Under the pieces are notes generated by a model. That model searched no databases, was not told where the DNA came from, and was given only the letters and a program-made list of their open reading frames with translations. A program made the translations under genes and the position numbers. Positions 1 to 64,000 of a stretch of DNA of 64,000 bases are shown in pieces (positions within the stretch are counted from its first letter, which is position 1; the number at the start of each line of letters is the position of its first letter). Source of the DNA: an uncultured Clostridia bacterium (lineage in GTDB: Bacteria > Bacillota > Clostridia > Christensenellales > Borkfalkiaceae); the NCBI GenBank assembly GCA_947625865.1, contig CANQQD010000001.1, positions 100,465 to 164,464 of the forward strand. Reading direction: 5' to 3'.

Positions 1-772
1 AGCCCGCGGCAAAGCGCGAAAATTCGGTGTTATCCAGCGACATAAGCCCCACAGCCACCGTATAGAGGTCCTTGTTTTTCAAGAGCAGCTTGGGCAGAAT
101 GAAGTCCGACCACGGCCACACGAAGGACGAAAGGAGAGTGTAGACTATCATCGGGGCTGCGAGCGGCAGGGTTATTTTAACGAAGATTTTGAAGTTGGAG
201 GCCCCGTCTATCCTCGCCGCCTCGTCTATGGAGACGGAGATGGTGTCGAAGAAGCCCTTTTGCGTGAGATAGCCCATAGGCGCGCCCGCCGAGTAGATCA
301 TTATAAGCCCCCACTGCTGGTTTATGAGGTTGAACTGCGTCATTAAAATGTACACCGCCGTCATTGTCATAAACGAGGGGAACATTCCCAGAACCAAAGT
401 TGTTTTCATCATCGCCTTGCGGCTTTTGAAGCGGAAGCGGGACATACAGTACGCCGTTAAAATGGTGAGCGTGGTGCCTATGAGGCTGGACATAAGCGAT
501 ATAAAAAGCGTGTTCCCGAACCAGCGCGGGTAGTTGTACATTCCCGTATCTGTGAACAGTTTTATAAAGCTGTCGAAGCTGTACGACGTGGGGAAAAACC
601 CCTTGAAGGAGTATATGGAACCGGTCTTTGAAAAGGACGCCAGCACGAGCCAGAGTATGGGGAACAGGAATATAAAGCAGACGGCGAGAATTATAAGATA
701 GGTGATTGCCGCACCGAACAGCTTTTTGGGCTTTATCGTTCTTTTTCCCATTGCGGTATTTGCTTTGCTCAT
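1..772 (-). CDS. MalG-like carbohydrate ABC transporter permease (3' part lies outside the window)
   Basis: Minus-strand reading from ATG at 772 gives MSKANTAMGKRTIKPKKLFG..., with the permease EAA-type motif DEAARIDGAS; its start overlaps the upstream permease stop (ATGA). Missed by the ORF track because it runs off the edge. Confidence 0.85.
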   Translation of the reverse strand, partial: MSKANTAMGKRTIKPKKLFGAAITYLIILAVCFIFLFPILWLVLASFSKTGSIYSFKGFFPTSYSFDSFIKLFTDTGMYNYPRWFGNTLFISLMSSLIGTTLTILTAYCMSRFRFKSRKAMMKTTLVLGMFPSFMTMTAVYILMTQFNLINQQWGLIMIYSAGAPMGYLTQKGFFDTISVSIDEAARIDGASNFKIFVKITLPLAAPMIVYTLLSSFVWPWSDFILPKLLLKNKDLYTVAVGLMSLDNTEFSRFAAG

Positions 773-2202
773 TGATATGTTTCCTCCTGTTTATACGAGG
801 GCGACATAACATAAACGGCAAGCGAGATTATGGATGTAACTATAAATATGATTATGCTTATAGCCGCGCCTATCGAATAGTAGTTGTTGTCTATTGACAT
901 ATTGTAGAGCCAGTTTATCAGAAGGTCGGTGTCGCTTGCGAGGAAGTAGCCGTCCATATACAGCCCGCCGCGGAGGAAGTAGAATATTCCGAAGTTGTTG
1001 AAGTTGGCAATAAACTGCGAAATAAGCACGGGCATTGTGGCAAACAGCACGTATGGAAGGGTTATTTTCACGAATTGCTTCCACGCGCTCGCGCCGTCCA
1101 CCCTCGCCGCCTCATAGAGATCGGTGTTCAGGTTGGAGAGAATACCCGTTGCAAGCAACATTCCGCTGGGGATATTGAGCCATGCGTTCACCATAAGCCC
1201 TATGAGCCGCGCCGTCCACTTTGCGTCGATATCCAAAAATCCTATCGCCGCACCTCCCGCCGAGGTTATCATCTGGTTTATCGGTCCGCCGTAGGAGAAC
1301 ATAAACTTGAAGGCAATGAGGGTTATAAAGCCCGGCACCGCGTAGGCGAGTATGGGGAAGAGCCGCCAGAAGGTCTTGCCCTTTACGCATTTTTTGTTGA
1401 GCAAAAGAGCCAGCCCAAGCCCCGCAAAGTAATTTATAAAGGTGGAAAGCACCGCCCACAGGATATTCCAGCCGAAAATTTTGAAGAACGTGGGCGCAAA
1501 CTGCCCGAGCGTGAGAATTTTGGAAAAGTTTTCAAAGCCCACCCAATCCACGAGCGCGGGCGGCACCACCGCTCCGCCGTAGTTGGTAAAGGCTATGAGT
1601 ATCATAAATATGATGGGCAGAATACTGAATACGCACACGCCGACTATCGGCAAAGCGAGCGCCGTCTTGTGAAAGTTCTTGTCGAGCAGGGAGGAGAGCT
1701 CCTTTTTGAAGCTCTCGGGCTTCTTTAGGGTGTCCGCCGCGCACTGTATCCTGTATGCGTCCTTTATATTGGAAATATAAATTACGATATAAAAGATTAT
1801 GGCGATTATCGACAATATGCCCATGAGAAGCATTATAACCGAATTGTCGCCCTCCACGCCGTACCACGCGTTGCCCTGCTTTACGCCGAGCGTGAAAAAG
1901 CCGATAAAATCCCCCGCTCCCTTCAAAACGAAGTACGCGACAAACGCGATCTGCACCAAAAGATACAATATGCCCTTCGCCCACTGCCTGTATAGAAGCT
2001 GTCCGAGCCCCATGACGAGCATGGAGGCGCACACCTTTCCGTTGCCCTGCGTGAGGATCTCCCTTGCGCCCGAGAATTTGTTTTTCAGTCTTTGGGGCAG
2101 AGTGACGAAAAAGCTTTTGATTTTTTTTGCTTTATCCGAAAAGAAGCCGCGCGTCCGCGATTTTATCTTCCCGAAAAAGCCCGTATATGTTGAGTTTTCC
2201 AT
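769..2202 (-). CDS. MalF-like carbohydrate ABC transporter permease
   Basis: Multi-TM protein with YEAARVDGASAWKQFVKITLPYV motif; AGGAGG Shine-Dalgarno upstream of ATG at 2202. Confidence 0.88.
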   Translation of the reverse strand: MENSTYTGFFGKIKSRTRGFFSDKAKKIKSFFVTLPQRLKNKFSGAREILTQGNGKVCASMLVMGLGQLLYRQWAKGILYLLVQIAFVAYFVLKGAGDFIGFFTLGVKQGNAWYGVEGDNSVIMLLMGILSIIAIIFYIVIYISNIKDAYRIQCAADTLKKPESFKKELSSLLDKNFHKTALALPIVGVCVFSILPIIFMILIAFTNYGGAVVPPALVDWVGFENFSKILTLGQFAPTFFKIFGWNILWAVLSTFINYFAGLGLALLLNKKCVKGKTFWRLFPILAYAVPGFITLIAFKFMFSYGGPINQMITSAGGAAIGFLDIDAKWTARLIGLMVNAWLNIPSGMLLATGILSNLNTDLYEAARVDGASAWKQFVKITLPYVLFATMPVLISQFIANFNNFGIFYFLRGGLYMDGYFLASDTDLLINWLYNMSIDNNYYSIGAAISIIIFIVTSIISLAVYVMSPSYKQEETYQ

Positions 2203-2217
2203 ATTCCGCACCTCCTC

Positions 2218-3651
2218 TTATTGCAGGGTGAATATACTGTCGTATATCTGCCCGTCCACCTTTTCAAGGGCAGCCTTTATGCTCTCGAGCGTGCCGTACT
2301 TTACCTCTGCCTGCGGTCTGAAAGCGTCCTTGGCGAGGTCCTGAAACAGGGTCTGCAGTGGCGTCCATATCTGCGCGCTCTCCTTTATGGAGGGCATCAC
2401 CGTGATATTGCCGCTTTCGAGATTGCCGTTTATAACTACGGAAAGCCCGCCCGCCCCGTCGGCGGCGTCTTTTCGCGCGGGGACTATGCCCAGAAGTTCG
2501 TTTCTTCTTTTAATCATATCGTAGCTTGTGGCAAAATCCACGAACGCAAGCGCGGCGTTGGGGCATTTGGTGTATGAGCTTATGGCGTATCCCTGTATGC
2601 CGCCCATCATGTTACTCTCGATAAAGCCCCGGCTCTCGTCCTCCAGATCGCCGCTTGCGGGCAGTTTGGGGATATATGTGGCGCCTAAATTCTCCGATAT
2701 GTATTCGTTTGAATATCCCGCCGCCTTCATTTCGTCCACGAACATCGTATAGACGTCGGGCGTGGTTATAGTGGCGAAAAACTCGCCCGAGGCTATTGCC
2801 GCATACGCGCCCGTGGTCACCGAATCGTCTATACACCTCTCGTCCATCGCCGAGGCGAGCTGTCTTATTATTCTGCCGCCGAGTTCGGCGTTGCCCGCGC
2901 TGTGACCTATATCCGAGGGGTCGGTGTTGTTTTTGCCGAAGGTATAGCCGCCGTAGCTGTAGAGATAGCCGACCGAGAAATAGGGCTCCAAAAAGGAGCG
3001 CATATATCCGAATTTACTGCCGCCGCTGTTGTTTTTTACCTGCTTTGAAAAGCGGTACAGATCCGTCCAGTACTCTATCATGTCGGGCACGCCGTTTTTA
3101 TCGTCGTCCCACTCCGTCTGCCAGTTTTCGGGCAATAAGTCCTTTCTGTAATACAGGAGGGGTCCCTGCACGTTTACGGGCACGCCGAAAATATATTCCT
3201 GTCCCTCCACGTTCTGCGTGTATGCCTGCCAGCCCTTTTGGCTTATTTCATCATAACATTCCAGCTCCTCCACGGGCAGGGGAAGTATGTGCTTGCCCTC
3301 GGGATAGCGCATTATTCTGTCGTTCGCCTGATACAAAACGTCGGGACCGTAGCCGTAGGGTCCGTCGTTTTCGAGGTCGGTATATTGGTCCATATTGGCG
3401 TCCACCGCCTTGACCCCGTACTCCTTATATTTCTCGTTGAAGGCGGAAATCAGCTCCGAGAGATAGCCCTGCTTTATGGCCGTATCGTTTTCGAGCACGC
3501 GCAGAGTTACATTTCTCTCTATTTCGCCCGTAAATTTTTCCGCGCTTCCGCCGTCTGCGCCCGCCGCAATACTGCCGAGTATGCCTATAACTATTATGAC
3601 CGCCAGCAGCAGCGCGGCGTGGGCGAATACCGCCGTAAGATTTTTACCCAT
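2218..3651 (-). CDS. Extracellular solute-binding protein (maltodextrin-type), N-terminal hydrophobic segment without a lipobox cysteine
   Basis: SBP-like sequence (PVNVQGPLLYYRKDLL, ALAFVDFATSYD) in operon with MalFG-like permeases. Confidence 0.8.
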   Translation of the reverse strand: MGKNLTAVFAHAALLLAVIIVIGILGSIAAGADGGSAEKFTGEIERNVTLRVLENDTAIKQGYLSELISAFNEKYKEYGVKAVDANMDQYTDLENDGPYGYGPDVLYQANDRIMRYPEGKHILPLPVEELECYDEISQKGWQAYTQNVEGQEYIFGVPVNVQGPLLYYRKDLLPENWQTEWDDDKNGVPDMIEYWTDLYRFSKQVKNNSGGSKFGYMRSFLEPYFSVGYLYSYGGYTFGKNNTDPSDIGHSAGNAELGGRIIRQLASAMDERCIDDSVTTGAYAAIASGEFFATITTPDVYTMFVDEMKAAGYSNEYISENLGATYIPKLPASGDLEDESRGFIESNMMGGIQGYAISSYTKCPNAALAFVDFATSYDMIKRRNELLGIVPARKDAADGAGGLSVVINGNLESGNITVMPSIKESAQIWTPLQTLFQDLAKDAFRPQAEVKYGTLESIKAALEKVDGQIYDSIFTLQ

Positions 3652-5359
3652 TTACTCCTCCTTTTGCGGCCTTTACGGCCTCTATCACGAAGCCCTCCTG
3701 CGCCAACACCCCGCCCCCGAGGTTATGGGAGAGCAAAACGCGCCCCTCGGGCGTAAACGGCTTGCCGTCGCCGTTGTTTACGGTGAGCCGTATTTTGTTT
3801 TTCAAAACTCTCTCCAAAACAAACATTCCGTTTTCCGCCCCGAACGAGATGTCCCCCTCCGTTATCTCCCTTCTTTTCCTCAGCTGTCCGAGACGGACAA
3901 TTATCCTGCGCAGGCGGGTATTTCTCCTGCCCTCCCACACCATTGTCCTGCGGCAGTCGGGATCGTAGCCGCCCTCCAAGGGCACTTCCGTCCCGTAGTA
4001 AATACAGGGCGCGCCCGTGTGCATATATATGACGGCGAGAGCGCATACGAGTTTATTTATATCCCTGCCCGCAACCGTATAAAATCTGTGCGTATCGTGA
4101 CTGTCGAGAAGGTTGAGCATCATCGAATTTACCTGACGCGTGTTCCGCACATACAGCCCGCCGAGCTTATCGGCAAAGCCTCGGGCGTCGAGGACGCCGT
4201 TTACAAAGTAGTCGAGGCACGCCTTTGTGAGGGCGTAATTCATAATGCCGTCGAACTGGTCGCCGCGCAGATAGGGGTATGAGTCGTGCCAGTTCTCCCC
4301 GAGGATAACGCAGTCGGGCTTGACGGCTTTTACAGCCTTTCTGAACGACCGCCAGTAGTCGTGGGAGACCTCGTCCGACACGTCCAGTCTCCAGCCGTCT
4401 ATATCGAATTCCCTTATCCAATATGTGGCAATGCCGTTCAAAAAATTCTGCACCTCGGGGTTGGACGTGTTGAATTTGGGCATATATTTGCATAAACTGA
4501 AATATTCGTAGTTTGCCCTTTCGGAGTCTATCCCGTCGCCGTCTATTATAAACCACCCGAAATAGGGTGAATTTTTGCCCTTTTCCACAACGTCTTTGAA
4601 CTGCGCAAGATTTTCGCTGCAGTGGTTGAACACCGCGTCCAGAATAATTTTCATCCCGCGGCGGTGCGCCTCCTCCGTAAGCCTTTCAAACGCCTCTCTT
4701 CCGCCGAACATCCCGTCCACCGAATAGTAGTCGCTTATGTCGTACTTGTGGTTGGAGACGGACTTGAATATCGGCGTCAGATACAGCGCGTTTACCCCGA
4801 GCCGTCTGAGATAATCCAGCTTTAAGGTTATCCCGTCCAGATCGCCGCCCGCAAAGCTCTTGGGGTTGGGGATCCTGCCCCATCTGAGATTTATATAGCC
4901 GTCGTCCTTCGTAATACTCGCACGGCAGAACCTGTCTACGAATATCTCGTAAAAGACGGCGTCTTTCATCCAGTCCACCGTACCCATTATATCCGCATAA
5001 TTTATGTAAGGCAACTGGAAGGAATTATAGTAGGCAAGCTTATAGTCGTAGTCTGCGGTCAAGCCGTCCTCCGAAAAATACCAGACCTGCCCCTTATAGA
5101 CCAATTGAAATATGTAAACAAACCTGACGTCCTTTATTTTGAGCTTTGCGGTGTAGTAAACAAAGCTGCCGTCCGAAAACGCGGGCGTCAGATCTGATTT
5201 TTTGCGTTTTTTATAGTAGTCATACTTGTTGCCGTAGATCACGGATACGGAGTCGAACGTATCCTCCGCGGCGCACCTGAGCATAAGCTGCACGGTGTGG
5301 GGGTCTAAGGCATAGCAATATTGGCTGTCCTGTATGTGCAAAATAGCCTGTTTATTCAT
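3644..5359 (-). CDS. GH13 alpha-glucosidase/neopullulanase-like (cyclomaltodextrinase-type) enzyme
   Basis: Conserved GH13 regions: DAVFNH, GWRLDVSDEV, ILGENW, LLDSHDT; start MNKQAILHIQ at 5359 preceded by AAGGAG. Confidence 0.88.
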   Translation of the reverse strand: MNKQAILHIQDSQYCYALDPHTVQLMLRCAAEDTFDSVSVIYGNKYDYYKKRKKSDLTPAFSDGSFVYYTAKLKIKDVRFVYIFQLVYKGQVWYFSEDGLTADYDYKLAYYNSFQLPYINYADIMGTVDWMKDAVFYEIFVDRFCRASITKDDGYINLRWGRIPNPKSFAGGDLDGITLKLDYLRRLGVNALYLTPIFKSVSNHKYDISDYYSVDGMFGGREAFERLTEEAHRRGMKIILDAVFNHCSENLAQFKDVVEKGKNSPYFGWFIIDGDGIDSERANYEYFSLCKYMPKFNTSNPEVQNFLNGIATYWIREFDIDGWRLDVSDEVSHDYWRSFRKAVKAVKPDCVILGENWHDSYPYLRGDQFDGIMNYALTKACLDYFVNGVLDARGFADKLGGLYVRNTRQVNSMMLNLLDSHDTHRFYTVAGRDINKLVCALAVIYMHTGAPCIYYGTEVPLEGGYDPDCRRTMVWEGRRNTRLRRIIVRLGQLRKRREITEGDISFGAENGMFVLERVLKNKIRLTVNNGDGKPFTPEGRVLLSHNLGGGVLAQEGFVIEAVKAAKGGVNG

Positions 5360-5375
5360 ATAGGCTCCTTTTAAA

Positions 5376-5404
5376 TTGACAAAAGCGTTTAATTCTGTTA
5401 TACT
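5376..5404 (+). promoter_or_regulatory. Sigma-A type promoter TTGACA-17-TATACT driving the LacI gene
   Basis: TTGACA 5376-5381, 17-bp spacer, TATACT 5399-5404. Confidence 0.75.
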
Positions 5405-5414
5405 GAACGGCGCT

Positions 5415-6239
5415 ATGACAGACGGCGTCCAGAACAACAAAGTGAAAAAACCCACCAACCGCGACGTTGCCCGACTTGCGGGCGTTTCGGTTGCAACCGT
5501 TTCCTACATAATCAATGGCAGGGAGGACATGCGCATCTCCGAGGCGACCAAGAAAAAGGTGTATCAGGCGATAAACTTTTTGAACTATACGCCCAACCCC
5601 TACGCCGTGGGGCTGAATACAAACCAGCTCAGAAGCATAGTAGTTCGCTCTTCCGGGGGAGTATCCCCCCTCACGGAAATGGAGATTATGCACTTTATGC
5701 ACACATTCAACAGAGTGTGTGAAGAAAACGGATATAGTCTGAACTATTCCATGGACAAGCGCGCCGCCAAAATCGCGGCAAGCGCATGCATTTGCTTCGA
5801 TATGTCCAACGACGAATTCCACAGCCTTGCGGACGAAAACTTTATCCCCGTGATTGCCGTCGACAGCCTTGTGAACGACCCCGTTTTCTATCAGATAACG
5901 GCAGACTACGGCAAAGCGCGAAATATGGCAAGGGAAAGGTTCGGCGACGATTTTTGCTACGTGTGCATCGAGCCGTGCAACGCGGAGACAAAAAAAGCTG
6001 TTTTAAACACTTTTAAAAACGTTGTGTTTTTATCCAACATATCCGACGCGGGAAATATCCGCTGCCCGAACATACTTCTTACGCAGCCGTCGCTCACAGA
6101 CCTGTTCGCGGGCAGGGGCTTTGAAATTTTGCTCTATGAAGAGAGCAGCCGTCGCCGCCCCGTCTGCGCAATGGAGTGCATAAATAAGGCGTTGAACCGG
6201 CTGAACGTAGCCGACGAGGAACACTTTATAACTCTTTGA
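5415..6239 (+). CDS. LacI-family transcriptional regulator with short/divergent effector domain
   Basis: TNRDVARLAGVSVATVSYIINGREDMRISEATKKKV HTH; divergent from the GH13 gene. Start placed downstream of a consensus promoter (see findings). Confidence 0.8.
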   Translation: MTDGVQNNKVKKPTNRDVARLAGVSVATVSYIINGREDMRISEATKKKVYQAINFLNYTPNPYAVGLNTNQLRSIVVRSSGGVSPLTEMEIMHFMHTFNRVCEENGYSLNYSMDKRAAKIAASACICFDMSNDEFHSLADENFIPVIAVDSLVNDPVFYQITADYGKARNMARERFGDDFCYVCIEPCNAETKKAVLNTFKNVVFLSNISDAGNIRCPNILLTQPSLTDLFAGRGFEILLYEESSRRRPVCAMECINKALNRLNVADEEHFITL

Positions 6240-6260
6240 AAATTCAACAAAAATAATTCA

Positions 6261-6295
6261 GCTCCCGCCGCCACAGGACGGCGGGAGCTTTTTTA
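6261..6295 (+). terminator. Rho-independent terminator after LacI gene
   Basis: GCTCCCGCCG-ccacagga-CGGCGGGAGC followed by TTTTTT. Confidence 0.85.
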
Positions 6296-6322
6296 TTGTT
6301 GCGTTTATATGCGCCAACTCAA

Positions 6323-8239
6323 TTATGCATTGTAGAAGTCTATCTTGCCGGTTTCAATCGTGTATACGATTTTATATTTGCCAGCCGTGGTGCAGCCGAA
6401 GTCCGCGCCGAAACTTTCAACTTTTGTAAATTTGGAGTTAGCGTCGCCCGCAGTGCCCATATCGTCATATGCATGATATTCTCCGTCGCCCTCGGTAGCT
6501 CCCTTGGGATAAACTCTGATACCAAACTGCATTGCAACTGCGCCTACCGTAAAGGTGAACTCGTAAGACTTTTGGTCTGTGGAAAGCTTAAATTTGTAAA
6601 GTGCGCTGAAGTTGTGCTCCCAATTGTTAATACCCTGTCCTACAAGATATATATCCAACGTGTCGGGGCTGTTTGTATTCTTTTTGAATGTAATTATCTT
6701 CGAATAGCCGTCGATTGTTATATCGTAGTAGCCTGCCGTTACAACCTTTATGTTGTTATCGGTAAAACTTACCATTTCAAAGGCTGCGCCGGGTTTATTG
6801 GTGTAGTCGAACTGATACAGATTGCCTGCCGTGTTGTCCGTTGTGGGAGTTTCCCCTGCGGCGCAAGCGCGTATCTGAATCGTCTGACCAGCTTCAAGCT
6901 GTTTGGTTATGGTGAACTTGCCGGCATTCCTGCCCGTACCCTCAATCAACTTATAGTTTTCGGGGGATTTTACAAATTCATTCCAAGCTCCGTTTGCTCC
7001 TATGTTGCCGTCCAGATAATAATCCATTGCCGTTGCTTCGCATGCGGTGTATTTTACGGAAAGTCTTTTAACTTCTTCGCTCGCACTGTCATAGGTGAAA
7101 TCATATCTGCCGTCTGCCTTGGTTTTTATATTGGAACTGCCCGATTTTTCTACATATTCCAGGCTTTCGTCCGTAAGGTTGATATTCTTTATGTACGGCG
7201 CGGCGCTCGTTGTTTTCTTGGTCTTGGTGCCGTCGTCCGCGGTAGTGATTTTTGTTACGCCCGTGTGGAACATAATTTGGTCGTTTGCTTTAAGCCATAC
7301 GGATATGGAGTATATATCTCCGTCCTTTGACATTCTTGTGGAGTTGTTGAACAGGTCGCCCCACGCGGTAATATACTGCCCCTTTATATAGAAGTTTTTA
7401 ACAGTAACATCTGTTTCCAGAACGTCTCCGTTGCGCACCCAGGTTATCGTGTCATAAGTGCCCATATTATAGCTTTCTTTGGTAGCCTCGGTGTAGTACG
7501 GGTCTTTGGTATCGTAGTAGTCGTCGCCGGGATAAGTTGTTAAAGTAAGAGTGTAATTGCCCGCCGTTTCTACTTTTATATTGGTCTTTTTTGCGCTGTC
7601 GGAATAAGGGCTGCCCTCACCCGAAAATGCCGCCGTACCGTCTTCAAGTTTTGTTACGGGAAGATATCCGAATCCGCGTTGGTTGTGCCAATCTTTATCG
7701 ATAGCGAATTGGAACACGTCGTCTTTCATCAAGTCGAGAGTGATGGTATACTCGTTTTTACCTTCTGTTTTGGTAAGTTTATGCTCGTCAGAAGTTGCTT
7801 TGCCCCAATCGGAAGTAAACATAAGCTGGCTTGTACCCGAACCTACTATGTAAAAATCACGCGTATCTTCCTGTTGCTTTGTAAAACCAGCAAAAACCGA
7901 TGTATCTTCATTTATAATTTTGGTAAAATCGAATTCCACCGATTTGGTAGGCGTGGCATACCATTTCATAAATTCATAGCCGCCCTCTTTTTCGGGAATA
8001 TATTCGGTTAAGGTTGTACCTCTTTCCACGCGCTCCTCTTTGAGTTTGGACATTTGGCTTACGTCCGTGGTGCCGGTTGCATCGTACCATGTAACGGCAA
8101 CTTTCCCGTCGTCGGGCGGTGTGGGGTTGTTCCCATTGGAGTTTCCGCCCTGACTATCGCCACCGCCGCATGCGGCAAGCAAAATCAGGCAGACAGTAAA
8201 AACTCCAAAAAGGAACGCTGTCAAAATTTTCTTTTTCAT
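6323..8239 (-). CDS. Multi-domain surface lipoprotein with InlB-type repeat and repeated starch-binding-like (SusE/F-like) modules
   Basis: Signal peptide with lipobox LLAAC; VTWYDATG...YEFMKWYATPT...FAGF (InlB/Flg_new-like) and repeated FYIVGxGT/YYLDGNIG/IYLVGQGINNW modules. Confidence 0.65.
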   Translation of the reverse strand: MKKKILTAFLFGVFTVCLILLAACGGGDSQGGNSNGNNPTPPDDGKVAVTWYDATGTTDVSQMSKLKEERVERGTTLTEYIPEKEGGYEFMKWYATPTKSVEFDFTKIINEDTSVFAGFTKQQEDTRDFYIVGSGTSQLMFTSDWGKATSDEHKLTKTEGKNEYTITLDLMKDDVFQFAIDKDWHNQRGFGYLPVTKLEDGTAAFSGEGSPYSDSAKKTNIKVETAGNYTLTLTTYPGDDYYDTKDPYYTEATKESYNMGTYDTITWVRNGDVLETDVTVKNFYIKGQYITAWGDLFNNSTRMSKDGDIYSISVWLKANDQIMFHTGVTKITTADDGTKTKKTTSAAPYIKNINLTDESLEYVEKSGSSNIKTKADGRYDFTYDSASEEVKRLSVKYTACEATAMDYYLDGNIGANGAWNEFVKSPENYKLIEGTGRNAGKFTITKQLEAGQTIQIRACAAGETPTTDNTAGNLYQFDYTNKPGAAFEMVSFTDNNIKVVTAGYYDITIDGYSKIITFKKNTNSPDTLDIYLVGQGINNWEHNFSALYKFKLSTDQKSYEFTFTVGAVAMQFGIRVYPKGATEGDGEYHAYDDMGTAGDANSKFTKVESFGADFGCTTAGKYKIVYTIETGKIDFYNA

Positions 8240-8262
8240 GTGATTCCTCCTATTATTTGTTA

Positions 8263-8347
8263 CTTAACCTGTTAACCAAAACTTTAAAAAATAATGCTTA
8301 ACTTGTTAAGCAATTAAATTATAGCAGTAGCGTGCGTATTTTGTCAA
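8263..8347 (-). promoter_or_regulatory. Promoter plus two palindromic operators (TTAACnnGTTAA type) upstream of the surface lipoprotein
   Basis: Minus strand TTGACA (8347-8342), 18-bp spacer, TATAAT (8323-8318), then GCTTAACaaGTTAAGC (8311-8296) and GTTAACagGTTAAG (8276-8263). Confidence 0.75.
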
Positions 8348-8494
8348 TACCTTTTCCGAAAAAAGTTTATAATTTTTATTTTTTGTTAATTTCTAACAAA
8401 CGATACGGGCACGCAGCATAACCGCCCGTCCTTTACACAAGGACGGGCACAATTTTTCTAATTTCGGACCGGGACGGCAAGGCGGGCCGCATAT

Positions 8495-8533
8495 ATAAAT
8501 GACCGGACAGCAAGCAGCCGGCCGGTCATTTAT
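8495..8533. other. Perfect 12-bp inverted repeat (hairpin) between the lipoprotein promoter and the MalK-like gene 3' end
   Basis: ATAAATGACCGG...CCGGTCATTTAT; probably transcription termination or mRNA 3' protection. Confidence 0.6.
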
Positions 8534-8577
8534 AAAAAATAAGGAGATTGATGAACTGTATAAGCTATATAAGTGAT

Positions 8578-10584
8578 TTATACTATACGGATATCCATGT
8601 CCGCCTGTATTACGGCAAGGGAGCCGATATCCGGCGTAAGGCAGACGCTGCCCTCTATATCGCCGTCGCAGCGGACGTATGCCGTATTCCCGCAAACGGT
8701 GCACACGGCAAACCGTTCGGAGCCGTAGTCCGCAATGCCCGTCACCTCGGCGGGAATACCGTCATTGGTAAACTTGAGGTCATAGGGCGAGCACTCAAAG
8801 CGCAGCTTGCCGCCGAACGCCTTTTTTACGCCCATTGCCGAAATCAGCTTCGCCGAAATATTGTCGGGTGCGGCAAACACCGCGCCGCCGATATTGAGGA
8901 AAAACTCAATACGTTTTACCTTTTTGGCTTTAATTGTTTTCACGTCGGCAACCTCTTCCGAGGGTTGCCCTTCGAAAAGCGAGTCCATACCCGCCGGCGT
9001 AGCTTCTACCGGCGACGACGTCTCTTCGACTATCTTTTCCTTAAACATAAAGCCTTCCATGCATATCGTTTCGGGCATGGCGGCAACTGCCGTTTGTCCG
9101 TTTTGCAGGAGAGTTATTTTTTTCAAATCGAAGGATATGTTGAGTTTTCCGCAGGGAACTTCCCCGTCGGTGACCGCAAATATCCGCTTTTTGCCCAAAG
9201 CAATGGAAACGAGCGTTTTGTTGTCCACCCTCTCGTTGGCGACTACCTCGGCGCCTATATCGCCGCAGAATTTCACAGCGTCGGTGGGGATGAGCAGCTC
9301 GTATTCGCCGTCCGCGCACACTATCGCGGGAGGCAGAGCGATCTCCACGCCCTCCACCAGAATTTTGCCGCCTTTAACCTTGCAATCGAGATAATTGTAC
9401 TCGGGCAACCTCGGGAGTATGGATTTTTCCGTTTCGATATCGAAGAGATGTATTTTATCTATATTGAGCGCCGCAACAACAATGTCGCCGTTGTTTACCT
9501 CCGCTTCGTCCGACTGCAATATAACGCGCGTGCCGTTTTCGGTGTAGCCGTCGCCGTCCATGCTTATGTCGCCGTAGATGAGCGTCTGGTTGCCGAGCTC
9601 CTCCTTGTGCGACACTTTTACCTTGATAAGCGCGGCAGCCGAGGCAACCTTTTCGGGGTCGATGGAGATGTCCTCCGCCCTGAGGCCTATGCATACCTGT
9701 TTATCGCCGTTCAGATATGCGGGCTGCACCTTATACATCTTTTCATAGGGCACCTTTATCGCCGCGTCCGAGCCGTCTATGTTGATTATTACGCTCTCGC
9801 CCTGCTTTTTGAGGTAGCCCGTCAAAAAGTTCATCTGCGGGGTGCCTATAAAGCCTGCGACGAATTTGTTGCACGGGTAGTTATATAAATTCTTGGGCGT
9901 GTCTATCTGCTGCACATAGCCGTCCTTCATGACAACTATGCGGGTGCCCATGGTCATTGCCTCCACCTGGTCGTGGGTGACGTAAATAAATGTCGTGTTG
10001 AGCTTTGCGTGCAGTTTCGAAATTTCCGCGCGCATCTGCGTCCTGAGCTTTGCGTCGAGGTTGGAGAGCGGCTCGTCCAGAAGCATTACCTTCGGCTCGC
10101 GGACTATGGCGCGCCCCAAAGATACCCTTTGACGCTGTCCGCCCGACATCTCCTTGGGCTTTTTGCCGAGATATTCGGTTATGCCCAAAATCTCCGCAGC
10201 CTCGGTGACCTTGGCGTGTATTTCGTCACGCGTCATTTTGCCGTTTCTGTGCTTCTCGTCGCGGGGGACCCTTCTGAGCCGCAGACCGAACGCTATGTTG
10301 TCGTACACGGTCATATGGGGATAGAGCGCATAGTTCTGGAATACCATTGCAATGTCCCTGTCCTTGGGCTCGACGTCGTTTACGACAAGGTCGCCTATGG
10401 TAAGCTCGCCCGCGCTTATATCCTCAAGCCCCGCAACCATTCTGAGGGTAGTGGACTTGCCGCAGCCCGACGGACCTACAAAAACTATGAATTCCTTGTC
10501 CTCAACGGTCATATTAAAGTCGTTTACCGCCTTGGTCCCGTTGGGGTAAACCTTATATATGTGTTTAAAAGTTAAACCTGCCAT
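8578..10584 (-). CDS. MalK/MsmK/UgpC-type sugar ABC transporter ATPase with unusually long C-terminal extension
   Basis: Walker A GPSGCGKST, signature MSGGQRQRVSLGRAI, Walker B VMLLDEPLSNLD, TOBE region; 668 aa. Confidence 0.9.
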   Translation of the reverse strand: MAGLTFKHIYKVYPNGTKAVNDFNMTVEDKEFIVFVGPSGCGKSTTLRMVAGLEDISAGELTIGDLVVNDVEPKDRDIAMVFQNYALYPHMTVYDNIAFGLRLRRVPRDEKHRNGKMTRDEIHAKVTEAAEILGITEYLGKKPKEMSGGQRQRVSLGRAIVREPKVMLLDEPLSNLDAKLRTQMRAEISKLHAKLNTTFIYVTHDQVEAMTMGTRIVVMKDGYVQQIDTPKNLYNYPCNKFVAGFIGTPQMNFLTGYLKKQGESVIINIDGSDAAIKVPYEKMYKVQPAYLNGDKQVCIGLRAEDISIDPEKVASAAALIKVKVSHKEELGNQTLIYGDISMDGDGYTENGTRVILQSDEAEVNNGDIVVAALNIDKIHLFDIETEKSILPRLPEYNYLDCKVKGGKILVEGVEIALPPAIVCADGEYELLIPTDAVKFCGDIGAEVVANERVDNKTLVSIALGKKRIFAVTDGEVPCGKLNISFDLKKITLLQNGQTAVAAMPETICMEGFMFKEKIVEETSSPVEATPAGMDSLFEGQPSEEVADVKTIKAKKVKRIEFFLNIGGAVFAAPDNISAKLISAMGVKKAFGGKLRFECSPYDLKFTNDGIPAEVTGIADYGSERFAVCTVCGNTAYVRCDGDIEGSVCLTPDIGSLAVIQADMDIRIV

Positions 10585-10599
10585 TTTGTTTTCTCCCTT

Positions 10600-12138
10600 T
10601 TACGTTAATATAGCTATGGAACGCCCCGGCATATGAAGCGTATTCCCTTCTTTTTTTACAGAGCCCGAAACGCATATCGACTGCGCCAGCGTTCCCTCGG
10701 CTTCCGCCGACAATTCGCGCGCCGCAAGATTGATTACTATGGTCACCGACTCGCTGTTATAAGTCTTTTTTACGATAAGCACGTTTTCACTCTCGCTTGG
10801 AAGCTTTTCGGGCGTTCCGCGCATTATTGCGGGGAAGGCGTTGCGCGCGTTGTTGCACAGCTTATAATAGCTCAAAATGGAATTTCCGTCCGCGAGCTGC
10901 TCCTTTACTCCGTCGAAAACGTATTCGGGAGTTTTTGCTCCGGGGGGAGTTTTTGTTAAGTTGGTTTTTGCGTTGTCCCAAAGCATACCCACGCGCTTGT
11001 CGGGGTCGGACGCGCTGCCTATCATTCCTATTTCGTCGCCGTAGTAGGTGAACGTGTTGCCGTTATACATTGACAAAAGCCCATAGGCAAACTTTATTTT
11101 ATCCTCATTGCGGCTCATTACGCCCGCTATTCTGCCCACGTCGTGATTGTCGAGGAAGGGCGCCGGAATATAGCCGTTGGCAACGGAGAGCATGGTGTTC
11201 ATTGAGTTCCAATAGGTGCTTGCAAGCCCCGAGTCAACCGATTTGCGGACGTTGCCGTCGGCGCCGTGCGCGGGGAAATAGAAGAAACTGTCCGCGCCGC
11301 TCTTATAGAACTCTTTCAAATTTGCCGTTGACATACCGTCCCACATTTCACCTACAATATAGGCTTGGGGATTGTACTTTACAGCCGTCTCCTTTATCCA
11401 TTTGCAAAATTCTATGCTCTTTGCGGTGTTGCCGGTATAGTAGTAAAAACAGCCGTCGAGGCGGAAGCCGTCCGCGCCCTGTTCCAGCCAGAATTTGATT
11501 ATGTTGTCGATCTCCGCGCGAACGTCCTCGTTGTCGAGGTTCAGATCGGGCATACCGCCGTCAAACCTGCCCTCGTAGTACACGTTGCCGTTCTTGTGGT
11601 AGTACGTGAGCTGTGTCGTGGAAAAGTTGTACCAATCCCTGTACTTCGCGTCCGCGCCCTGCACGCCGTTGCGGCTGTTCACCGCGTTTACGAACCACTG
11701 GTTGGAGGAGGCCGTGTGGTTTACCACCAGATCGGTGATTACCTTTATCCCCCTCTCGTGCGCGGCTTGTGTCAGCTCCCCGAAGTCCTCCAAAGTGCCG
11801 TACTTGGAATTTACCTTGTAGTAGTCCCGCACGTCATAGCCGTGATAGCTGGGGGAATCGCAGATGGGCATGAGCCATATGCCCGTGTAGCCCATATCGC
11901 GTATGTAGTCGAGCTTGGATGTAACGCCGTCTAAATCGCCGTAGCCGTCGCCGTTTGAGTCGCAAAAGGAATATACGAATATCTCGTAGTAGTTGTCGTA
12001 GCTGTCGTCCACTATGTTTTCGGCGAGCAGGTCGAGCTCCGCCGCCCCTGACGGGCTTTCGGCGCACCCCCCGAGCGGAACAGCCGCAAGCATGGCGGCG
12101 CATAATATGCACAAAATATACAGTAATTTGTTTTTCAT
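10600..12138 (-). CDS. GH13 alpha-amylase lipoprotein
   Basis: Signal/lipobox LGGCAE; DLVVNHTA, GFRLDGCF, IVGEMW, FLDNHDVGR. Confidence 0.9.
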   Translation of the reverse strand: MKNKLLYILCILCAAMLAAVPLGGCAESPSGAAELDLLAENIVDDSYDNYYEIFVYSFCDSNGDGYGDLDGVTSKLDYIRDMGYTGIWLMPICDSPSYHGYDVRDYYKVNSKYGTLEDFGELTQAAHERGIKVITDLVVNHTASSNQWFVNAVNSRNGVQGADAKYRDWYNFSTTQLTYYHKNGNVYYEGRFDGGMPDLNLDNEDVRAEIDNIIKFWLEQGADGFRLDGCFYYYTGNTAKSIEFCKWIKETAVKYNPQAYIVGEMWDGMSTANLKEFYKSGADSFFYFPAHGADGNVRKSVDSGLASTYWNSMNTMLSVANGYIPAPFLDNHDVGRIAGVMSRNEDKIKFAYGLLSMYNGNTFTYYGDEIGMIGSASDPDKRVGMLWDNAKTNLTKTPPGAKTPEYVFDGVKEQLADGNSILSYYKLCNNARNAFPAIMRGTPEKLPSESENVLIVKKTYNSESVTIVINLAARELSAEAEGTLAQSICVSGSVKKEGNTLHMPGRSIAILT

Positions 12139-12139
12139 T

Positions 12140-13009
12140 TTAACCCTTTACGGAGCCGCCCGTCACTCCCTCCACATAGTAGCGCTGCAACAGGAAGAAA
12201 AGCCCTGTGGGAACTATGGAGACGATTACCGCCGCCGCGCAGAAGCGCGTGAAATATTCGGCCGCCGTTTCGCGCTGCAACATTTCCTTTAAGCCCACGG
12301 CAACGTTCCAGTTGTTCTGGTTGCCGAGAGTTATGAGGGAAGCGAACATATATTCCCCCCACGGCGCCAAAAATGACGTTAAAACGGTATAGATTATGAT
12401 GGGCTTTGCAAGGGGCAATATGATCTTGAAGAAAACCGTGCGGCGGCTTGCGCCGTCTATCCTTGCCGCCTCGTCCAGCGAACGGGGAATGGTATCGAAA
12501 AAGCCCTTGCAGATATAGTATCCCATGCACGAACTGCCCACATAGACGAGAATGAGCCCGACTATGCCGAAATTCTGCGTGAGGTTCAACAGCTTTAAGA
12601 GGAAATACAGCGCCGTCATGGACATAAAGCCGGGGAACATTCCCAAAACGAGCATAAGGTTCATTAGTGGCTTGCGCATTTTAAAGCGCAGGCGGGAAAG
12701 CGCGTAGCTGGTTACGAGAACTATTACCGTTTGGATAACCGTGACAACAACGGCAATTATAAGCGTTGTGCCGTACCACTTTAAAAAGTTGAAGGGCTTT
12801 GTTTCGGTGAAAAGCTTTATATAGTTGTCAAAAGTCCATTTGCGGGGGAAGAAACTGCTTGTGGCAAGACCCATTTCGCCGCGGAAGGACTGCATAAGCA
12901 TATATGCGAACGGCACGAGCCAGATAAAGCTTATGATAACCAAAATAACGTAGATTATTGAGTTTGAAAGCCTTTCGGCTCCCTTTTTGCTGCGTAATTT
13001 CTTTGCCAT
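12140..13009 (-). CDS. malG: MalG-like sugar ABC transporter permease
   Basis: DEAARIDGASRRTVFFKIILPLAKP motif; C-terminal PTGLFFLLQRYYVEGVTGGSVKG typical of MalG. Confidence 0.9.
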   Translation of the reverse strand: MAKKLRSKKGAERLSNSIIYVILVIISFIWLVPFAYMLMQSFRGEMGLATSSFFPRKWTFDNYIKLFTETKPFNFLKWYGTTLIIAVVVTVIQTVIVLVTSYALSRLRFKMRKPLMNLMLVLGMFPGFMSMTALYFLLKLLNLTQNFGIVGLILVYVGSSCMGYYICKGFFDTIPRSLDEAARIDGASRRTVFFKIILPLAKPIIIYTVLTSFLAPWGEYMFASLITLGNQNNWNVAVGLKEMLQRETAAEYFTRFCAAAVIVSIVPTGLFFLLQRYYVEGVTGGSVKG

Positions 13010-14538
13010 TACATGAAGTCCTCCTCGTTTTTAACAGCCTTTGAACGGTTGTATACCACAAGGGATATTGCCGCGGTTATAATGAACATCATAATACTTA
13101 TAACCGAAGCAACGCCGTATAACTTTTCGTTCATTATCATCTTGTAGAGCCAGGTTATGAGCAAGTCGGTCTGTCCCGCGCCGCCTGCAGCGCCTGACGA
13201 AAGAAGGGGCGCGCCGCCCGTCAGCAGGAAGATGACGTTGAAGTTGTTGAGATTGCCTATAAACTGGGTTATGAGATAGGGCGTGGTTACGTGCAGAACG
13301 TAGGGCAAGGTTATTTTCATATACGCCTTTACGGGACCGGCGCCGTCGATTTTAGCCGACTCGTACAGATCCTCGGGGATATTCATAAGAATGCCCGTGC
13401 ACATAAGCATTGTATAGGGTATGCCGACCCACATATTTACCACGATTATGGTGACCTTTGCAACGGTGCCGTCCGATAAAAACGGAATCGGTCCCGAAGT
13501 TATGCCCCACTCCTGCAGCATGGTGTTTACAAAGCCCGTGTCGCTGAGCATCTGGGACATAAGCAAAAGGCTTATGAACTGCGGAACGGCTATGGTTAAA
13601 ATGAGTATCGTCCTCCACAGCTTTTTGAGGCGTATGCCCTTTTTATTTATGATAAGCGCAACTATCATTCCGAGAATATAGTTGGAGAACGTGGCAAAGA
13701 ACGCCCAGATTACCGTCCAGATAAGGATATCGAGGAAAACCTTGCCGAAGTTGTTAGCCGCGCCGACTGCGCCGCCGCCGAAAAGCTTTGCAAAGTTATC
13801 CCAGCCTATCCATGTGAACAGCGTTGTGGGCGGATTGTGGTTTACGTCGTAGTTGGTAAACGCCACGAATATCATAAATATAATGGGGAATATGGTGAAT
13901 ATTGTAAGCCCCAGAAGAGGAACGGACAGCAGCGTTTTGTGATACTGTTCGTCGGCAAGGGAGGATATGTCGTCCCTTGCGGTGGGCAATTTTTTGCGCG
14001 CTTCCTCTATCTCCTGCGCAGCGTAGCCCGTTTTTAAGTTGTAATACCAAAGATATACAAAAGAAACTATTATAAAGAGCGTTAAAATGCTGTATATCAG
14101 AATAAGGAGGCTGTTGTCTCCCGCGGTATATTTTTCGATTCCCGTCACGGGGTCGATGTAACTTCCCCTTTCGTGCGTGCCGAGCGTGCCGAACATTGCA
14201 AGTTGTCCGGCGCCGAAAAATACCATGTACAGCACGAACAGCACCTCAAACACAAAATAGATAAGCCCCCGCATTATCTGTTTGCGCGCAAGGTGCGAAA
14301 AGCCCATTACAACAAAGGACGTTCTTGTCTTCCAGTCGCCGTATTTTGCAGCGTTGGATATAACCGAAAACCAGCCCTTGAGCGTGTACCACAGCCTTAA
14401 AAACAATGCCGGAATTACGGCGGTAAAAAAGCGCTTGAATTTATTTGGGATATTATTGAAAAACCACACGAAATTATAGCCGAATTTTTGGAGTGCGGTC
14501 ATTTTCAAATATTCCAGCTCGGGAATTCTTTCAGTCAT
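13009..14538 (-). CDS. malF: MalF-like sugar ABC transporter permease
   Basis: YESAKIDGAGPVKAYMKITLPYVLHVTTPYLI; overlaps malG start. Confidence 0.9.
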   Translation of the reverse strand: MTERIPELEYLKMTALQKFGYNFVWFFNNIPNKFKRFFTAVIPALFLRLWYTLKGWFSVISNAAKYGDWKTRTSFVVMGFSHLARKQIMRGLIYFVFEVLFVLYMVFFGAGQLAMFGTLGTHERGSYIDPVTGIEKYTAGDNSLLILIYSILTLFIIVSFVYLWYYNLKTGYAAQEIEEARKKLPTARDDISSLADEQYHKTLLSVPLLGLTIFTIFPIIFMIFVAFTNYDVNHNPPTTLFTWIGWDNFAKLFGGGAVGAANNFGKVFLDILIWTVIWAFFATFSNYILGMIVALIINKKGIRLKKLWRTILILTIAVPQFISLLLMSQMLSDTGFVNTMLQEWGITSGPIPFLSDGTVAKVTIIVVNMWVGIPYTMLMCTGILMNIPEDLYESAKIDGAGPVKAYMKITLPYVLHVTTPYLITQFIGNLNNFNVIFLLTGGAPLLSSGAAGGAGQTDLLITWLYKMIMNEKLYGVASVISIMMFIITAAISLVVYNRSKAVKNEEDFM

Positions 14539-14560
14539 AAATCACCTGTAATTACCGAAT

Positions 14561-14586
14561 TTGGGGCAAAGCGTGCTTTGCCCCAA
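14561..14586. other. Intercistronic 12-bp perfect hairpin between SBP and MalF-like genes
   Basis: TTGGGGCAAAGC-gt-GCTTTGCCCCAA, no U-tract. Confidence 0.8.
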
Positions 14587-14609
14587 TTGTACGGTTATTG
14601 CGTTTTTCG

Positions 14610-15917
14610 TTACGATTGGGAAGTTGTTTGTCCCTTGAGTTCCTGCACGAGTTTAGCTACACGGCTGGTTATATCCTGCGTGGTGGGAGCCGTGTCGGCT
14701 TTGGTCCACTCTATAACTTTGGTGCCGTAAGCTTCCATTGCGGACCAATATGTGGAAGGCATGGACTTCTGTATTACGTAGTTGTGCTCGAACTGCTTCG
14801 ATATTGCGCCTATGGCAACGTTGTTTTTAACCTTATCCATTGCGGCAACGGTCTTGTTGGAAGGACCTATTTCAACCGCGTCGAATCTCTTTTCCTGCAT
14901 AGCCTGGCTGGAAAGGAACTGCGCCAGTTTGTGAGCTTCCTCGGGGTGCTTGGAATAGGAGTTTACGCCGTAGAGCTTGTAGCCCGCAAAGGTATACCAG
15001 TGATATGTTTTTTGATCGAGGCTGCTCACGTAGTCGGGCAGTATGGTTGCCGCGTATTTATCGCCGAGATTTTCGGAGATGAGTTTGCCGTTCCACGTTC
15101 CGGTTATGGCAACGCCCATTTTGTTGTTTGTGACATACTCGCTTATAACGGTGTCGTCGCCGTCAACAAGGGCGTCGTGCTTGCCCAGATCATAGTGCAT
15201 CTGCGCGCCTATAACGCCTGCGGTGTATTCGCTTTCCGTTCCGTCTGCCGCCACTGCCTTTTTGGTGTCGAAATCGCAGGCAATGCCGTTTTCAGCAGGT
15301 TCCGCGCCGTTCCATGTAACTTCGTAGGTGCCGCCCGCGCCGTAGATGAACGAGCCTGCATACCAGCCGGTTTTCATCTGGTAAATGAAGTACAGACTCT
15401 TTTCTGCGCACGCGTCGAGAATATCGTTGAGGGTCATATCCTCTATTTTGGTGCCTGCGGGAACTATGTCGGTGTTGTAGTACATAAAGAAGCCGTTGTC
15501 CGCAGCGTAGGGATAGCCGTAGTAGGCATCCCCTATTTTGCCCGATTCAACCGCGCCGGCGTCGTCGGTCTGCTTCATCGAGGTTACCGCCGCGTCGGGA
15601 ACCTTTGCAAGCGCGCCTATGGAGCGGAGCTGTACAAGCTGGTCGTTTGCATAGGCATACACGTCGGCGCCCGCCTCTACGTCCTGCGAAAGCTTTGAAT
15701 ATGCGTCGCCTTCGCCGACTATGCCAAGTTCGATAGGTATTGTTATATCGGGATTCTGTGCAAGGAACTCGTCAACCATTTGCTGTAAAACGGCTTGTTG
15801 CGTGGCAGGTCCCCACACAATCATTTTGTCTTCGCCGCCTCCGCAAGCCGAAAGCCCCATCACGGTTCCTGCGGCTATTGCGCCGCATGCAAGTAGAGAG
15901 ATAATACGTTTTTTCAT
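14610..15917 (-). CDS. malE: Maltose/maltodextrin-binding lipoprotein
   Basis: MKKRIISLLACGAIAAGTVMGLSACGGGED lipobox; SBP-like sequence; GGAGG upstream of ATG 15917. Confidence 0.88.
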   Translation of the reverse strand: MKKRIISLLACGAIAAGTVMGLSACGGGEDKMIVWGPATQQAVLQQMVDEFLAQNPDITIPIELGIVGEGDAYSKLSQDVEAGADVYAYANDQLVQLRSIGALAKVPDAAVTSMKQTDDAGAVESGKIGDAYYGYPYAADNGFFMYYNTDIVPAGTKIEDMTLNDILDACAEKSLYFIYQMKTGWYAGSFIYGAGGTYEVTWNGAEPAENGIACDFDTKKAVAADGTESEYTAGVIGAQMHYDLGKHDALVDGDDTVISEYVTNNKMGVAITGTWNGKLISENLGDKYAATILPDYVSSLDQKTYHWYTFAGYKLYGVNSYSKHPEEAHKLAQFLSSQAMQEKRFDAVEIGPSNKTVAAMDKVKNNVAIGAISKQFEHNYVIQKSMPSTYWSAMEAYGTKVIEWTKADTAPTTQDITSRVAKLVQELKGQTTSQS

Positions 15918-15961
15918 TTTTTCCTCCAAAATTTTATAAAATCGCACTCATGTGCTAAAAT

Positions 15962-16155
15962 TTTTTACTATTTCACAAAATTCTCGGCAGGCCGTGCCTG
16001 CGAATTTTGTGATCTGAGGACTGCTCGTCCTCTGCCTGCGATTTATTAAGGGCCCACAATTATATAATCGCAGGCATTCACCCCGCCGAGGCGCAGGTAT
16101 GCGCAAATTGTGGCTTGCTGCGCAGGGAAACCCTGCTTGCAACGTTTATTATTTA
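15962..16155 (-). repeat. Folded dispersed element, family E copy 1, upstream of malE
   Basis: Nested stems TCACAAAATTC/GAATTTTGTGA, GCAGGC/GCCTGC, GAGGAC/GTCCTC, GCCTGCGATT/AATCGCAGGC; homologous to 21838-22090. Confidence 0.7.
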
Positions 16156-16163
16156 AAGAATTA

Positions 16164-16227
16164 CACCACTCCCTTGCCATCTTCCGTCGCCGACGGGGGA
16201 GGGTGTCACGAAGTGACGGGTGGGAGC
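16164..16227 (+). repeat. Two-hairpin GC-rich repeat, family A
   Basis: CTTCCGTCGCCGACGGGGGAGGGTGTCACGAAGTGACGGGTGGGAG. Confidence 0.8.
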
Positions 16228-16249
16228 AGAACTTTGGTTTGTTATTGCC

Positions 16250-16318
16250 CCTCCCCTCAGTCTCGTTTCACTCGACAGCTCCCCTCGCAAGCGAAGGGCG
16301 CCAAGGTTGGGGTGGCGT
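16250..16318 (+). repeat. Dispersed repeat, family B
   Basis: CCCCTCAGTCTCGnTTnnCTCGACAGCTCCCCTCGCAAGCGAAGGGCGCCAAGGTTGGGG, also at 22270, 23195, 59155. Confidence 0.8.
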
Positions 16319-16350
16319 TCGGCAGTTGTCTCACACGGCGTGTCGCCGCA

Positions 16351-16413
16351 CCACTCCCTTGCCCTCTTCCGTCGCCGACGGGGGAGGGTGCCCTGTAAGG
16401 GCGGGTGGGAGCA
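16351..16413 (+). repeat. Two-hairpin GC-rich repeat, family A
   Basis: hairpin-2 stem variant GCCCT-gta-AGGGC. Confidence 0.8.
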
Positions 16414-16482
16414 ACTACTTTCCTTGTCATTCTGCGCAAGTTCGCGCCGCTTTTGTTTTCTTTTCTGTTAAATGTTTTTATT

Positions 16483-16532
16483 GGGGCAGACCGTCAGGGC
16501 TGCCCCCTTTGTTTTTGGAACAAAAACAAAGG
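16483..16532. terminator. Tandem hairpins downstream of malQ
   Basis: GGGGCAG...CTGCCCC and perfect CCTTTGTTTTTG-gaa-CAAAAACAAAGG. Confidence 0.6.
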
Positions 16533-16552
16533 CGTGTATGCAATTTTCAGCT

Positions 16553-18067
16553 TTACCTTCGGCTCTCACGGGCCCTGCCGCTTACTTCGGCAAGCTCCGC
16601 CAGCAAACGCTGCGTCCGGGGGGTAAAGTCCCCTTTTTCAAAGCGGTACGACCAGTTTTTTTCGGACACGGTGGAGGGCAAATTTATCCTTGCCTCGCCG
16701 CCGAGCGCCAGAAGATCCCAATATGGAATGATAGCCGTTCCCGCTACCGATCTGAATGCAAGCTCTATTATGCTTTGGCACATCGTCTCGGCCGAGGTGA
16801 CGTCGGCGTCGAAGCCGAGCCGCTTACATTCCTCTTTAAGATCTTTCTTATATATTTCAAGCGACCGCTCGCTCAGATCGTCTATGTACTGCCTAAGGGG
16901 CATATTGTCGTGCGTGCCCGTGTAGCAAACGTAATTTTCGGTATAGTTCGAGGGCTTGTGCTCGTTGTCGGGCGTGCCGTCAAAGGCAAATTCTAAAATT
17001 TTCATTCCCGGATAGCCGACGTTCTTCATAAGCCGCCGCACGCCGTCGTCTATGACGCCGAGATCCTCCGCCACTATGCTGAAGCCGAGCTTATCCTTAA
17101 ACAGCTCCTCTTTGGGTCCGTCGCACCAGTGACCGTTTTTAGCCGTCTTTTCGCCGACGGGCACCTCGTAATATCTGTCAAAGCCGCGGAAGTGGTCTAT
17201 CCTGAGAATGTCGAACAGCCCGAGGCAAAAGCTTATGCGCTTGTTCCACCAGCAATAGCCGTTCTCCCTCATCTTCTCCCAGTCGTAAACGGGATTGCCC
17301 CACAGCTGCCCGTCGTCGGTAAACGCGTCGGGCGGAACGCCGGCTACGCACTTCAGCCGACGTTCGCCGTCGAGCTTGAAAAGCTCGTCTCCGTATTTCC
17401 ATACTTCGAGGCTGTCGTATGCAACATAGAGAGGGATGTCTCCCATGATCTTTATGCCGCGGCTGTGTGCGTAGGCCTTAAGGGCGTTCCACTGATGGAG
17501 AAAAATATATTGTGTAAACTGCCAAAACTCAAACTCAAAGGCGTTTACACGGATGAACTCTTTTATCTTTTCGCAGTCGTATTTTCTGTACTCCCCGTCC
17601 CACTCGGTGAACGGCTTGTGTCCGAACCTGCATTTGAGCGCCATAAATAAGGCAAACTCGGCATATTCGCCCTTCTTAAGAAATTCCTCAAATTCCCCGT
17701 CGCGGCGAAACCTCCCGAACGCCTTTCTCAAAAGCTGCACCTTGTTGGTAAACTGCGCGCCGTAGTCCACCCTGCGCTTGTCGTTTCCCAAATAGGCGCC
17801 GTCCACCTCGTCGCGCCCGAGAAGCCCCTCCTCCACGAGCTGCGCCAGATCGATAAAATAATAATTCAACGCCGTTGCGCAGCATGACGAATAGGGACTG
17901 TCCCCGTAGTTTGTGGGGTTTAAGGGCAATACCTGCCATATTGTTCCGCCGGAGTCCGACAGGAAATCAACAAAGCGGTAAGCCTCCGCCCCGAGCGTGC
18001 CTATTCCCTCCCCGGAGGGCAGGCACGAGATCGGCATCAGTAAGCCGTAATTCCTGTCTTTTTCCAT
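16553..18067 (-). CDS. malQ: 4-alpha-glucanotransferase (GH77)
   Basis: GIGTLGAEAYRFVDFL, RIDHFRGFDRYYEVP, AEDLGVI, YTGTHDN motifs. Confidence 0.93.
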   Translation of the reverse strand: MEKDRNYGLLMPISCLPSGEGIGTLGAEAYRFVDFLSDSGGTIWQVLPLNPTNYGDSPYSSCCATALNYYFIDLAQLVEEGLLGRDEVDGAYLGNDKRRVDYGAQFTNKVQLLRKAFGRFRRDGEFEEFLKKGEYAEFALFMALKCRFGHKPFTEWDGEYRKYDCEKIKEFIRVNAFEFEFWQFTQYIFLHQWNALKAYAHSRGIKIMGDIPLYVAYDSLEVWKYGDELFKLDGERRLKCVAGVPPDAFTDDGQLWGNPVYDWEKMRENGYCWWNKRISFCLGLFDILRIDHFRGFDRYYEVPVGEKTAKNGHWCDGPKEELFKDKLGFSIVAEDLGVIDDGVRRLMKNVGYPGMKILEFAFDGTPDNEHKPSNYTENYVCYTGTHDNMPLRQYIDDLSERSLEIYKKDLKEECKRLGFDADVTSAETMCQSIIELAFRSVAGTAIIPYWDLLALGGEARINLPSTVSEKNWSYRFEKGDFTPRTQRLLAELAEVSGRARESRR

Positions 18068-18090
18068 AACTTCAATATTTAAAACCGTGT

Positions 18091-18150
18091 ATTCGAAAAT
18101 TTATTACTTTGTTTTCGAAAATATTATATCATATTTTTCGCAAATGTCAA
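18091..18150 (-). promoter_or_regulatory. malQ promoter with TTTTCGAAAA operators
   Basis: Minus strand TTGACA (18150-18145), 16-bp spacer, TATAAT (18128-18123), ATTTTCGAAAAC (18122-18111), ATTTTCGAAT (18100-18091). Confidence 0.8.
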
Positions 18151-18225
18151 GAGAAAAAATATATAAAATAATAAAAATTTTCAGAAATTGTAAATTGTTT
18201 TCACTCCGATTTTTCGTAAAATAGC

Positions 18226-18254
18226 TTGACGGACAAGCGTTATATAAATATAAT
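18226..18254 (+). promoter_or_regulatory. Sigma-A promoter TTGACG-17-TATAAT of second LacI gene
   Basis: 18226-18231 and 18249-18254, 17-bp spacer. Confidence 0.8.
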
Positions 18255-18305
18255 ATAGAAAATATTTATTATAATTGGTGTTAAAGATCTAATCGGAGAA
18301 ATTTT

Positions 18306-19289
18306 ATGACAATAAAAGAAATCGCCGAAGCTCTGAATATTTCGATAAGCACCGTATCCAAAGCTCTCAACGACGCGACCGATATTGCCGATGAAACCAA
18401 AGCCACCGTGCGTAGGTACGCCGAAAGCATAGGATATCCGATGAAATCGAAAAATAAGGACTCGCGCCGCATCTGCGTAATGTATGAAAGGGTGGATACC
18501 GATATCCGCAACCACGTATTCACGCAGATAGTTTCATCCTTTACCGATGTTGCCGTGCGCAGCGGATACGAGGTGATAATCGACACCGTATCCTCTAAGC
18601 CGGACGACTTCGCGCTGGAGAGCTATCTACGCCAGAACAACTTCTGCGCGGCGTTCATTATGGGAATGAACTTCAGAAGCCCCATTTACCGCCAGCTCAG
18701 AAAAACCTCGCTGCCTCTCGTTCTGCTTGACAACCGCGTTTCAAACTGCCCGCTCATATCCTCCGTGTCCAGCGAGAATACCGCCGCGATAATTACCGCC
18801 ATGCGGCATTTGCAAAGGCACGGGCACGCCAAAATAGGCTTTTTGATGGGCGAAAAGGATTCGCTCGTTTCCGCCGAACGGCTTGCAGGCTACATTTTGG
18901 GGCTTGCGCAGGCGGGGCAGGATTTTAAAAACGAATATGTGTATTACGGAGATTTCACGCGGGAGGCGGGCGAAAAAGCCGCCGCGTTCTTCTGCGCGAC
19001 CGACGTGACCGCCGTCATAAGTTGCTCCGACATTATGGCCACGGGGCTCATCGACGGGTTTGCCGCACTCGGCAAAAAGGTGCCCGACGACATATCGGTG
19101 ATGGGCTTTGACGATCTGAGTATCCTGAAGTTCACGCCGTACAACCTTACCACGATGAAGCAGGACTACGCCAGCATGGGCGAGCATGCCTTCCGGCAGA
19201 TAAGGGAAATGCTGGACGGCAGAATGTCCCAGAACGTATATCTGCCCTGCCAGCTCATAGAGCGCGGCTCCATAAAACAAACAACTTAA
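18306..19289 (+). CDS. LacI-family transcriptional regulator (putative maltose/glucan regulator)
   Basis: TIKEIAEALNISISTVSKALND HTH; full-length periplasmic-binding-like effector domain; divergent from malQ. Confidence 0.9.
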   Translation: MTIKEIAEALNISISTVSKALNDATDIADETKATVRRYAESIGYPMKSKNKDSRRICVMYERVDTDIRNHVFTQIVSSFTDVAVRSGYEVIIDTVSSKPDDFALESYLRQNNFCAAFIMGMNFRSPIYRQLRKTSLPLVLLDNRVSNCPLISSVSSENTAAIITAMRHLQRHGHAKIGFLMGEKDSLVSAERLAGYILGLAQAGQDFKNEYVYYGDFTREAGEKAAAFFCATDVTAVISCSDIMATGLIDGFAALGKKVPDDISVMGFDDLSILKFTPYNLTTMKQDYASMGEHAFRQIREMLDGRMSQNVYLPCQLIERGSIKQTT

Positions 19290-19297
19290 AATGTGCG

Positions 19298-19323
19298 GAC
19301 GGCGTTCCATCGCCGTCTTTTTT
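19298..19323 (+). terminator. Rho-independent terminator
   Basis: GACGGCG-ttccat-CGCCGTC-TTTTTT. Confidence 0.8.
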
Positions 19324-21127
19324 ATTGCTTTACATATCCCGCAAACACATTGCGGGCTTTTATTTTTATATTCCCGCAAAACTCGGCAAAGGGCTGCGTT
19401 CCCGCCCTGTCTATGTCGCACACCTGCGAAACGGACGCGCCGTCCAACGCTATGACGGCGTCGTTTTCGGTGGCGTTCACGCCGTAGACTATATCCCCCA
19501 CCATATACGCCGCCACGCCCGCGGGCGCGGGGAGCCGCCTGAAATACTTGCGGGACTCGGCTAAATTATTGAAAACGGGGTTGCTTTTTCTGAGCTCTAT
19601 CAGCCCCTTATAGTAATTCACCCCGTCCCACTCGGCGGACATGCGCCTCCAGTCGAGCTTGTTCACGGCGTCTCCCGATCTGTATGAGTTGCCGTCGCCG
19701 CCCTTGGTGCGGTAAAATTCCTGACCGGCAAGCATAAACGGGATGCCCAAGCCCGAAAAAACCATAAAGTCCGCCATTCTGTGCATGGCGCGCCTGTCCT
19801 GCCCCGCGTCCGAGGTAAGGCAGATCTGGTCGTAGAGAGTATAGTCGTCGTGGCAGGCGGTGTAGAGCACCTGCTGGACGGGCGATTTAACGCGCATATA
19901 TTCGGGGTTTTTTGAATTTCCGCCCGAAATGCCGCTCATAGCCTCCTCGAGACATTCGGTCATTCCCTGCACATAGCCGCCCGTTGCGTTTACATAATGC
20001 GTCCCGCGTATGCCGTTGCGCGCGGAATCGTTGAACATTCCCACGCGCTCGTCGAGCTTGAAGAAGTGCGCCTTGTCGGCTCCCTCCACCCTGTCGGGCG
20101 GCTCGGCATACCACGGCTCGCCGTAGAGCAATATTTTTTTGCCGCTGCCGTCGGGATAGATATTGTCGAGAGCGCGCCGCACGCAGTTCATCGTTTCGAC
20201 GTCGTGCAGCCCCATGAGGTCGAAGCGGAAGCCGTCCACGTGATACTCTTTTACGTAATGGCACACGCAGTCTATAATGAGCTTCCTGAACATTTCGCTC
20301 TCGCTGCGCGTTTCGTTGCCGCAGCCCGAGCCGTTTGCCGGACGCTTGCCGCGCATCCTGTAGTAGTAGTCGGGCGCGCAGATATCGAGGGGGTTGCCCT
20401 CTTTTGTGTAGGTGTGGTTGAAAACGACGTCGAGAATAACGCCTATGCCCGCGGCATGCAGGTTTTTGACAAGCGTTTTAAGCTCCCTCACCCTCGCCGC
20501 GCCGTTGTGCGGGTCGGAGGAGTAGCTGCCCTCGGGCATAAAATAGCATACGGGGTCGTAGCCCCAGTTATAGCCGCCCTTCAGCTCGTCCACGCTGCCG
20601 TAGTCGGCTACGGGCATGAGTTGCACGTACGTTATCCCGAGGTACTTCAGATAATCTATGAGCGCGGGCTTGCCGTCGGGGGTGGAAACTCCCTCCCTGA
20701 ACGCGGTGAATTTGCCTGCGTCGGGAAGAGCCAGCCACTCGTCCGAGGAAAAATCGCGCACGTGCACCTCCCATATTACGGGAGCCTGCGGCGTAAAGCT
20801 GTCGTTCTCCCAGCCCTCGGGGTCTGCCGCGCCGTCCGAAAGTATGTAGCCGCGCCTTGAGTTTGCCCCGCCCGATAGCGCGTAGGGATCGATCGTTTCG
20901 ACGCCGTCGACGAGATAGGTATAATAAAGCCCGCCGAGATTGCCGCGCAGAACGCAGGCAAAAAGCCCGTCGCCCGTGGGCGAGAGCGATTTTTTTATCG
21001 ACCAGTTTGCCGCCATGTCCGAAGCATAGAGCTGCAGACTGACCGTGTGCGCATAGGGTGCAAAAACGCAGAACGTAGCGCTGTTTTTCGTGCAGGTTAC
21101 GCCCGGCGTGAATCCCGATTTTGTCAT
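19322..21127 (-). CDS. pulA: Type I pullulanase (GH13)
   Basis: YNWGYDPVCYFMPEGSYSSDP signature, DVVFNHTY, GFRFDLMGLHD, LLYGEPW. Confidence 0.9.
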   Translation of the reverse strand: MTKSGFTPGVTCTKNSATFCVFAPYAHTVSLQLYASDMAANWSIKKSLSPTGDGLFACVLRGNLGGLYYTYLVDGVETIDPYALSGGANSRRGYILSDGAADPEGWENDSFTPQAPVIWEVHVRDFSSDEWLALPDAGKFTAFREGVSTPDGKPALIDYLKYLGITYVQLMPVADYGSVDELKGGYNWGYDPVCYFMPEGSYSSDPHNGAARVRELKTLVKNLHAAGIGVILDVVFNHTYTKEGNPLDICAPDYYYRMRGKRPANGSGCGNETRSESEMFRKLIIDCVCHYVKEYHVDGFRFDLMGLHDVETMNCVRRALDNIYPDGSGKKILLYGEPWYAEPPDRVEGADKAHFFKLDERVGMFNDSARNGIRGTHYVNATGGYVQGMTECLEEAMSGISGGNSKNPEYMRVKSPVQQVLYTACHDDYTLYDQICLTSDAGQDRRAMHRMADFMVFSGLGIPFMLAGQEFYRTKGGDGNSYRSGDAVNKLDWRRMSAEWDGVNYYKGLIELRKSNPVFNNLAESRKYFRRLPAPAGVAAYMVGDIVYGVNATENDAVIALDGASVSQVCDIDRAGTQPFAEFCGNIKIKARNVFAGYVKQ

Positions 21128-21828
21128 AGTACCTCCCCAATCAGATATTTGCTAAGTTCGCCGAAGCTGTCTGTCGCAAAGTCTGCGACGGCGGCTCCGC
21201 GCTTCAGGCTGTCGGTAAGCGGGGATATGCCGGAGTTGATATACGCCGTTTTCATTTTCAGCGCTCCGGCGGGAATTATATCCGTAGAAATGTCGTTGCC
21301 AATATAAATTGTCCGGGCGACGTTAAGTGAGTATTTTGAAATGAGATACTTAAAAAACGATGGCGAGGGCTTTTTTTCGCCGAACTGCGAGGAGAGCTCC
21401 ACGCCGTAAAAATATTGAAGTATGTTTAGTTTTTCAAGCTCGGGCAGGGTAAAGGCCGCCTGTGCGTTCGACAAAATGAACAGCCGCGCGCCGTGCATGC
21501 CGAGCGTTTTCAAAAGCTCCGCCGCGCCCCTGTATAGCTTAAGGCGGCGGGTAGACAGTGCGCGGAACATTTCCGCGGCTTCGCGCGATTGCCGCACCGT
21601 CATTGCGCCCCCGCTTCTCTCTATTGCAAGTTTTAATACCGCGCATATATCGGGCTCGTCAAAGCCCCCGTATGCGCCCAAAAGCGCGTCGTATTCCCGC
21701 TTCAGACCCTCGCCCGCGCCGAATTTTTCGGCGGCGTAGTCCGTGAAGCGTTTCCAGAATTTTTGCGAATACTCGTCGGTGGAAATATCCACGAGGGTGC
21801 CGTATAGATCGAATACAAAATTACGCAT
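21124..21828 (-). CDS. HAD-superfamily hydrolase
   Basis: MRNFVFDLYGTLVDIST; FILSNAQAAF; IYIGNDISTDIIPA. ORF-track N-terminal extension is repeat sequence. Confidence 0.85.
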   Translation of the reverse strand: MRNFVFDLYGTLVDISTDEYSQKFWKRFTDYAAEKFGAGEGLKREYDALLGAYGGFDEPDICAVLKLAIERSGGAMTVRQSREAAEMFRALSTRRLKLYRGAAELLKTLGMHGARLFILSNAQAAFTLPELEKLNILQYFYGVELSSQFGEKKPSPSFFKYLISKYSLNVARTIYIGNDISTDIIPAGALKMKTAYINSGISPLTDSLKRGAAVADFATDSFGELSKYLIGEVL

Positions 21829-21837
21829 AGGATGTCT

Positions 21838-22090
21838 TTGTTCACAAAAATTTTCGTGCGGTTGCGCGCACTCAAATTTTTCGTGAGTTTGGGCGGCTCT
21901 GCCGCCCTTTGCGCCATTTTTAAGGGCGCACATATTATATAATGGCGCAAATTCCCACCGCTCAGGCGCAGGTATGCGCAAATTGAGTTGTGCTGCGCAC
22001 GCGAGCGTTAGCGACGCTTTGCACACCGCATTATAAAAAATTCTATAATAAGGTGCAAAAAGCGTGGTTTTGCTTGCACCGTTAATTATT
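21838..22090 (-). repeat. Folded dispersed element, family E copy 2, upstream of HAD gene
   Basis: Stem TTTGCGCCATT/AATGGCGCAAA around a 22-nt loop matching copy 1; nested terminal hairpins. Confidence 0.7.
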
Positions 22091-22093
22091 TTT

Positions 22094-22165
22094 ATATGTG
22101 TTCACAAAAAGCTCGGCAAGCCGTGCCTGCGCTTTTTCGTGAGTTTGGGCGGCTCTGCCGCCGCC
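22094..22165 (-). repeat. Family E partial copy
   Basis: TTCACAAAAAGCTCGGCAAGCCGTGCCTGCGCTTTTTCGTGAGTTTGGGCGGCTCTGCCGCC. Confidence 0.65.
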
Positions 22166-22187
22166 GACGGGCGAATGTCGCCCGCTT

Positions 22188-22247
22188 TCCCGTGCCCTCT
22201 TCCGTCGCCGACGGGGGAGGGTGGCGACGTAGTCGTCGGGTGGGAGT
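22188..22247 (+). repeat. Family A repeat
   Basis: hairpin-2 variant GCGAC-gta-GTCGT. Confidence 0.8.
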
Positions 22248-22269
22248 TAGGGGTTTGGCTTGTTGTTAT

Positions 22270-22338
22270 GCTCCCCTCAGTCTCGCTTTGCTCGACAGCT
22301 CCCCTCGCAAGCGAAGGGCGCCAAGGTTGAGGAGGGGC
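22270..22338 (+). repeat. Family B repeat
   Basis: CCCCTCAGTCTCGCTTTGCTCGACAGCTCCCCTCGCAAGCGAAGGGCGCCAAGGTTGAGG. Confidence 0.8.
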
Positions 22339-22385
22339 GTTCGGCAGCTTTCTCCGCCAAGGGTGTGGGGCGTGAGTGCCTACTT

Positions 22386-22443
22386 TCCCGTGCCCTCTTC
22401 CGTCGCCGACGGGGGAGGGTGTCACGAAGTGACGGGTGGGAGC
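22386..22443 (+). repeat. Family A repeat
   Basis: hairpin-2 variant GTCAC-gaa-GTGAC. Confidence 0.8.
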
Positions 22444-22696
22444 AGTGCTTTAGATTGTTGTTATGCTCCCCTCAGTCTCGCTTTGCTCGACAGCTGTCTC
22501 ACACGTTGTAAGGACAACAACGTGTTCGGTCACCGTGCGCGCCTTGCACTATGCGCGCACTCATCTCGCGCGGCAAAACAGCGCACTGTGCTGTTTTGAG
22601 AACTCCGCGCGCGTCCCCCCAAGGGGGAAGAAGCCAAGGTTGAGGGGGGTCGTTCGGCAGCTTTCTCCGCCAAGGTTGGGGAGCGGCGTTACCGCA

Positions 22697-23041
22697 CTAT
22701 CCCTCAAAATGGTTATAAATATCCTCGCACGTTTCCCGAAAATGCTGATTGACCTGCAAATTAGTGTACCGCAAGACTTTTATACCAATCGAAGCAAAAT
22801 ATTCATCACGAACTTTATCATACTCTTTCCCGCGATCTTCATAATGCTGACCGCCGTCCACCTCGATTATTGTCTTGTGTTTTGCACAATAAAAATCTGC
22901 TATATAATTCCCGAATACCACCTGACGCCTTATATGCCAAGGTTGGGCTTTTAAAAACTTGTACCACAGCTTGCGCTCTTCGGGAGTCATTTCTTTTCTT
23001 AATTCTTTTGCGTGTTCGGATATTTTACTTTCGTCTGCCAT
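22697..23041 (-). CDS. DUF559-type (Vsr-like fold) endonuclease-domain protein
   Basis: LRKEMTPEERKLWYKFL...RRQVVFGNYIADFYCAKHKTIIEVDGGQH...RDEYFASIGIKVLRYTN. Confidence 0.85.
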   Translation of the reverse strand: MADESKISEHAKELRKEMTPEERKLWYKFLKAQPWHIRRQVVFGNYIADFYCAKHKTIIEVDGGQHYEDRGKEYDKVRDEYFASIGIKVLRYTNLQVNQHFRETCEDIYNHFEG

Positions 23042-23081
23042 TTTTATTGACCTTGATTTAAGGTTGGATATGCATTTATGC

Positions 23082-23175
23082 TTTCCCGTGCCCTCTTCCG
23101 TCGCCGACCCGCTTTCCCTTGCCCTCTTCCGTCGCCGACGGGGGAGGGTGGCACGAAGTGACGGGTGGGAGCAGA
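23082..23175 (+). repeat. Family A: truncated copy followed directly by a full copy
   Basis: CCCTCTTCCGTCGCCGAC occurs twice, second with GGCAC-gaa-GTGAC (one stem mismatch). Confidence 0.75.
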
Positions 23176-23192
23176 GTTTTTGATTGTGGTTG

Positions 23193-23262
23193 TGCTCCCC
23201 TCAGTCTCGCTTTGCTCGACAGCTCCCCTCGCAAGCGAAGGGCGCCAAGGGTTGGGGGGGGT
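23193..23262 (+). repeat. Family B repeat
   Basis: CCCCTCAGTCTCGCTTTGCTCGACAGCTCCCCTCGCAAGCGAAGGGCGCC. Confidence 0.8.
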
Positions 23263-23423
23263 TGCCCCTCCCATCACCCGCTACGCGGGAGCTTCCCCCC
23301 CAAGGGGGAAGAAGCCATGGGGCGGGGCAAGTATTTAAATTATTTGCGGCGCGGGAAATAAATTCCCGCGCCGCCTGCCACTGCGTTTAAACTTTATTTT
23401 ATAAGGAGAGAAATTTTATAAAG

Positions 23424-26396
23424 TTACGCGGTCTTTTGTGTTACGGTTATTGTATTTGTTGACGTGTCAAACGTTACGGTGTACTCGCCAGCGGTGTGGA
23501 AGCAGAGATTATCGCCCTTGGAACCGTTATCCACAACGTTGTTCTTCGTGTAGCTGCTATACCAGTCTTTAACGCCGCCCAGAACGGAGCCGTAGCCGAC
23601 CTTTATTGCAAATATGGTTCCTGCCGTAAGTTTGTTTTTCTCGATATCGCCGGCAAGCCAGCTGTAATCGGCATTTTTGGATATGTCGGTAACAGTAATG
23701 TCAACCGTCAGCACGTTGCCGTCGCCCGTAAGTTTGGGAGAGCCTTCCGCTATGGAGAAGCTTACGGCTTTGTCGTTTATAACCAGCGTGCCTACGATAT
23801 AATATGCAAGCTTTTCGTATTGAACGCTGCTGTCCTCTACGTTGAACTTAACAAAGTAGTCGCCTGCGGGAAGGTTGCCGTCGCCTACGTTATATTCCTT
23901 GTTGCCGTCGTACTTATCGATGAGCTTTAAGGGCTTTGTGCCGTCAACGGTTATATATCCCGTCCACGCGTCCGTACCCGCAGCCATCTTTGTTTCATCT
24001 TCGCCGTATACAAAGTACATATCGTTGGGATTTGCAAAGGGTTCAACCGTCCAGGTGAGCTTCCATGTGTCTGCACTTGCATAGAGAACGTAATCTCCGC
24101 TCACCGCAACTTTTATGTTTCCACCGTCATTACCGGGCTCATCATATACAAGTTCGTTGCCACAGCTTGAATCTATAGCCCATGCACTGAATTTAAAATC
24201 ATTCCAGCTTGTTGTTGTGCCAAGAATTTTGAATTTATCACCCACAATCAGTCTTAAAGAAATAGTGAACATGTTTTCGGTAGGGTGAGATTCCGAATGG
24301 CTGAGCGGCGTTTTATCATTTTCAAGTTGCCATGTTACAGTAGGATAATTCTTTAATTCTCCTAAAATGTGATAGTTGTGAGTATCTATTGCGCGCCAAT
24401 GAGCGTAAACGGTCTTATCTTCGGTTACAAGCTCGTCAAAGTTTACAGGCTCGCCGTTGCTTTGAGCCGTGTACCAGCCGAGGAAGTAATATCCGTCGCG
24501 TTCGGCAGCTTCGGGAGCGACAAGACCCTTTTCGTCGATATCTACTTCCTTATCGGAGGTTGTGCCGTCGTTATAGTTAAAGGTCACCTTTGTGCCGGTG
24601 GGGATATCGGAGTTTGCAACCCAGCGGGCATAGAGCTCGGTGTTTGCGTTTACGGGTTTAGTAAAGTCAAACTTGTTTTCGCACTCCACTTCGGTATACC
24701 AGCCGTAGAAGGTGTAGTCCGCGCGCTCGGGTTCTTCGGGTGCGGTCACGGTTGTGCCCTGATTAATGGTCTTAACCTCGGGTTCTGCCGCCTCCGCGTA
24801 GTTGAGGTTGAAAGTTACCGTTACTTCGTGCACTACTTCGGCAACGGTTATTGCCTTTGTTGCGGGGTCGAAAGTTACGGAGTATTCGCCTGCCGCATGG
24901 AAGAAGTAGTTGCCGCCGTTGTCGCCGATGCCGTAGTCAGCTTTACGTCCGCCGAGAACAGTACCGTAAGCTACCTTTATTGCAAATATGGCGTTGTCAC
25001 CCTCGGAAGCAAGCCAGTCGTAGTTGTTGGTGCCGTCGACAACTTTTGAAACGTCGATTACGTTGACGGTTGCAACGTATTTGCCGTCGGACTCCGTCAT
25101 GACAGGAGTGAGGTCTTTGACTATTACAAAGTTCTGGATATGTTTGTCGCCGTCAACAAATGTGCCATATACATAGTATTCGCACTTTTCATGCTTAACT
25201 TCTTTTGTTTCCGGATTGTAGGTGAAGTAATATTCGCCCGCGGTGAGGGAAATATTGTTGCCGTCGGGGGAAAGCCATGTGTCGGACTCGCCGCCGAGCT
25301 TGTTGTACAGCTTAACCGTTGCATAGTCGCGCTGAACTTCGTCCTCAACGGCATAGTCGTCTTCCGTTATGGTGAGATAGCCCGACCAAATGCCCGTTGC
25401 AAGGTCCTCGGTGAGTTTCCATTCGTCGCCCATGTCGGTGTTCCAACCGTTCATGGAGCCGATAAAGTAGATGTCGTTTGCACCCGCTTTTATGGTTACG
25501 GAATTATCTGCGCCGTTATAGGTTATGGTGTATATGCCGGCGGGAACAAGGTTATATTCGTCGTCTCCATGGAGAGCCGTTTTGAAGTCCTTGGAGGTAT
25601 AAACCGCTTTTATGCCGTTATCGTCCTCAACGTTGTTCATAACGCCTATCATGGTATATTCGCTGCCGGCTGCGCCGGTTTCGTCATATTTGAGGTCGTC
25701 CTCGGTAACTTCAAGGGAATAACGCCATATGTCGCCGTTCTTTGTCATGTTCGATTTGTCAAATACCTTCTGGTTGAACCCGAAGTCGTTGAAATCGCCG
25801 ACTACGTACATATCCGAAAGAGCCTTTAATTCGTCGCCTTTTACATATGTTATGTATGCGTCCTGTTCGCCGTCGGGGAAGGTGTGAAGAGAGAATGTGT
25901 ACTGTGCGTCATAGCCCTTGGAAAGGGTGATATCCGATTTATAATCGCCGCCGCCATAGAAAATTACATTTTCGTCGGCGTCCTTAACAACCTGCTGGTC
26001 GCCCTCTTCAACGACTCCCTGCATGAAGGAGATGCCCATCTGACCGTCCCAGCTGTCGTCGTGGATAATCTGGAACGCGTCGTCCGCATACATGCTTATT
26101 GTGATAGTAAACACGTTGTGGTCCGCTTCCTCGTCCCTTACAAGCTTGAGAATGTGGTTGGTATTGGACCATGCGTTTTGCTTCAAATCGCCCGCGCCGG
26201 TGCCGACAAGATAGTATTCGGTTTCATCAAGGGTGTAGTCGACATTGCCGCCACCGCCGCCACCGCCGGTGCCGCCGCCTCCGCCTTCGCCGCCGGGTTC
26301 ACCGCCGCCTCCGTTGTTGCAGGCTATGGCAAACGTGCCAAGCGCTGCCGCCATGGCGCCCGTAAGCAGGAGCGCCAGTAATTTTTTTGCCTTCAT
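23424..26396 (-). CDS. Large surface lipoprotein with starch-binding-like modules and two InlB-type repeats
   Basis: Lipobox FAIACNNGG followed by Gly-rich linker; VTFNLNYAEA...YTFYGWYTEVEC...LYARW and VTFNYNDGTTS...YYFLGWYTAQ...VYAHW; repeated YYLVGTGAGDL/IYFIGSMNGWN modules. Confidence 0.7.
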   Translation of the reverse strand: MKAKKLLALLLTGAMAAALGTFAIACNNGGGGEPGGEGGGGGTGGGGGGGNVDYTLDETEYYLVGTGAGDLKQNAWSNTNHILKLVRDEEADHNVFTITISMYADDAFQIIHDDSWDGQMGISFMQGVVEEGDQQVVKDADENVIFYGGGDYKSDITLSKGYDAQYTFSLHTFPDGEQDAYITYVKGDELKALSDMYVVGDFNDFGFNQKVFDKSNMTKNGDIWRYSLEVTEDDLKYDETGAAGSEYTMIGVMNNVEDDNGIKAVYTSKDFKTALHGDDEYNLVPAGIYTITYNGADNSVTIKAGANDIYFIGSMNGWNTDMGDEWKLTEDLATGIWSGYLTITEDDYAVEDEVQRDYATVKLYNKLGGESDTWLSPDGNNISLTAGEYYFTYNPETKEVKHEKCEYYVYGTFVDGDKHIQNFVIVKDLTPVMTESDGKYVATVNVIDVSKVVDGTNNYDWLASEGDNAIFAIKVAYGTVLGGRKADYGIGDNGGNYFFHAAGEYSVTFDPATKAITVAEVVHEVTVTFNLNYAEAAEPEVKTINQGTTVTAPEEPERADYTFYGWYTEVECENKFDFTKPVNANTELYARWVANSDIPTGTKVTFNYNDGTTSDKEVDIDEKGLVAPEAAERDGYYFLGWYTAQSNGEPVNFDELVTEDKTVYAHWRAIDTHNYHILGELKNYPTVTWQLENDKTPLSHSESHPTENMFTISLRLIVGDKFKILGTTTSWNDFKFSAWAIDSSCGNELVYDEPGNDGGNIKVAVSGDYVLYASADTWKLTWTVEPFANPNDMYFVYGEDETKMAAGTDAWTGYITVDGTKPLKLIDKYDGNKEYNVGDGNLPAGDYFVKFNVEDSSVQYEKLAYYIVGTLVINDKAVSFSIAEGSPKLTGDGNVLTVDITVTDISKNADYSWLAGDIEKNKLTAGTIFAIKVGYGSVLGGVKDWYSSYTKNNVVDNGSKGDNLCFHTAGEYTVTFDTSTNTITVTQKTA

Positions 26397-26428
26397 TTTT
26401 GCCTCCAAAAAATTTATAAATTTTTGCG

Positions 26429-26516
26429 GGGTAAGGGCGTGTTCCGGTCGCCCTTACCCAAATTGCCTTAGTTGTCGCGGAGCCGAGGCTCCGCCTGCGC
26501 AGACCGCGTCTGCGCA
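26429..26516 (-). repeat. Three consecutive perfect hairpins in the 5' region of the large lipoprotein gene
   Basis: GGGTAAGGGCG/CGCCCTTACCC, GCGGAGCC-ga-GGCTCCGC, TGCGCAGAC-cgc-GTCTGCGCA. Confidence 0.75.
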
Positions 26517-26615
26517 TTTATAATAAACCTATATTCTGTTTTTAAGCTTCGTTCAGCCGCAAAGGCGCACTCTTCCCGCGGCTTTTGAGGGGGGATAAGC
26601 CGCGGGGTTTCCGGT

Positions 26616-29324
26616 TTACGCCTGCTTATATACGTAGCAGCTTATGGGGGTTATTTGTTGTGCGCCCGATAAACCGCTCTGTATTGCAGTCGCGCCGGCC
26701 TGTGTGCCGTTGATATAAAGATCCCAATTGCCCGTGAGGTTGAGGCTGTGCGCCGTTGTGCCCGCGTTGTAGACAATAAGCACCTTTTCGCTGCCGCTTT
26801 CGATCGTGAACGCCACGAACGCGCCGTCCTTTTGCACTATCTTGCAGGTTGTTGCCGTGATTTCGGCAAGGCGCAGCGTAGGGCAGGATTTGCGGAAGGC
26901 TATAAGCCCCTTGTAGTACTGCATCATCTGATATTCGTTTGAATTTTCGGTGAGAAGATCCCACTTAAGGTTGTTGACTTCGTCGGAAGCGTTGTAGCTG
27001 TTTTCGTTGTAGCTGCCGTCCTCGTTTATCTTGGCGCGGAGCATTTCCTCGCCCGCCTGCATGAACGGAACGCCCAATGAGGTTTGAATTATAGCCGCGG
27101 ACAGCCTGTTCTTTGCAAGCCTCGTTTCGAGAGTTGAGGCGTCGGTGCCGTCAACGTGGCATATCCTGTCCCAAAGGGTGTTGTTGTCGTGCGCGGAGCA
27201 ATAGTTTATAACGTTCGTGGGGCTTGCCGAGCTCCAGCTTGCGCTGTGGCCGCTGAACGCCGCATTTGCAAAGCCGCCCTGTACGCCGAAGAGCACTCTG
27301 CCGAGGTAGTCGGCTTTTGCGCCCGTTGCATAGCCCGCGTCGTTGATATCGAACACCGAGCCCTTTATTCCGTCGCGGATAACGTCGTTGAACATTGCCA
27401 CGCCGTTTTTATTGCTGCCGTTGAGCTTGCCTATGTTGTCGAGCTTGGCCTGCTCCTCGCCCGGAAGGGTGGAAGTGCCGCCCGTCCAGCCCTCGCCGTA
27501 GATGAGAGCGTGGGGGTTCTTCGCATGGACGGTGCTCTCAACCTCTTTCATTGTCTCTATGTCGTGCAGACCCATGAGGTCGAAGCGGAAGCCGTCGAGG
27601 TTGTACTCGTCAAGCCAGTAGTTCACCGAGTCGACTATGAATTTTTTGACCATCGAACGCTCGGAGGCTGTTTCGTTGCCGCAGCCCGAGCCGTTGGAAA
27701 GCACGCCGTTATTGTATCTGTAATAATAATTGGGAACTATCTTCGTAAAGTTGGAGTCCGCCGAGAACGTGTGGTTGTAAACGACGTCCATTATAACGCC
27801 TATGCCCGCGTTGTGCAGGGCCTGCACCATCTGTTTGTATTCGTTTACTCTCACCGCGCCGTTGGAGGGGTTTGAAGAATAGCTGCCCTCGGGCACGTTG
27901 TAGTTCTGAGGATCATAGCCCCAGTTGAACGCCGCGTCGGGATCGGATTCGTCCACGGAAGCATAGTCGTACGAGGGCAGAAGGTGAACGTGGGTTATGC
28001 CCAGCTCCTTCAGATAATCTATGCCCACGGGCTTGCCCGCAGCATTTTTAAGACCCGTCTTGGTGAACGCGAGATACTTGCCGCGCTCAGCTTCCGAAAG
28101 TCCGCTTATTTTATTTGAGAAGTCGCGTATATGTATTTCCCAAATGTTGGCGTCGGTGTAGTTGTTTACCTCGTAGCCGCCCGCATATTCGGTGAAATTC
28201 TCGTTCGTCCAGCCATCGGGGTCGGTCGTATCGAGATCGAGTATCATACCGCGCCTGCCGTTCATGCCCGCCGAACGCGCATAGGGGTCTACCGCCTCCT
28301 GCGCGCCCATCGAGGTCGTAACGGTGTAGGTATAATATTTGCCTACAAATTTTTCCTTGTTGTTTGCGTCGAAGCGGTCGCCCTCGTAGCTCCATACGCC
28401 CTTTTCACCCTTGACGAGAGGGAAGTGCGTTTTGCTCTCGCCCCATTCTCCGTCGCCGTAGATATTGAGAAGGACCTTGCTCGCAGTGGGAGCCCAGAGA
28501 CGGAAGGTGACCTTATCCGCGCCTATATCTACGCCCAACTCGCCGTTATAGGTGTACTGGCTTTCGAATTCCTCGCTCGAATAATATGTAGAGGGAACTA
28601 TGCCCGCGGGATCGTAGCCGTCTATGTTGAGAGTGTAGGGCCGGGAAATATCTATATCCTGCTTGGTCACTATCACGTTTTTGTTTGTGATACCCGCATA
28701 CTCCAGCTCCTTGCCGTCCGCGTCGAGTATGCGCACGTTTTCAAGCTTGTTCACGAGTATCTTGGGGTCGCTCATGGTGACCTGTATGTGCCTTAAATCG
28801 GTGATATCCGCAAGGGCTATGTAGCGCACGAGCTGCAGGGTCTTGCCGCCGTCCTCGCTCTCGTAGGAGCTGCCGTCGCCCGATTTGGTGTATATGACCG
28901 TGCTCTTCCCGCGCAGCGTCACCCATCTGTCGGCGTCGGTGCCGTCCTTTACGACCCCGTCCCATGCCGCAACGCCCGGCGCAGAGCAATTGGTCCTTAT
29001 TATGAACCCGACCTTTGCCGTCTCTTCGGGCACGTTGAGAATTACCTTGCCGCCGTACTCGCACTCGTGGAACAGAAGAGCCACGGCGTCGGCGTTGTCA
29101 TACCACATCCAGACGTCGCAGTCGCTGTAATCCCCGGAGCTGCGGTTCCAGTAGATAGTGAGCTGCCTGTAGCCGTCGGGGATCTCGAGAGTATACTCGT
29201 CCCCCGTCTGCTGTTCGCCGCCGTTTCCGCCGTCGTCGCCCGTATTCGCGGGTGCGCACGCGGCAAAAACAAACAACATTGAGAACAGTACGCAAAATAC
29301 TGCCCACAGTAGTTTCTTTTTCAT
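26616..29324 (-). CDS. Type I pullulanase lipoprotein with N-terminal carbohydrate-binding (CBM41/48-like) regions
   Basis: FAACAP lipobox; FNWGYDPQNYNVPEGSYSSNPSNGAVRV; DVVYNHTFS; GFRFDLMGLHDIETM; IYGEGW. Confidence 0.9.
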   Translation of the reverse strand: MKKKLLWAVFCVLFSMLFVFAACAPANTGDDGGNGGEQQTGDEYTLEIPDGYRQLTIYWNRSSGDYSDCDVWMWYDNADAVALLFHECEYGGKVILNVPEETAKVGFIIRTNCSAPGVAAWDGVVKDGTDADRWVTLRGKSTVIYTKSGDGSSYESEDGGKTLQLVRYIALADITDLRHIQVTMSDPKILVNKLENVRILDADGKELEYAGITNKNVIVTKQDIDISRPYTLNIDGYDPAGIVPSTYYSSEEFESQYTYNGELGVDIGADKVTFRLWAPTASKVLLNIYGDGEWGESKTHFPLVKGEKGVWSYEGDRFDANNKEKFVGKYYTYTVTTSMGAQEAVDPYARSAGMNGRRGMILDLDTTDPDGWTNENFTEYAGGYEVNNYTDANIWEIHIRDFSNKISGLSEAERGKYLAFTKTGLKNAAGKPVGIDYLKELGITHVHLLPSYDYASVDESDPDAAFNWGYDPQNYNVPEGSYSSNPSNGAVRVNEYKQMVQALHNAGIGVIMDVVYNHTFSADSNFTKIVPNYYYRYNNGVLSNGSGCGNETASERSMVKKFIVDSVNYWLDEYNLDGFRFDLMGLHDIETMKEVESTVHAKNPHALIYGEGWTGGTSTLPGEEQAKLDNIGKLNGSNKNGVAMFNDVIRDGIKGSVFDINDAGYATGAKADYLGRVLFGVQGGFANAAFSGHSASWSSASPTNVINYCSAHDNNTLWDRICHVDGTDASTLETRLAKNRLSAAIIQTSLGVPFMQAGEEMLRAKINEDGSYNENSYNASDEVNNLKWDLLTENSNEYQMMQYYKGLIAFRKSCPTLRLAEITATTCKIVQKDGAFVAFTIESGSEKVLIVYNAGTTAHSLNLTGNWDLYINGTQAGATAIQSGLSGAQQITPISCYVYKQA

Positions 29325-29388
29325 TTTTTCCTCCAAAAATGCCTTTATTTTTGTTTTATTATTTTTGTTCCTGAAATTATTTTCGCTT

Positions 29389-29429
29389 GTTTTCGAAAAT
29401 TATTATATCACATTTTCGAAAGATGTCAA
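29389..29429 (-). promoter_or_regulatory. Pullulanase promoter with two TTTTCGAAAA operators
   Basis: Minus strand TTGACA (29429-29424), 16-bp spacer containing CTTTCGAAAATG, TATAAT (29407-29402), ATTTTCGAAAAC (29400-29389). Confidence 0.8.
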
Positions 29430-29475
29430 GCGGTATTGTAAATATTTTTCAAAAAATGTTAAATATTTAAGCGGG

Positions 29476-29489
29476 GGTTTTCGAAAACC
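29476..29489. promoter_or_regulatory. Perfect 14-bp operator palindrome GGTTTTCGAAAACC
   Basis: Same core as malQ/pullulanase operators. Confidence 0.7.
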
Positions 29490-29511
29490 TTGCCGCAGGG
29501 GGTATAAACGC

Positions 29512-29550
29512 GCCCGCGCGCGCCCGTGCGGAAAACGGGCGCGCGCGGGC
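29512..29550. other. 16-bp perfect GC-rich hairpin
   Basis: GCCCGCGCGCGCCCGT-gcggaaa-ACGGGCGCGCGCGGGC. Confidence 0.7.
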
Positions 29551-29687
29551 TCTCTGCGGGCGTGCCAAAAAATAAAACTTTATTCAAGGCGGTTCTGCCG
29601 CCCGTATAAGTCGCATAAAAAAAGGCGCGCCCATGCCGCGGGTGCGCCGTTACTTATATTCTGCCGCCAAAAGCGAAACTGCTCTTC

Positions 29688-31073
29688 CTACTGCAAGAGG
29701 CGGCTTTTGGGTCTCCATTTTCCCGAAAGAAATACTGCCGTGAAGCTTATAAAAAGGAATATATTGTGGGCTATCATGCAGCCCCAAGCCGAGATAAGCC
29801 CGTAGCTTAAAAGCCTGACGAACACGAACGTGCCGGCTATCCTTATCCCCCACATGCCCAGAACATTGAAGACAAATGGCGTTTTTGTGTTGCCCACGCC
29901 CTGTATTACCCCCTCGAGGACTATGGCTATGCCGTAGAATGGCTCCGAGAGCGCGACCATTTTCAAAACCGCCGAACACAGACTCAGCACCGCGTAATCG
30001 CCCGAAAACAGCCCCGCAAGATAGGGCGCGGTGAAAAAGAGCGCGCCGCCCGAGACCGCCATCAGCGCAAATTCGGCAATTGTGGTGGTTTTGACCAGCG
30101 ACTTCAGCTTTTTATCGTCCCCCGCGCCCCATGCGTTGCCGGCGATTGTCGCCGCCGCCGTCTGCATGCCCCAGCCGGGGATGTAGAACGCCGACTCGAC
30201 GGTGTTGGCCACGGTGTGCGCCGCCGACGAAATCTCGCCCAGCGAATTTATCATGGAGGCAAACGCCACATATCCGAACGAAATCAAGAAACGCTGCACC
30301 ATGTTGGGAAAAGCCACTTTGAGGCAGGGCTTTAAAACGGACATGTCGGGCTTTATGCTGTAACCTTTAAAGGAGATCCTCTTGTGCCTGTACAGGGCGG
30401 CGGTCACCAATATCCCGCCCAGAGCGTATGCGGCTGCGCTCGCCGCGGCGGCGCCGTTTATGCCCCAGCCCGCGCCGTGCAAAACGACCTCGCCGCCGAA
30501 AATCACCGCGGTGCGCGTGGGATATATGAGAAAATAATTGAGTATTATATTCAACACATTCACCGCAAGCCCGGCGAACATGGGCGTCTTTGTGTCGCCT
30601 GCGGCGCGCAGAACGGTGCCGAAGATTATGTTCGCCGCGCGGAAGAGCATTGTGGAGTAGAGTATCAGAAAATATCCCGAAGCCGCCGAACGTATCTGGG
30701 GATCCACCTGCATCCAGACGGGCACGAAAGGGCTCAGCCCCGTTGCGAGAACGGTGAAGGCGACGCCCGAGACGAGCACGGCGAGCACGGACTGGGCAGA
30801 GGCGCGGCGGGCGTTCTCCCCGTCTCCCTTGCCGAACGCCTGCGAAATGTACGCCAAAAAGCCCACGCCGAGCGCGGACAGAGTGCTGCCGAGCAGCCAG
30901 TTTACCGTGGACGTGGAGCCGACGGCGGCGGTCGCGCCCGTGCCGAGCGTGCCGACCATCGCCGTATCTATATACTGCACCGCAGTCTGCATGAGCTGTT
31001 CGAGCATGGTGGGCCATGCGAGGGACGCCACGAGCCACAGCATTTTACGGGATGAGCTTTTTTCCATTTCCAC
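29688..31073 (-). CDS. MATE-family efflux transporter
   Basis: 12-TM profile, ASLAWPTMLEQLMQTAVQYIDTAMVG. Confidence 0.9.
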   Translation of the reverse strand: MEMEKSSSRKMLWLVASLAWPTMLEQLMQTAVQYIDTAMVGTLGTGATAAVGSTSTVNWLLGSTLSALGVGFLAYISQAFGKGDGENARRASAQSVLAVLVSGVAFTVLATGLSPFVPVWMQVDPQIRSAASGYFLILYSTMLFRAANIIFGTVLRAAGDTKTPMFAGLAVNVLNIILNYFLIYPTRTAVIFGGEVVLHGAGWGINGAAAASAAAYALGGILVTAALYRHKRISFKGYSIKPDMSVLKPCLKVAFPNMVQRFLISFGYVAFASMINSLGEISSAAHTVANTVESAFYIPGWGMQTAAATIAGNAWGAGDDKKLKSLVKTTTIAEFALMAVSGGALFFTAPYLAGLFSGDYAVLSLCSAVLKMVALSEPFYGIAIVLEGVIQGVGNTKTPFVFNVLGMWGIRIAGTFVFVRLLSYGLISAWGCMIAHNIFLFISFTAVFLSGKWRPKSRLLQ

Positions 31074-31127
31074 TATATTATATCAGCGGGCGGGGCAAAG
31101 TCAAAACAAATCGGCAGAAAACGCATG

Positions 31128-31167
31128 AAAAAAGGCGCGCCCGCAGCTTTACGCGGGCGCGCCCGTT
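31128..31167 (-). terminator. Rho-independent terminator after acyltransferase gene
   Basis: Minus strand GGCGCGCCCGC-gtaaagct-GCGGGCGCGCC-TTTTTT. Confidence 0.8.
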
Positions 31168-31199
31168 CATTATGGTTTATTTTAAATATTCCAAATGAT

Positions 31200-31997
31200 T
31201 TATTTGAGATATTCCAAGGGCTTGCCGTAAACCTCCTCGTAGCGCTCCCTCCATTCCCCTTCGGCGGCTCTTCTCATCTCCTCCGCCGCCTGACGCGCGG
31301 GCAGCGAAGGATCGGCGTAGACGGGAGGCAATATGTGTACGCACAGCCTCTTTATTCTGCCTTTTTTGGTTTTTGAAAAGGTGCAGAACAGCGGCAGTAC
31401 GGGCACATTGAACTTTACCGCATACCTGAACGCCCCGTCCTTCATTGGTCTGGGCTTTTGATATCCCCACCACATCGAGTGCTCGGGATAAAAGTTTATC
31501 AACTTGCCCCTTTTTAAAAGTCTCCCCATCTCGGCGTTGAGGTGTCGCATGGCGGCAAGGTCGGAGCTGAAGGGCAGCGTTCCGCCGTGGCGGACTATGT
31601 GCCCGCCCGCGCCCGCCTTGTTGTTCCACGGCGCGAGGGTGTGGTAGGAGCGAAAGTTACCCACCGCCCCGCGCACGAAAAGGGTATCGACATAGTGGAA
31701 ATGGTTGCAGACGGTTATAGCTCCCTGCTTTTTAAGCGCCTTGAGGTTTTCCTTGCCCACCGTCCTGCAGCCGAAGTATACCTTTGCGTACAGTCTGCCC
31801 ACGGTGGCGAGTATGCACCGCCAGAAGCCCGTTTCTATCCTGTCGTACCACTTCTGCCTGTACCTGTAATTCCCGTCGGGCATCGTCCAGCCGTCGCCCC
31901 ACGCTATGGTCTCCCAGCCGAACCGTCCGCCCCGCTCGAGAGCCTCGTGCACGCCCTCTATCACTTCGTTTTTTGTTCTCTTCGGTTTATTCGTCAC
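31200..31997 (-). CDS. 1-acyl-sn-glycerol-3-phosphate acyltransferase-like (PlsC family)
   Basis: VCNHFHYVDTLFV and NFYPEHSMWWGY motifs. Confidence 0.8.
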   Translation of the reverse strand: MTNKPKRTKNEVIEGVHEALERGGRFGWETIAWGDGWTMPDGNYRYRQKWYDRIETGFWRCILATVGRLYAKVYFGCRTVGKENLKALKKQGAITVCNHFHYVDTLFVRGAVGNFRSYHTLAPWNNKAGAGGHIVRHGGTLPFSSDLAAMRHLNAEMGRLLKRGKLINFYPEHSMWWGYQKPRPMKDGAFRYAVKFNVPVLPLFCTFSKTKKGRIKRLCVHILPPVYADPSLPARQAAEEMRRAAEGEWRERYEEVYGKPLEYLK

Positions 31998-33258
31998 GGA
32001 CTATCCTCTCGGTCTGCCGCCATACGGGCGCGGCGTTGGAATATACCCTTATCAGAGCCACGACGTACACGGGCACGTATTTGAGCATGTACAGCGGATT
32101 ATAGAGCACGGCGAAGAATCTCTCCGCCGCGGTTATCCTCTTAAAAGAACCATACTGCGCAACGACGCACATCACGCCGAAGATATGCAGTATAAGATAG
32201 AGCGCGCCGAGCGGCATGACCGTTAAAAGGAGCAGGGCGTAAAGCCATCTTATGTTGCCCATGTGGAAATAATATATTGCCAGCGCGCCGCCCGCGAGGG
32301 CTGCCGCCGCCGTTGCGATCATAAACAAGAAGTAGGGCGTCAGCCCGAAGAAATACTCCGTTTCGCCGGGCGCCAGCTTGCGTTTTGCGGCGTTTTTGCG
32401 TATTTCGGACTTATATTTTCTGTCGCACTGCTTGTACCCTGTGAGCCAGCGCACCCGCCGCCTGAAGTCCTCGGCTGCGCCCGTCGCCTCCTCGGTGTAG
32501 AGCAGGGCGTAGGGATAGTAATAAGAGGTATAGCCCTTGAGCAGGCTCTCTAACTTCAGCTCGTAGTCCTCGGTGACCGTGCGGAAGTTCCACCCTCCGC
32601 CGTCCTTTATTATCCTCGCCGAAACCACCATTCCCTGCCCGCAGATATTGAGGGGCATGCCCTTCCTCTGGCGGTAGAGGTTGCCGAAGTCGTCCACGGC
32701 GGGATAGGTTATCGCCGCACAGTTGGAGATTACCGAGCGGCTTCTTTTGCCGTATAAAAAATTTTTCGCGGTCTTGCGGGGTATAACTATGTCCGCGCCG
32801 CCCTCCAGCGCGTTGTTTATCTCGGTCAGATAGTCCCTGTCCATAATTCCGTCCGCGTCCACCACGGCATAGGCGTCGTACTTTTCGGTAAATCCGGCTT
32901 CACGTCCCGCAAAAAAACCGTACAAAGCGTCGCCCTTGCAACGCTGCTCGGGCACCACCGCCACGTGCGCCCCGAAGCCCGCCGCTATCCCCAAAGTAGG
33001 GTCGTCCGCATCCTTGATTATCACGAACACGTCGAAAAACTCCCTGTCGTAGCTCTGCCGGGCTATTGACTCCAAAAGATCGCCGATCACGCGGCTCTCG
33101 CCGCGGGCGGGCACCAGCACGGCTATGCGCCGCTTTTTTGCGGCGGTGCGGCGGGGAAACCTTTTGAACGCCAGCCTGAACCCGGCAAGACGGGGCAAAT
33201 ACATTATGAGCGTCAGCGCTGCCAACGCGATATATACGGCTAAAAATATCTCTATCAT
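31987..33258 (-). CDS. Glycosyltransferase family 2, membrane associated
   Basis: IAVLVPARGESRVIGDLLESI, VVDADGIMDRDYL, TEDYELK, RRVRWLTGYKQC. Confidence 0.85.
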   Translation of the reverse strand: MIEIFLAVYIALAALTLIMYLPRLAGFRLAFKRFPRRTAAKKRRIAVLVPARGESRVIGDLLESIARQSYDREFFDVFVIIKDADDPTLGIAAGFGAHVAVVPEQRCKGDALYGFFAGREAGFTEKYDAYAVVDADGIMDRDYLTEINNALEGGADIVIPRKTAKNFLYGKRSRSVISNCAAITYPAVDDFGNLYRQRKGMPLNICGQGMVVSARIIKDGGGWNFRTVTEDYELKLESLLKGYTSYYYPYALLYTEEATGAAEDFRRRVRWLTGYKQCDRKYKSEIRKNAAKRKLAPGETEYFFGLTPYFLFMIATAAAALAGGALAIYYFHMGNIRWLYALLLLTVMPLGALYLILHIFGVMCVVAQYGSFKRITAAERFFAVLYNPLYMLKYVPVYVVALIRVYSNAAPVWRQTERIVRDE

Positions 33259-33415
33259 CGTGAGCTCCGCAGGCTATGTAATTTTTATAGCATTTTTTAC
33301 ACGGTTTGTCAACAATTTATATGACATTTTGGCTCCGCCGTCGCCCTTCGGGAAGTTGCAAAACGCAAAAAAAGGTGATATACTCAACATATATCGACAT
33401 TTCGGGAGAATAATT

Positions 33416-34006
33416 ATGAAAAGGCGCGTCGCTTCGGACATTGCGCTCACAGGCTTATTCACCGCGGTCATCACGGTGTGCGCGTGGATCTCGGTGCCAT
33501 TCACCGTGCCGTTCACGCTGCAGACCTTCGGGATATTCCTTACAGTAGGCGTGCTCGGCGGCAGGCGCGGCACGATATCCGTGCTCTGTTATCTGCTCCT
33601 CGGAGCTGTGGGGCTGCCCGTGTTCGCCGGCTTCAAGGGAGGCGCAGCCGCGCTTTTCGGGGCAACCGGCGGATATATCTTCGGTTTTTTGTTCTCCGCG
33701 CTCATAATGTGGGCGGCGGAAACGGTATTCGGGGGAAGCGCGCGCGTTACCGCTCTGTCCGCAGCCGCGGGGCTTATACTCTGCTATATTTCCGGCACTG
33801 CATGGTTTATGGCAGTCTACGGCGGCGGCTCGGGCACAAGCTTGGGCGCCGCGCTTATGATGTGCGTGGTCCCCTATATCGTCCCCGACATACTCAAGAT
33901 AATTATTGCCATGATTCTGAGAAAAAGACTTTTGAAATACGTGCCCGCCCCTGCGTTCTCCCGCCGGCCGTCTGAAAGCGGAAAAACGCGGGGAAGCGAC
34001 AGATAA
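33416..34006 (+). CDS. bioY: Biotin transporter BioY
   Basis: VPFTVPFTLQTFGIFLTVGVLGGRRGTISVLCYLLLGAVGLPVFAGFKGG; ATG at 33416 with GGGAG upstream. Confidence 0.92.
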   Translation: MKRRVASDIALTGLFTAVITVCAWISVPFTVPFTLQTFGIFLTVGVLGGRRGTISVLCYLLLGAVGLPVFAGFKGGAAALFGATGGYIFGFLFSALIMWAAETVFGGSARVTALSAAAGLILCYISGTAWFMAVYGGGSGTSLGAALMMCVVPYIVPDILKIIIAMILRKRLLKYVPAPAFSRRPSESGKTRGSDR

Positions 34007-34007
34007 A

Positions 34008-34048
34008 AAGCCCGCCGCCGTGCTTTTGCACCGGCGGCGGGCTTTTTT
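34008..34048 (+). terminator. Rho-independent terminator after bioY
   Basis: GCCCGCCGCCG...CGGCGGCGGGC followed by TTTTTT. Confidence 0.85.
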
Positions 34049-34101
34049 ACCGTGACTGCGGTTACGCTTGTAAAACCGCATACAGGTATGCATTTTTCAA
34101 A

Positions 34102-35169
34102 TCATACGGCGAGCAGACCCATCGACATAAGAATGACCGTGATAATGAAGATGGTAAGTATGGAGCATATGCTCGTCCACACCACGAGTTGGGTGGCAAG
34201 TTGCTCGTCGTTCTTCATTTCGGCAGCCATAATGGCGCTGGATACAGCCACGGGCGAGGCGAACAGCGCCACGAGCGCGGGGAACTCGGCGGGTCCGAGG
34301 GGCAGAATGTTCGTGTAACGGCTGAGGAGCGCCGCAACGCCTATCCCGAGCAACGGGGCTATGACTATGCGCCAGCCCGTGCCGACAACAATCTCCTTCA
34401 GCATGCCCTTCACCGCAGAAAACTCAAATTGTCCGCCCAAAACTATCAGCGCGAACGGCGAGGCGATGTTTTTCAGCTGGCTCAACGCCGTATATAAGAA
34501 GGTCAGTTGGTTTTTTAAGGTGAACACCGCGCTGCCCCATATAGCCGTCTCGGCGGCGCGGAGCCCGAGAAATACAAGCCCGGCGCATACGCCTATTATG
34601 AGCGGGTTTGTGACTATCCCCAAAAGCACGCCCTTTACGCTGTGCCCGCGGGTCCCCTTAAGAGCTTCGCCTTGCTCTGCCGCCGTCCCGCCGTCTGGCT
34701 CCTTGCCCGCGAATATCGTCAGGGATATTACGGCTAAAATATTGAAAAGCGGTATGGAAAACGCCTGCAGGAGCGCAACCGTTGCGCCTGCCGCGGTGTT
34801 GCCGCCGGCGAGGGACGCCGCGAGCGAGGTGCCGATAATGGCAAAATTACTGCGGAAGGTGCACTGCAATATAACCCCGCGCCTCCCGGGCTTTTTCGTG
34901 GTGAGGATGCAGGTCATAAGACCTAAGCCGAATATTACGAGTATGGCGGCAAGGGCGTACAGGATAAGGTCCCAGCGGAACGCCGACCAGTCCGAGTCGT
35001 AAATATTCATGAACAGCATAATGGGCAGCAGAACCTTGAATACGAGCTTGTTGCCGGTTTTTAAAAAGTCCTTCGAGAGGAATTTGACGCGCTTTAAAAT
35101 ATAGCCCAGTACTATGAGCAATATTATGGGCAAAATGGCGTTTATTGCCGTCAGAATTATTTTCCCCAT
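34102..35169 (-). CDS. AEC-family (auxin efflux carrier) transporter
   Basis: INAILPIILLIVLGYILKRVKFLSKDFL N-terminus; multi-TM. Confidence 0.85.
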   Translation of the reverse strand: MGKIILTAINAILPIILLIVLGYILKRVKFLSKDFLKTGNKLVFKVLLPIMLFMNIYDSDWSAFRWDLILYALAAILVIFGLGLMTCILTTKKPGRRGVILQCTFRSNFAIIGTSLAASLAGGNTAAGATVALLQAFSIPLFNILAVISLTIFAGKEPDGGTAAEQGEALKGTRGHSVKGVLLGIVTNPLIIGVCAGLVFLGLRAAETAIWGSAVFTLKNQLTFLYTALSQLKNIASPFALIVLGGQFEFSAVKGMLKEIVVGTGWRIVIAPLLGIGVAALLSRYTNILPLGPAEFPALVALFASPVAVSSAIMAAEMKNDEQLATQLVVWTSICSILTIFIITVILMSMGLLAV

Positions 35170-35211
35170 GCTCCGCCTCCGTCTGTAATTTAACACACCC
35201 CGCCCCAAATG

Positions 35212-35290
35212 TCAAGCGGCGTGTCGCTTGACCCGGGTATCTTAATTGCGGGAGCGGTAGACGAAGGCTATCGCACGTCAAACGGCGGCG
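35212..35290 (+). repeat. Dispersed repeat, family C copy 1
   Basis: GTCAAGCG-gcgtgt-CGCTTGAC followed by CCGGGTATCTTAATTGCGGGAGCGGTAGACGAAGGCTATCGCACGTCAAACGGC. Confidence 0.7.
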
Positions 35291-35458
35291 TGTCGCCGCG
35301 GACGGGTTGTCCGTGGGACAACGTTAAATACTCGCTGCGCTCGTGCTAAATACGCCTTTCGGCGTGTTAAATATTTGCTACGCAAATGTTAAATATCGGC
35401 TGCGCCGACGTGAAATATTGCACTTTGTGCAATGTTGTGGTGAAGATTATAAGAAATA
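35284..35458 (+). repeat. Tandem ~22-bp hairpin array 1
   Basis: Successive stems GCGGCG/CGCCGC, GTTGTCC/GGACAAC, ACGCC/GGCGT, ATTTGC/GCAAAT, TCGGC/GCCGA, ATTGCAC/GTGCAAT separated by GTTAAATA-like linkers. Confidence 0.85.
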
Positions 35459-35476
35459 GGTTTTTCTATACCCTCC

Positions 35477-35537
35477 ACTCCTTGCCCTCTTCCGTCGCCG
35501 ACGGGGGAGGGTGGCGACGTAGTCGTCGGGTGGGAGC
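35477..35537 (+). repeat. Family A repeat
   Basis: hairpin-2 variant GCGAC-gta-GTCGT. Confidence 0.8.
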
Positions 35538-35547
35538 GCCGCTGACG

Positions 35548-35721
35548 TGTTGTCCGCGGGACAACGGTAAATACTCGCTGCGCTCGCGCCTATACGCCTT
35601 GCAGCGCGTTAAATACTCGCTCCGCTCGTGATAAATATTTGCTGCACAAATGTTAAATATCGGCTCCGCCGATGTGAAATATTGCACTTTGTGCAATGTT
35701 GTGGTGAAGATTATAAGAAAT
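35548..35721 (+). repeat. Tandem hairpin array 2
   Basis: Same order of hairpins as array 1 with loop/stem substitutions. Confidence 0.85.
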
Positions 35722-35738
35722 GGGGTTTTCTATACCCT

Positions 35739-35799
35739 CCACTCCTTGCCCTCTTCCGTCGCCGACGGGGGAGGGTGTCACGAAGTGACGGGTGGGAGC
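35739..35799 (+). repeat. Family A repeat
   Basis: hairpin-2 variant GTCAC-gaa-GTGAC. Confidence 0.8.
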
Positions 35800-35809
35800 G
35801 CCGCTGACG

Positions 35810-35981
35810 TGTTGTCCGCGGGACAACGGTAAATACTCGCTGCGCTCGCGCAAATTGCTCTCTTCGCTCGCGTTAAATATGCTGCGCATTTTAAATATTT
35901 GCTGCGCAAATGTTAAATATCGGCTGCGCCGACGTGAAATATTGCACTTTGTGCAATGTTGTGGTGAAGATTATAAGAAAT
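35810..35981 (+). repeat. Tandem hairpin array 3
   Basis: Same linkers; includes ATGC-tgc-GCAT unit. Confidence 0.85.
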
Positions 35982-36042
35982 GCCCCCACACAAGTCAAGC
36001 GGCGCGCCGAATGGCGCGCCGCTTTCTGTGGCTGTGAATTGT

Positions 36043-36099
36043 TTACTCCCACCTGCCCTTTCAGGGCACCCTCCCCCGTTACACGGAAGAGGGCAAGGG
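36043..36099 (-). repeat. Family A repeat, inverted orientation
   Basis: CTCCCACCTGCCCTTTCAGGGCACCCTCCCCCGTTACACGGAAGAGGGC. Confidence 0.8.
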
Positions 36100-36107
36100 A
36101 ATTTATT

Positions 36108-36297
36108 TAAATTTGCGGGAGCTGTTATTACGTAGTCTGCAAGCGGTTAGAAGCGAGCAGAGCAAGGAAAGCGAGCACCGTCTGCAGGGAGTGTACACAG
36201 ACGTACACGTCGCACCGAAGGCGTTTAGCCTTACCAAAGCGGCGCGGAGCTTGACACAGCTATGCGACGCTTATAATCCGCTTGGCGGGAGCTAAAA
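36108..36297 (+). repeat. Structured ~190-nt element D1 (possible mobile ncRNA-type element)
   Basis: Long-range stem CAAGCGG (36140-36146)/CCGCTTG (36278-36284); hairpin GTGTAC-acagac-GTACAC; terminal GGCGGGAGCT. Confidence 0.65.
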
Positions 36298-37191
36298 CTC
36301 GTTGCGCTCGCTCTTGGATATATACCCCAACGCAAACGCTCCGGGTCCCACGTGCGAGCCGATGACCGGTCCCATTATGCACAAAATAGGCTCGATGCCG
36401 AACTCGCTGCGTACGTACTCCGCCAGCTCGTTTGCCGGGCCCTCGTTGTCGGTATGCACTATAAACACGTGGTTATACTCGGGGTCGGGACCCTCGGTCT
36501 GCAGCTTTTCCTTTATGAACGATATCGCCTTTCTGGGACCCTTTACCTTTACGAGCGGGAACAGCTTGCCCTGCTTGTCAAAGGATAAAATGGGCTTTAT
36601 GTTGAGCATGCCGCCGAACATTGCGGCTGCCGCGCCCACTCTTCCGCCCTTGTGGAGATACGAAAGATCGTCGGCGACGATATAATGCTGTATGTGGTTC
36701 CTAAGCGACACGCACAGGGTGTAGGTCTCCGCCGCCGTCTTGCCCTCGTTGCGGCACTTCAACGCTATTCTGACCAGCGCGCCTTGCCCCACGGTTGCCG
36801 TGAGCGGGTCCACAACATACACGTTGAAGCTCGGATAGTCCTTCTTTACGTCCGCCGCAGCCTGCGCCGCCACGTCCTTTGTGGGCGAGAGCCCCGAGGA
36901 TATGGTAAAATGCACCACGTCCTCCGCGCCCTCCTTCGCAATCTTCAGAAAGTGGTTGTAGTGCGACTCATAATTGAGCATGGACGTCCTCGAAAAGGCG
37001 CCCGCCCTCAGCTCGTTATAAAAATCGACATACTGGCGGTACTCGGTGAAATTATCGAGGCGGTCCTCCATGGTCCCGTCCTTCTGCTCCACCGTGAAGG
37101 TCAGGGGCACGTGCTTTATATCGTTCTCCACAACGAAATCGTGGTACAGATCGCATGTGGAATCGGTCGAAAGTGTAAATTTATATGCCAT
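36292..37191 (-). CDS. DegV family protein (fatty-acid binding)
   Basis: STDSTCDLYHDFVVENDIKHVPLTF; SSGLSPT; YLHKGGRVGA. Confidence 0.9.
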   Translation of the reverse strand: MAYKFTLSTDSTCDLYHDFVVENDIKHVPLTFTVEQKDGTMEDRLDNFTEYRQYVDFYNELRAGAFSRTSMLNYESHYNHFLKIAKEGAEDVVHFTISSGLSPTKDVAAQAAADVKKDYPSFNVYVVDPLTATVGQGALVRIALKCRNEGKTAAETYTLCVSLRNHIQHYIVADDLSYLHKGGRVGAAAAMFGGMLNIKPILSFDKQGKLFPLVKVKGPRKAISFIKEKLQTEGPDPEYNHVFIVHTDNEGPANELAEYVRSEFGIEPILCIMGPVIGSHVGPGAFALGYISKSERNEF

Positions 37192-37291
37192 TTTCTTTTC
37201 TCTCCGGAATGTGTGACTGTTAAGTGATTAAAATTATATCATATAATAGACACTTAGGCAAGTATTTGACGAAAATTTTATGAACACGCAA

Positions 37292-37341
37292 TAAAATTAA
37301 AGGGCAGCCGCGGGCGGAACTTTCCGCCCGCGGCTGCCCGC
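37292..37341 (-). terminator. Rho-independent terminator
   Basis: GGGCAGCCGCGGGCGG/CCGCCCGCGGCTGCCC followed on the minus strand by TTTAATTTTATT. Confidence 0.8.
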
Positions 37342-37356
37342 CGTCATGTTTTATTT

Positions 37357-38169
37357 TTACTGCTGCACTTCCGCGAGCGCGTCCTTGGCTGCCTGCGGGA
37401 CTTCTATGTTCGGCGCCTCGTAGTTCAACTTGATTTTGACGGTAATGTTTTGTGTACCCCTTTCCGATTCTTCCGATGACGTTTTTTCGATTTTATATAT
37501 CTTTCCTTGCTTGAAAGCAATTTGGTAGTTATATGTATAATTATCTTGAGTAATTTTTTTGCTGTATACGTGCGAGGATTCGTCATAAGAGAAAGAAGAA
37601 AACATCTCCGAAAGCTCTTCTATTGAGTATTCCGTCAGCTCGTCAAAAATGAAATCAAATGGTTCTAATTTCATCAATTCAGCTTGGGCGGCTTCTTGGG
37701 AAGCTTTTTCCTTTATTGATGCTGTCCATTCATATTTTTGGGTTTTATTATCTTTTAGATAATCGTATGTGATTATCTTTGTTTCGTCAAGAACCATATA
37801 AGTTTCTTGTGTTTCTGTTTCCTGGTTTTCCCCCGTAGCTATGCTCGAGCTCTCGTATTTTTCATAAAAAGCATAATTATAAAAATCCATTTTATAAATA
37901 ATTTTAGACCTTTCTTCAGCCCGGTTTTCGCTACCATCGCCTTGAGTTGTGGTAAATACAAAATTGTAATTTGTTTCGCACGTCGCCGTTTTTGAGGCAG
38001 CAGTGTCTGCAATAGCCTGTTTCCACTGTTCCTCGGTTAAAACGCTGTCGTCTCCGCTTATGCTTTCATCACTCTTTCCGCAATTTGTAAAGCCGAAAAC
38101 AAAAATTAACACCAGCGACACAGCCGTAATTGCCAATACAATTGCAATTGCTATAATTGCCTTCTTCAT
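37357..38169 (-). CDS. Hypothetical membrane-anchored/secreted protein
   Basis: ATG 38169 with AGGAG; N-terminal TM KKAIIAIAIVLAITAVSLVLIFVFGFTNC. Confidence 0.65.
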   Translation of the reverse strand: MKKAIIAIAIVLAITAVSLVLIFVFGFTNCGKSDESISGDDSVLTEEQWKQAIADTAASKTATCETNYNFVFTTTQGDGSENRAEERSKIIYKMDFYNYAFYEKYESSSIATGENQETETQETYMVLDETKIITYDYLKDNKTQKYEWTASIKEKASQEAAQAELMKLEPFDFIFDELTEYSIEELSEMFSSFSYDESSHVYSKKITQDNYTYNYQIAFKQGKIYKIEKTSSEESERGTQNITVKIKLNYEAPNIEVPQAAKDALAEVQQ

Positions 38170-38189
38170 AAAATGTTCTCCTTTTTGTC

Positions 38190-38274
38190 TAATGTCTACA
38201 TTAGTTATTGCACACATTATGATAACAATCAAATCTGTTTGTCAAGCGAATTTAATAATATAATGTGTACATTA
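38190..38274. promoter_or_regulatory. Divergent promoter region with two TAATGTnTACATTA palindromes
   Basis: TAATGTCTACATTA 38190-38203 and TAATGTGTACATTA 38261-38274. Confidence 0.75.
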
Positions 38275-38294
38275 TATATTGTATAGGTGAGATT

Positions 38295-38507
38295 ATGAAG
38301 CTGCGCGTGCTTGACATTTTAAAAGAAAAGGGGAAGACCAAATATTGGCTAAACATGCAGCTTGGGTTGAGTTTCCAGAATTTCAATAAGCTTGTATATA
38401 ATCAAACCAAGAGCATTAAATTCGAAAATCTGCAGGCGCTGTGCGATATTTTGGAGTGTACGCCGAACGATCTGTTTGAAGAGTATCACGATAAAACGAC
38501 AAAATAA
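38295..38507 (+). CDS. Small XRE/Cro-CI-type HTH regulator
   Basis: MKLRVLDILKEKGKTKYWLNMQLGLSFQNFNKLVYNQTKSIKFENLQALCDILECTPNDLFE. Confidence 0.88.
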   Translation: MKLRVLDILKEKGKTKYWLNMQLGLSFQNFNKLVYNQTKSIKFENLQALCDILECTPNDLFEEYHDKTTK

Positions 38508-38570
38508 GGTAAAAAAACCAACGCAAAAATTTCTCCCGTGCGCCATATAGTAGAGCGTAAGGAGTAATTT

Positions 38571-39077
38571 ATGAAGCTTTCGGAATTTTTCGGCAAAAGA
38601 ATTTTCAGCGTCGCGGGCAAGGAAGGGTATGTGATAGGCGTGGGCGTGCAGGACGGGGCGATTTATCTCAACTGCGCCGACTGCGACGAGAGGGAGTTCA
38701 CCGTGGATATGCAGTGCGTTCTGAGCGTCAGGGAGTGCATTATTTTCAACGGGTTCACGGCGAGGCCCCAGAACGCCGTGCCGGTGCGGCTCGGGCGGGC
38801 GTGCTTTGACACGCAGGGGAGATTTTTGGGCGGGCTCGCCGATATGACGCTTGCGGGCGGGAAATTCAAATCGGCAAGGATAGGCAAAAAAAATTATCCC
38901 GCCGAGGCGATTGTTTCGGGGGATATAATTATAGTTAAGGATATGCCGAGGCTCTCTTTGCCCGTGGAAAAGGAGGGCAAAACGCTGTTTAAAAAAGGCG
39001 CGTTCGTCACGCCCGATATGCTCGACGAGGCTGCCGCGCACGGCGAATATGTGCAAACCCGCCTTAAATCCCTCTAA
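38571..39077 (+). CDS. PRC-barrel-like protein
   Basis: MKLSEFFGKRIFSVAGKEGYVIGV... and GRACFDTQGRFLGGLADM; good RBS AAGGAG. Confidence 0.6.
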   Translation: MKLSEFFGKRIFSVAGKEGYVIGVGVQDGAIYLNCADCDEREFTVDMQCVLSVRECIIFNGFTARPQNAVPVRLGRACFDTQGRFLGGLADMTLAGGKFKSARIGKKNYPAEAIVSGDIIIVKDMPRLSLPVEKEGKTLFKKGAFVTPDMLDEAAAHGEYVQTRLKSL

Positions 39078-39083
39078 GCAAGC

Positions 39084-39200
39084 GTGACGGCAGCGTGTCG
39101 CTGCACCCTGGTATCTTTATTGCGTTAGCTGTTGACGAATGTTACCGCAAGTCAAACGGCAAGCGTTACGCTTGAGCCGGGTATCTTGCGGCGTGTCGCC
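39084..39200 (+). repeat. Dispersed repeat, family C copy 2
   Basis: GCAGCG-tgt-CGCTGC then CCCTGGTATCTTTATTGCGTTAGCTGTTGACGAATG...CAAGTCAAACGGC, then CAAGCG-tta-CGCTTG. Confidence 0.7.
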
Positions 39201-39206
39201 GCATAC

Positions 39207-39382
39207 GTGTTGTCCTGCGGACAACGTTAAATACTCGCTGCGCTCGCGCCTATACGCCTTGCGGCGCGTTAAATACTCGCTGTGCTCGTGGTAAATATTT
39301 GCTGCGCAAATGTTAAATATCGGCTCCGCCGATGTGAAATATTGCACTGCGTGCAATGTTGTGGTGAAGATTATTAGAAATA
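39207..39382 (+). repeat. Tandem hairpin array 4
   Basis: Same hairpin order as arrays 1-3; includes ATTGCAC-tgc-GTGCAAT loop variant. Confidence 0.85.
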
Positions 39383-39463
39383 GGGGGACTATACCATTCT
39401 GCGTGTGCTTGCCATTCTCCACTCTACCCTGTCATTCTGCGCGTGCTTGCTCTTCCCCCTCAC

Positions 39464-39621
39464 TGTCATTCTGCGCGAGCGAAGCGACGCCCTCGCCTTT
39501 GGCGAGAGAAGGGCGTAGCCCGACGAAGAATCTGTCGCGCAGCGACTTTTGGTTTGGCATTTCATCGAACCTCGACCAGTCCACGAGGGGATTACCTCGC
39601 GCTCCGCGACTCGGAATGACA
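39464..39621. repeat. GTCATTC...GAATGAC dispersed repeat, family F copy 1
   Basis: TGTCATTCTGCGCGAGCG ... GAAGAATCTGTCGCGCAGCGACTTTTGGTTTG ... CGGAATGACA; homologous to 59410-59578. Confidence 0.7.
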
Positions 39622-39643
39622 AGGCTTAATGGGCGATAATTAT

Positions 39644-39698
39644 TTACTCCCACCCGCCCTTTCAGGGCACCCTCCCCCGTTAACACGGAAGAGGGCAA
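39644..39698 (-). repeat. Family A repeat, inverted orientation
   Basis: CTCCCACCCGCCCTTTCAGGGCACCCTCCCCCGTTAACACGGAAGAGGGC. Confidence 0.8.
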
Positions 39699-39699
39699 A

Positions 39700-39750
39700 G
39701 TTGTGAGAACGTTGCCATTACGAAGTTTGCAAGCGATTAGAAACAAGCGA
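39700..39750 (+). repeat. Truncated 5' fragment of a D-type element (D3)
   Basis: TTACGAAGTTTGCAAGCGATTAGAAACAAGCG matches D1 TTACGTAGTCTGCAAGCGGTTAGAAGCGAGCA, then abruptly joins D2. Confidence 0.6.
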
Positions 39751-39936
39751 AAAATATTTTAAATAATACACGTTGCAAGCAAAACCACGCACGGGAGATG
39801 CAACGGGTCAGAAACGAGCAAGACAAGGAGCGTGCGGCTTTGCGACGGGGAGTGTACAAAGAAGTACATGACCCAAGCAAAACGCAAACGCGACACCGTA
39901 TTGCGAAGTTTATCACCCGTTGGCGGGAGCTGAAAC
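39751..39936 (+). repeat. Structured ~185-nt element D2
   Basis: Long-range stem CAACGGGT (39801-39808)/ACCCGTTG (39915-39922); hairpin GTGTAC-aaagaa-GTACAT; terminal GGCGGGAGCT. Confidence 0.65.
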
Positions 39937-39981
39937 GAAAAAACGCGGAGCCCGCAACCGCCCGAGATTTTTGTGAACCTT

Positions 39982-40644
39982 TTATATGTTATACTTCGCC
40001 ATAAGCTTAAGCAGAGTATTGAAATTCTCGTTCAGTATTTCGCCCTCGGCGGGCGTAAGCGAGCCCTTTACCTTCATTACCTCGAGCGTGTTTTTCAGTT
40101 TTTCCAGCTCCTGCCTGTCGGTTTTGCCTAAATTTTTTTCGAGCAGTTTATTGGTTACGGCTATCGCATGCTCCAGACGTACGTTGTTTTTCGGCATGAA
40201 CGTCCCGGCGGGCGTTCTCTCCCTTTGTCGGGGCATAGCGGAAGGCTCGGGCGCGGGCAGTGGCAGCGGCCGGATCGGCGCGTTTGCCGCCGCGGGCGCG
40301 GCGCACACGGCCACGGGCGCGGGATATTCGCGGGAAAGCCTTTTGGAAATTGCGCAGAGAATTCCGTAACCCACATATCCCGCTATCCAGAATATGCACG
40401 CGGAAAAGGCGGCGTCCTCTATTTTATTCACCGTCAAAAAGAGGGCGAAAGTCAATGCCGTATAGGCGTATAAAAGGCATAAAAAGGGTCTTTTTGACGC
40501 GCTGCGCACAGCGGGCAGACACACCGTGAGGGTAACCGAAAGTACAAAAATTGCAATGAACGTGCCCCATATTATCCACAAAAGGGTGCCGAAGGGCACG
40601 GCTGCCGCCGCGTTTGCGACGCTTTGGGAAAGATTTTCAAACAT
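39982..40644 (-). CDS. Hypothetical membrane protein
   Basis: TM segments plus Pro/Ala-rich linker and C-terminal coiled region; coding-like composition. Confidence 0.6.
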   Translation of the reverse strand: MFENLSQSVANAAAAVPFGTLLWIIWGTFIAIFVLSVTLTVCLPAVRSASKRPFLCLLYAYTALTFALFLTVNKIEDAAFSACIFWIAGYVGYGILCAISKRLSREYPAPVAVCAAPAAANAPIRPLPLPAPEPSAMPRQRERTPAGTFMPKNNVRLEHAIAVTNKLLEKNLGKTDRQELEKLKNTLEVMKVKGSLTPAEGEILNENFNTLLKLMAKYNI

Positions 40645-40716
40645 ATCGGTTTAATTATATCCGTAAAATAATAAAAAAGAGCGGTATTATTGTCTGAAAA
40701 CCGCTCTTTTTGGCGT

Positions 40717-43700
40717 TTATATGTCAGAGCCGCCGCCCGGGTCCAATATTATCTGGCGGCAGGCGCGTATGTTCACTATCGCCGTGGAAATATTTTTTTC
40801 GTCCGCGCCGAGCGCAACCGCAGCCGTCTTTTTATACAGCGCAAGCTGCCTCGAATAGGTTTTGACCAGCTCGCCGTCCGTCTTCGCGGAGTACTTGTAG
40901 TCTATTATCCGCACGCCGCCGTCCGTTATAGCCATGAGGTCTATGGCGCCCTGAAAGAGCACGAAATCGTCGGCGCCGGTATCCATGACGTCGCACGCCC
41001 TGAGCCTGCACAAAAACTCGCGCTCGCGGTAGGTCTGCGCCTTAGCAAGCCCCGCGAATACGGGCATGTTCAATATTTTTGCAAGCTGCTCCGCGCTGAC
41101 GAGCTCTGCCTGTTCCGCGGTCATTTCGCCCGAACGTATGAAGTTTTCCAGCTCTTTTTGCACTCCCTCCGCAGTGTTTATGCCGAAGTCGCACAGCTCT
41201 AAAAACCTGTGGTACGCCGTGCCGCGCTCCGCGCCCGTATCGCCCTCCGATTCCCTGAAAAGTTCGTTTTCGGCATAGTACGGCTCGTCCTCGCGCATGC
41301 TCCTTATGATAGCCGAAGCCGAGCTCTTTACGGGCAGATCCACGCTCCCGGCATGGGGATATTCGCGGCGGAAGCGTTCGGACACGGCTTTCTTCAGCCC
41401 GTCGTCCGCCGCGGCAACCTCCACATCCCTGCCGCGGTTCACGCCCGCCGCGGGCGCGAAGGCGACGGGACCGAATTTGTTTATGTCGAACAGCTGCGCG
41501 TAAGACCGCGCGTTTTTTGCGCCCCACGGCGTGTAGGCGGGCGCGGTGGCGGCCAGAATATGCAGCCTGCATTTTGCGCGCGTGCACGCAACATAGAATA
41601 AATTCAGCTCGTTTTTCAGATCCTCGCCGTCCTCCCTGCGCTTGACGAGCCTCCTCAAAATCGTTTCGCGCTTAGTCATGGTCGCGCCGTCGAAGTACAT
41701 GGGCGCAAAGCCGTATTTCTCGTCGAAGGGGATAGTGGAGTCCTCCCTGCCCGTAAACCGCCGGCAGATGTCGGCAAGTATCACCACGGGAAATTCCAGA
41801 CCCTTCGCCGCGTGCATCGTCATTATATTTATGCTGTCCGAGGGCGCGGGAGAGGCAGCCTTTATAAAATCCCCGCCCGCCTTTATTTTTGCAAGGAAGG
41901 CGGCAAGCGTGAGTTTTTGCCCCTCGGCGGCTACCCTTAAAACGTTCCTCAGCTTTTCGCCCGTGCCTGCGGAGTATGCCGCCTCCAGCCCGCTCCCCGC
42001 AAGGAGTTCGTCAATAAGCTCCGGCGCGGGAAGTATCTCGGCAAGATCGCGAAGCTTTTCAAGCCTTTGATAGAACGCGTTCAGCTTTGCGGCGACAGCG
42101 TCCCTGCCCTTTGCCGCATAAATTTCGCAGCAGCGGCGGAAGGGTATTTTGCCCTCGAGCCTGCAGGCTATGCGTATGCGCGCCGCTTCGTCCTCCGAGA
42201 GCCCGCCGAGGGGAGAGAGAAGAGCCGTTGCAAGGGGTATGTCCTGCTCGGGGTCGTCTATGAGGGAGAGTATGTCGAGGAGTTGCTTCACCTCGGGCAG
42301 TTTGCATATCTTGCCCTCCTGCACTCCCGCGACCGCGTAGCCCGCGTCCCTGAGCACCCTTATTATTTCCTCGGTCTGGCTCGTGTTCTTGCGGACGAGG
42401 ATGCATATGTCGCCCGGCTGCACGTCCCTGTATTCCCCCGAGTCGAGGTCGTAATATTTTTTTGCGAGCTCGCTTTCCACCAGTCTTAAAACGGCAAGCG
42501 CGCCGCGGTTGTAGGGCGCGGGACGGCTGTCCTCTATAACCGAGTACACGCCCGCCTCCCTTTCGGTCCTCTCGTCCTCGCCGAACACGAGGATATCCGC
42601 GCCGCCGCTGCCCTCAGGATAGGGCGCGGCCGCCGTCATGCGGGAACTGCCCGCATAGTCGAAGCCGCACGTCTCCTCACGCATAATGTCCGAGAACAGC
42701 CCGTTCACAAGCTCTAAAACCTCGGGCGTGCTCCTGAAGTTCCCCGTGAGCTTCAACGCGCCGCCCTCGCCCTTCATACGGTCGTATTTTTCGGCGAAAA
42801 ACAGCGACTTGCTGCCCCTGAAGCCGTAGATCGCCTGCTTTATGTCGCCCACCGAAAATACGTCGCCCTCCATTGCGGAGAGTATCTCCTCCTGAACGGG
42901 GTTCACGTCCTGATATTCGTCCACAAATACATACCTGTATTTGGAAATTATCTCCTTTTTTATGTCCGCGTTCTGCAGCAGCTTTAACGTTAAGTGCTCT
43001 AAATCGGCATAGTCGAGCTTGTTTTCGTCCAGCTTTACGCGGGTGTATTCCCCGTCGAAATCAAGGATGAGTTTCGTGAACGCCGCAGCCGTTTTTCCGC
43101 TGCCGTAGAACGCCCCGCGCTCCTCCGACTCGCTCCCGAGAGATCCGCGCACAGCCCGCGTGCGTGTGTACACCGTCTTTCTGAATTTTTCGTATTTTTC
43201 CGCGACGGGATCGCCCTCCGCCGCCTTGGGTTTTTTAGACAGCGTGAGCGGCGGAAGCTTCCCGAACAGCCCCGCGTCCGCGCAGCTCTCCGCAGATTCC
43301 GCCATTTCGTCCAGAAGCGTCCCGTATGCGGGGTCGGCGTCCCCGGGAAATCCCGCCTTGAAGAGGCGTATTTCGTCGGCTATCACCCCGTATTCGGCTG
43401 CAAAATATTTGTTCAGTTCAGCCGCGACTCTTTCAAAACCGCCGTCCGTGTAGAGATTTTGGGCGTTTTCAAGCAATTCGCGGTAGTGCGCGACGTTGCG
43501 CACCCCGCCGTAACGCTTTAAAACGAGCTGCTTCAGCTCGCCGTCGCTGCGCTTGGAATAGTACCTTTTTATGAGGTGCAGAAAGTCCGCGTCGCCCTCT
43601 GCGTAATATCTGTCGAACAAGTTTTCGAGGGCGCGGTCTTTGAGGTCCGCCGCCGCGGGATCCTCGTCCGCCATTATGTCGAAGCCGCCGTCTATGCCGA

Positions 43701-44043
43701 GCGCGTAGAAGTGCGCGCGGATGAGCCGCGAGCAAAAGGAGTGTATGGTGGATATATCGGAGGAGGATATCTTGGATATCTGCGCCTTTATTCTGTTTTT
43801 GGTGAGCGCGTCCGCGCCCTCCAGCCTCTTTACGAGGGACGCGCGCAGTTTGTCCTTGATCTGCGCCGCCGCCTTTTTGGTAAAGGTCACCGCGAGCACG
43901 TTGTCCAAATCGGCTCCGTTCTCTATGGCGCGGGTGAGCTTTTCTATCATCACGAAGGTCTTGCCGCTGCCCGCCGAGGCGGAAACTATTATCTTCCCGC
44001 GGCTCTCCACCGCCGCGCGCTGCTCAAAGGTAAGCTCAGCCAT
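40717..44043 (-). CDS. addA: ATP-dependent helicase/nuclease subunit A
   Basis: UvrD motifs SASAGSGKTFVMIEKL, VDEYQDVNPVQ; C-terminal nuclease FQGAIDLMAITDGGVRIIDYKYS. Confidence 0.93.
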   Translation of the reverse strand: MAELTFEQRAAVESRGKIIVSASAGSGKTFVMIEKLTRAIENGADLDNVLAVTFTKKAAAQIKDKLRASLVKRLEGADALTKNRIKAQISKISSSDISTIHSFCSRLIRAHFYALGIDGGFDIMADEDPAAADLKDRALENLFDRYYAEGDADFLHLIKRYYSKRSDGELKQLVLKRYGGVRNVAHYRELLENAQNLYTDGGFERVAAELNKYFAAEYGVIADEIRLFKAGFPGDADPAYGTLLDEMAESAESCADAGLFGKLPPLTLSKKPKAAEGDPVAEKYEKFRKTVYTRTRAVRGSLGSESEERGAFYGSGKTAAAFTKLILDFDGEYTRVKLDENKLDYADLEHLTLKLLQNADIKKEIISKYRYVFVDEYQDVNPVQEEILSAMEGDVFSVGDIKQAIYGFRGSKSLFFAEKYDRMKGEGGALKLTGNFRSTPEVLELVNGLFSDIMREETCGFDYAGSSRMTAAAPYPEGSGGADILVFGEDERTEREAGVYSVIEDSRPAPYNRGALAVLRLVESELAKKYYDLDSGEYRDVQPGDICILVRKNTSQTEEIIRVLRDAGYAVAGVQEGKICKLPEVKQLLDILSLIDDPEQDIPLATALLSPLGGLSEDEAARIRIACRLEGKIPFRRCCEIYAAKGRDAVAAKLNAFYQRLEKLRDLAEILPAPELIDELLAGSGLEAAYSAGTGEKLRNVLRVAAEGQKLTLAAFLAKIKAGGDFIKAASPAPSDSINIMTMHAAKGLEFPVVILADICRRFTGREDSTIPFDEKYGFAPMYFDGATMTKRETILRRLVKRREDGEDLKNELNLFYVACTRAKCRLHILAATAPAYTPWGAKNARSYAQLFDINKFGPVAFAPAAGVNRGRDVEVAAADDGLKKAVSERFRREYPHAGSVDLPVKSSASAIIRSMREDEPYYAENELFRESEGDTGAERGTAYHRFLELCDFGINTAEGVQKELENFIRSGEMTAEQAELVSAEQLAKILNMPVFAGLAKAQTYREREFLCRLRACDVMDTGADDFVLFQGAIDLMAITDGGVRIIDYKYSAKTDGELVKTYSRQLALYKKTAAVALGADEKNISTAIVNIRACRQIILDPGGGSDI

Positions 44044-47000
44044 TCTTCTCCGCCTCCTTTTGCGCTATGGCGGCGATTTTGGCGCAGCTTACGCCCGAAA
44101 CGTTTCTCGCCTCCCCGTCGCGGCGCAGGGCGAAGCCGCAGCTCCCGCCCAGCCTGCAATAGTCGCACACTCCGGCAGCCGGCGAGGGCGAGGTGTTGCC
44201 GGAGTACATCTCCTCCGCGCCCTTTCCCGCCACGAGACGGGCATAGGAGAGAAAATATGCAAACTGCTCCCTCTCCATTACCGAGTCCGCCCCATAGCCT
44301 CCGCCGAGATACGCCTCAACGTACTGCGACTTTTTTTTGGGCTGCACGGTGACGTCCGAGGCGCGCACGACCTCCTCGCTGCCGTCCATGAAGCCCTGAA
44401 GCCTGAACACCCCGTTGTCCTTGTCGCGGTATGTGACCGACGCGGGAAAATAATAGGCGCCCACGGCGCGCTTGCCCTCCGACGCCGCCAAAAGGTAGAG
44501 CGGGAGCTGCAATTTAGCGCCCGAATAATATTTTGCGGGTGAGCTGTCCACGCCGCCCGTCTTGTAATCTATGATCCTCACCATGTCGCCGCACTCGTCC
44601 ACGCGGTCTATTCTCCCCGAGATGGTTATGCCGTGGCTGAGAGTCACCCTGCACACCCTTTCGGGATAGGATACGGTGAACCCCGAATTTTTTATCTGCT
44701 CGTACATTCCCGCGGCAACCTTCACGGTCTCGTCCCTGAGGGCAGCCACCGTGTATTCCCCGCTCTTTGAGTCCGGAAGCGCGGAATAGGGGGGCGTTTT
44801 AAGCTTTTCGTCGGCGAGCTCCGCCGCCCGCTTTGTAAGCGCCCCGTCCGTCGTTATTTTGCCGTCCCGCAGCTCTATGGCGAGCGATTGCAGTATTTCG
44901 TGAATGAAATTGCCCGTATCGAGATTGCGCGTTGAGGGCTCCTCCCTCTCGGCGAGCCGCAGCCCCCGCGTCATGAACGCCTCGTAGGGGCAGGTAAAAT
45001 AAGCCTCGAGCGCCGTGGGGCTCAGGCCGTCCCGCCCGTACAGCTGCTCGGCGCAGCTTATCCCGTGCTTTGCGGGCTTTTTCAGCGCGGCGTCCGCCTC
45101 CGCGCCGCAGCCGTTCTCCGAGAGCGCCCCATATACCGCCGAAAATGCCGACGGCTTGCTCTTCAGCTTTAAAAGCTGCTTTATGGCGGGCAGCTTTTCG
45201 CTTGCATAGTAGGGAAGAGCGGTGCCCTTCCTTTCGAGCCGCTTTATGTCGAAGGGCTTGAGCTCCGCGCCCGATTTTGTGTTGAACACCGCGCAGGCAT
45301 AGGCGATCATCTCGCTCCTGCCCGTGTTGTCCCCGCCCGAGGAATAGGAAAGATAGAGGCGTTTCCTGAACGCGCAAACGTTCAGACCCGTCGTTTCCCT
45401 CGTCCTCAGGTTCACCTGTCTTATTTTGGGGGATATGTCGAGATCAAGCTGCCCGAGCCTCTCTATCTCCCTGTCGGTCAAAAGCGCGGTATCCGCGCCC
45501 GAAGAGGGCACGTCGCCCGAAAGATTTGCGGCAAACACTATGTCCGTGCCCGTGTTTGCGGTGGCGGCTATATCCCCGACGAACACCGCGTCCGCCTTGG
45601 GGGGAATGAGCGAGATCTCCATAGCCGTGAACCCGCTCTTGAGTATTTTTACTATGTCGCTTGCAGTCATGCCCGCGCAAAGCTCCTCCGCCTCCGCGAG
45701 CACCTGAAGCGTTCCCTGCATGGCGCGCTCCCAGAACGCCGCCTGCACGGGTCTCTCCGTTTTGAACGCCTCCGAGACGTCCCTGAGCTTTTTCTCCGTC
45801 CCGAACCTTTCGAAAAGGGTGCGGAGCCCCGCAAATATATCCCTGCCCGAGCCCTTCTTTATAAGGGAGTAGCCGCTGACGAACAGCTCCCGCACGCGCT
45901 CCACCGCCTCTATGTCCCAGCCTTCCTTTTCAAGCCCGGGCTTTGGCGGCTTCAGAACGCCGCCGCGGTAGGAGCAAAACCTAAGCGCATAGTTGCGGAA
46001 TATATCCTTATCCCTTCTCGCCGCGGGGAAAAAGGGCGAGGAGACGACGCCGTCCGCGTCCTGCGCGCGGCAGCCCGATATAACGCAGCCGAGATATGAA
46101 AATATAAACGCGCACAGCGGGTGCTCAATGAGCGGTATGCGCCTGTCCGCATAGTAGGGTATGCGGTAGCGGGAGAACACCCGCGCGAGCGCGCTCTCGT
46201 TTTCGGCGAGGTTGGGGAGCATGACCGAGATCTTCGAATATCTCACCCCCTCGTCCAGCACGTGCTTTTTTATGCTTGCGGCTATAAATTCATATTCCGA
46301 AACGGGGTCGTCCGCCTCGAATATGTAGACCTTGTCCGTGTTGGTCTTAGCCCCGTAAAAGCTCTCGGGGTCGAAGAGGGCGCGCCTCAATATGTCGGCC
46401 TCCGGCAGGGGATCGCCCCTCTCGAAGGCGACCTCCGCCCCGCCGAACTCCTCTGCCGCGGCGACGAACGCCGGACCCGCCTCGTTGACGTAGATATCCT
46501 CCTTGCCGCCTATAAACAGCCCCGTCACGTCGCTCGCCGAAGCAAACGCCGCGCGCACGCATTCGGTTATGGTGCAGGTGAACGCCTGATATCCCAAAAA
46601 TACCACCGCGGCGCCCTTCACTCTCCCGCTGCCCTCTATTACGGGCGCCAAACGCTTGAGATATCCGTTCCTGTCCTGCAGCCCGTTGGCGGCGAGATAT
46701 TCCGTGTACGCCGCGTAGATCACGGACAGATCCTTCAGTTTTCCGCCGAGAAGCCCGCCCGCCGCGGCGGCCGCCTTTACGTCCTCCGCCGACACGCGCG
46801 AGGAATACAGCAGGGCGATAGTGTCGTAGACGGCCTGCGCCGCGCCCGGCGCCGAGAGCTGCCTGAACAGGGTAAGCTCGTTTTTATGTTCCTCTATTAT
46901 CCTGCGCACAGCCATTGCCGAGCCCTGCGCCGAAAGCACGTTCCCGGGCTTTCCGCACTCCCCGGCCAAAAACCGCGAAAAGGTGTATACGGACGTGGAA

Positions 47001-47164
47001 AAGGTGCCCCCGACAGCCGCGCACACCGTGCGCTCCGCCGCGAGCGAGAGCCTGTCCTCGCAGAATATCAACGTACGCTTGCCCGCCCGCTCGTTTGCGG
47101 CGGTGAGGCTTTTAAGTTGTCCGAGCGCCACCTGCAGCGTGGCGCAATCAACACATTTTATCAT
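44036..47164 (-). CDS. addB: ATP-dependent nuclease subunit B
   Basis: Operon with addA; C-terminal GRIDRVDECGDMVRIIDYKTG and Cys cluster CDYCRLGGSCGF. Confidence 0.88.
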   Translation of the reverse strand: MIKCVDCATLQVALGQLKSLTAANERAGKRTLIFCEDRLSLAAERTVCAAVGGTFSTSVYTFSRFLAGECGKPGNVLSAQGSAMAVRRIIEEHKNELTLFRQLSAPGAAQAVYDTIALLYSSRVSAEDVKAAAAAGGLLGGKLKDLSVIYAAYTEYLAANGLQDRNGYLKRLAPVIEGSGRVKGAAVVFLGYQAFTCTITECVRAAFASASDVTGLFIGGKEDIYVNEAGPAFVAAAEEFGGAEVAFERGDPLPEADILRRALFDPESFYGAKTNTDKVYIFEADDPVSEYEFIAASIKKHVLDEGVRYSKISVMLPNLAENESALARVFSRYRIPYYADRRIPLIEHPLCAFIFSYLGCVISGCRAQDADGVVSSPFFPAARRDKDIFRNYALRFCSYRGGVLKPPKPGLEKEGWDIEAVERVRELFVSGYSLIKKGSGRDIFAGLRTLFERFGTEKKLRDVSEAFKTERPVQAAFWERAMQGTLQVLAEAEELCAGMTASDIVKILKSGFTAMEISLIPPKADAVFVGDIAATANTGTDIVFAANLSGDVPSSGADTALLTDREIERLGQLDLDISPKIRQVNLRTRETTGLNVCAFRKRLYLSYSSGGDNTGRSEMIAYACAVFNTKSGAELKPFDIKRLERKGTALPYYASEKLPAIKQLLKLKSKPSAFSAVYGALSENGCGAEADAALKKPAKHGISCAEQLYGRDGLSPTALEAYFTCPYEAFMTRGLRLAEREEPSTRNLDTGNFIHEILQSLAIELRDGKITTDGALTKRAAELADEKLKTPPYSALPDSKSGEYTVAALRDETVKVAAGMYEQIKNSGFTVSYPERVCRVTLSHGITISGRIDRVDECGDMVRIIDYKTGGVDSSPAKYYSGAKLQLPLYLLAASEGKRAVGAYYFPASVTYRDKDNGVFRLQGFMDGSEEVVRASDVTVQPKKKSQYVEAYLGGGYGADSVMEREQFAYFLSYARLVAGKGAEEMYSGNTSPSPAAGVCDYCRLGGSCGFALRRDGEARNVSGVSCAKIAAIAQKEAEKNG

Positions 47165-47302
47165 CCCCCTCATTATACCATAAGCTGCGGATAAATTTAA
47201 AGAATTTGGGGCATAAAAGTTTTTACAAAATCAAAATTATATGTTATAATGTGATAAATTTTAACTTGTCCCGCCCCTTTGCGGGCGGATCGGGAACCAA
47301 CT

Positions 47303-48454
47303 ATGAAAAAAACACTCGGCGTTTTGCTTACGGCGGCGCTCGCGGGCGCTCTCGCCCTGACCGCATCGGGCTGCGGGAACAGTTCGAGAAATTTGGCGTC
47401 GCTCTCCTCCAACTGGTACAGCGACACTTCGTTCAAAAATATCCAGCCTACCTTTACGGAGGAGCGGGCGGAGCATTTGTCCTATAAGGTCACCCAGTCC
47501 GAAAAATCGGGCAACGCATATTATTCCGTAAGCTATGCTGACGGCACGTACGACACGCTGTTCTACGCCAAAAAGATAACGGCTGCCGAACTTAAAAAGA
47601 TCACCCTCGAAAAATGGCGCGACGAATATTCGGAAGCCCTCGGCTCCGACGGCTCAATGTATCTTTACTACTATAAGACCGAGCTAAGCATCCCCTCCGT
47701 CACCTTTACCTGCGGCGACGACGAAAAGACCTTCGGAACCCAGAGCGTGAAGAGCGAGAGCTATTTCCTCTCCGTCGCCGACTATCTCGCGCCCGTATAT
47801 ACGCTGAGAACGGTCGACCGCGCGGTGCCCGCCGAGTTTCAGTCCTCCTCGATCGACGGCTGCTACTCGGAGATCGATATGACCTACGAGAGCTTTTACA
47901 ATCTTTCTTCGAGCGACGTGACAACCTATATCACCGGCTCTCCGGCGGACGGGGAGAGGGAGACTTTTGAGGTGGGCGGACTTACCGGCAACCAGAATTC
48001 GGTGTTCGACTACACCTATCTCGACATAGTCGTGCGCGCAATGCGCGGGCTGTTCTCGTCCTCCTCGCTGACCTTCACCCTCTACACGCCCGGGCTTCAG
48101 CCCCGCGACTACACGGCGTCGGTGGGCGACTCGCCCCTTTTGAGCGACTCCACAGCCTCGGACGCGCAGCTCGGGGAATTGCAGACCCTGCTCGAAGGCA
48201 AGGGCTTGTTCACGCCCGTTTCCGTGGATAACGGGGACGGCACGCAGACTCCTTCGAAACTCAGAACGAAGTCCGTCACGATTTCTTATAACGGCGGAAG
48301 CTTTTCGGGCGTTTCCCAGACCTACTGGTTCGCGGTGGACGCCGCCAACAGCTCCCGCACGGTAATGGTGAAATATTCCGAGCCCATAGTCTACGGCCTC
48401 GGCACGCTGGACTACGTTTTAACGGAAGTGATAAATTCGCCCATAGCCCAATAA
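47303..48454 (+). CDS. Hypothetical lipoprotein
   Basis: MKKTLGVLLTAALAGALALTASGCGNSS lipobox. Confidence 0.75.
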   Translation: MKKTLGVLLTAALAGALALTASGCGNSSRNLASLSSNWYSDTSFKNIQPTFTEERAEHLSYKVTQSEKSGNAYYSVSYADGTYDTLFYAKKITAAELKKITLEKWRDEYSEALGSDGSMYLYYYKTELSIPSVTFTCGDDEKTFGTQSVKSESYFLSVADYLAPVYTLRTVDRAVPAEFQSSSIDGCYSEIDMTYESFYNLSSSDVTTYITGSPADGERETFEVGGLTGNQNSVFDYTYLDIVVRAMRGLFSSSSLTFTLYTPGLQPRDYTASVGDSPLLSDSTASDAQLGELQTLLEGKGLFTPVSVDNGDGTQTPSKLRTKSVTISYNGGSFSGVSQTYWFAVDAANSSRTVMVKYSEPIVYGLGTLDYVLTEVINSPIAQ

Positions 48455-48476
48455 CATTCCAAACCCATGCAGCTTA

Positions 48477-48506
48477 AAAGGCGCTCCTTTCGGGGCGCCT
48501 TTTTTA
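48477..48506 (+). terminator. Rho-independent terminator
   Basis: AAAAGGCGC...GCGCCTTTTTT. Confidence 0.75.
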
Positions 48507-48526
48507 ATTCTTTTGGCGTTATATGT

Positions 48527-49471
48527 TCAGTTTACGACGTTCTGAGGCTTGCCCTCCATGAAGAGCCGCAGGTTCTCCGCGGCAATTTTGAGGAGCCTTA
48601 AGCGCGTTTCGAGCGGAGCCCACGCGATGTGCGGGGTGATAAGGCAGTTTTTGGCTTTGAGGAGTGGATTGTCCGCCCTCATCGGCTCCGCCGCCACCAC
48701 GTCCAGCCCGGCGGCGGAAAGCTTGCCGCTCTCCAGAGCCGCCCTTAGAGCCTCCTCGTCCACAAGCCCGCCGCGGGCGGTGTTTATCAGCACCGCGCCG
48801 TCCTTCATCATGGCTATCGTGCGGCTGTTTATAATGCCCCCGGTAGAGGCGTTCAGGGGACAGTGCAGTGTTACAACGTCGCTTACAGCCAGCATCTCCT
48901 CTAAGGGAAGCAGCTTATAGGGACAATCTTTGGGCGGTGTTCGCGTGGAGACGGCGACGTTCATCCCGAACGCCTCCGCGATTTTGGCTACCGCCCTCCC
49001 GATGCTGCCGTAGCCCAAAATTCCTATGGTCTTGCCCGCGAGCTCGAAGGTCCGCCACGGGAAATAGCAGAAGGTGCGGCTCCTCGTCCAGTCCCCCGCC
49101 GCCACCGAGGCGGCGTATCTCGGGATCTGCCCGAATATGGAAAGCATGAGCGCGAACACGTGCTGCGCGACGGCGTCCGTGGAATAGCCGGGCACGTTGC
49201 ACACGGTCACGCCCCTCTCGCGGCAGAGCGCGGTATCCACCACGTTGTAGCCCGTGGCGAACACCCCGACATATTTTATCGTGGGGCAGGCGTCCAAAAA
49301 CTCCCTGTCTATCACCACCTTGTTTACGATTATGGCGTCGCAGCCCGCCGCTGCCGCATACAGCTCGGCGCGCGTCGGCTCGTTGATGTACACCACCTCG
49401 CCCAAAGCCTTGAAATCGTCAAAATGAATGTCGTCGCCCGAAAAGGCGGCGTTGTCTATAACAATTCTCAT
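48527..49471 (-). CDS. D-isomer specific 2-hydroxyacid dehydrogenase
   Basis: GKTIGILGYGSIGRAVAKIAEAFGM; INTARGGLVDEEAL; TPHIAWAPLETR. Confidence 0.92.
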   Translation of the reverse strand: MRIVIDNAAFSGDDIHFDDFKALGEVVYINEPTRAELYAAAAGCDAIIVNKVVIDREFLDACPTIKYVGVFATGYNVVDTALCRERGVTVCNVPGYSTDAVAQHVFALMLSIFGQIPRYAASVAAGDWTRSRTFCYFPWRTFELAGKTIGILGYGSIGRAVAKIAEAFGMNVAVSTRTPPKDCPYKLLPLEEMLAVSDVVTLHCPLNASTGGIINSRTIAMMKDGAVLINTARGGLVDEEALRAALESGKLSAAGLDVVAAEPMRADNPLLKAKNCLITPHIAWAPLETRLRLLKIAAENLRLFMEGKPQNVVN

Positions 49472-49583
49472 GCTTTTATTGTATCATAGCCGCCTTAAAA
49501 AAGCAACAAAATTCATTTTGGGTATGTACAAATAAAAAATTTATGATATAATTGTCTATGATAATAATTCCGGGGGAAATTTT

Positions 49584-50615
49584 ATGGATAAATCAAGCAT
49601 CAAATTTATAACAATGGGCGAACTTCTTTTAAGGCTCTCGCCCCCCAACTACGAAAAGATAAGAATGACGGACGAATTTAAGGTGACCTACGGCGGTGCG
49701 GAAGCAAACGTTGCGGCGGCGCTCGCCAACCTCGGCATAGACTCCTCGTACTTCACCGTCGTTCCCGATTCGTCCATAGGCAAGGCGGCTATCCGTTACC
49801 TTCGCTCGAACGACGTGCACTGCTCGCCCTGCCTGTATTCCAAAAAGGGCAGAATGGGCATATACTTTTTAGAGGAGGGCTTCGGCGTGCGCTCCTCAAA
49901 GGTGACCTACGACAGAAAGGATTCCTCCTTTGCCACCTATGATTTTTCGCAGATAGACTTTAAGAAGAAGCTCGAGGGCTTCACATGGCTCCACCTCTCG
50001 GGCATAACCCCCGCCCTTTCGCAAAACTGCCGCGAGCTGATAACGCTCGCGCTGAAGGCTGCGAGGGAGCTTGGTATAACCGTGAGCTTCGACTGCAACT
50101 TCCGCTCCGCGCTCTGGGGCTGGCAGGAGGCGCGCGACTGCATCACGGAATATCTGCCCTATGTCGACGTGCTGTTCGGCATAGAGCCGCTCAATTTGCC
50201 CGGTCCCGACGGCAAGGACTTAAAGGACGGACTTTCGATGAACCCCTCCTACAAGGAGCAGGACAGAATTTTCCGCGAGATCTCCAAACGCTTTGACATA
50301 AAGGCGATAGGCAGGCACATAAGATACGTGCATTCGGGCAGCGAGAACAGCCTGAAGGCGTTCATGTGGTACGACGGCGAGACCTATGAGAGCCGCACCT
50401 TCCGCTTCAACATTCTCGACAGGGTGGGCGGCGGCGACGCCTTTGCGAGCGGCATGATCTATGCGCTCATGCGCGAGATGGCGCCCGACGACATTGTGAA
50501 CTTTGCCGTGGCTTCCTCGGTAATAAAGCACACAATGCACGGCGACTTCAACATTACCGACGACGAGGAGTCGATAATCAAGCTCATGAACCAGGAATAC
50601 GAAATAAGAAGATAA
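49584..50615 (+). CDS. PfkB-family sugar kinase (2-keto-3-deoxygluconate kinase-like)
   Basis: VTYGGAEANVAAALANLGI; DRVGGGDAFASGMIYAL. Confidence 0.9.
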   Translation: MDKSSIKFITMGELLLRLSPPNYEKIRMTDEFKVTYGGAEANVAAALANLGIDSSYFTVVPDSSIGKAAIRYLRSNDVHCSPCLYSKKGRMGIYFLEEGFGVRSSKVTYDRKDSSFATYDFSQIDFKKKLEGFTWLHLSGITPALSQNCRELITLALKAARELGITVSFDCNFRSALWGWQEARDCITEYLPYVDVLFGIEPLNLPGPDGKDLKDGLSMNPSYKEQDRIFREISKRFDIKAIGRHIRYVHSGSENSLKAFMWYDGETYESRTFRFNILDRVGGGDAFASGMIYALMREMAPDDIVNFAVASSVIKHTMHGDFNITDDEESIIKLMNQEYEIRR

Positions 50616-50676
50616 ACACGCAGATATCAAAAAATAAATACGCTGATAAACAAAATATAAATACCCAGATAACAAA
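50614..50676 (+). repeat. Three imperfect ~21-bp direct repeats
   Basis: AAACACGCAGATATCAAAAAAT / AAATACGCTGATAAACAAAATAT / AAATACCCAGATAACAAAG. Confidence 0.7.
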
Positions 50677-50713
50677 GCGGCGGGCGCGAAAATTCGCGCC
50701 CGCCGCCCTTTTT
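50677..50713 (+). terminator. Rho-independent terminator after PfkB kinase
   Basis: GCGGCGGGCGCGAA/TTCGCGCCCGCCGC then CTTTTTATTTT. Confidence 0.85.
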
Positions 50714-50819
50714 ATTTTGATTTTCTGCACCTGTCATAAAAAACAGGGGCGACGAAAGTCACCTCTGTTTTAAATTAAATTTATGTAATTTAAGCCCAAC
50801 CGTCAGAATTAAAGAGTTT

Positions 50820-51416
50820 TTATGGACACGTTTCGTTGCACTGCAACTGCATGCATGTGCACAGGGGTTTTAAAGATGTACATATATTTTTTCTGATCAA
50901 TGCCATATCAAGCGCTTTAACAAAGCCTTTAACATGACTGCCTTTGACATATACACGGTTGGCTTTTTTGAACAGTGCTTGTACTTTCTCCAATCCTTTT
51001 CCTTGCCCTTGGGGAGTTGAAGCCGATAATCTTAAAAACTTAAGAACACCCGAAATATCAATTAAAAACCAATCTTCGATAGACTTATTTGCCTTTATGT
51101 TTTTTACGCTTTTGGCTCCGGCGCTCAACAATGACCTTTTCACTTCCTGCATATCTACGGGAGGTTTTTTTGAATAATAGAAAACATCCTCATCAAAGCA
51201 CAAAAATACATAAATGTCAGCATTGGGATATTTGTTTTTGATGTTCCCGAATTTTCTTAAAGCGTCTTTTTTATAATTGCCTATTCCTTTAAGATTTACA
51301 TATTCCATGGGAATCCTAAAAGGTTTTGAGGTTGTAGTTTTTATATCATTGATCAACGCCTTGTAAAATTCGATCTCGGTATCCCCCTCAACAAATAAGG
51401 CAATTATCTTATTCAT
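50820..51416 (-). CDS. TOPRIM-like nuclease partner (RloB/DUF4276/DUF4435-type) of AAA ATPase
   Basis: IIALFVEGDTEIEFYKALI plus VFLCFDEDVFYY (E and DxD TOPRIM-like positions); overlaps ATPase stop. Confidence 0.65.
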   Translation of the reverse strand: MNKIIALFVEGDTEIEFYKALINDIKTTTSKPFRIPMEYVNLKGIGNYKKDALRKFGNIKNKYPNADIYVFLCFDEDVFYYSKKPPVDMQEVKRSLLSAGAKSVKNIKANKSIEDWFLIDISGVLKFLRLSASTPQGQGKGLEKVQALFKKANRVYVKGSHVKGFVKALDMALIRKNICTSLKPLCTCMQLQCNETCP

Positions 51417-52695
51417 AGGTTTCAAGATATTCCTTTAAAGAATCATCGCCATCTGAGGATGATAAAAGATTGAATATATAATCACCTATGGACTTGTCAT
51501 ATTTCAAGGCATCCTTATATAATAAGTTTTCCTTTTTTGCGGCTATCTTTCTAAAATCTACGCTGCCGTCCGCCCGATTCAGTCCTATGTATATATTGCT
51601 CGGTTTCATATATTGGATAATGTACGGAGAGTGGCTTGTAAAAATTATTTTACATTTGTTGAGCAGCTGCGATAGTATATCCAAATAATTTTGTAACAAT
51701 TTGGGATGAATAGAATTTTCCGGTTCCTCAATGGCAATAAGCGAAAAACCTTTTATATCTGCAATAACCGCATACGTAAGCATTAAAAATATTCTTTTTG
51801 CGCCGTCTGAAAGCCTGTCAAAACTTAACGGTTGAAACAACAGATCATCTTTTACCAACATTGTATAGATGCTGTCCGCATATAAAATAGGAATATTCTC
51901 TGCAAGTTTTATCTGTGCTTTGCGCTCCTGTTCTAATTTATACTCCTTTACTTCAATATTGCTGATTCCGGGGAACAGCTGTTTGAAAGCGTTTATCAGC
52001 AGGGTGTATTTATCTTCATAGGTTTTCTTTAAAAAATAAATTGCACGCGGAATATTCTCGATTCCGTTCAGTTCCAATTCGTCTAAGCCCTTTATGATAA
52101 AAGGATCCGGATCGTATGCGATGCTCGCATCCAAATGTCTTTCCTTATAAAAATTTACGTTATTGATCTGATTGATAATATCAATATAATATAAGTCGTC
52201 AAATGCGGATATTTTATTCAAAACCAGCGACATGTTATCAATTTTGATAGGAGTATCGCACCGCCCGGTTTCAGATCTTTTATAAAAAGCCTTGGTTTTG
52301 TCTCTGTTTATAACATAAGTATACTTTTGACCTTTTTTATCCTGTTTGGTCCTGAGGCTTTCTTTAACGATCATGGGTTGGTTTTGGGAACTCGCCCAAG
52401 AAAATTCATAACCGTATTCGACCAAATAGTCCACACCGCCGGATAAAATTTTAAGTTCAAATAAAAAACTAAAGTTCGTACCCGCGGCAGACTTCAAAAT
52501 AGGAATATCGCTTTTGGATGTCATAAACTTGAATTTCGATTTGGCAGATATAAATTCTATGCCGAAATCGATAGCGTCCAGAATATTGGATTTGCCGTAT
52601 CCGTTCAAGCCGACTAAAGCAGTTATTTTATCAAAATGAATTTCCGAGTTAACAATGTTTCGTATTCCCTTAATATTAACTTTAGTGATTTCCAT
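51409..52695 (-). CDS. AAA (SMC/RecF-like, AAA_15/21-type) ATPase
   Basis: ITALVGLNGYGKSNILDAIDF Walker A; RLSDGAKRIFLML signature; FSLIAIEEPENSIHP Walker B; KIIFTSHSPYII. Confidence 0.88.
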   Translation of the reverse strand: MEITKVNIKGIRNIVNSEIHFDKITALVGLNGYGKSNILDAIDFGIEFISAKSKFKFMTSKSDIPILKSAAGTNFSFLFELKILSGGVDYLVEYGYEFSWASSQNQPMIVKESLRTKQDKKGQKYTYVINRDKTKAFYKRSETGRCDTPIKIDNMSLVLNKISAFDDLYYIDIINQINNVNFYKERHLDASIAYDPDPFIIKGLDELELNGIENIPRAIYFLKKTYEDKYTLLINAFKQLFPGISNIEVKEYKLEQERKAQIKLAENIPILYADSIYTMLVKDDLLFQPLSFDRLSDGAKRIFLMLTYAVIADIKGFSLIAIEEPENSIHPKLLQNYLDILSQLLNKCKIIFTSHSPYIIQYMKPSNIYIGLNRADGSVDFRKIAAKKENLLYKDALKYDKSIGDYIFNLLSSSDGDDSLKEYLETYE

Positions 52696-53121
52696 TGTGT
52701 TTCCTTTAGTAAAATAATCAAAACAGAAATTGTTTGTCATACTTATTTTAACCCCATCTTTAATAAAAAGCAATATTTTTTTGCGTATTTTTTTAAATTT
52801 TTTAAATTTTAACCGAATTATTACCTTTCACGTATGATTTTATACGTTAATTATGTCGAAAGACAAGAAAAATATTATGAAATGATTTGTCGAAAAAAAT
52901 AATAATAGGTAATTTCGCAAAAATTATAACAGGGTAAAGCCGGATTCCAATGATTTAGCTCACAATTTTAAAAGCAAAAATTTCGGAAAGTTTTCCAAGA
53001 AAAAGAATTTATAACTTTTTATTGTTTTGATCTTTTCAACAAAAAAGACCGTCCGCGCAAATAATTGCACGGGCAGCCTTTTTTTATGCACACCTTATGT
53101 ATAAGCGTATCGATAGTAAAA

Positions 53122-53490
53122 TTATTCGGACTCTTTTTCCAGAAACGCCTTCATCGCTTCGAAGGTCGCCCCGGAAATTACGTGCTCCATCTCGCACGCG
53201 TCGGCGTCGGCGTCCCTTTCGTTCACGCCCAAGCGCTTCAAAAATTCGCGGATGGTGCAGTGCCTGTCATATATCCTTTCGGCGTACTCCGCGCCCTTTT
53301 TGGTGAGATATATGTGCATTCCGTCGCACTCCACAAATCCCGAAGCCGTTAAAATTTTTACCGCCTTCTGGACCGCGGGCTGGCTTACGCCGACCTTTCT
53401 CGCCACGTCCACGCGGTGGACAAACTCCGACTCGCGCGACAGAAGCAATATGTTTTCAAGATAGTCCTCTGTGGACTGGTTGCGCTTCAT
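53122..53490 (-). CDS. DtxR/MntR-family metal-dependent regulator
   Basis: NQSTEDYLENILLLSRESEFVHRVDVARKVGVSQPAVQKAVKIL; LTKKGAEYAERIYDRHCTIREFL. Confidence 0.9.
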   Translation of the reverse strand: MKRNQSTEDYLENILLLSRESEFVHRVDVARKVGVSQPAVQKAVKILTASGFVECDGMHIYLTKKGAEYAERIYDRHCTIREFLKRLGVNERDADADACEMEHVISGATFEAMKAFLEKESE

Positions 53491-53529
53491 AGTCATGATT
53501 ATATAACAAAACGCCCGTTTTGTCAATAA

Positions 53530-53814
53530 TCAATTTTCCCCGCTCTCTTCTTCCTCGTCGGCTTCCTGCTGGTAGAAATCGAATATCTCCTGCAGCAAAC
53601 CGTCGTCGTCCACGGGCTCGAGGATCTGCTCCGCCTCGTTCAGTCGGAATATCGCCACCTCGTCCTCGGCTATTTCGTCGTTGGGCTCGGCGGCGAGAAG
53701 CAGCGTATATTTTTCACCCTTGTATTCGGTAACGTCCAAAAGCTTGAATTTTATCACGTTCCCGTCGTCGTCCACAAGCTCTATTATTTCGTTTTCGAGA
53801 TCTTCCCCGCTCAT
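53530..53814 (-). CDS. DUF1292-type protein
   Basis: IIELVDDDGNVIKFKLLDVTEYKGEKYTLLLA; next to ruvX. Confidence 0.88.
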   Translation of the reverse strand: MSGEDLENEIIELVDDDGNVIKFKLLDVTEYKGEKYTLLLAAEPNDEIAEDEVAIFRLNEAEQILEPVDDDGLLQEIFDFYQQEADEEEESGEN

Positions 53815-53815
53815 A

Positions 53816-54241
53816 CTAAACTCCTTTTTTATTTAATTTGGAGAGATATCCGTCCAGAATATTCGCCGCGGCGAGGGCGTCCACGTAGAGCTTGCGCTTT
53901 TCGCGGCGCATGCCCTCGGATATCAGCGTTTCGTGCGCCATCTGCGTTGTGAACCGCTCGTCCTCGCAGATCACGGGCACGGGCAGGGCTGCCCTCAAAG
54001 CCTCTATGAATTTGCGGGCTTTCACCGTCTGCACGGCTTCGGTGCCGTCGAAGTTGACGGGCAGGCCGCACACGACGGCGGTCGCGCCCTTTTCGAGGAC
54101 GGTTTTTTTAAGCGCCTCGATGTCTGCCTCGACGCCGCGCCTCAAATATGTCCCCGAGGGCAAGGCGTATGTGTTGAAGGGGTCGGAAACGGCGATCCCT
54201 ATGCGCTTGTCGCCTATGTCGAACGCAACGTATCTTTCCAT
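53816..54241 (-). CDS. ruvX: Putative Holliday junction resolvase / pre-16S nuclease RuvX (YqgF)
   Basis: MERYVAFDIGDKRIGIAVSDPF; VCGLPVNFDG; CEDERFTTQMAHETL. Confidence 0.93.
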   Translation of the reverse strand: MERYVAFDIGDKRIGIAVSDPFNTYALPSGTYLRRGVEADIEALKKTVLEKGATAVVCGLPVNFDGTEAVQTVKARKFIEALRAALPVPVICEDERFTTQMAHETLISEGMRREKRKLYVDALAAANILDGYLSKLNKKGV

Positions 54242-54320
54242 AGACATAATTATATCACGCCGCGCGCGAATTTTCAAGCAAAATCAAAGATGCCGCACAA
54301 ATCTGCGGCATCGGTAGGTG

Positions 54321-54515
54321 TTATACGGCGGGTTTTTCGGTTTTGCCCTTGCCCGGCTTTTCAAGCTGCTCGAGCTTGGTATCGATATAAGCCTCCGCCT
54401 TTTCCATGAGGTCCTCCTGGTTTTTCTTCACGAGGTTCCTCAGCTTGCAGTTGTTGGCTACCAGAACGGCGCCCGCAGCCATGCCTATCACGGCGCCCAA
54501 AAAGAATTTTTCCAT
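54321..54515 (-). CDS. Small single-TM protein
   Basis: MEKFFLGAVIGMAAGAVLVANNCKLRNLVKKNQEDLMEKAEAYIDTKLEQLEK. Confidence 0.7.
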   Translation of the reverse strand: MEKFFLGAVIGMAAGAVLVANNCKLRNLVKKNQEDLMEKAEAYIDTKLEQLEKPGKGKTEKPAV

Positions 54516-54634
54516 ATAGCTCCTCCGGGGGATAGCCCCCTTAAAAGGAGTATGTGCGGTTTTTGCCGCCGTATGAATGTAAATATTTTACTGTTTTCCG
54601 CCCCGCCGTGATGAGTTTTGCGCGCGTAAATGTA

Positions 54635-54663
54635 TTTACAACCGCCGCATAAAGTATTATAAT
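54635..54663 (+). promoter_or_regulatory. Promoter TTTACA-17-TATAAT
   Basis: 54635-54640 and 54658-54663; overlaps the ATG proposed by the ORF track. Confidence 0.75.
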
Positions 54664-54685
54664 GTCCGCGGACGGGCAGAAGCAA

Positions 54686-57298
54686 ATGATCGAAGTTAAA
54701 GAACTCACAAAGATTTATAAGAGCAGGAAAGGCGGCGAGTGCGTCGCCCTCGACCGCGTAAGTTTTACTTTGCCCGACAGTGGCTTTGTTTTTGTCATAG
54801 GCAAGAGCGGCAGCGGCAAGACGACCCTCCTATCCCTCTTGGGCGGGCTGGACAACGTCACCTCGGGCGAGATCATCGAAAACGGCAGGCATATCGAGAA
54901 ATTCAGGCTGAAAGAGCAGATAGCCTATCGCAATTCGACGATAGGTTTTATATTTCAGGACTTCCACCTTATAGACGACCTCACGATATATGAGAACATC
55001 GCCCTTGCGCTTGAACTGCGCGGGGACGACGGCAGTGAAAAGATTTTAAAAGCGCTTGCGGACACCGGTCTTGAGGACTATGCAAACCGATATCCCAAGG
55101 AGCTTTCGGGCGGGCAGAAGCAGCGCGTGGCGATAGCGCGTGCGCTTGTCAAAAACCCCTCGGTAATACTTGCGGACGAGCCGACGGGCAACCTCGACAG
55201 CAAGACGACGGCGCAGATCCTCGGGCTTTTGAAGGAACTCTCCGCGGAAAAGTTAGTAGTCATAGTGTCGCATAATTTAAGCGACGCCGAGCGTTATGCC
55301 GACGAGATAATAGAGCTTTCGGACGGAAAAATATTGCAGCATTTAAGGCGGAACGAGCAGTTCAACGCCCGCCTGAGGGTGGAAAACGGCACGCTCATAA
55401 TCCCGTCGGGCGAGGAATTCGCCGAAGAAAACCTCAAAGAGGTTGCGCAAAAGTTAAGGGGCGGTGTACAGGACGTCGTGCAGGAAAACGAGCGGTTTTT
55501 GCCCTATGAAGAGGTTGAAAAGGATATGCCCGAGGCGCAGCCGCTGAAACAAAAACACATGAGGGCGGCCGGCACCGCAAAACTTTCAATAAAATTCGCG
55601 CGGCGCAGTTTAATAAGGACGTGCGTATATTCGGTGATCTTTGCCGCCATATTGGTGGTTTTGGGGCTCTCACAGCTCATAATGAACTTCAACGGCGGCG
55701 AAGTTGTGGCGGCCGAACTGGAAAAACGGGGCTTAACCTGCGCGTCTTTCATAAAGGATACAAACGATAACTACCAAATCACGGACACGACCCGCCTTGT
55801 GGACGTAAACGAGGGCGACCTGCAAAAGTTTTACAACGCGGGTTACGAGGGCAAGGCCTATCCGCTGGTAAATTACAGCCTGTATAATTCAGCCCAAACA
55901 ACGTGTTACTTACAATCACGAATAACATATAAATCTAACCCTTACAGTGTCCTCGCGTCTTCGGGCGTACTCATCACCGACGAGGAATTTATCAAGAGTA
56001 AGTTCGGCAAGTTGGAGTTCGTCGCTGTGGCGGACGAGCAGCGGGCAGACGGGGTGTTCATCACCGATTATTTTGCAGATACGGCAATAATCAACTTTGC
56101 AAGCAAAAAATTGACATATAACGACCTTTTGAAAGAAATTCGCTGGAGTACGATACACAGCTACGGTTACGTCAACGGTATTATCGATACGGGATACAGG
56201 GAACGCTACAAAGATCTGCTCGACAAACTCACCGATCCGGGCACCTCCCAAGAGGAGATCCGCCGTCTTTCCGAAAGCCAAACATTCATTGCCTTTTTTG
56301 ACGAGTTGACACAATATCTGAATATCGCCTATACATTCAATAAAGATTTTGTAAACGCCGTCACAGAGTCCAACATAAGACAATTTACCATAGGCGCAGG
56401 CAGTACGTTTGAAACGGGCGGGAAGAGTTACGCGTTTCAAAGCAATTATTTTTCCGATGAAGTAATGTACGGCGGCAAGCATACATTGAACGAGGATGAA
56501 ATTATAATGAACTACGCCGCGTATAACTCTACGTTCGGCACGACCTACACCCCACAAAACTATCAGAATTTCGAACCGCAGACCGTCAATTTGTGCTACT
56601 ATCAGATGTGCGATACGTCCAAATCTGTCAAGAAGTATGAAAAGACGGTAACGATCGTTCGCTTGGTATCGACAGACGTAGGACATTGTTTTGTGTCCGA
56701 AAAAATTTTTGAGGATCTTCAGCGTTTGGAAATGTTCACGTTCGGCTATTATTTCGATAACGGCGAACAGGAGGAACTGCTGGTGAACGCGGCAAGCGAA
56801 AACGGCTTTCTGCCCAACTCCTCGATAGCAAGCTCCATCACCGTCATGGCAAAGGCGGTTAAGGTGTTCGGCAACTTTTTTGCCATAATATTCGTTGTTT
56901 TGTGCGCGGCGTTGCTGCTCCTTATGATACAGTTTGAGCTGAAGAACATCAAGGACAGGATCAGGGACATAGGTATAATGAAAGCTCTTGGGGCGAGAGA
57001 TATCGACCTTATCTTTATTTTCGGTTTTCAGGTGATTATCGCGGGGCTTGCCATGGTAATTCTCTATATCACAGGCTCCTTTGTGTTCATAGGACTTGCA
57101 AACAAGGTGCTCGTGCTGTCGCTTTCGGAGCTCGCCAAAAACACCCTCGTAATGGATCTTAACTTCCTCGTCGTCAAGTGGCTGTACATCTTGCAGAACT
57201 GTATTCTTGCGATTATAATTATCGTTGCCTCGTTTATCATACCCATGCTGCGCCTCAAGCACATCAGGCCGACAAACGTAATAAAGGCAAAGGAATGA
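54686..57298 (+). CDS. ABC transporter, fused ATPase + MacB/FtsX-type permease
   Basis: [51 protein letters not shown]-terminal FtsX-like [26 protein letters not shown]. Confidence 0.9.
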
Positions 57299-57335
57299 CC
57301 CGCGCAAAAAACGCAAAAACTCAACACGTTCTTAA

Positions 57336-57364
57336 AAAACCGCCCTTTTCAAGGGCGGTTTTTT
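57336..57364. terminator. Rho-independent terminator (bidirectional)
   Basis: AAAAAACCGCCCTT-ttc-AAGGGCGGTTTTTT. Confidence 0.85.
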
Positions 57365-57382
57365 GTGTGCGGAAAGCCGAAA

Positions 57383-57979
57383 TCAGTAGGAATTTTTCAG
57401 CTGCAGCTTTAAAAGCGCGTTTTCGTCCGTTAGCTTTTTTATGATCTGCGTGAGCTTTTTGTTCTCCTCCTTCAAAGACCCGGCAAGGCGGTCGTAGAGC
57501 CCGTTTATCTCCTCCTCCAGCTTCGCGCGCGCGCCGTCGTCCGTGTTCATGCCGCACTCGCGCATTATTTTTTCCAGTCTGGCGGGCTGCTTGGTGAGCA
57601 CGTTGCGGTATTTGTTCTGATAGCGGAGCATCAGCTTATCGTCCCCGCCCGAAAGGTTTAAAACGGCGCGGCGCACGGATATCCCCCTTTGCTTCTGCTC
57701 GAGGATCTGCCTTAAAATTTTGTCCGTCTCCTCCTCGGAAAAGGGCACTATTTTTTCGGCTTTGAGATTCTTCCCGCGCAAAATCTGCTTCACGCGGCTG
57801 TCCCCCGTGCTCCTTAAAAGGGCGTAATAATAATTCCGCACGCTCCCCTTTGCCCTGCCGGTCTTTTTGGCGTAGCCCTCGAAGAGCCCCGTAAGCGTCT
57901 GTCCGCGCCTTTTGCCCTCGGCAATGTATTCCACAAGGCTCTTCGCCTCTTCTTCCGTATAGCCGTTTATCTTGTTCAT
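57383..57979 (-). CDS. Hypothetical DNA-binding-like (SANT/Myb-like, RsfA-type) protein
   Basis: Repeated YTEEEAKSLVEYIAEGKRRGQTLTGLFEGYAKKTGRAKGSVRNYYY / FSEEETDKILRQILEQKQRGISVRRAVLNL; C-terminal coiled coil. Confidence 0.65.
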   Translation of the reverse strand: MNKINGYTEEEAKSLVEYIAEGKRRGQTLTGLFEGYAKKTGRAKGSVRNYYYALLRSTGDSRVKQILRGKNLKAEKIVPFSEEETDKILRQILEQKQRGISVRRAVLNLSGGDDKLMLRYQNKYRNVLTKQPARLEKIMRECGMNTDDGARAKLEEEINGLYDRLAGSLKEENKKLTQIIKKLTDENALLKLQLKNSY

Positions 57980-58051
57980 ATCTGCCTCCTATGGTGCGTA
58001 TATTGACATATTTTTAAAAAGCTATTCATTAAATAATAAAAAAGGTGGATA

Positions 58052-58981
58052 ATGAAAATTTATTTTGTGAGCCGCACGCCCGCCGCCCTGAAGCTCAACG
58101 GCGAATTTGCGGGCAGGCTCGACGGCTTCGAGAGGTGCGCCGACATAAATTTAAAGGACAACGTGTTTGCCGAGGTATGCCCTGCGGGCAAGCTTCCGGC
58201 GAGTTTTTTTATTGACGAAAAATTGTTCTGCGACCCGCCCGACTTTACGGACGTGTATCTTTTGGGCGGCGGCGAGGCGCTCGTCTCCCTCCGCGCCTTC
58301 AAAAGCGCGGACATGCAGCTGAAAATAATTTACCAGACGCGGTTTTGCGGCAATCTCGTCACCGTGTTTTCGCAGGGCGGGGTGTATCTTGCCGTCGAGG
58401 GACAAAAATATTTTTTCTGCGCCGCCGGCGAAAATTTTTCAGCCGTGACCGCCGAGGAAAAGACAATTGCGGGATATCCCGTGCTTGCGCTCTATGGCGG
58501 GGACGACCTTATCATAATTTCGCACACGGGCGCAAAGATCTTTGCAAACCGCGTCGCGTCGGCGGAATTCGGCGAAACATTGAAGGCGGGCTTGCCCTTA
58601 AAGACCTGCACCGATTCCGTGGCTTTGTGCGAGTACGCCTACGACGGCGTGGAGCTCAGACTCCTTTCCTCCGAAATATCCGACCGCGCTTCCACGGAAA
58701 ATGCAATACATATAGCGTTTTTTGAGAGTGTTCTCTATGGCGGGGACTTTAAAAAATATCTCTCCGAATCCCTGCTGCCGCATGCGGGGAGCTTAAGGGA
58801 ATATCTCGGGAACTTCACCGAAGTGATCGCGCCCATGGCGGGGTTTTACGAAAACAGCCCCGCGGCGCTTGCCGCGGGGCTGTGCTATCCCATAAAAAAC
58901 AACCTCTTTAACGTGAAATACTTTGCCGTCAGCTTAAAGGACGGCAAAATAGACAACATATACCCCGTCGAAACGCTCTGA
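58052..58981 (+). CDS. Hypothetical protein
   Basis: Long ORF with RBS GGTGG; MKIYFVSRTPAALKLNGEFAGRLDGF. Confidence 0.6.
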   Translation: MKIYFVSRTPAALKLNGEFAGRLDGFERCADINLKDNVFAEVCPAGKLPASFFIDEKLFCDPPDFTDVYLLGGGEALVSLRAFKSADMQLKIIYQTRFCGNLVTVFSQGGVYLAVEGQKYFFCAAGENFSAVTAEEKTIAGYPVLALYGGDDLIIISHTGAKIFANRVASAEFGETLKAGLPLKTCTDSVALCEYAYDGVELRLLSSEISDRASTENAIHIAFFESVLYGGDFKKYLSESLLPHAGSLREYLGNFTEVIAPMAGFYENSPAALAAGLCYPIKNNLFNVKYFAVSLKDGKIDNIYPVETL

Positions 58982-58984
58982 CAC

Positions 58985-59066
58985 GCGGCAACGTGACGTT
59001 GCATCCGGGTTTCTTAATAGCGTTAGCGGTTAACGAAGTTTTGTACACATCAAACGACAAGTGCGT
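58985..59066 (+). repeat. Dispersed repeat, family C copy 3
   Basis: GCAACG-tga-CGTTGC then CCGGGTTTCTTAATAGCGTTAGCGGTTAACGAAG...ATCAAACGAC. Confidence 0.7.
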
Positions 59067-59076
59067 CGCCGCACCC

Positions 59077-59137
59077 CCTCCTCTTGCCCTCTTCCGTCAC
59101 CGACGGGGGAGGGTGCCCTGAAAGGGCGGGTGGGAGT
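59077..59137 (+). repeat. Family A repeat
   Basis: CTTCCGTCACCGACGGGGGAGGGTGCCCTGAAAGGGCGGGTGGGAG. Confidence 0.8.
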
Positions 59138-59152
59138 ATGGGCTTTGTTTTC

Positions 59153-59219
59153 CCTCCCCTCAGTCTCGCTTCGCTCGACAGCTCCCCTCGCAAGCGAAGG
59201 GCGCCAAGGTTGGGGTGGA
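59153..59219 (+). repeat. Family B repeat
   Basis: CCCCTCAGTCTCGCTTCGCTCGACAGCTCCCCTCGCAAGCGAAGGGCGCCAAGGTTGGGG. Confidence 0.8.
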
Positions 59220-59409
59220 GCGTCCGCCAGCCTTCTCGCCAACGGCAAGGAAAATCGTTGGTTCGGGCACCGTTCGCGCGGGACGTTTGCGCTCACTCAT
59301 CTCGCGCGGCAAAACAGCGCTCGTCCCCCTAAGCGAAGGGCGCCAAGGTTTGGGGTGTATTGCTCGGCAGCTCCCCCTCTGTCATTCTGCGCGAGTGTCG
59401 CCCCCTCTC

Positions 59410-59578
59410 TGTCATTCTGAGGCGTTAGCCGAAGAATCTGTCGCGTAGCGACTTTTGGTTTGCTGTTTCATCGCACCTCGCCCGAGCGCAGCGACGGTTT
59501 TGTGTGCGTTTCTACGCACCAAAAGCAGACCACGAGGGGATTCTTTCGCTTACCGCTACGCTCACGCTCAAAATGACA
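59410..59578. repeat. Family F repeat copy 2
   Basis: TGTCATTCTGAGGCG...GAAGAATCTGTCGCGTAGCGACTTTTGGTTTG...CACGAGGGGATT...AATGACA. Confidence 0.7.
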
Positions 59579-59690
59579 CGGCTTAATGAGTGTTGCAATT
59601 ATTTTTTAAAATAATCAATGGCGCAAGCATGGTTCCCCTTCGCCAGCCTTCTCGCCAACGGCAAGGAAAACCGTAGGCTCGTGCGCGCCC

Positions 59691-60233
59691 GCGCCGCTGT
59701 GGGAGATAATGCCGGCTCTGACCTCGCTCTATCCCGAAAAGCGGCTTGTGTCCGAGGTCAAGCCCGAGGCGGAGCTTGAAGAGGGGCTTATATCGGGCAC
59801 ATATCAAATGATAATCACTTCGAAAACAGACGGAAATGACGATACGTGTTGCGTTTTTGCGGGAAGCGAGGCGCTTCTTCTGAATGTGCCAAGGCTTCAC
59901 CCGCTGGCAAACGCGACGGGCGGGGTTCGCTTTGCGGACATAGAAAAATATTCCGTGCTGCTCTACACAAAGACGGGAGTTTGGGAGGATATCGTCCGCC
60001 GCGAGATGCCCGCCGCGCACATAATTATGCAGGACGACAGGGACAGTTTCGAGGCGTTGAAGCGGGAGAGCGCCCTCCTCTCCTTTTCGACCGAGCTTTC
60101 GATAAAGCGGTTCGGCAACGTGGACGAAGCTATCGTTCTGCCCGTTTTGGACGACTCGGCGAAGATAGATTTCTACTGCCACGTCTTAAAGAAAAATAAG
60201 CAACTTTTAAGCGAATTTTTGGAAAAATATTAA
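59691..60233 (+). pseudogene. LysR-type regulator remnant (effector-binding domain only; HTH missing)
   Basis: LWEIMPALTSLYPEKRLVSEV... to SEFLEKY; upstream sequence is repeat DNA, no HTH in any frame. Confidence 0.7.
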
Positions 60234-60328
60234 TTAACCAGCTGCATATTGATTAAAACGGGAGCAGAGGGCGAGAAGCTCTCAAACTCACAAAAATCCC
60301 AAGCACGGCTTGCCTGGGATTTTTTTGA

Positions 60329-61180
60329 CTATTTCTGGTTGTTGAAATCTATGTTCCACCCCATAAACGCCTTCTCTTCGTCGGCGATCGCCATATTGTA
60401 ATAACGCTTGCCCTTGTCGAGCGCGGCAATCTCTTTTATCTCTTCGTCGGTAAGCGCAAAGTCGAAAATATCCAAATTGCTCTTTATATGCTCGGGGTTT
60501 TTGGAACCGGGGATTACGATATTGCCCACCTGCGTGTGCCAGCGGAGTATGATCTGCGCGTTGGTTTTTGAGTACTTTTGCGCAAGACGTGTGAAGATTT
60601 CCTGCTTTATAAGCGATTTGTCGCCGTGCCCCAAGGGATACCACGCCATAAGCCCCATGCCGTACTTTTTCAGCGTTTGTTTCAGCTCGGTTTGGGGATA
60701 GTAAGGGTGAGTTTCCACCTGCACGACCTGCGGTATAACTTCGCAGTTTGCAAGTATGTTGTTGAAGCGGTCTGTGGGGAAGTTGGAAAGCCCCAACGCC
60801 TTGACTTTGCCCGCCTTATAAGCCCGTTCCATTGCCCTGTAGCCCTCGGTATAGTTGCCCACGGGCTGGTGCAAAAACAGCAGATCCACATAGTCCGTGC
60901 CGAGCCTTGCAAGCGTATCGTTTATCGCTTTGTCGCCGTCCTCGTATTCGGTACACCATATTTTTGTTACAAGAAAAATATCCTTGCGGTCCACGCCGCT
61001 CTTTTTAATTCCGCGGCCGACCGCCCGCTCGTTCATGTAGGCGTTCGCCGTGTCTATGAGCCTGTAACCGCATTTGAGCGCCTCATATACGGAGTTTTCC
61101 GCGTCCTCGGGCGAGAGCAAATACGTACCGATCCCCGCCACAGGCATTCTGATTCCGTTGTTTAAATCAAAGTATTCCAT
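60329..61180 (-). CDS. Aldo/keto reductase
   Basis: MEYFDLNNGIRMPVAGIGTYLL; LIDTANAYMNERAVGRGIKKSGV; GLSNF; VQVETHPYYPQTEL. Confidence 0.93.
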   Translation of the reverse strand: MEYFDLNNGIRMPVAGIGTYLLSPEDAENSVYEALKCGYRLIDTANAYMNERAVGRGIKKSGVDRKDIFLVTKIWCTEYEDGDKAINDTLARLGTDYVDLLFLHQPVGNYTEGYRAMERAYKAGKVKALGLSNFPTDRFNNILANCEVIPQVVQVETHPYYPQTELKQTLKKYGMGLMAWYPLGHGDKSLIKQEIFTRLAQKYSKTNAQIILRWHTQVGNIVIPGSKNPEHIKSNLDIFDFALTDEEIKEIAALDKGKRYYNMAIADEEKAFMGWNIDFNNQK

Positions 61181-61191
61181 AATATTCTCCC

Positions 61192-61710
61192 TTATTTTAA
61201 TATAATTTTCTTTGCCCACGCGGAAACTTTCGCCTCCGACTGTTCGGCTTCCGCGCCGTGGACCGAAAGCCCGTCGGCGATAAAGGCGCCCTTGCAGACG
61301 CTCTTCAGCTGCCTCTCGCTCGAGCCCATGCCGCTGCCCTCGTTCGTGCAGAACGGCGCAATTTTCTTGCCCGATAAATCGTAGTGTTCGAGGAAGGTAC
61401 ACATACACATCGGCATCTGTCCCCACCAATTCGGGTAGCCGACGAAAATCGTATCATATTTTGAAATATCCCCAATGTATCCTTTGATTTCGGGGCGGGC
61501 GTTTGCGCGGAGTTCGGCTTTTGCTTCCTCTATGCACTCGTAATAATCGCCGGAATAGGGCTTTACGGTATCGACCTCAAACAACTCTCCGCCGACCGCC
61601 TTTTGGATATATTCCGCCACGCGCTCGGTGTTGCCCTTTTTGAGATTTTTTATCGACCCGTTCCAATAATTCTCGCCTTTCCGCGAATAGTAAACTATCA
61701 GATTTGCCAT
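61192..61710 (-). CDS. Flavodoxin
   Basis: MANLIVYYSRKGENYWNGSI; DTIFVGYPNWWGQMPMCMCTFLEHYDLSGKKIAPFCTNEGSGMGSSE. Confidence 0.92.
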   Translation of the reverse strand: MANLIVYYSRKGENYWNGSIKNLKKGNTERVAEYIQKAVGGELFEVDTVKPYSGDYYECIEEAKAELRANARPEIKGYIGDISKYDTIFVGYPNWWGQMPMCMCTFLEHYDLSGKKIAPFCTNEGSGMGSSERQLKSVCKGAFIADGLSVHGAEAEQSEAKVSAWAKKIILK

Positions 61711-62176
61711 TTTATCACCAATTTTTATTTTCTTTTGCCGCAACGTGTTGAGTTTTCCGCTCCCTGTCTTCACGAACCACTCAACCATGTTGGAATCGTA
61801 ATGTGAGAAGAACGAGCTTTTTAATATTTTACGTTGCCAGCAATATTTATCATCTGAGCTATATTATATCGCTTTTTTTAAGAAAGTAAAATACCTGTTT
61901 TGCAATACGCTATAACAGTAACATATTTTTATGGACACACCGATAAATAAAACAGACGACTTTTAAACTCGCAAAATGTTGCGGGTGTTCCCTTAATTCT
62001 TTAAATTTAATGATAAAATCGGCGGCAACAAATGCCGCCGGTTTTACTGTTTGCAGTGTTTTCAAATTTGTTTGTGTAAACAAGGAAAAATCAAGAGATA
62101 AAGTTCAACGGAAAAGCGAATTTAAAATTTATTAAAAATTGCCTATAATTAAAAAAAACGGAGGATAGGCAATTCA

Positions 62177-62866
62177 ATGAAATACGAACAATGGCTCGAC
62201 CAATGGCTTTATTATTTAAAACCCACGGTTAAAACAAGCACTTTACAGCAATATAAGCTATATGCCGAAAATGTAATAAAGCCTATGTTAGGAATGTACG
62301 AAATAGACGATTTAAGCGGACCGATAATGCAAGACGCCATAACGAAATTATCCGAACGCTATTCCACGGCAACAATGAAGGGAATAGCGTCTATTATAAA
62401 GCGTTCCTTAAAAAGTGCGGAAGAAATGGAAGTGACAGCCAAAAGCATATCGGAAAAAATCAAATACAGATATAAACGGAAAACGAACATAAAATGTCTT
62501 ACTCAGGCACAACAAAAAAAGTTGGAAAGCTATGTATGCGGCGTGGGTACTCCCAAACTTTACGGCATTATAATCTGCCTGTACACGGGCATAAGAGTAG
62601 GCGAGCTGTTGGCGCTTACCTGGAACGATATGGATTTAAAGTCGGGAATTATGAAAATAAACAAGACGTGTAATGACTGTTATGAGGGAAACGGCTACAA
62701 CAAAATTATAGACGCGCCTAAAACAACTTCGTCGAAAAGAGAAATCCCTCTGCCGAAAGAATTAATAGAAATTTTGAAAGAACAAAAGCAATTAAGTTGC
62801 GGCGAATACGTTATAACCGGCTCGGAAGGCAAATTAACTGCGGGCAGCGTAACGGTGGATATGTAA
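62177..62866 (+). pseudogene. Truncated tyrosine recombinase/integrase
   Basis: Core-binding domain and first catalytic Arg (CLYTGIRVGELLALTWNDMD) present; HxxR and Tyr motifs absent. Confidence 0.75.
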
Positions 62867-62907
62867 ACAAAAAAGGCTATGCGTTTATATGGTGCAGTAA
62901 GTGCAAA

Positions 62908-63059
62908 ATACATCTTACAAGCAGGAAAATGCAGGAGAAAAAAGTTGTAATAACCGCACGTAAAACTTAATATCCGCTCTATGTGCAAGCAATGGTTTTG
63001 TAAAACCGAATAGTGTAGCCCGTGCCGCTGCACATAGAGTACGTGTTTGTAAGATGCAT
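62908..63059. repeat. Nested inverted repeats downstream of integrase remnant
   Basis: ATACATCTTACAA (62908-62920)/TTGTAAGATGCAT (63047-63059); CTCTATGTGCA (62977-62987)/TGCACATAGAG (63029-63039); GGTTTTGTAAAACC (62994-63007). Confidence 0.75.
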
Positions 63060-63149
63060 ACCGATGTAAAAACTACTTTTTTTTAGTTGTTATATTATAC
63101 TTAACGTGATATAATAAAAATAACAAATTTTAAGTTAAGGAGTTTCATT

Positions 63150-63971
63150 ATGCGAAACAAGATAATTACAATAATTGCGCTTTTATGCATTACGGTATTA
63201 AGTTTGAGCGGATGTATTGTACAAAGAGTTAAGCCTTACCCTGAAACTTGCGACGAGTATTTCAGATATGCGCTATACGCTGATGCTGAAAATAAGCAAA
63301 TAGCCTTTTGCATCGGTTTTACGGAATTAGGAGCTGAACAGACTCATCTTATATTGCCTTCCCATATTAACGACAGCCAGATTGTCGGTTTTGGCTATAC
63401 ATATTCGGTAACACTGTGGAAAACCGAAACCGTGGGAAATTTTAAAAGCGATAAATTGGAAAGAATATATATACCGTTCGATATTAAAGGCAATCCTTAT
63501 ATACAGGATGGTTGTCTTAACGAATGTCCCCAATGTTCCCTTGTTTTATGGAGAGGGGAAAACAACGTAGGCGGCGAACCGTGGCAAAATATAATTTACG
63601 GATATAATTCTTTAAAAACTTATTTAAAATATACACAATTCATGGGCGATCCCGAGATATTTGATGAAGAACTTTATGGTAAATATGATAAACTAGCAAA
63701 CGTATCATATATGTATAACTACAATGACACTGAAAACGAAGGTTGTTATTGGGTAGACAGTTATGACGAAGAATTAATAAAATTTATTCCGCCTACTCCT
63801 ACAAGGGACGGATATGCGTTCGACGGTTGGTATAAGGAACCCGAATGTCTGAACGCCTGGGACTTTGAAAAAGACAAAACAAAACCTGAAATATTAATAA
63901 AATACAAAAATATCGGAAGATATAATACAGACGACATAACTTTTTTATATGCAAAATGGATAAAAAATTAA
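63150..63971 (+). CDS. Lipoprotein with C-terminal InlB/Listeria-Bacteroides-type repeat
   Basis: LSLSGCIVQ lipobox; FIPPTPTRDGYAFDGWYKEPECLNAWDF...FLYAKW. Confidence 0.75.
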   Translation: MRNKIITIIALLCITVLSLSGCIVQRVKPYPETCDEYFRYALYADAENKQIAFCIGFTELGAEQTHLILPSHINDSQIVGFGYTYSVTLWKTETVGNFKSDKLERIYIPFDIKGNPYIQDGCLNECPQCSLVLWRGENNVGGEPWQNIIYGYNSLKTYLKYTQFMGDPEIFDEELYGKYDKLANVSYMYNYNDTENEGCYWVDSYDEELIKFIPPTPTRDGYAFDGWYKEPECLNAWDFEKDKTKPEILIKYKNIGRYNTDDITFLYAKWIKN

Positions 63972-63988
63972 AAATTTAGGAGTTTATT

Positions 63989-64000
63989 ATGAAAAAGACA
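63989..64000 (+). CDS. Start of a further gene (cut by window edge)
   Basis: TTAGGAGTTTATT-ATGAAAAAGACA. Confidence 0.5.

Follow-up and report, generated by a model that had tools for sequence, protein, structure and literature searches.

A strongly folded intergenic repeat of uncultured Clostridia, probably a mobile DNA element, with one end set against gene edges

Introduction

Does a conserved multi-stem sequence beside a gene start belong to that gene, as a regulatory RNA in its 5' untranslated region, or to a mobile element that has settled there? The question is raised by a sequence of ~190 nt, here called E, that adjoins malE in the window, that is, the whole 64,000-nt stretch of DNA from an uncultured Clostridia bacterium analyzed here. 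A first-pass annotation of the window had reported two copies, one next to malE and one next to a HAD gene, with similar loops and with stems exchanged on both arms, and had named both a 5'-UTR regulatory RNA and a mobile structured element as candidate explanations. We have compared copies of E within its own genome, across its genus and beyond, with regard to their folding, their covariation, their position relative to genes and their presence or absence at orthologous sites.

Results

Architecture and abundance of E

On the plus strand, E is composed of P1, P2, P3, the motif ATTC, the r strip, P4, the motif CAAATTG, P5 and an A/T-rich end, in that order (Table 1). P1 has the consensus TTCAC...GTGA, in most cases with a single unpaired C close to its foot, and is conserved at the left end in most copies; P2 has a purine-rich 5' arm, P3 carries a conserved 22-nt loop, and r is a pyrimidine strip between P3 and P4. 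Relative to shuffled sequence, folding is strong on either strand, both for 15962-16160 (z = -5.4 on the plus and -5.0 on the minus strand) and for copy 2 (z = -4.8 and -5.2, respectively). The stems and loops that had been proposed are indeed present, at 15973-15983/16002-16012, 16033-16043/16066-16076 and 21908-21918/21941-21951, the last two with 22-nt loops. A pseudoknot suggested for the loop of copy 1 (CCACAATT/AATTGTGG) fared less well: AATTGTGG lies at 16106-16113 rather than at 16110-16120, the pairing is peculiar to copy 1 and not conserved, and the longest runs are distributed about as in shuffled sequence, for which reasons it was rejected.

Table 1. Positions of element E, its parts and the adjoining genes in the window
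Feature	Position	Strand	Remarks
malE	14610-15917, ATG at 15917	minus	Left of copy 1, its start facing P1
Element E copy 1, whole	15972..16160	+	Read P1 first; ends set by many-copy comparison
P1 hairpin, copy 1	15973..16012 (arms 15973-15983/16002-16012)	+	TCACAAAATTC...GAATTTTGTGA enclosing GCAGGC-CGT-GCCTGC; terminator-like on +
P2 hairpin, copy 1	16016..16032	+	GAGGAC/GTCCTC, 5' arm purine-rich
P3 hairpin, copy 1	16033..16076 (arms 16033-16043/16066-16076)	+	Conserved 22-nt loop AAGGGC.CAC...TATAAT; covariation support
r strip, copy 1	16080..16084	+	ACCCC; parallel to P2 5' arm, triple-helix-like code, one position off the rule
P4 hairpin, copy 1	16091..16104	+	GCGCA-GGTA-TGCGC, then conserved CAAATTG; covariation support
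P5 double stem, copy 1	16115..16142	+	TTGC/GCAA with GCAGGG/CCCTGC; covariation support
Right end, copy 1	16143..16160	+	A/T-rich, CGTTTATTATTTAAAGAA; inter-copy similarity fades about here
HAD gene	start about 21830	minus	Left of copy 2
Element E copy 2	21841..22090	+	Extra hairpin inside P5; P1 toward HAD gene start
P1, copy 2	21842..21886	+	
P2, copy 2	21891..21907	+	GGGCGG/CCGCCC
P3, copy 2	21908..21951 (arms 21908-21918/21941-21951)	+	TTTGCGCCATT/AATGGCGCAAA, 22-nt loop
r strip, copy 2	21955..21959	+	CCACC, follows parallel code with GGGCGG
Third unit, truncated, P1 and P2 only	22100..22163	+	Directly right of copy 2; 30-nt repeat identical to 21877-21906

Rather than two copies, the 1.76-Mb genome to which the window belongs contains 31 matches to a covariance model (derived from 22 copies and spanning P3 to P5, 125 positions), and 41 matches were obtained there by BLAST with 15940-16170 as the query. 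Within the genus, sampled as one genome per species with many incomplete assemblies, the model finds E in 38 of 41 genomes, at 0 to at least 69 copies per genome, the high counts being lower bounds. The same search gave no match in 24 genomes that share the order but belong to other families, and an exact-pattern scan of 85,488 species returned, among the matches listed, only records of Clostridia, Clostridiales, Eubacteriales or Candidatus Coproplasma. As far as seen, E appears to be confined to one genus, which is probably Candidatus Coproplasma. Carriage by viruses was considered and rejected, the exact pattern being absent from viral contigs. No reading frame is kept open across the copies, and E has no match in Rfam at either the gathering or a permissive threshold.

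Covariation and the choice between DNA and RNA

The exchange of both stem arms first noticed between the two window copies proved to be real and general. Across 115 distinct copies from the genus, 98.1% of the stem cells are paired, two-sided changes are found at 24 of the 25 core pairs, and the covariation score is 0.577, compared to 0.170 for shuffled and at most 0.12 for slid alignments, values that lean toward pairing because the alignment was fitted to the covariance model. A 22-copy alignment built without structure gives 0.407 versus 0.161.

Selection at the RNA level normally leaves G-U intermediates on one strand. In P3, P4 and the inner part of P5, however, G-T and A-C make up only 0.33% and 0.12% of 2404 stem cells, with no clear strand bias; in the tRNA stems of a sister genome (26 tRNAs), 7.0% are G-U. 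Since intermediates of this kind are few and show no clear strand preference, the comparison favors selection of the stems as perfect palindromes in DNA, or repair that makes them perfect, rather than selection as RNA. Recent copying and the alignment to a model could account for part of the rarity.

Blockwise change on both arms with few mismatched intermediates would also be expected if the stems were not under selection at all, and inverted repeats within a decaying repeat were instead made perfect by template switching (quasipalindrome correction). Recombinant-looking mismatched stems do occur, in line with this explanation. It nevertheless leaves the conserved loops unexplained, along with the parallel code linking P2 and r and the polar placement described below, and we consider it improbable.

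A parallel code between P2 and the r strip

Positions r1-r4 follow positions N2-N5 of the P2 5' arm in parallel orientation. For N4 and r3, the first 49 distinct combinations show G with C in 27/27 cases, A with T in 11/12 and C with A in 9/10. Parallel correspondence of G to C and of A to T is the code of the pyrimidine-motif triple helix; the cases of C with A fall outside that code, as do those of A with A, which at N4, among the new combinations of a second copy set, are more frequent (6) than A with T (3). In this second set, the rule holds in 89 of 114 cells, compared to a mean of 69.8 after shuffling (0/5000 as high), and it is also present inside single genomes. Antiparallel pairing of r with P2 was rejected as the weaker alternative (z 4.2 for the best register, versus 9.3 for the parallel rule). 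The covariation makes it possible that r contacts P2 as a third strand, in a triple helix.

Placement relative to genes

We analyzed 85 distinct sites, with gene edges taken from simple reading-frame calls. The neighbors are unrelated genes, and P1 points toward a gene 3' end in 54 cases and toward a 5' end in 27. Where the left gene runs toward E, P1 lies 0-7 nt past the stop codon at 32 of the 54 sites; where it is oriented away from E, the distance between P1 and the ATG is often 6-27 nt (15/27). Under a null of uniform placement within the same gaps, P1 would be expected within 7 nt of a stop codon at 2.3 of 44 testable sites, and 20,000 simulations reached a maximum of 9; the observed number is 27. 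The P5 side is near a stop codon at only 1 of the 44. Repeats on the P5 side widen the gaps, yet the proximity of P1 to the stop persists in small gaps (9/10). Divergent promoter regions rarely contain E (5 of about 80). Placement this narrow, 0-7 nt and in one orientation, needs a rule of either targeting or tolerance.

In 41 of 81 copies, P1 itself resembles an intrinsic terminator in having a GC-rich hairpin and, after it, a T run, compared to 1 of 81 when shuffled. The resemblance is found in 35/51 copies behind a codirectional gene versus 5/26 before a gene start, and in 26/41 versus 4/22 when only distinct P1 sequences are counted (P = 0.001), an association that is partly confounded by genome. 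By these features, P1 may be able to act as an intrinsic terminator.

The polar site just past stop codons, the terminator-like P1 found mainly there and the scarcity in divergent promoter regions, together with the conserved loops and the triple-helix-like code, are all consistent with E being a functional RNA at mRNA 3' ends, a terminator and stabilizer kept by the host through RNA-level selection and spread passively by recombination. Such an RNA is difficult to reconcile with stems almost devoid of G-U and without clear strand asymmetry, with copy numbers that range so widely among sister species, and with the state of the same sites in relatives that lack E, where an ordinary terminator, the next gene of a tightly joined operon or unrelated repeats come after the same stop codon. 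On balance, we regard this explanation as unlikely, while taking it seriously.

Both window copies do adjoin the starts of malE and the HAD gene, as annotated, with one correction: since both genes are on the minus strand and to the left of the copies, it is the P1 end, not the P5 end, that faces the starts. That P1 adjoins a same-strand gene start in both cases is what speaks for a riboswitch-like 5'-UTR RNA acting in cis on these two genes. The dozens of other copies lie beside unrelated genes, mostly at their 3' ends, and E is not placed consistently in front of any related group of genes. Moreover, malE of the nearest relative is without E (see below), the loop pseudoknot is not conserved, Rfam contains no match, G-U is close to zero, and a promoter-like site (15958-15931, minus strand; a weak match, to the consensus only) is located between E and malE. 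We consider a regulatory RNA of malE highly improbable.

The gap between E and malE (15918-15960) also contains a small palindrome, GCACATGAGTGC, which has the altered form GCACGCAAAGTGC in genomes G016 and G013. It is possibly an operator for a LacI-type regulator encoded at 18306-19289.

Occupied sites, empty sites and the search for a mobilizer

The nearest relative, G016, whose malE DNA is 95% identical, has no E at malE: the counterpart of window positions 15973-16457, comprising E and neighboring repeats, is gone as one block. The more distant G013 carries an E there, whose P1 is different; the absence from G016 may therefore be explained more simply by loss. At other sites where G000 carries a complete E, G016 retains just half of P1. 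Recent spread is shown by G002, in which identity between copies at unrelated sites reaches 97%. E thus shows both occupied and empty orthologous sites and near-identical dispersed copies, as expected of MITE-type mobility, although some empty sites may be losses. It is also short, noncoding, dispersed, multi-copy and strongly folded, like MITEs and small palindromic repeats in general. No inverted repeat joining the ends of E and no target-site duplication was found at the junctions inspected, and for this reason we do not file it as a classical MITE.

The idea that P1 is a pre-existing genomic hairpin targeted by E was rejected after a survey of about 1.34 Mb of G016, where nearly all complete P1 hairpins are accompanied by E. 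Most solo P1 sequences are half hairpins and are likelier to be remnants, because they sit at sites where G000 has E.

Searches for a mobilizer covered Y1_Tnp, RVT_1 and TnpB-type domains and revealed no gene that could be tied to E. Y1_Tnp is absent from G000, G002, G013, G015 and G029, several of which are among the copy-richest genomes, neither RVT_1 nor TnpB-type domains occur in G000, G002, G015 or G029, and PF07282 (TnpB-type) scored above the cut-off in none of 41 genomes. A mobilizer of any of these three kinds was rejected on account of these absences. They also bear on whether E might serve as guide RNA for an RNA-guided element or as template for a reverse-transcribing one (IscB/TnpB omega RNA, bridge RNA, retron or group II intron remnant), as its compact, structured, noncoding and multi-copy nature and its conserved loops might suggest. 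With RVT_1 and TnpB-type domains missing from those four genomes, Rfam negative even at a permissive threshold and the stems strictly Watson-Crick, this origin is very unlikely; for an omega RNA in particular, the PF07282 search of the 41 genomes yielded no linked TnpB-type gene.

Composite copies and local variants

Other hairpin modules are inserted in P1, P2 or P5 of E copies. The one inside P5 of copy 2 (21990-22075) has the AT-rich center TTATAAAAAATTCTATAATAAGGTGC, and a similar hairpin is found within P1 of copy L024. A second module, bounded by GACGA/TCGTC (GACGAGCGAGGCATTTCATAGCACAG...), is found within P2, or in place of P5, in several copies of the window's own genome (L002, L004, L006, L009, L011, L014, L020), and its CGTC ends are reminiscent of CGTC-tagged REPs. 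Other repeat families cluster on the P5 side of E; those at 16164-16413 and 22180-22500 of the window (CCCTTGCCCTCTTCCGTCGCCGACGGGGGAGGGTG...; CTCAGTCTCGCTTTGCTCGACAGCTCCC...) abut E copies on the right.

In a few copies (L128, L168 of G016, L189 of G013 and L088), the right end is followed by another P1 that is almost the same as the one on the left, so that E is placed between direct P1 repeats of ~42 bp; this may bear on its movement or deletion. In some copies of the G002 type (e.g., L070 and L215), the first pair of P4 is C-C, but the GC-TGAG-GC strip just before it carries a change that matches the C, which suggests an alternative small hairpin.

Discussion

The mobile structured element that the first-pass annotation had listed as its second option accords with the near-identical copies at unrelated sites, the presence and absence of E between close relatives and its genus-wide spread. 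We propose, with a probability of roughly 0.6, that E is a mobile but non-autonomous DNA element from the class of small palindromic repeats (REP/BOX/MITE-like). According to this proposal, the five hairpins, possibly aided by the third-strand contact, would form a compact fold, which an enzyme acting in trans would recognize in single-stranded or cruciform DNA. Insertion would take place in intergenic DNA, in a single orientation relative to the neighboring gene, with P1 against the gene edge and mostly behind a stop codon. There, P1 could serve as an intrinsic terminator, so that the insertion would be tolerated or even useful; an element bringing its own terminator would presumably pay a low cost for settling behind a stop codon. 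A more specific mechanism, which we regard as unlikely but put forward as a speculation, is that E is a mobile element recognized in the form of one folded DNA strand. Its fold would contain a conserved triple helix of the pyrimidine motif, formed by the purine arm of P2 with the strip separating P3 from P4, and a hypothetical enzyme would deliver E, in a single orientation, to the bases immediately after stop codons.

If the mobile-element reading is right, E offers a natural test case for distinguishing structure selected at the DNA level from structure selected at the RNA level, with hundreds of copies, two-sided changes and almost no G-U, as well as evidence, from covariation, that a mobile repeat contains a third-strand contact. 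It also carries a caution, namely that a regulatory RNA should not be concluded from strong covariation upstream of a gene alone.

Comparison with known systems

Integron attC sites and the ends of IS200/IS605 elements are folded single-stranded DNAs that are recognized by structure, with free stem sequence and bulged bases. E resembles them in its variable stem sequence and its bulged base, but its layout differs, and copy-rich E genomes are without Y1_Tnp.

Among interspersed repeats, BOX, RUP and SPRITE of Streptococcus pneumoniae (PMC3049150) are, in the portion of that source drawn on here, similarly small, intergenic, heavily folded, limited to a clade and inserted into one another; they are considered probably parasitic, and SPRITE owes its name to a terminator-like hairpin. 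Compared by description in the same portion, they differ from E in architecture and host, and neither a fixed distance to stop codons nor third-strand covariation was found described there. REP/BIME sequences with RAYT (PMC2817692) and the GTAG and CGTC REPs (PMC3733652) are, like E, extragenic and modular in their composites and keep their palindromicity under sequence change; the CGTC REPs, again like E, have no dedicated transposase (PMC3733652). REPs, however, are single palindromes of 20-40 bp with a GTAG or CGTC tag (PMC2817692, PMC3733652), whereas E has ~190 nt and five hairpins, and the combination of a 20-40 nt palindrome, a GTAG tag and a cognate Y1_Tnp that marks a REP with RAYT is not seen in it. 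The repeats bcr1-bcr18 of the Bacillus cereus group (PMC3446304 and references there) share with E their clade-specific, intergenic nature; some are MITE-like, some have conserved secondary structure, and they are often transcribed in UTRs and operons (PMC3446304), with host and architecture differing from those of E when compared by description. Because E has no RAYT, no terminal inverted repeats and no evident target duplication, it is a variant apart from BOX/RUP/SPRITE, REP and bcr, which are its nearest kinds.

Follow-up and report, generated by a model that had tools for sequence, protein, structure and literature searches.

The window analysed here, a 64,000-nucleotide stretch of DNA from an uncultured Clostridia bacterium, carries four arrays of short hairpins, which we tentatively read as one-armed, amplified copies of a dispersed hairpin-chain element acting as a DNA structure. 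The best reading of the sequence comparisons is that this element is real, widespread and selected for its fold and not its sequence.

All four arrays are read on the minus strand (Table 1). Each starts with the anchor ATTTCTTATAATCTTCACCACAAC, one base of which differs in array 4, and continues as a chain of hairpins of 11-17 nt with spacers of roughly 7 nt (ATTTCAC, ATTTAAC, ATTTACC and some further variants); in short form, the array strand reads TTCACCACAAC-hairpin-ATTTMAC-hairpin-ATTTMAC. The distal end of every array is GTTGTCC-NNN-GGACAAC on the minus strand, and the DNA fold of the array gave z = -4.1 to -4.3. Arrays 1-3 are tandem duplicates with a 264-bp period and a 90% match. We located the hairpin units, the linkers GTTAAATA/GTGAAATA and the fixed end motif GTTGTGGTGAAGATTATAAGAAAT at the places given in the initial annotation of this DNA, and the end motif is found four times in the window (0.00 expected); the three arrays that it listed are all present, but the fourth was overlooked. 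Its unit GCGGCG-tgt-CGCCGC does exist at 35285-35299 but lies outside the linker frame, and the unit order, which it described as kept across arrays, is not strictly so, array 3 lacking the ACGCC unit and having ATGC-tgc-GCAT and GCTCTCTTCGCTCGC instead. The view that tandem duplication does not explain the units holds for the unrelated stems within one array, so that ordinary duplication was rejected as a full account, but duplication does explain the three neighbouring arrays. Nor are all units self-complementary, as had been claimed: the omitted unit ACTCGCTGCGCTCGY (35330, 35573, 35615 and 35835) is not a Watson-Crick palindrome. Its bottom strand reads RCGAGC-GNA-GCGAGY and contains tandem G.A, the omitted unit (CTCGCTGCGCTCG) being of the tandem-G.A kind; given sheared G.A pairs, ACGAGC-GCA-GCGAGT is palindromic on the minus strand alone. 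Reading the array hairpins as intrinsic terminators was rejected, since by inspection the linkers follow them without a T-run and in canonical copies a terminator lies outside the chain, and the TATAAT beside the window anchor was rejected as a promoter, not being kept in the sister species (G076).

Table 1. Hairpin arrays, individual units of array 1 and sites of a second repeat family, in window positions
Feature	Position	Strand	Remark
Array 1: anchor ATTTCTTATAATCTTCACCACAAC and six hairpins	35306..35457	-	
Array 2: anchor and seven hairpins	35549..35721	-	
Array 3: anchor and seven units	35811..35981	-	ATGC-GCA-GCAT among the units
Array 4: anchor and seven hairpins	39209..39381	-	
Anchor-proximal hairpin ATTGCAC-AAA-GTGCAAT	35417..35433	-	replaced by ATTTTGC-GGA-GCAAAAT in other genome copies
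Hairpin GTCGGC-GCA-GCCGAT	35395..35409	-	outer pair G.T; most copies have ATCGGC
Hairpin ATTTGC-GTA-GCAAAT	35373..35387	-	
Hairpin ACGCC-GAAA-GGCGT	35352..35365	-	tetraloop of GNNA form
Unit ACGAGC-GCA-GCGAGT	35330..35344	-	tandem G.A mismatches
Distal hairpin GTTGTCC-CAC-GGACAAC	35306..35322	-	sole unit class without the GNA rule
Second repeat family, GGAGGGTG...GGTGGGAG	16198, 16383, 22216, 22414, 23143, 35506, 35770, 59108	+	
Second repeat family, GGAGGGTG...GGTGGGAG	36074, 39675	-	

To assess coupling of the stem arms, 3' arms were shuffled among distinct linker-bounded segments. Arm pairing in the 13-, 15-, 17- and 18-mers was 97, 88.5, 92 and 92% in the real segments and 58, 58, 55 and 51% after shuffling. 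Within the window's own genome alone, pairing fell from 77.6 to 65.7%, a smaller drop that is partly due to tandem G.A units being counted as unpaired. In an alignment of twenty two-armed (canonical) elements, from which the consensus structure was itself derived, 94.1% of the paired cells were paired against 80.6% when shuffled, and none of 500 shuffles was as good, though these shuffles ignore relatedness; sliding the structure by 1-3 columns, a control that retains relatedness, left 37-50% paired. Double changes were found in 26 of the 39 pairs of this alignment. An orthologous element in the rpsJ-rplC spacer of the S10 operon is kept in three species with compensatory changes (from G-C to T-A in GGCGGCGG/GGCTGCGG); the element is absent from a close relative (G084). 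The stem changes are thus coupled in both the arm shuffles and the canonical alignment, and the earlier interpretation gains support in so far as it posits a folding nucleic acid; the stems are held by pairing and not by sequence, on one strand and probably as DNA.

Copies are also present in other genomes, so that neither of the observations named in the initial annotation as refuting it, a lack of copies elsewhere or uncoupled stem changes, was made. The anchor pattern matched 5 of 399 genomes of the family, every one in the window's genus, including Candidatus Coproplasma avicola and the uncultured Clostridia genome Lapin-025. In the order, for which 397 genomes from 142 genera were covered, the linker-only pattern (ATTTMAC x3) matched 39 genomes in 27 genera, a pattern count from which six genomes were set aside as probably spurious, five on their matches (G413, G438, G459, G531 and G643) and G427 on account of a higher reversed-pattern control. 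ATTTCAC x3 matched 30 of 394 genomes of the class (25 of 223 genera), again a pattern count with a few spurious matches. Reversed-pattern controls were nearly empty. Stems vary by species, being ATTTGC, ATCGGC and ATTGCAC in the window's genome against TTTTTTGC, TTGCGC and TTTTGCC in the sister species, and across genera the linkers are kept while the stems are wholly replaced yet still paired. When a collection of genome contigs was first searched with the exact anchor-based pattern, no match was obtained; a looser anchor pattern gave 12 matches, those in a Bacteroidetes MAG and in Flagellimonas being attributed to chance. Plasmid records gave no match to the element; in viral contigs, true chains were few and most of the matches were other sequences. 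One unverified human-faecal phage record (MT835590.1:14853-14980, L340) is 73% identical to a canonical element over half the query.

In its common form, seen in other families, the element consists of two arms in inverted orientation, whose linkers are complementary, and a closing stem that covaries. Its order is terminator, CAACGAAAT, a closing strand (e.g. AAATCC), GTGAAAT-joined hairpins, the closing strand GGATTTATTTC and ATTTCAC-joined hairpins, while the window version, as in the sister species, is a single arm with its anchor. The closing stem (helix 2 of the canonical alignment) covaries as AAATCC/GGATTT, ACGCC/GGCGT and TTGCCC/GGGCAA. DNA minimum-energy folds of two elements (L205 and L112) pair several of the arm linkers into a ladder of four-way junctions, a linker pairing that lacks covariation support since the linkers hardly vary; at the tip of L112 the inverse of the anchor TTCACCACAAC is present and pairs with it. 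In L202-L221 the 5' closing strand (AAATCC, ACGCC, TTGCCC) is pairable with either a local or a distal partner and both partners co-change, which looks like a structural switch. At the right end of canonical elements from several families (L202, L205, L209, L210, L219, L220 and L194), a conserved stretch CATCTAAACCRTTCGGCT follows the last ATTTCAC after about 12 nt. Canonical copies stand in fixed orientation directly after a bidirectional terminator, and a tRNA gene lies within 130 nt of 22 of the 70 elements from the order and class, its 3' end facing the element in all 22. Neither the 31 elements of the window's genome nor the 14 of the sister species showed such proximity. An Arg-His-Gln-Lys tRNA cluster with a downstream element occurs in several families (L194, L195, L216 and L097), and one element (L200) lies near tmRNA. 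No description of the two-armed element was found in the open-access literature searched.

An Rfam search of the window at the gathering threshold gave no match, and a permissive search gave Gut-1 (RF01706) at 42.3, 30.1 and 29.5 bits, the gathering score being 50. Canonical left arms score 67-75 bits with the same model; the right arms are matched on the opposite strand, at 26-48 bits. Aligned to window positions 35343-35421, the model covers three hairpins joined by GTTAAAT/GTGAAAT linkers, as in the published definition of three hairpins with GUGAAAU. The window arrays are a divergent relative of Gut-1. The question raised by the initial annotation, whether the family had already been described, is thereby answered in part: Gut-1 corresponds to a single arm of the canonical element, and the window arrays match it below its gathering score.

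The loops and mismatches indicate which strand folds. Counted as distinct sequences on the ATTTCAC strand, and not as independent events, 107 of 158 triloops were G..A and only 3 were T..C, the middle position taking all four bases and the closing pair being C-G in 150 of the 158; G..A also made up 44 of 75 tetraloops (GNYA 24, GNRA 20), and 23 of 32 tandem mismatches were GA opposite GA, with CT/TC in none. Other species, whose stems are unrelated in sequence, follow the same loop rule. One element slot alternates between ATCAAC..GTTGAT and ATCGAGC..GCGAGAT, so that Watson-Crick pairs are swapped for tandem G.A, and G.T and other half-compensated stem states are present as well. Because these loop and mismatch biases would be unexpected if the opposite strand folded, they support the ATTTCAC-bearing strand as the one whose folding matters. 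An arm-to-arm copying system, suggested earlier as the source of the palindromes, is not supported, since copying would yield a Watson-Crick palindrome and one whole unit class instead has tandem G.A in fixed orientation. The second repeat family of the window consists of constant flanks enclosing exchangeable hairpins, and here too the hairpins (GTCAC-GAA-GTGAC, CGAC-GTA-GTCG and GCCCT-GAA-AGGGC) have GNA loops on one strand.

ViennaRNA energies for DNA and RNA do not separate the two for triloops, the energy model having no GNA bonus. In RNA, GNA triloops are not known for unusual stability. In DNA, GNA triloops with a sheared G-A pair have been described (PMC9828363), and GNNA tetraloops are stable, as the analogue of RNA GNRA (Nakano 2002, as reported in PMC8373063). 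Extrusion of the phage N4 early promoters requires a C:G closing pair and a loop with 5'G and 3'A; with magnesium present, the N4 hairpins extrude at a superhelical density of -0.035, their formation in vivo depends on gyrase, and their loop structure differs between the strands (PMC4496689). The loops, closing pairs and mismatches of the element (C-GNA-G, C-GNNA-G, tandem G.A) obey the rules known for DNA mini-hairpins of unusual stability. Given that the positions required in N4 are those conserved here, and that GNA and GNNA loops are described for DNA, we infer that the active form is more likely DNA than RNA. Against this, sheared G.A and GNRA-type loops suit RNA too, and the fixed post-terminator orientation of the canonical copies also suits a transcript.

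Gut-1 may indeed be a true small RNA or the 3' region of a transcript, with a chain that binds a protein or protects the transcript end, as would fit its publication in a group judged the likeliest to be expressed as noncoding RNA (PMC2864571). Covariation suits RNA equally, and the rpsJ-rplC copies lie within a ribosomal-protein operon. However, triloops outnumber tetraloops and GNYA occurs as often as GNRA, which is not what RNA usually prefers, and the window copies stand in mixed orientation to neighbouring genes (rough gene calls). Moreover, the two arms have their GNA loops on opposite strands, so that in any one transcript only one arm would follow the rule, and the strand of the Rfam model is the one with the complementary TNC loops. 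Taken together, action as RNA seems to us possible but on the whole unlikely.

The distribution of copies bears on mobility. The window's genome (1.76 Mb in 71 contigs) gave 41 array matches by BLAST, several at contig ends, and by rough gene calls the arrays lie mostly in intergenic spacers. One chain (C18:21447-21539) has other stems (ATATC-GAA-GATAT and ATGCGGGC-GCA-GCCCGCAT) with ATTTAAC linkers, and no anchor within the matched stretch. The window locus corresponds to an empty site in G082, where the gap between DegV (86% identical) and the AEC transporter is about 65 bp; in the relative G080 (L146) another tandem repeat, AAGCGTGGCGCTTGGCC..., fills the DegV-AEC spacer, which therefore accumulates repeats of unrelated families. 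The empty site, a high copy number in one species with near absence from its genus, the constant short tag preceding the hairpins and the placement of copies directly after terminators, as in group IIC introns (PMC4424553), would all suit a non-autonomous mobile element with a single-stranded intermediate, moved by a transposase in trans (REP/RAYT or IS200/IS605-like) that recognises the folds. But the orthologous copies are kept with compensatory changes, which suggests function and not recent movement; no target duplication was established, and a Y1 transposase is absent from the window's genome. Among the 397 genomes of the order, Y1 transposase was found in 14 of 39 element carriers and 126 of 358 others (p = 1.0), ruling it out as a general mover, and we consider a mobile element improbable. 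In one family of the order (f4), a Y1 protein is present in all four element carriers (G491, G662, G726 and G750), though at weaker E-values of about 1e-15; in G662 and G750, for which reading frames were listed, it is long (259-282 aa) and RAYT-like. Most element-free genomes of this family have none; this may be a local association.

Mutational template switching, which would maintain palindromes without selection by copying one arm to the other, suits short, near-perfect stems that are complementary despite unrelated sequences, but is very improbable, since it would erase tandem G.A mismatches, would not fix GNA to one strand or the C-G closing pair, and does not readily produce coupling between closing-stem strands that covary although about 80 nt apart.

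For the favoured reading of the arrays as a DNA structure, we propose that negative supercoiling, or single-stranded exposure during replication or transcription, would snap each hairpin out on the GNA strand, in the manner of the phage N4 early promoters. In two-armed copies, linker pairing could then give the ladder of four-way junctions. Beside strongly transcribed units such as tRNA operons and the S10 operon, the hairpin chain could absorb torsional stress; alternatively, a structure-specific protein could recognise it there, and the chain may be a multivalent structured ligand, as was suggested earlier. No partner protein for the chain was found, and the lack of tRNA proximity in the window's genome and the sister species counts against the favoured reading. 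The one-armed version would have multiplied in the intergenic spacers of the window's species, and the empty site in G082 also speaks for this reading. We thus infer that the element has a torsional or structural role beside transcribed units and is gained and lost quickly. In a bolder version, which we hold to be unlikely, Gut-1 would be no RNA at all but a single arm of a two-armed DNA element in Clostridia, with an extruded ladder that controls torsion or serves as an end mark of tRNA and ribosomal-protein operons. If the favoured reading is right, DNA secondary structure would be under chromosomal selection on a large scale with the sequence almost free, and for a motif listed in 2010 as a probable RNA the model would use the less probable strand and might even describe the wrong kind of molecule. 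With the loop rule (C-GNA-G on a single strand, the arms on opposite strands), extrusion in vivo at natural chromosomal sites becomes directly testable, and ATTTCAC-hairpin-ATTTCAC offers a simple annotation pattern for many unexplained intergenic repeats of gut Clostridia.

Several known systems resemble the element in part. It shares with group IIC intron targets the placement directly after terminators (PMC4424553), but no intron sequence was seen here. Integron attC sites are also folded single-strand DNA of variable sequence; however, the window arrays have no inverted core sites (RYYYAAC/GTTRRRY) that pair with each other, GTGAAAT falls outside the core-site consensus and no gene cassette was seen. 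GTTAAAT was rejected as a GTTRRRY core because the linkers within an arm, including GTTAAAT in the window, are direct repeats only. REP/BIME sequences are likewise high-copy, intergenic short palindromes with stems differing between families (PMC3733652), but the present element has no GTAG/CGTC tag, its flanks being ATTTMAC and CAC/AAC in all parsed units, and unlike REP/BIME with RAYT it has GNA loops and no association with Y1 transposase. The hairpins of the N4 promoters have the same short, sequence-tolerant stems, C-G closing pair and G-N-A triloop on one strand, whereas here many hairpins are chained in bacterial chromosomes. Gut-1 has three hairpins with GUGAAAU linkers, a pattern that the canonical left arms and, below the cut-off, the window arrays match; the Rfam model, though, describes one arm, on the strand with TNC loops, of what is here a two-armed element, and Gut-1 was published as "human gut only" (Weinberg 2010, PMC2864571), whereas related chains occur here in many genera and in MAGs such as Coproplasma avicola and Lapin-025 (hosts judged from the names). 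The kind is thus known as Gut-1, while its extent, its two-armed form, the loop rule and the probable folding strand are, as far as we have searched, new.
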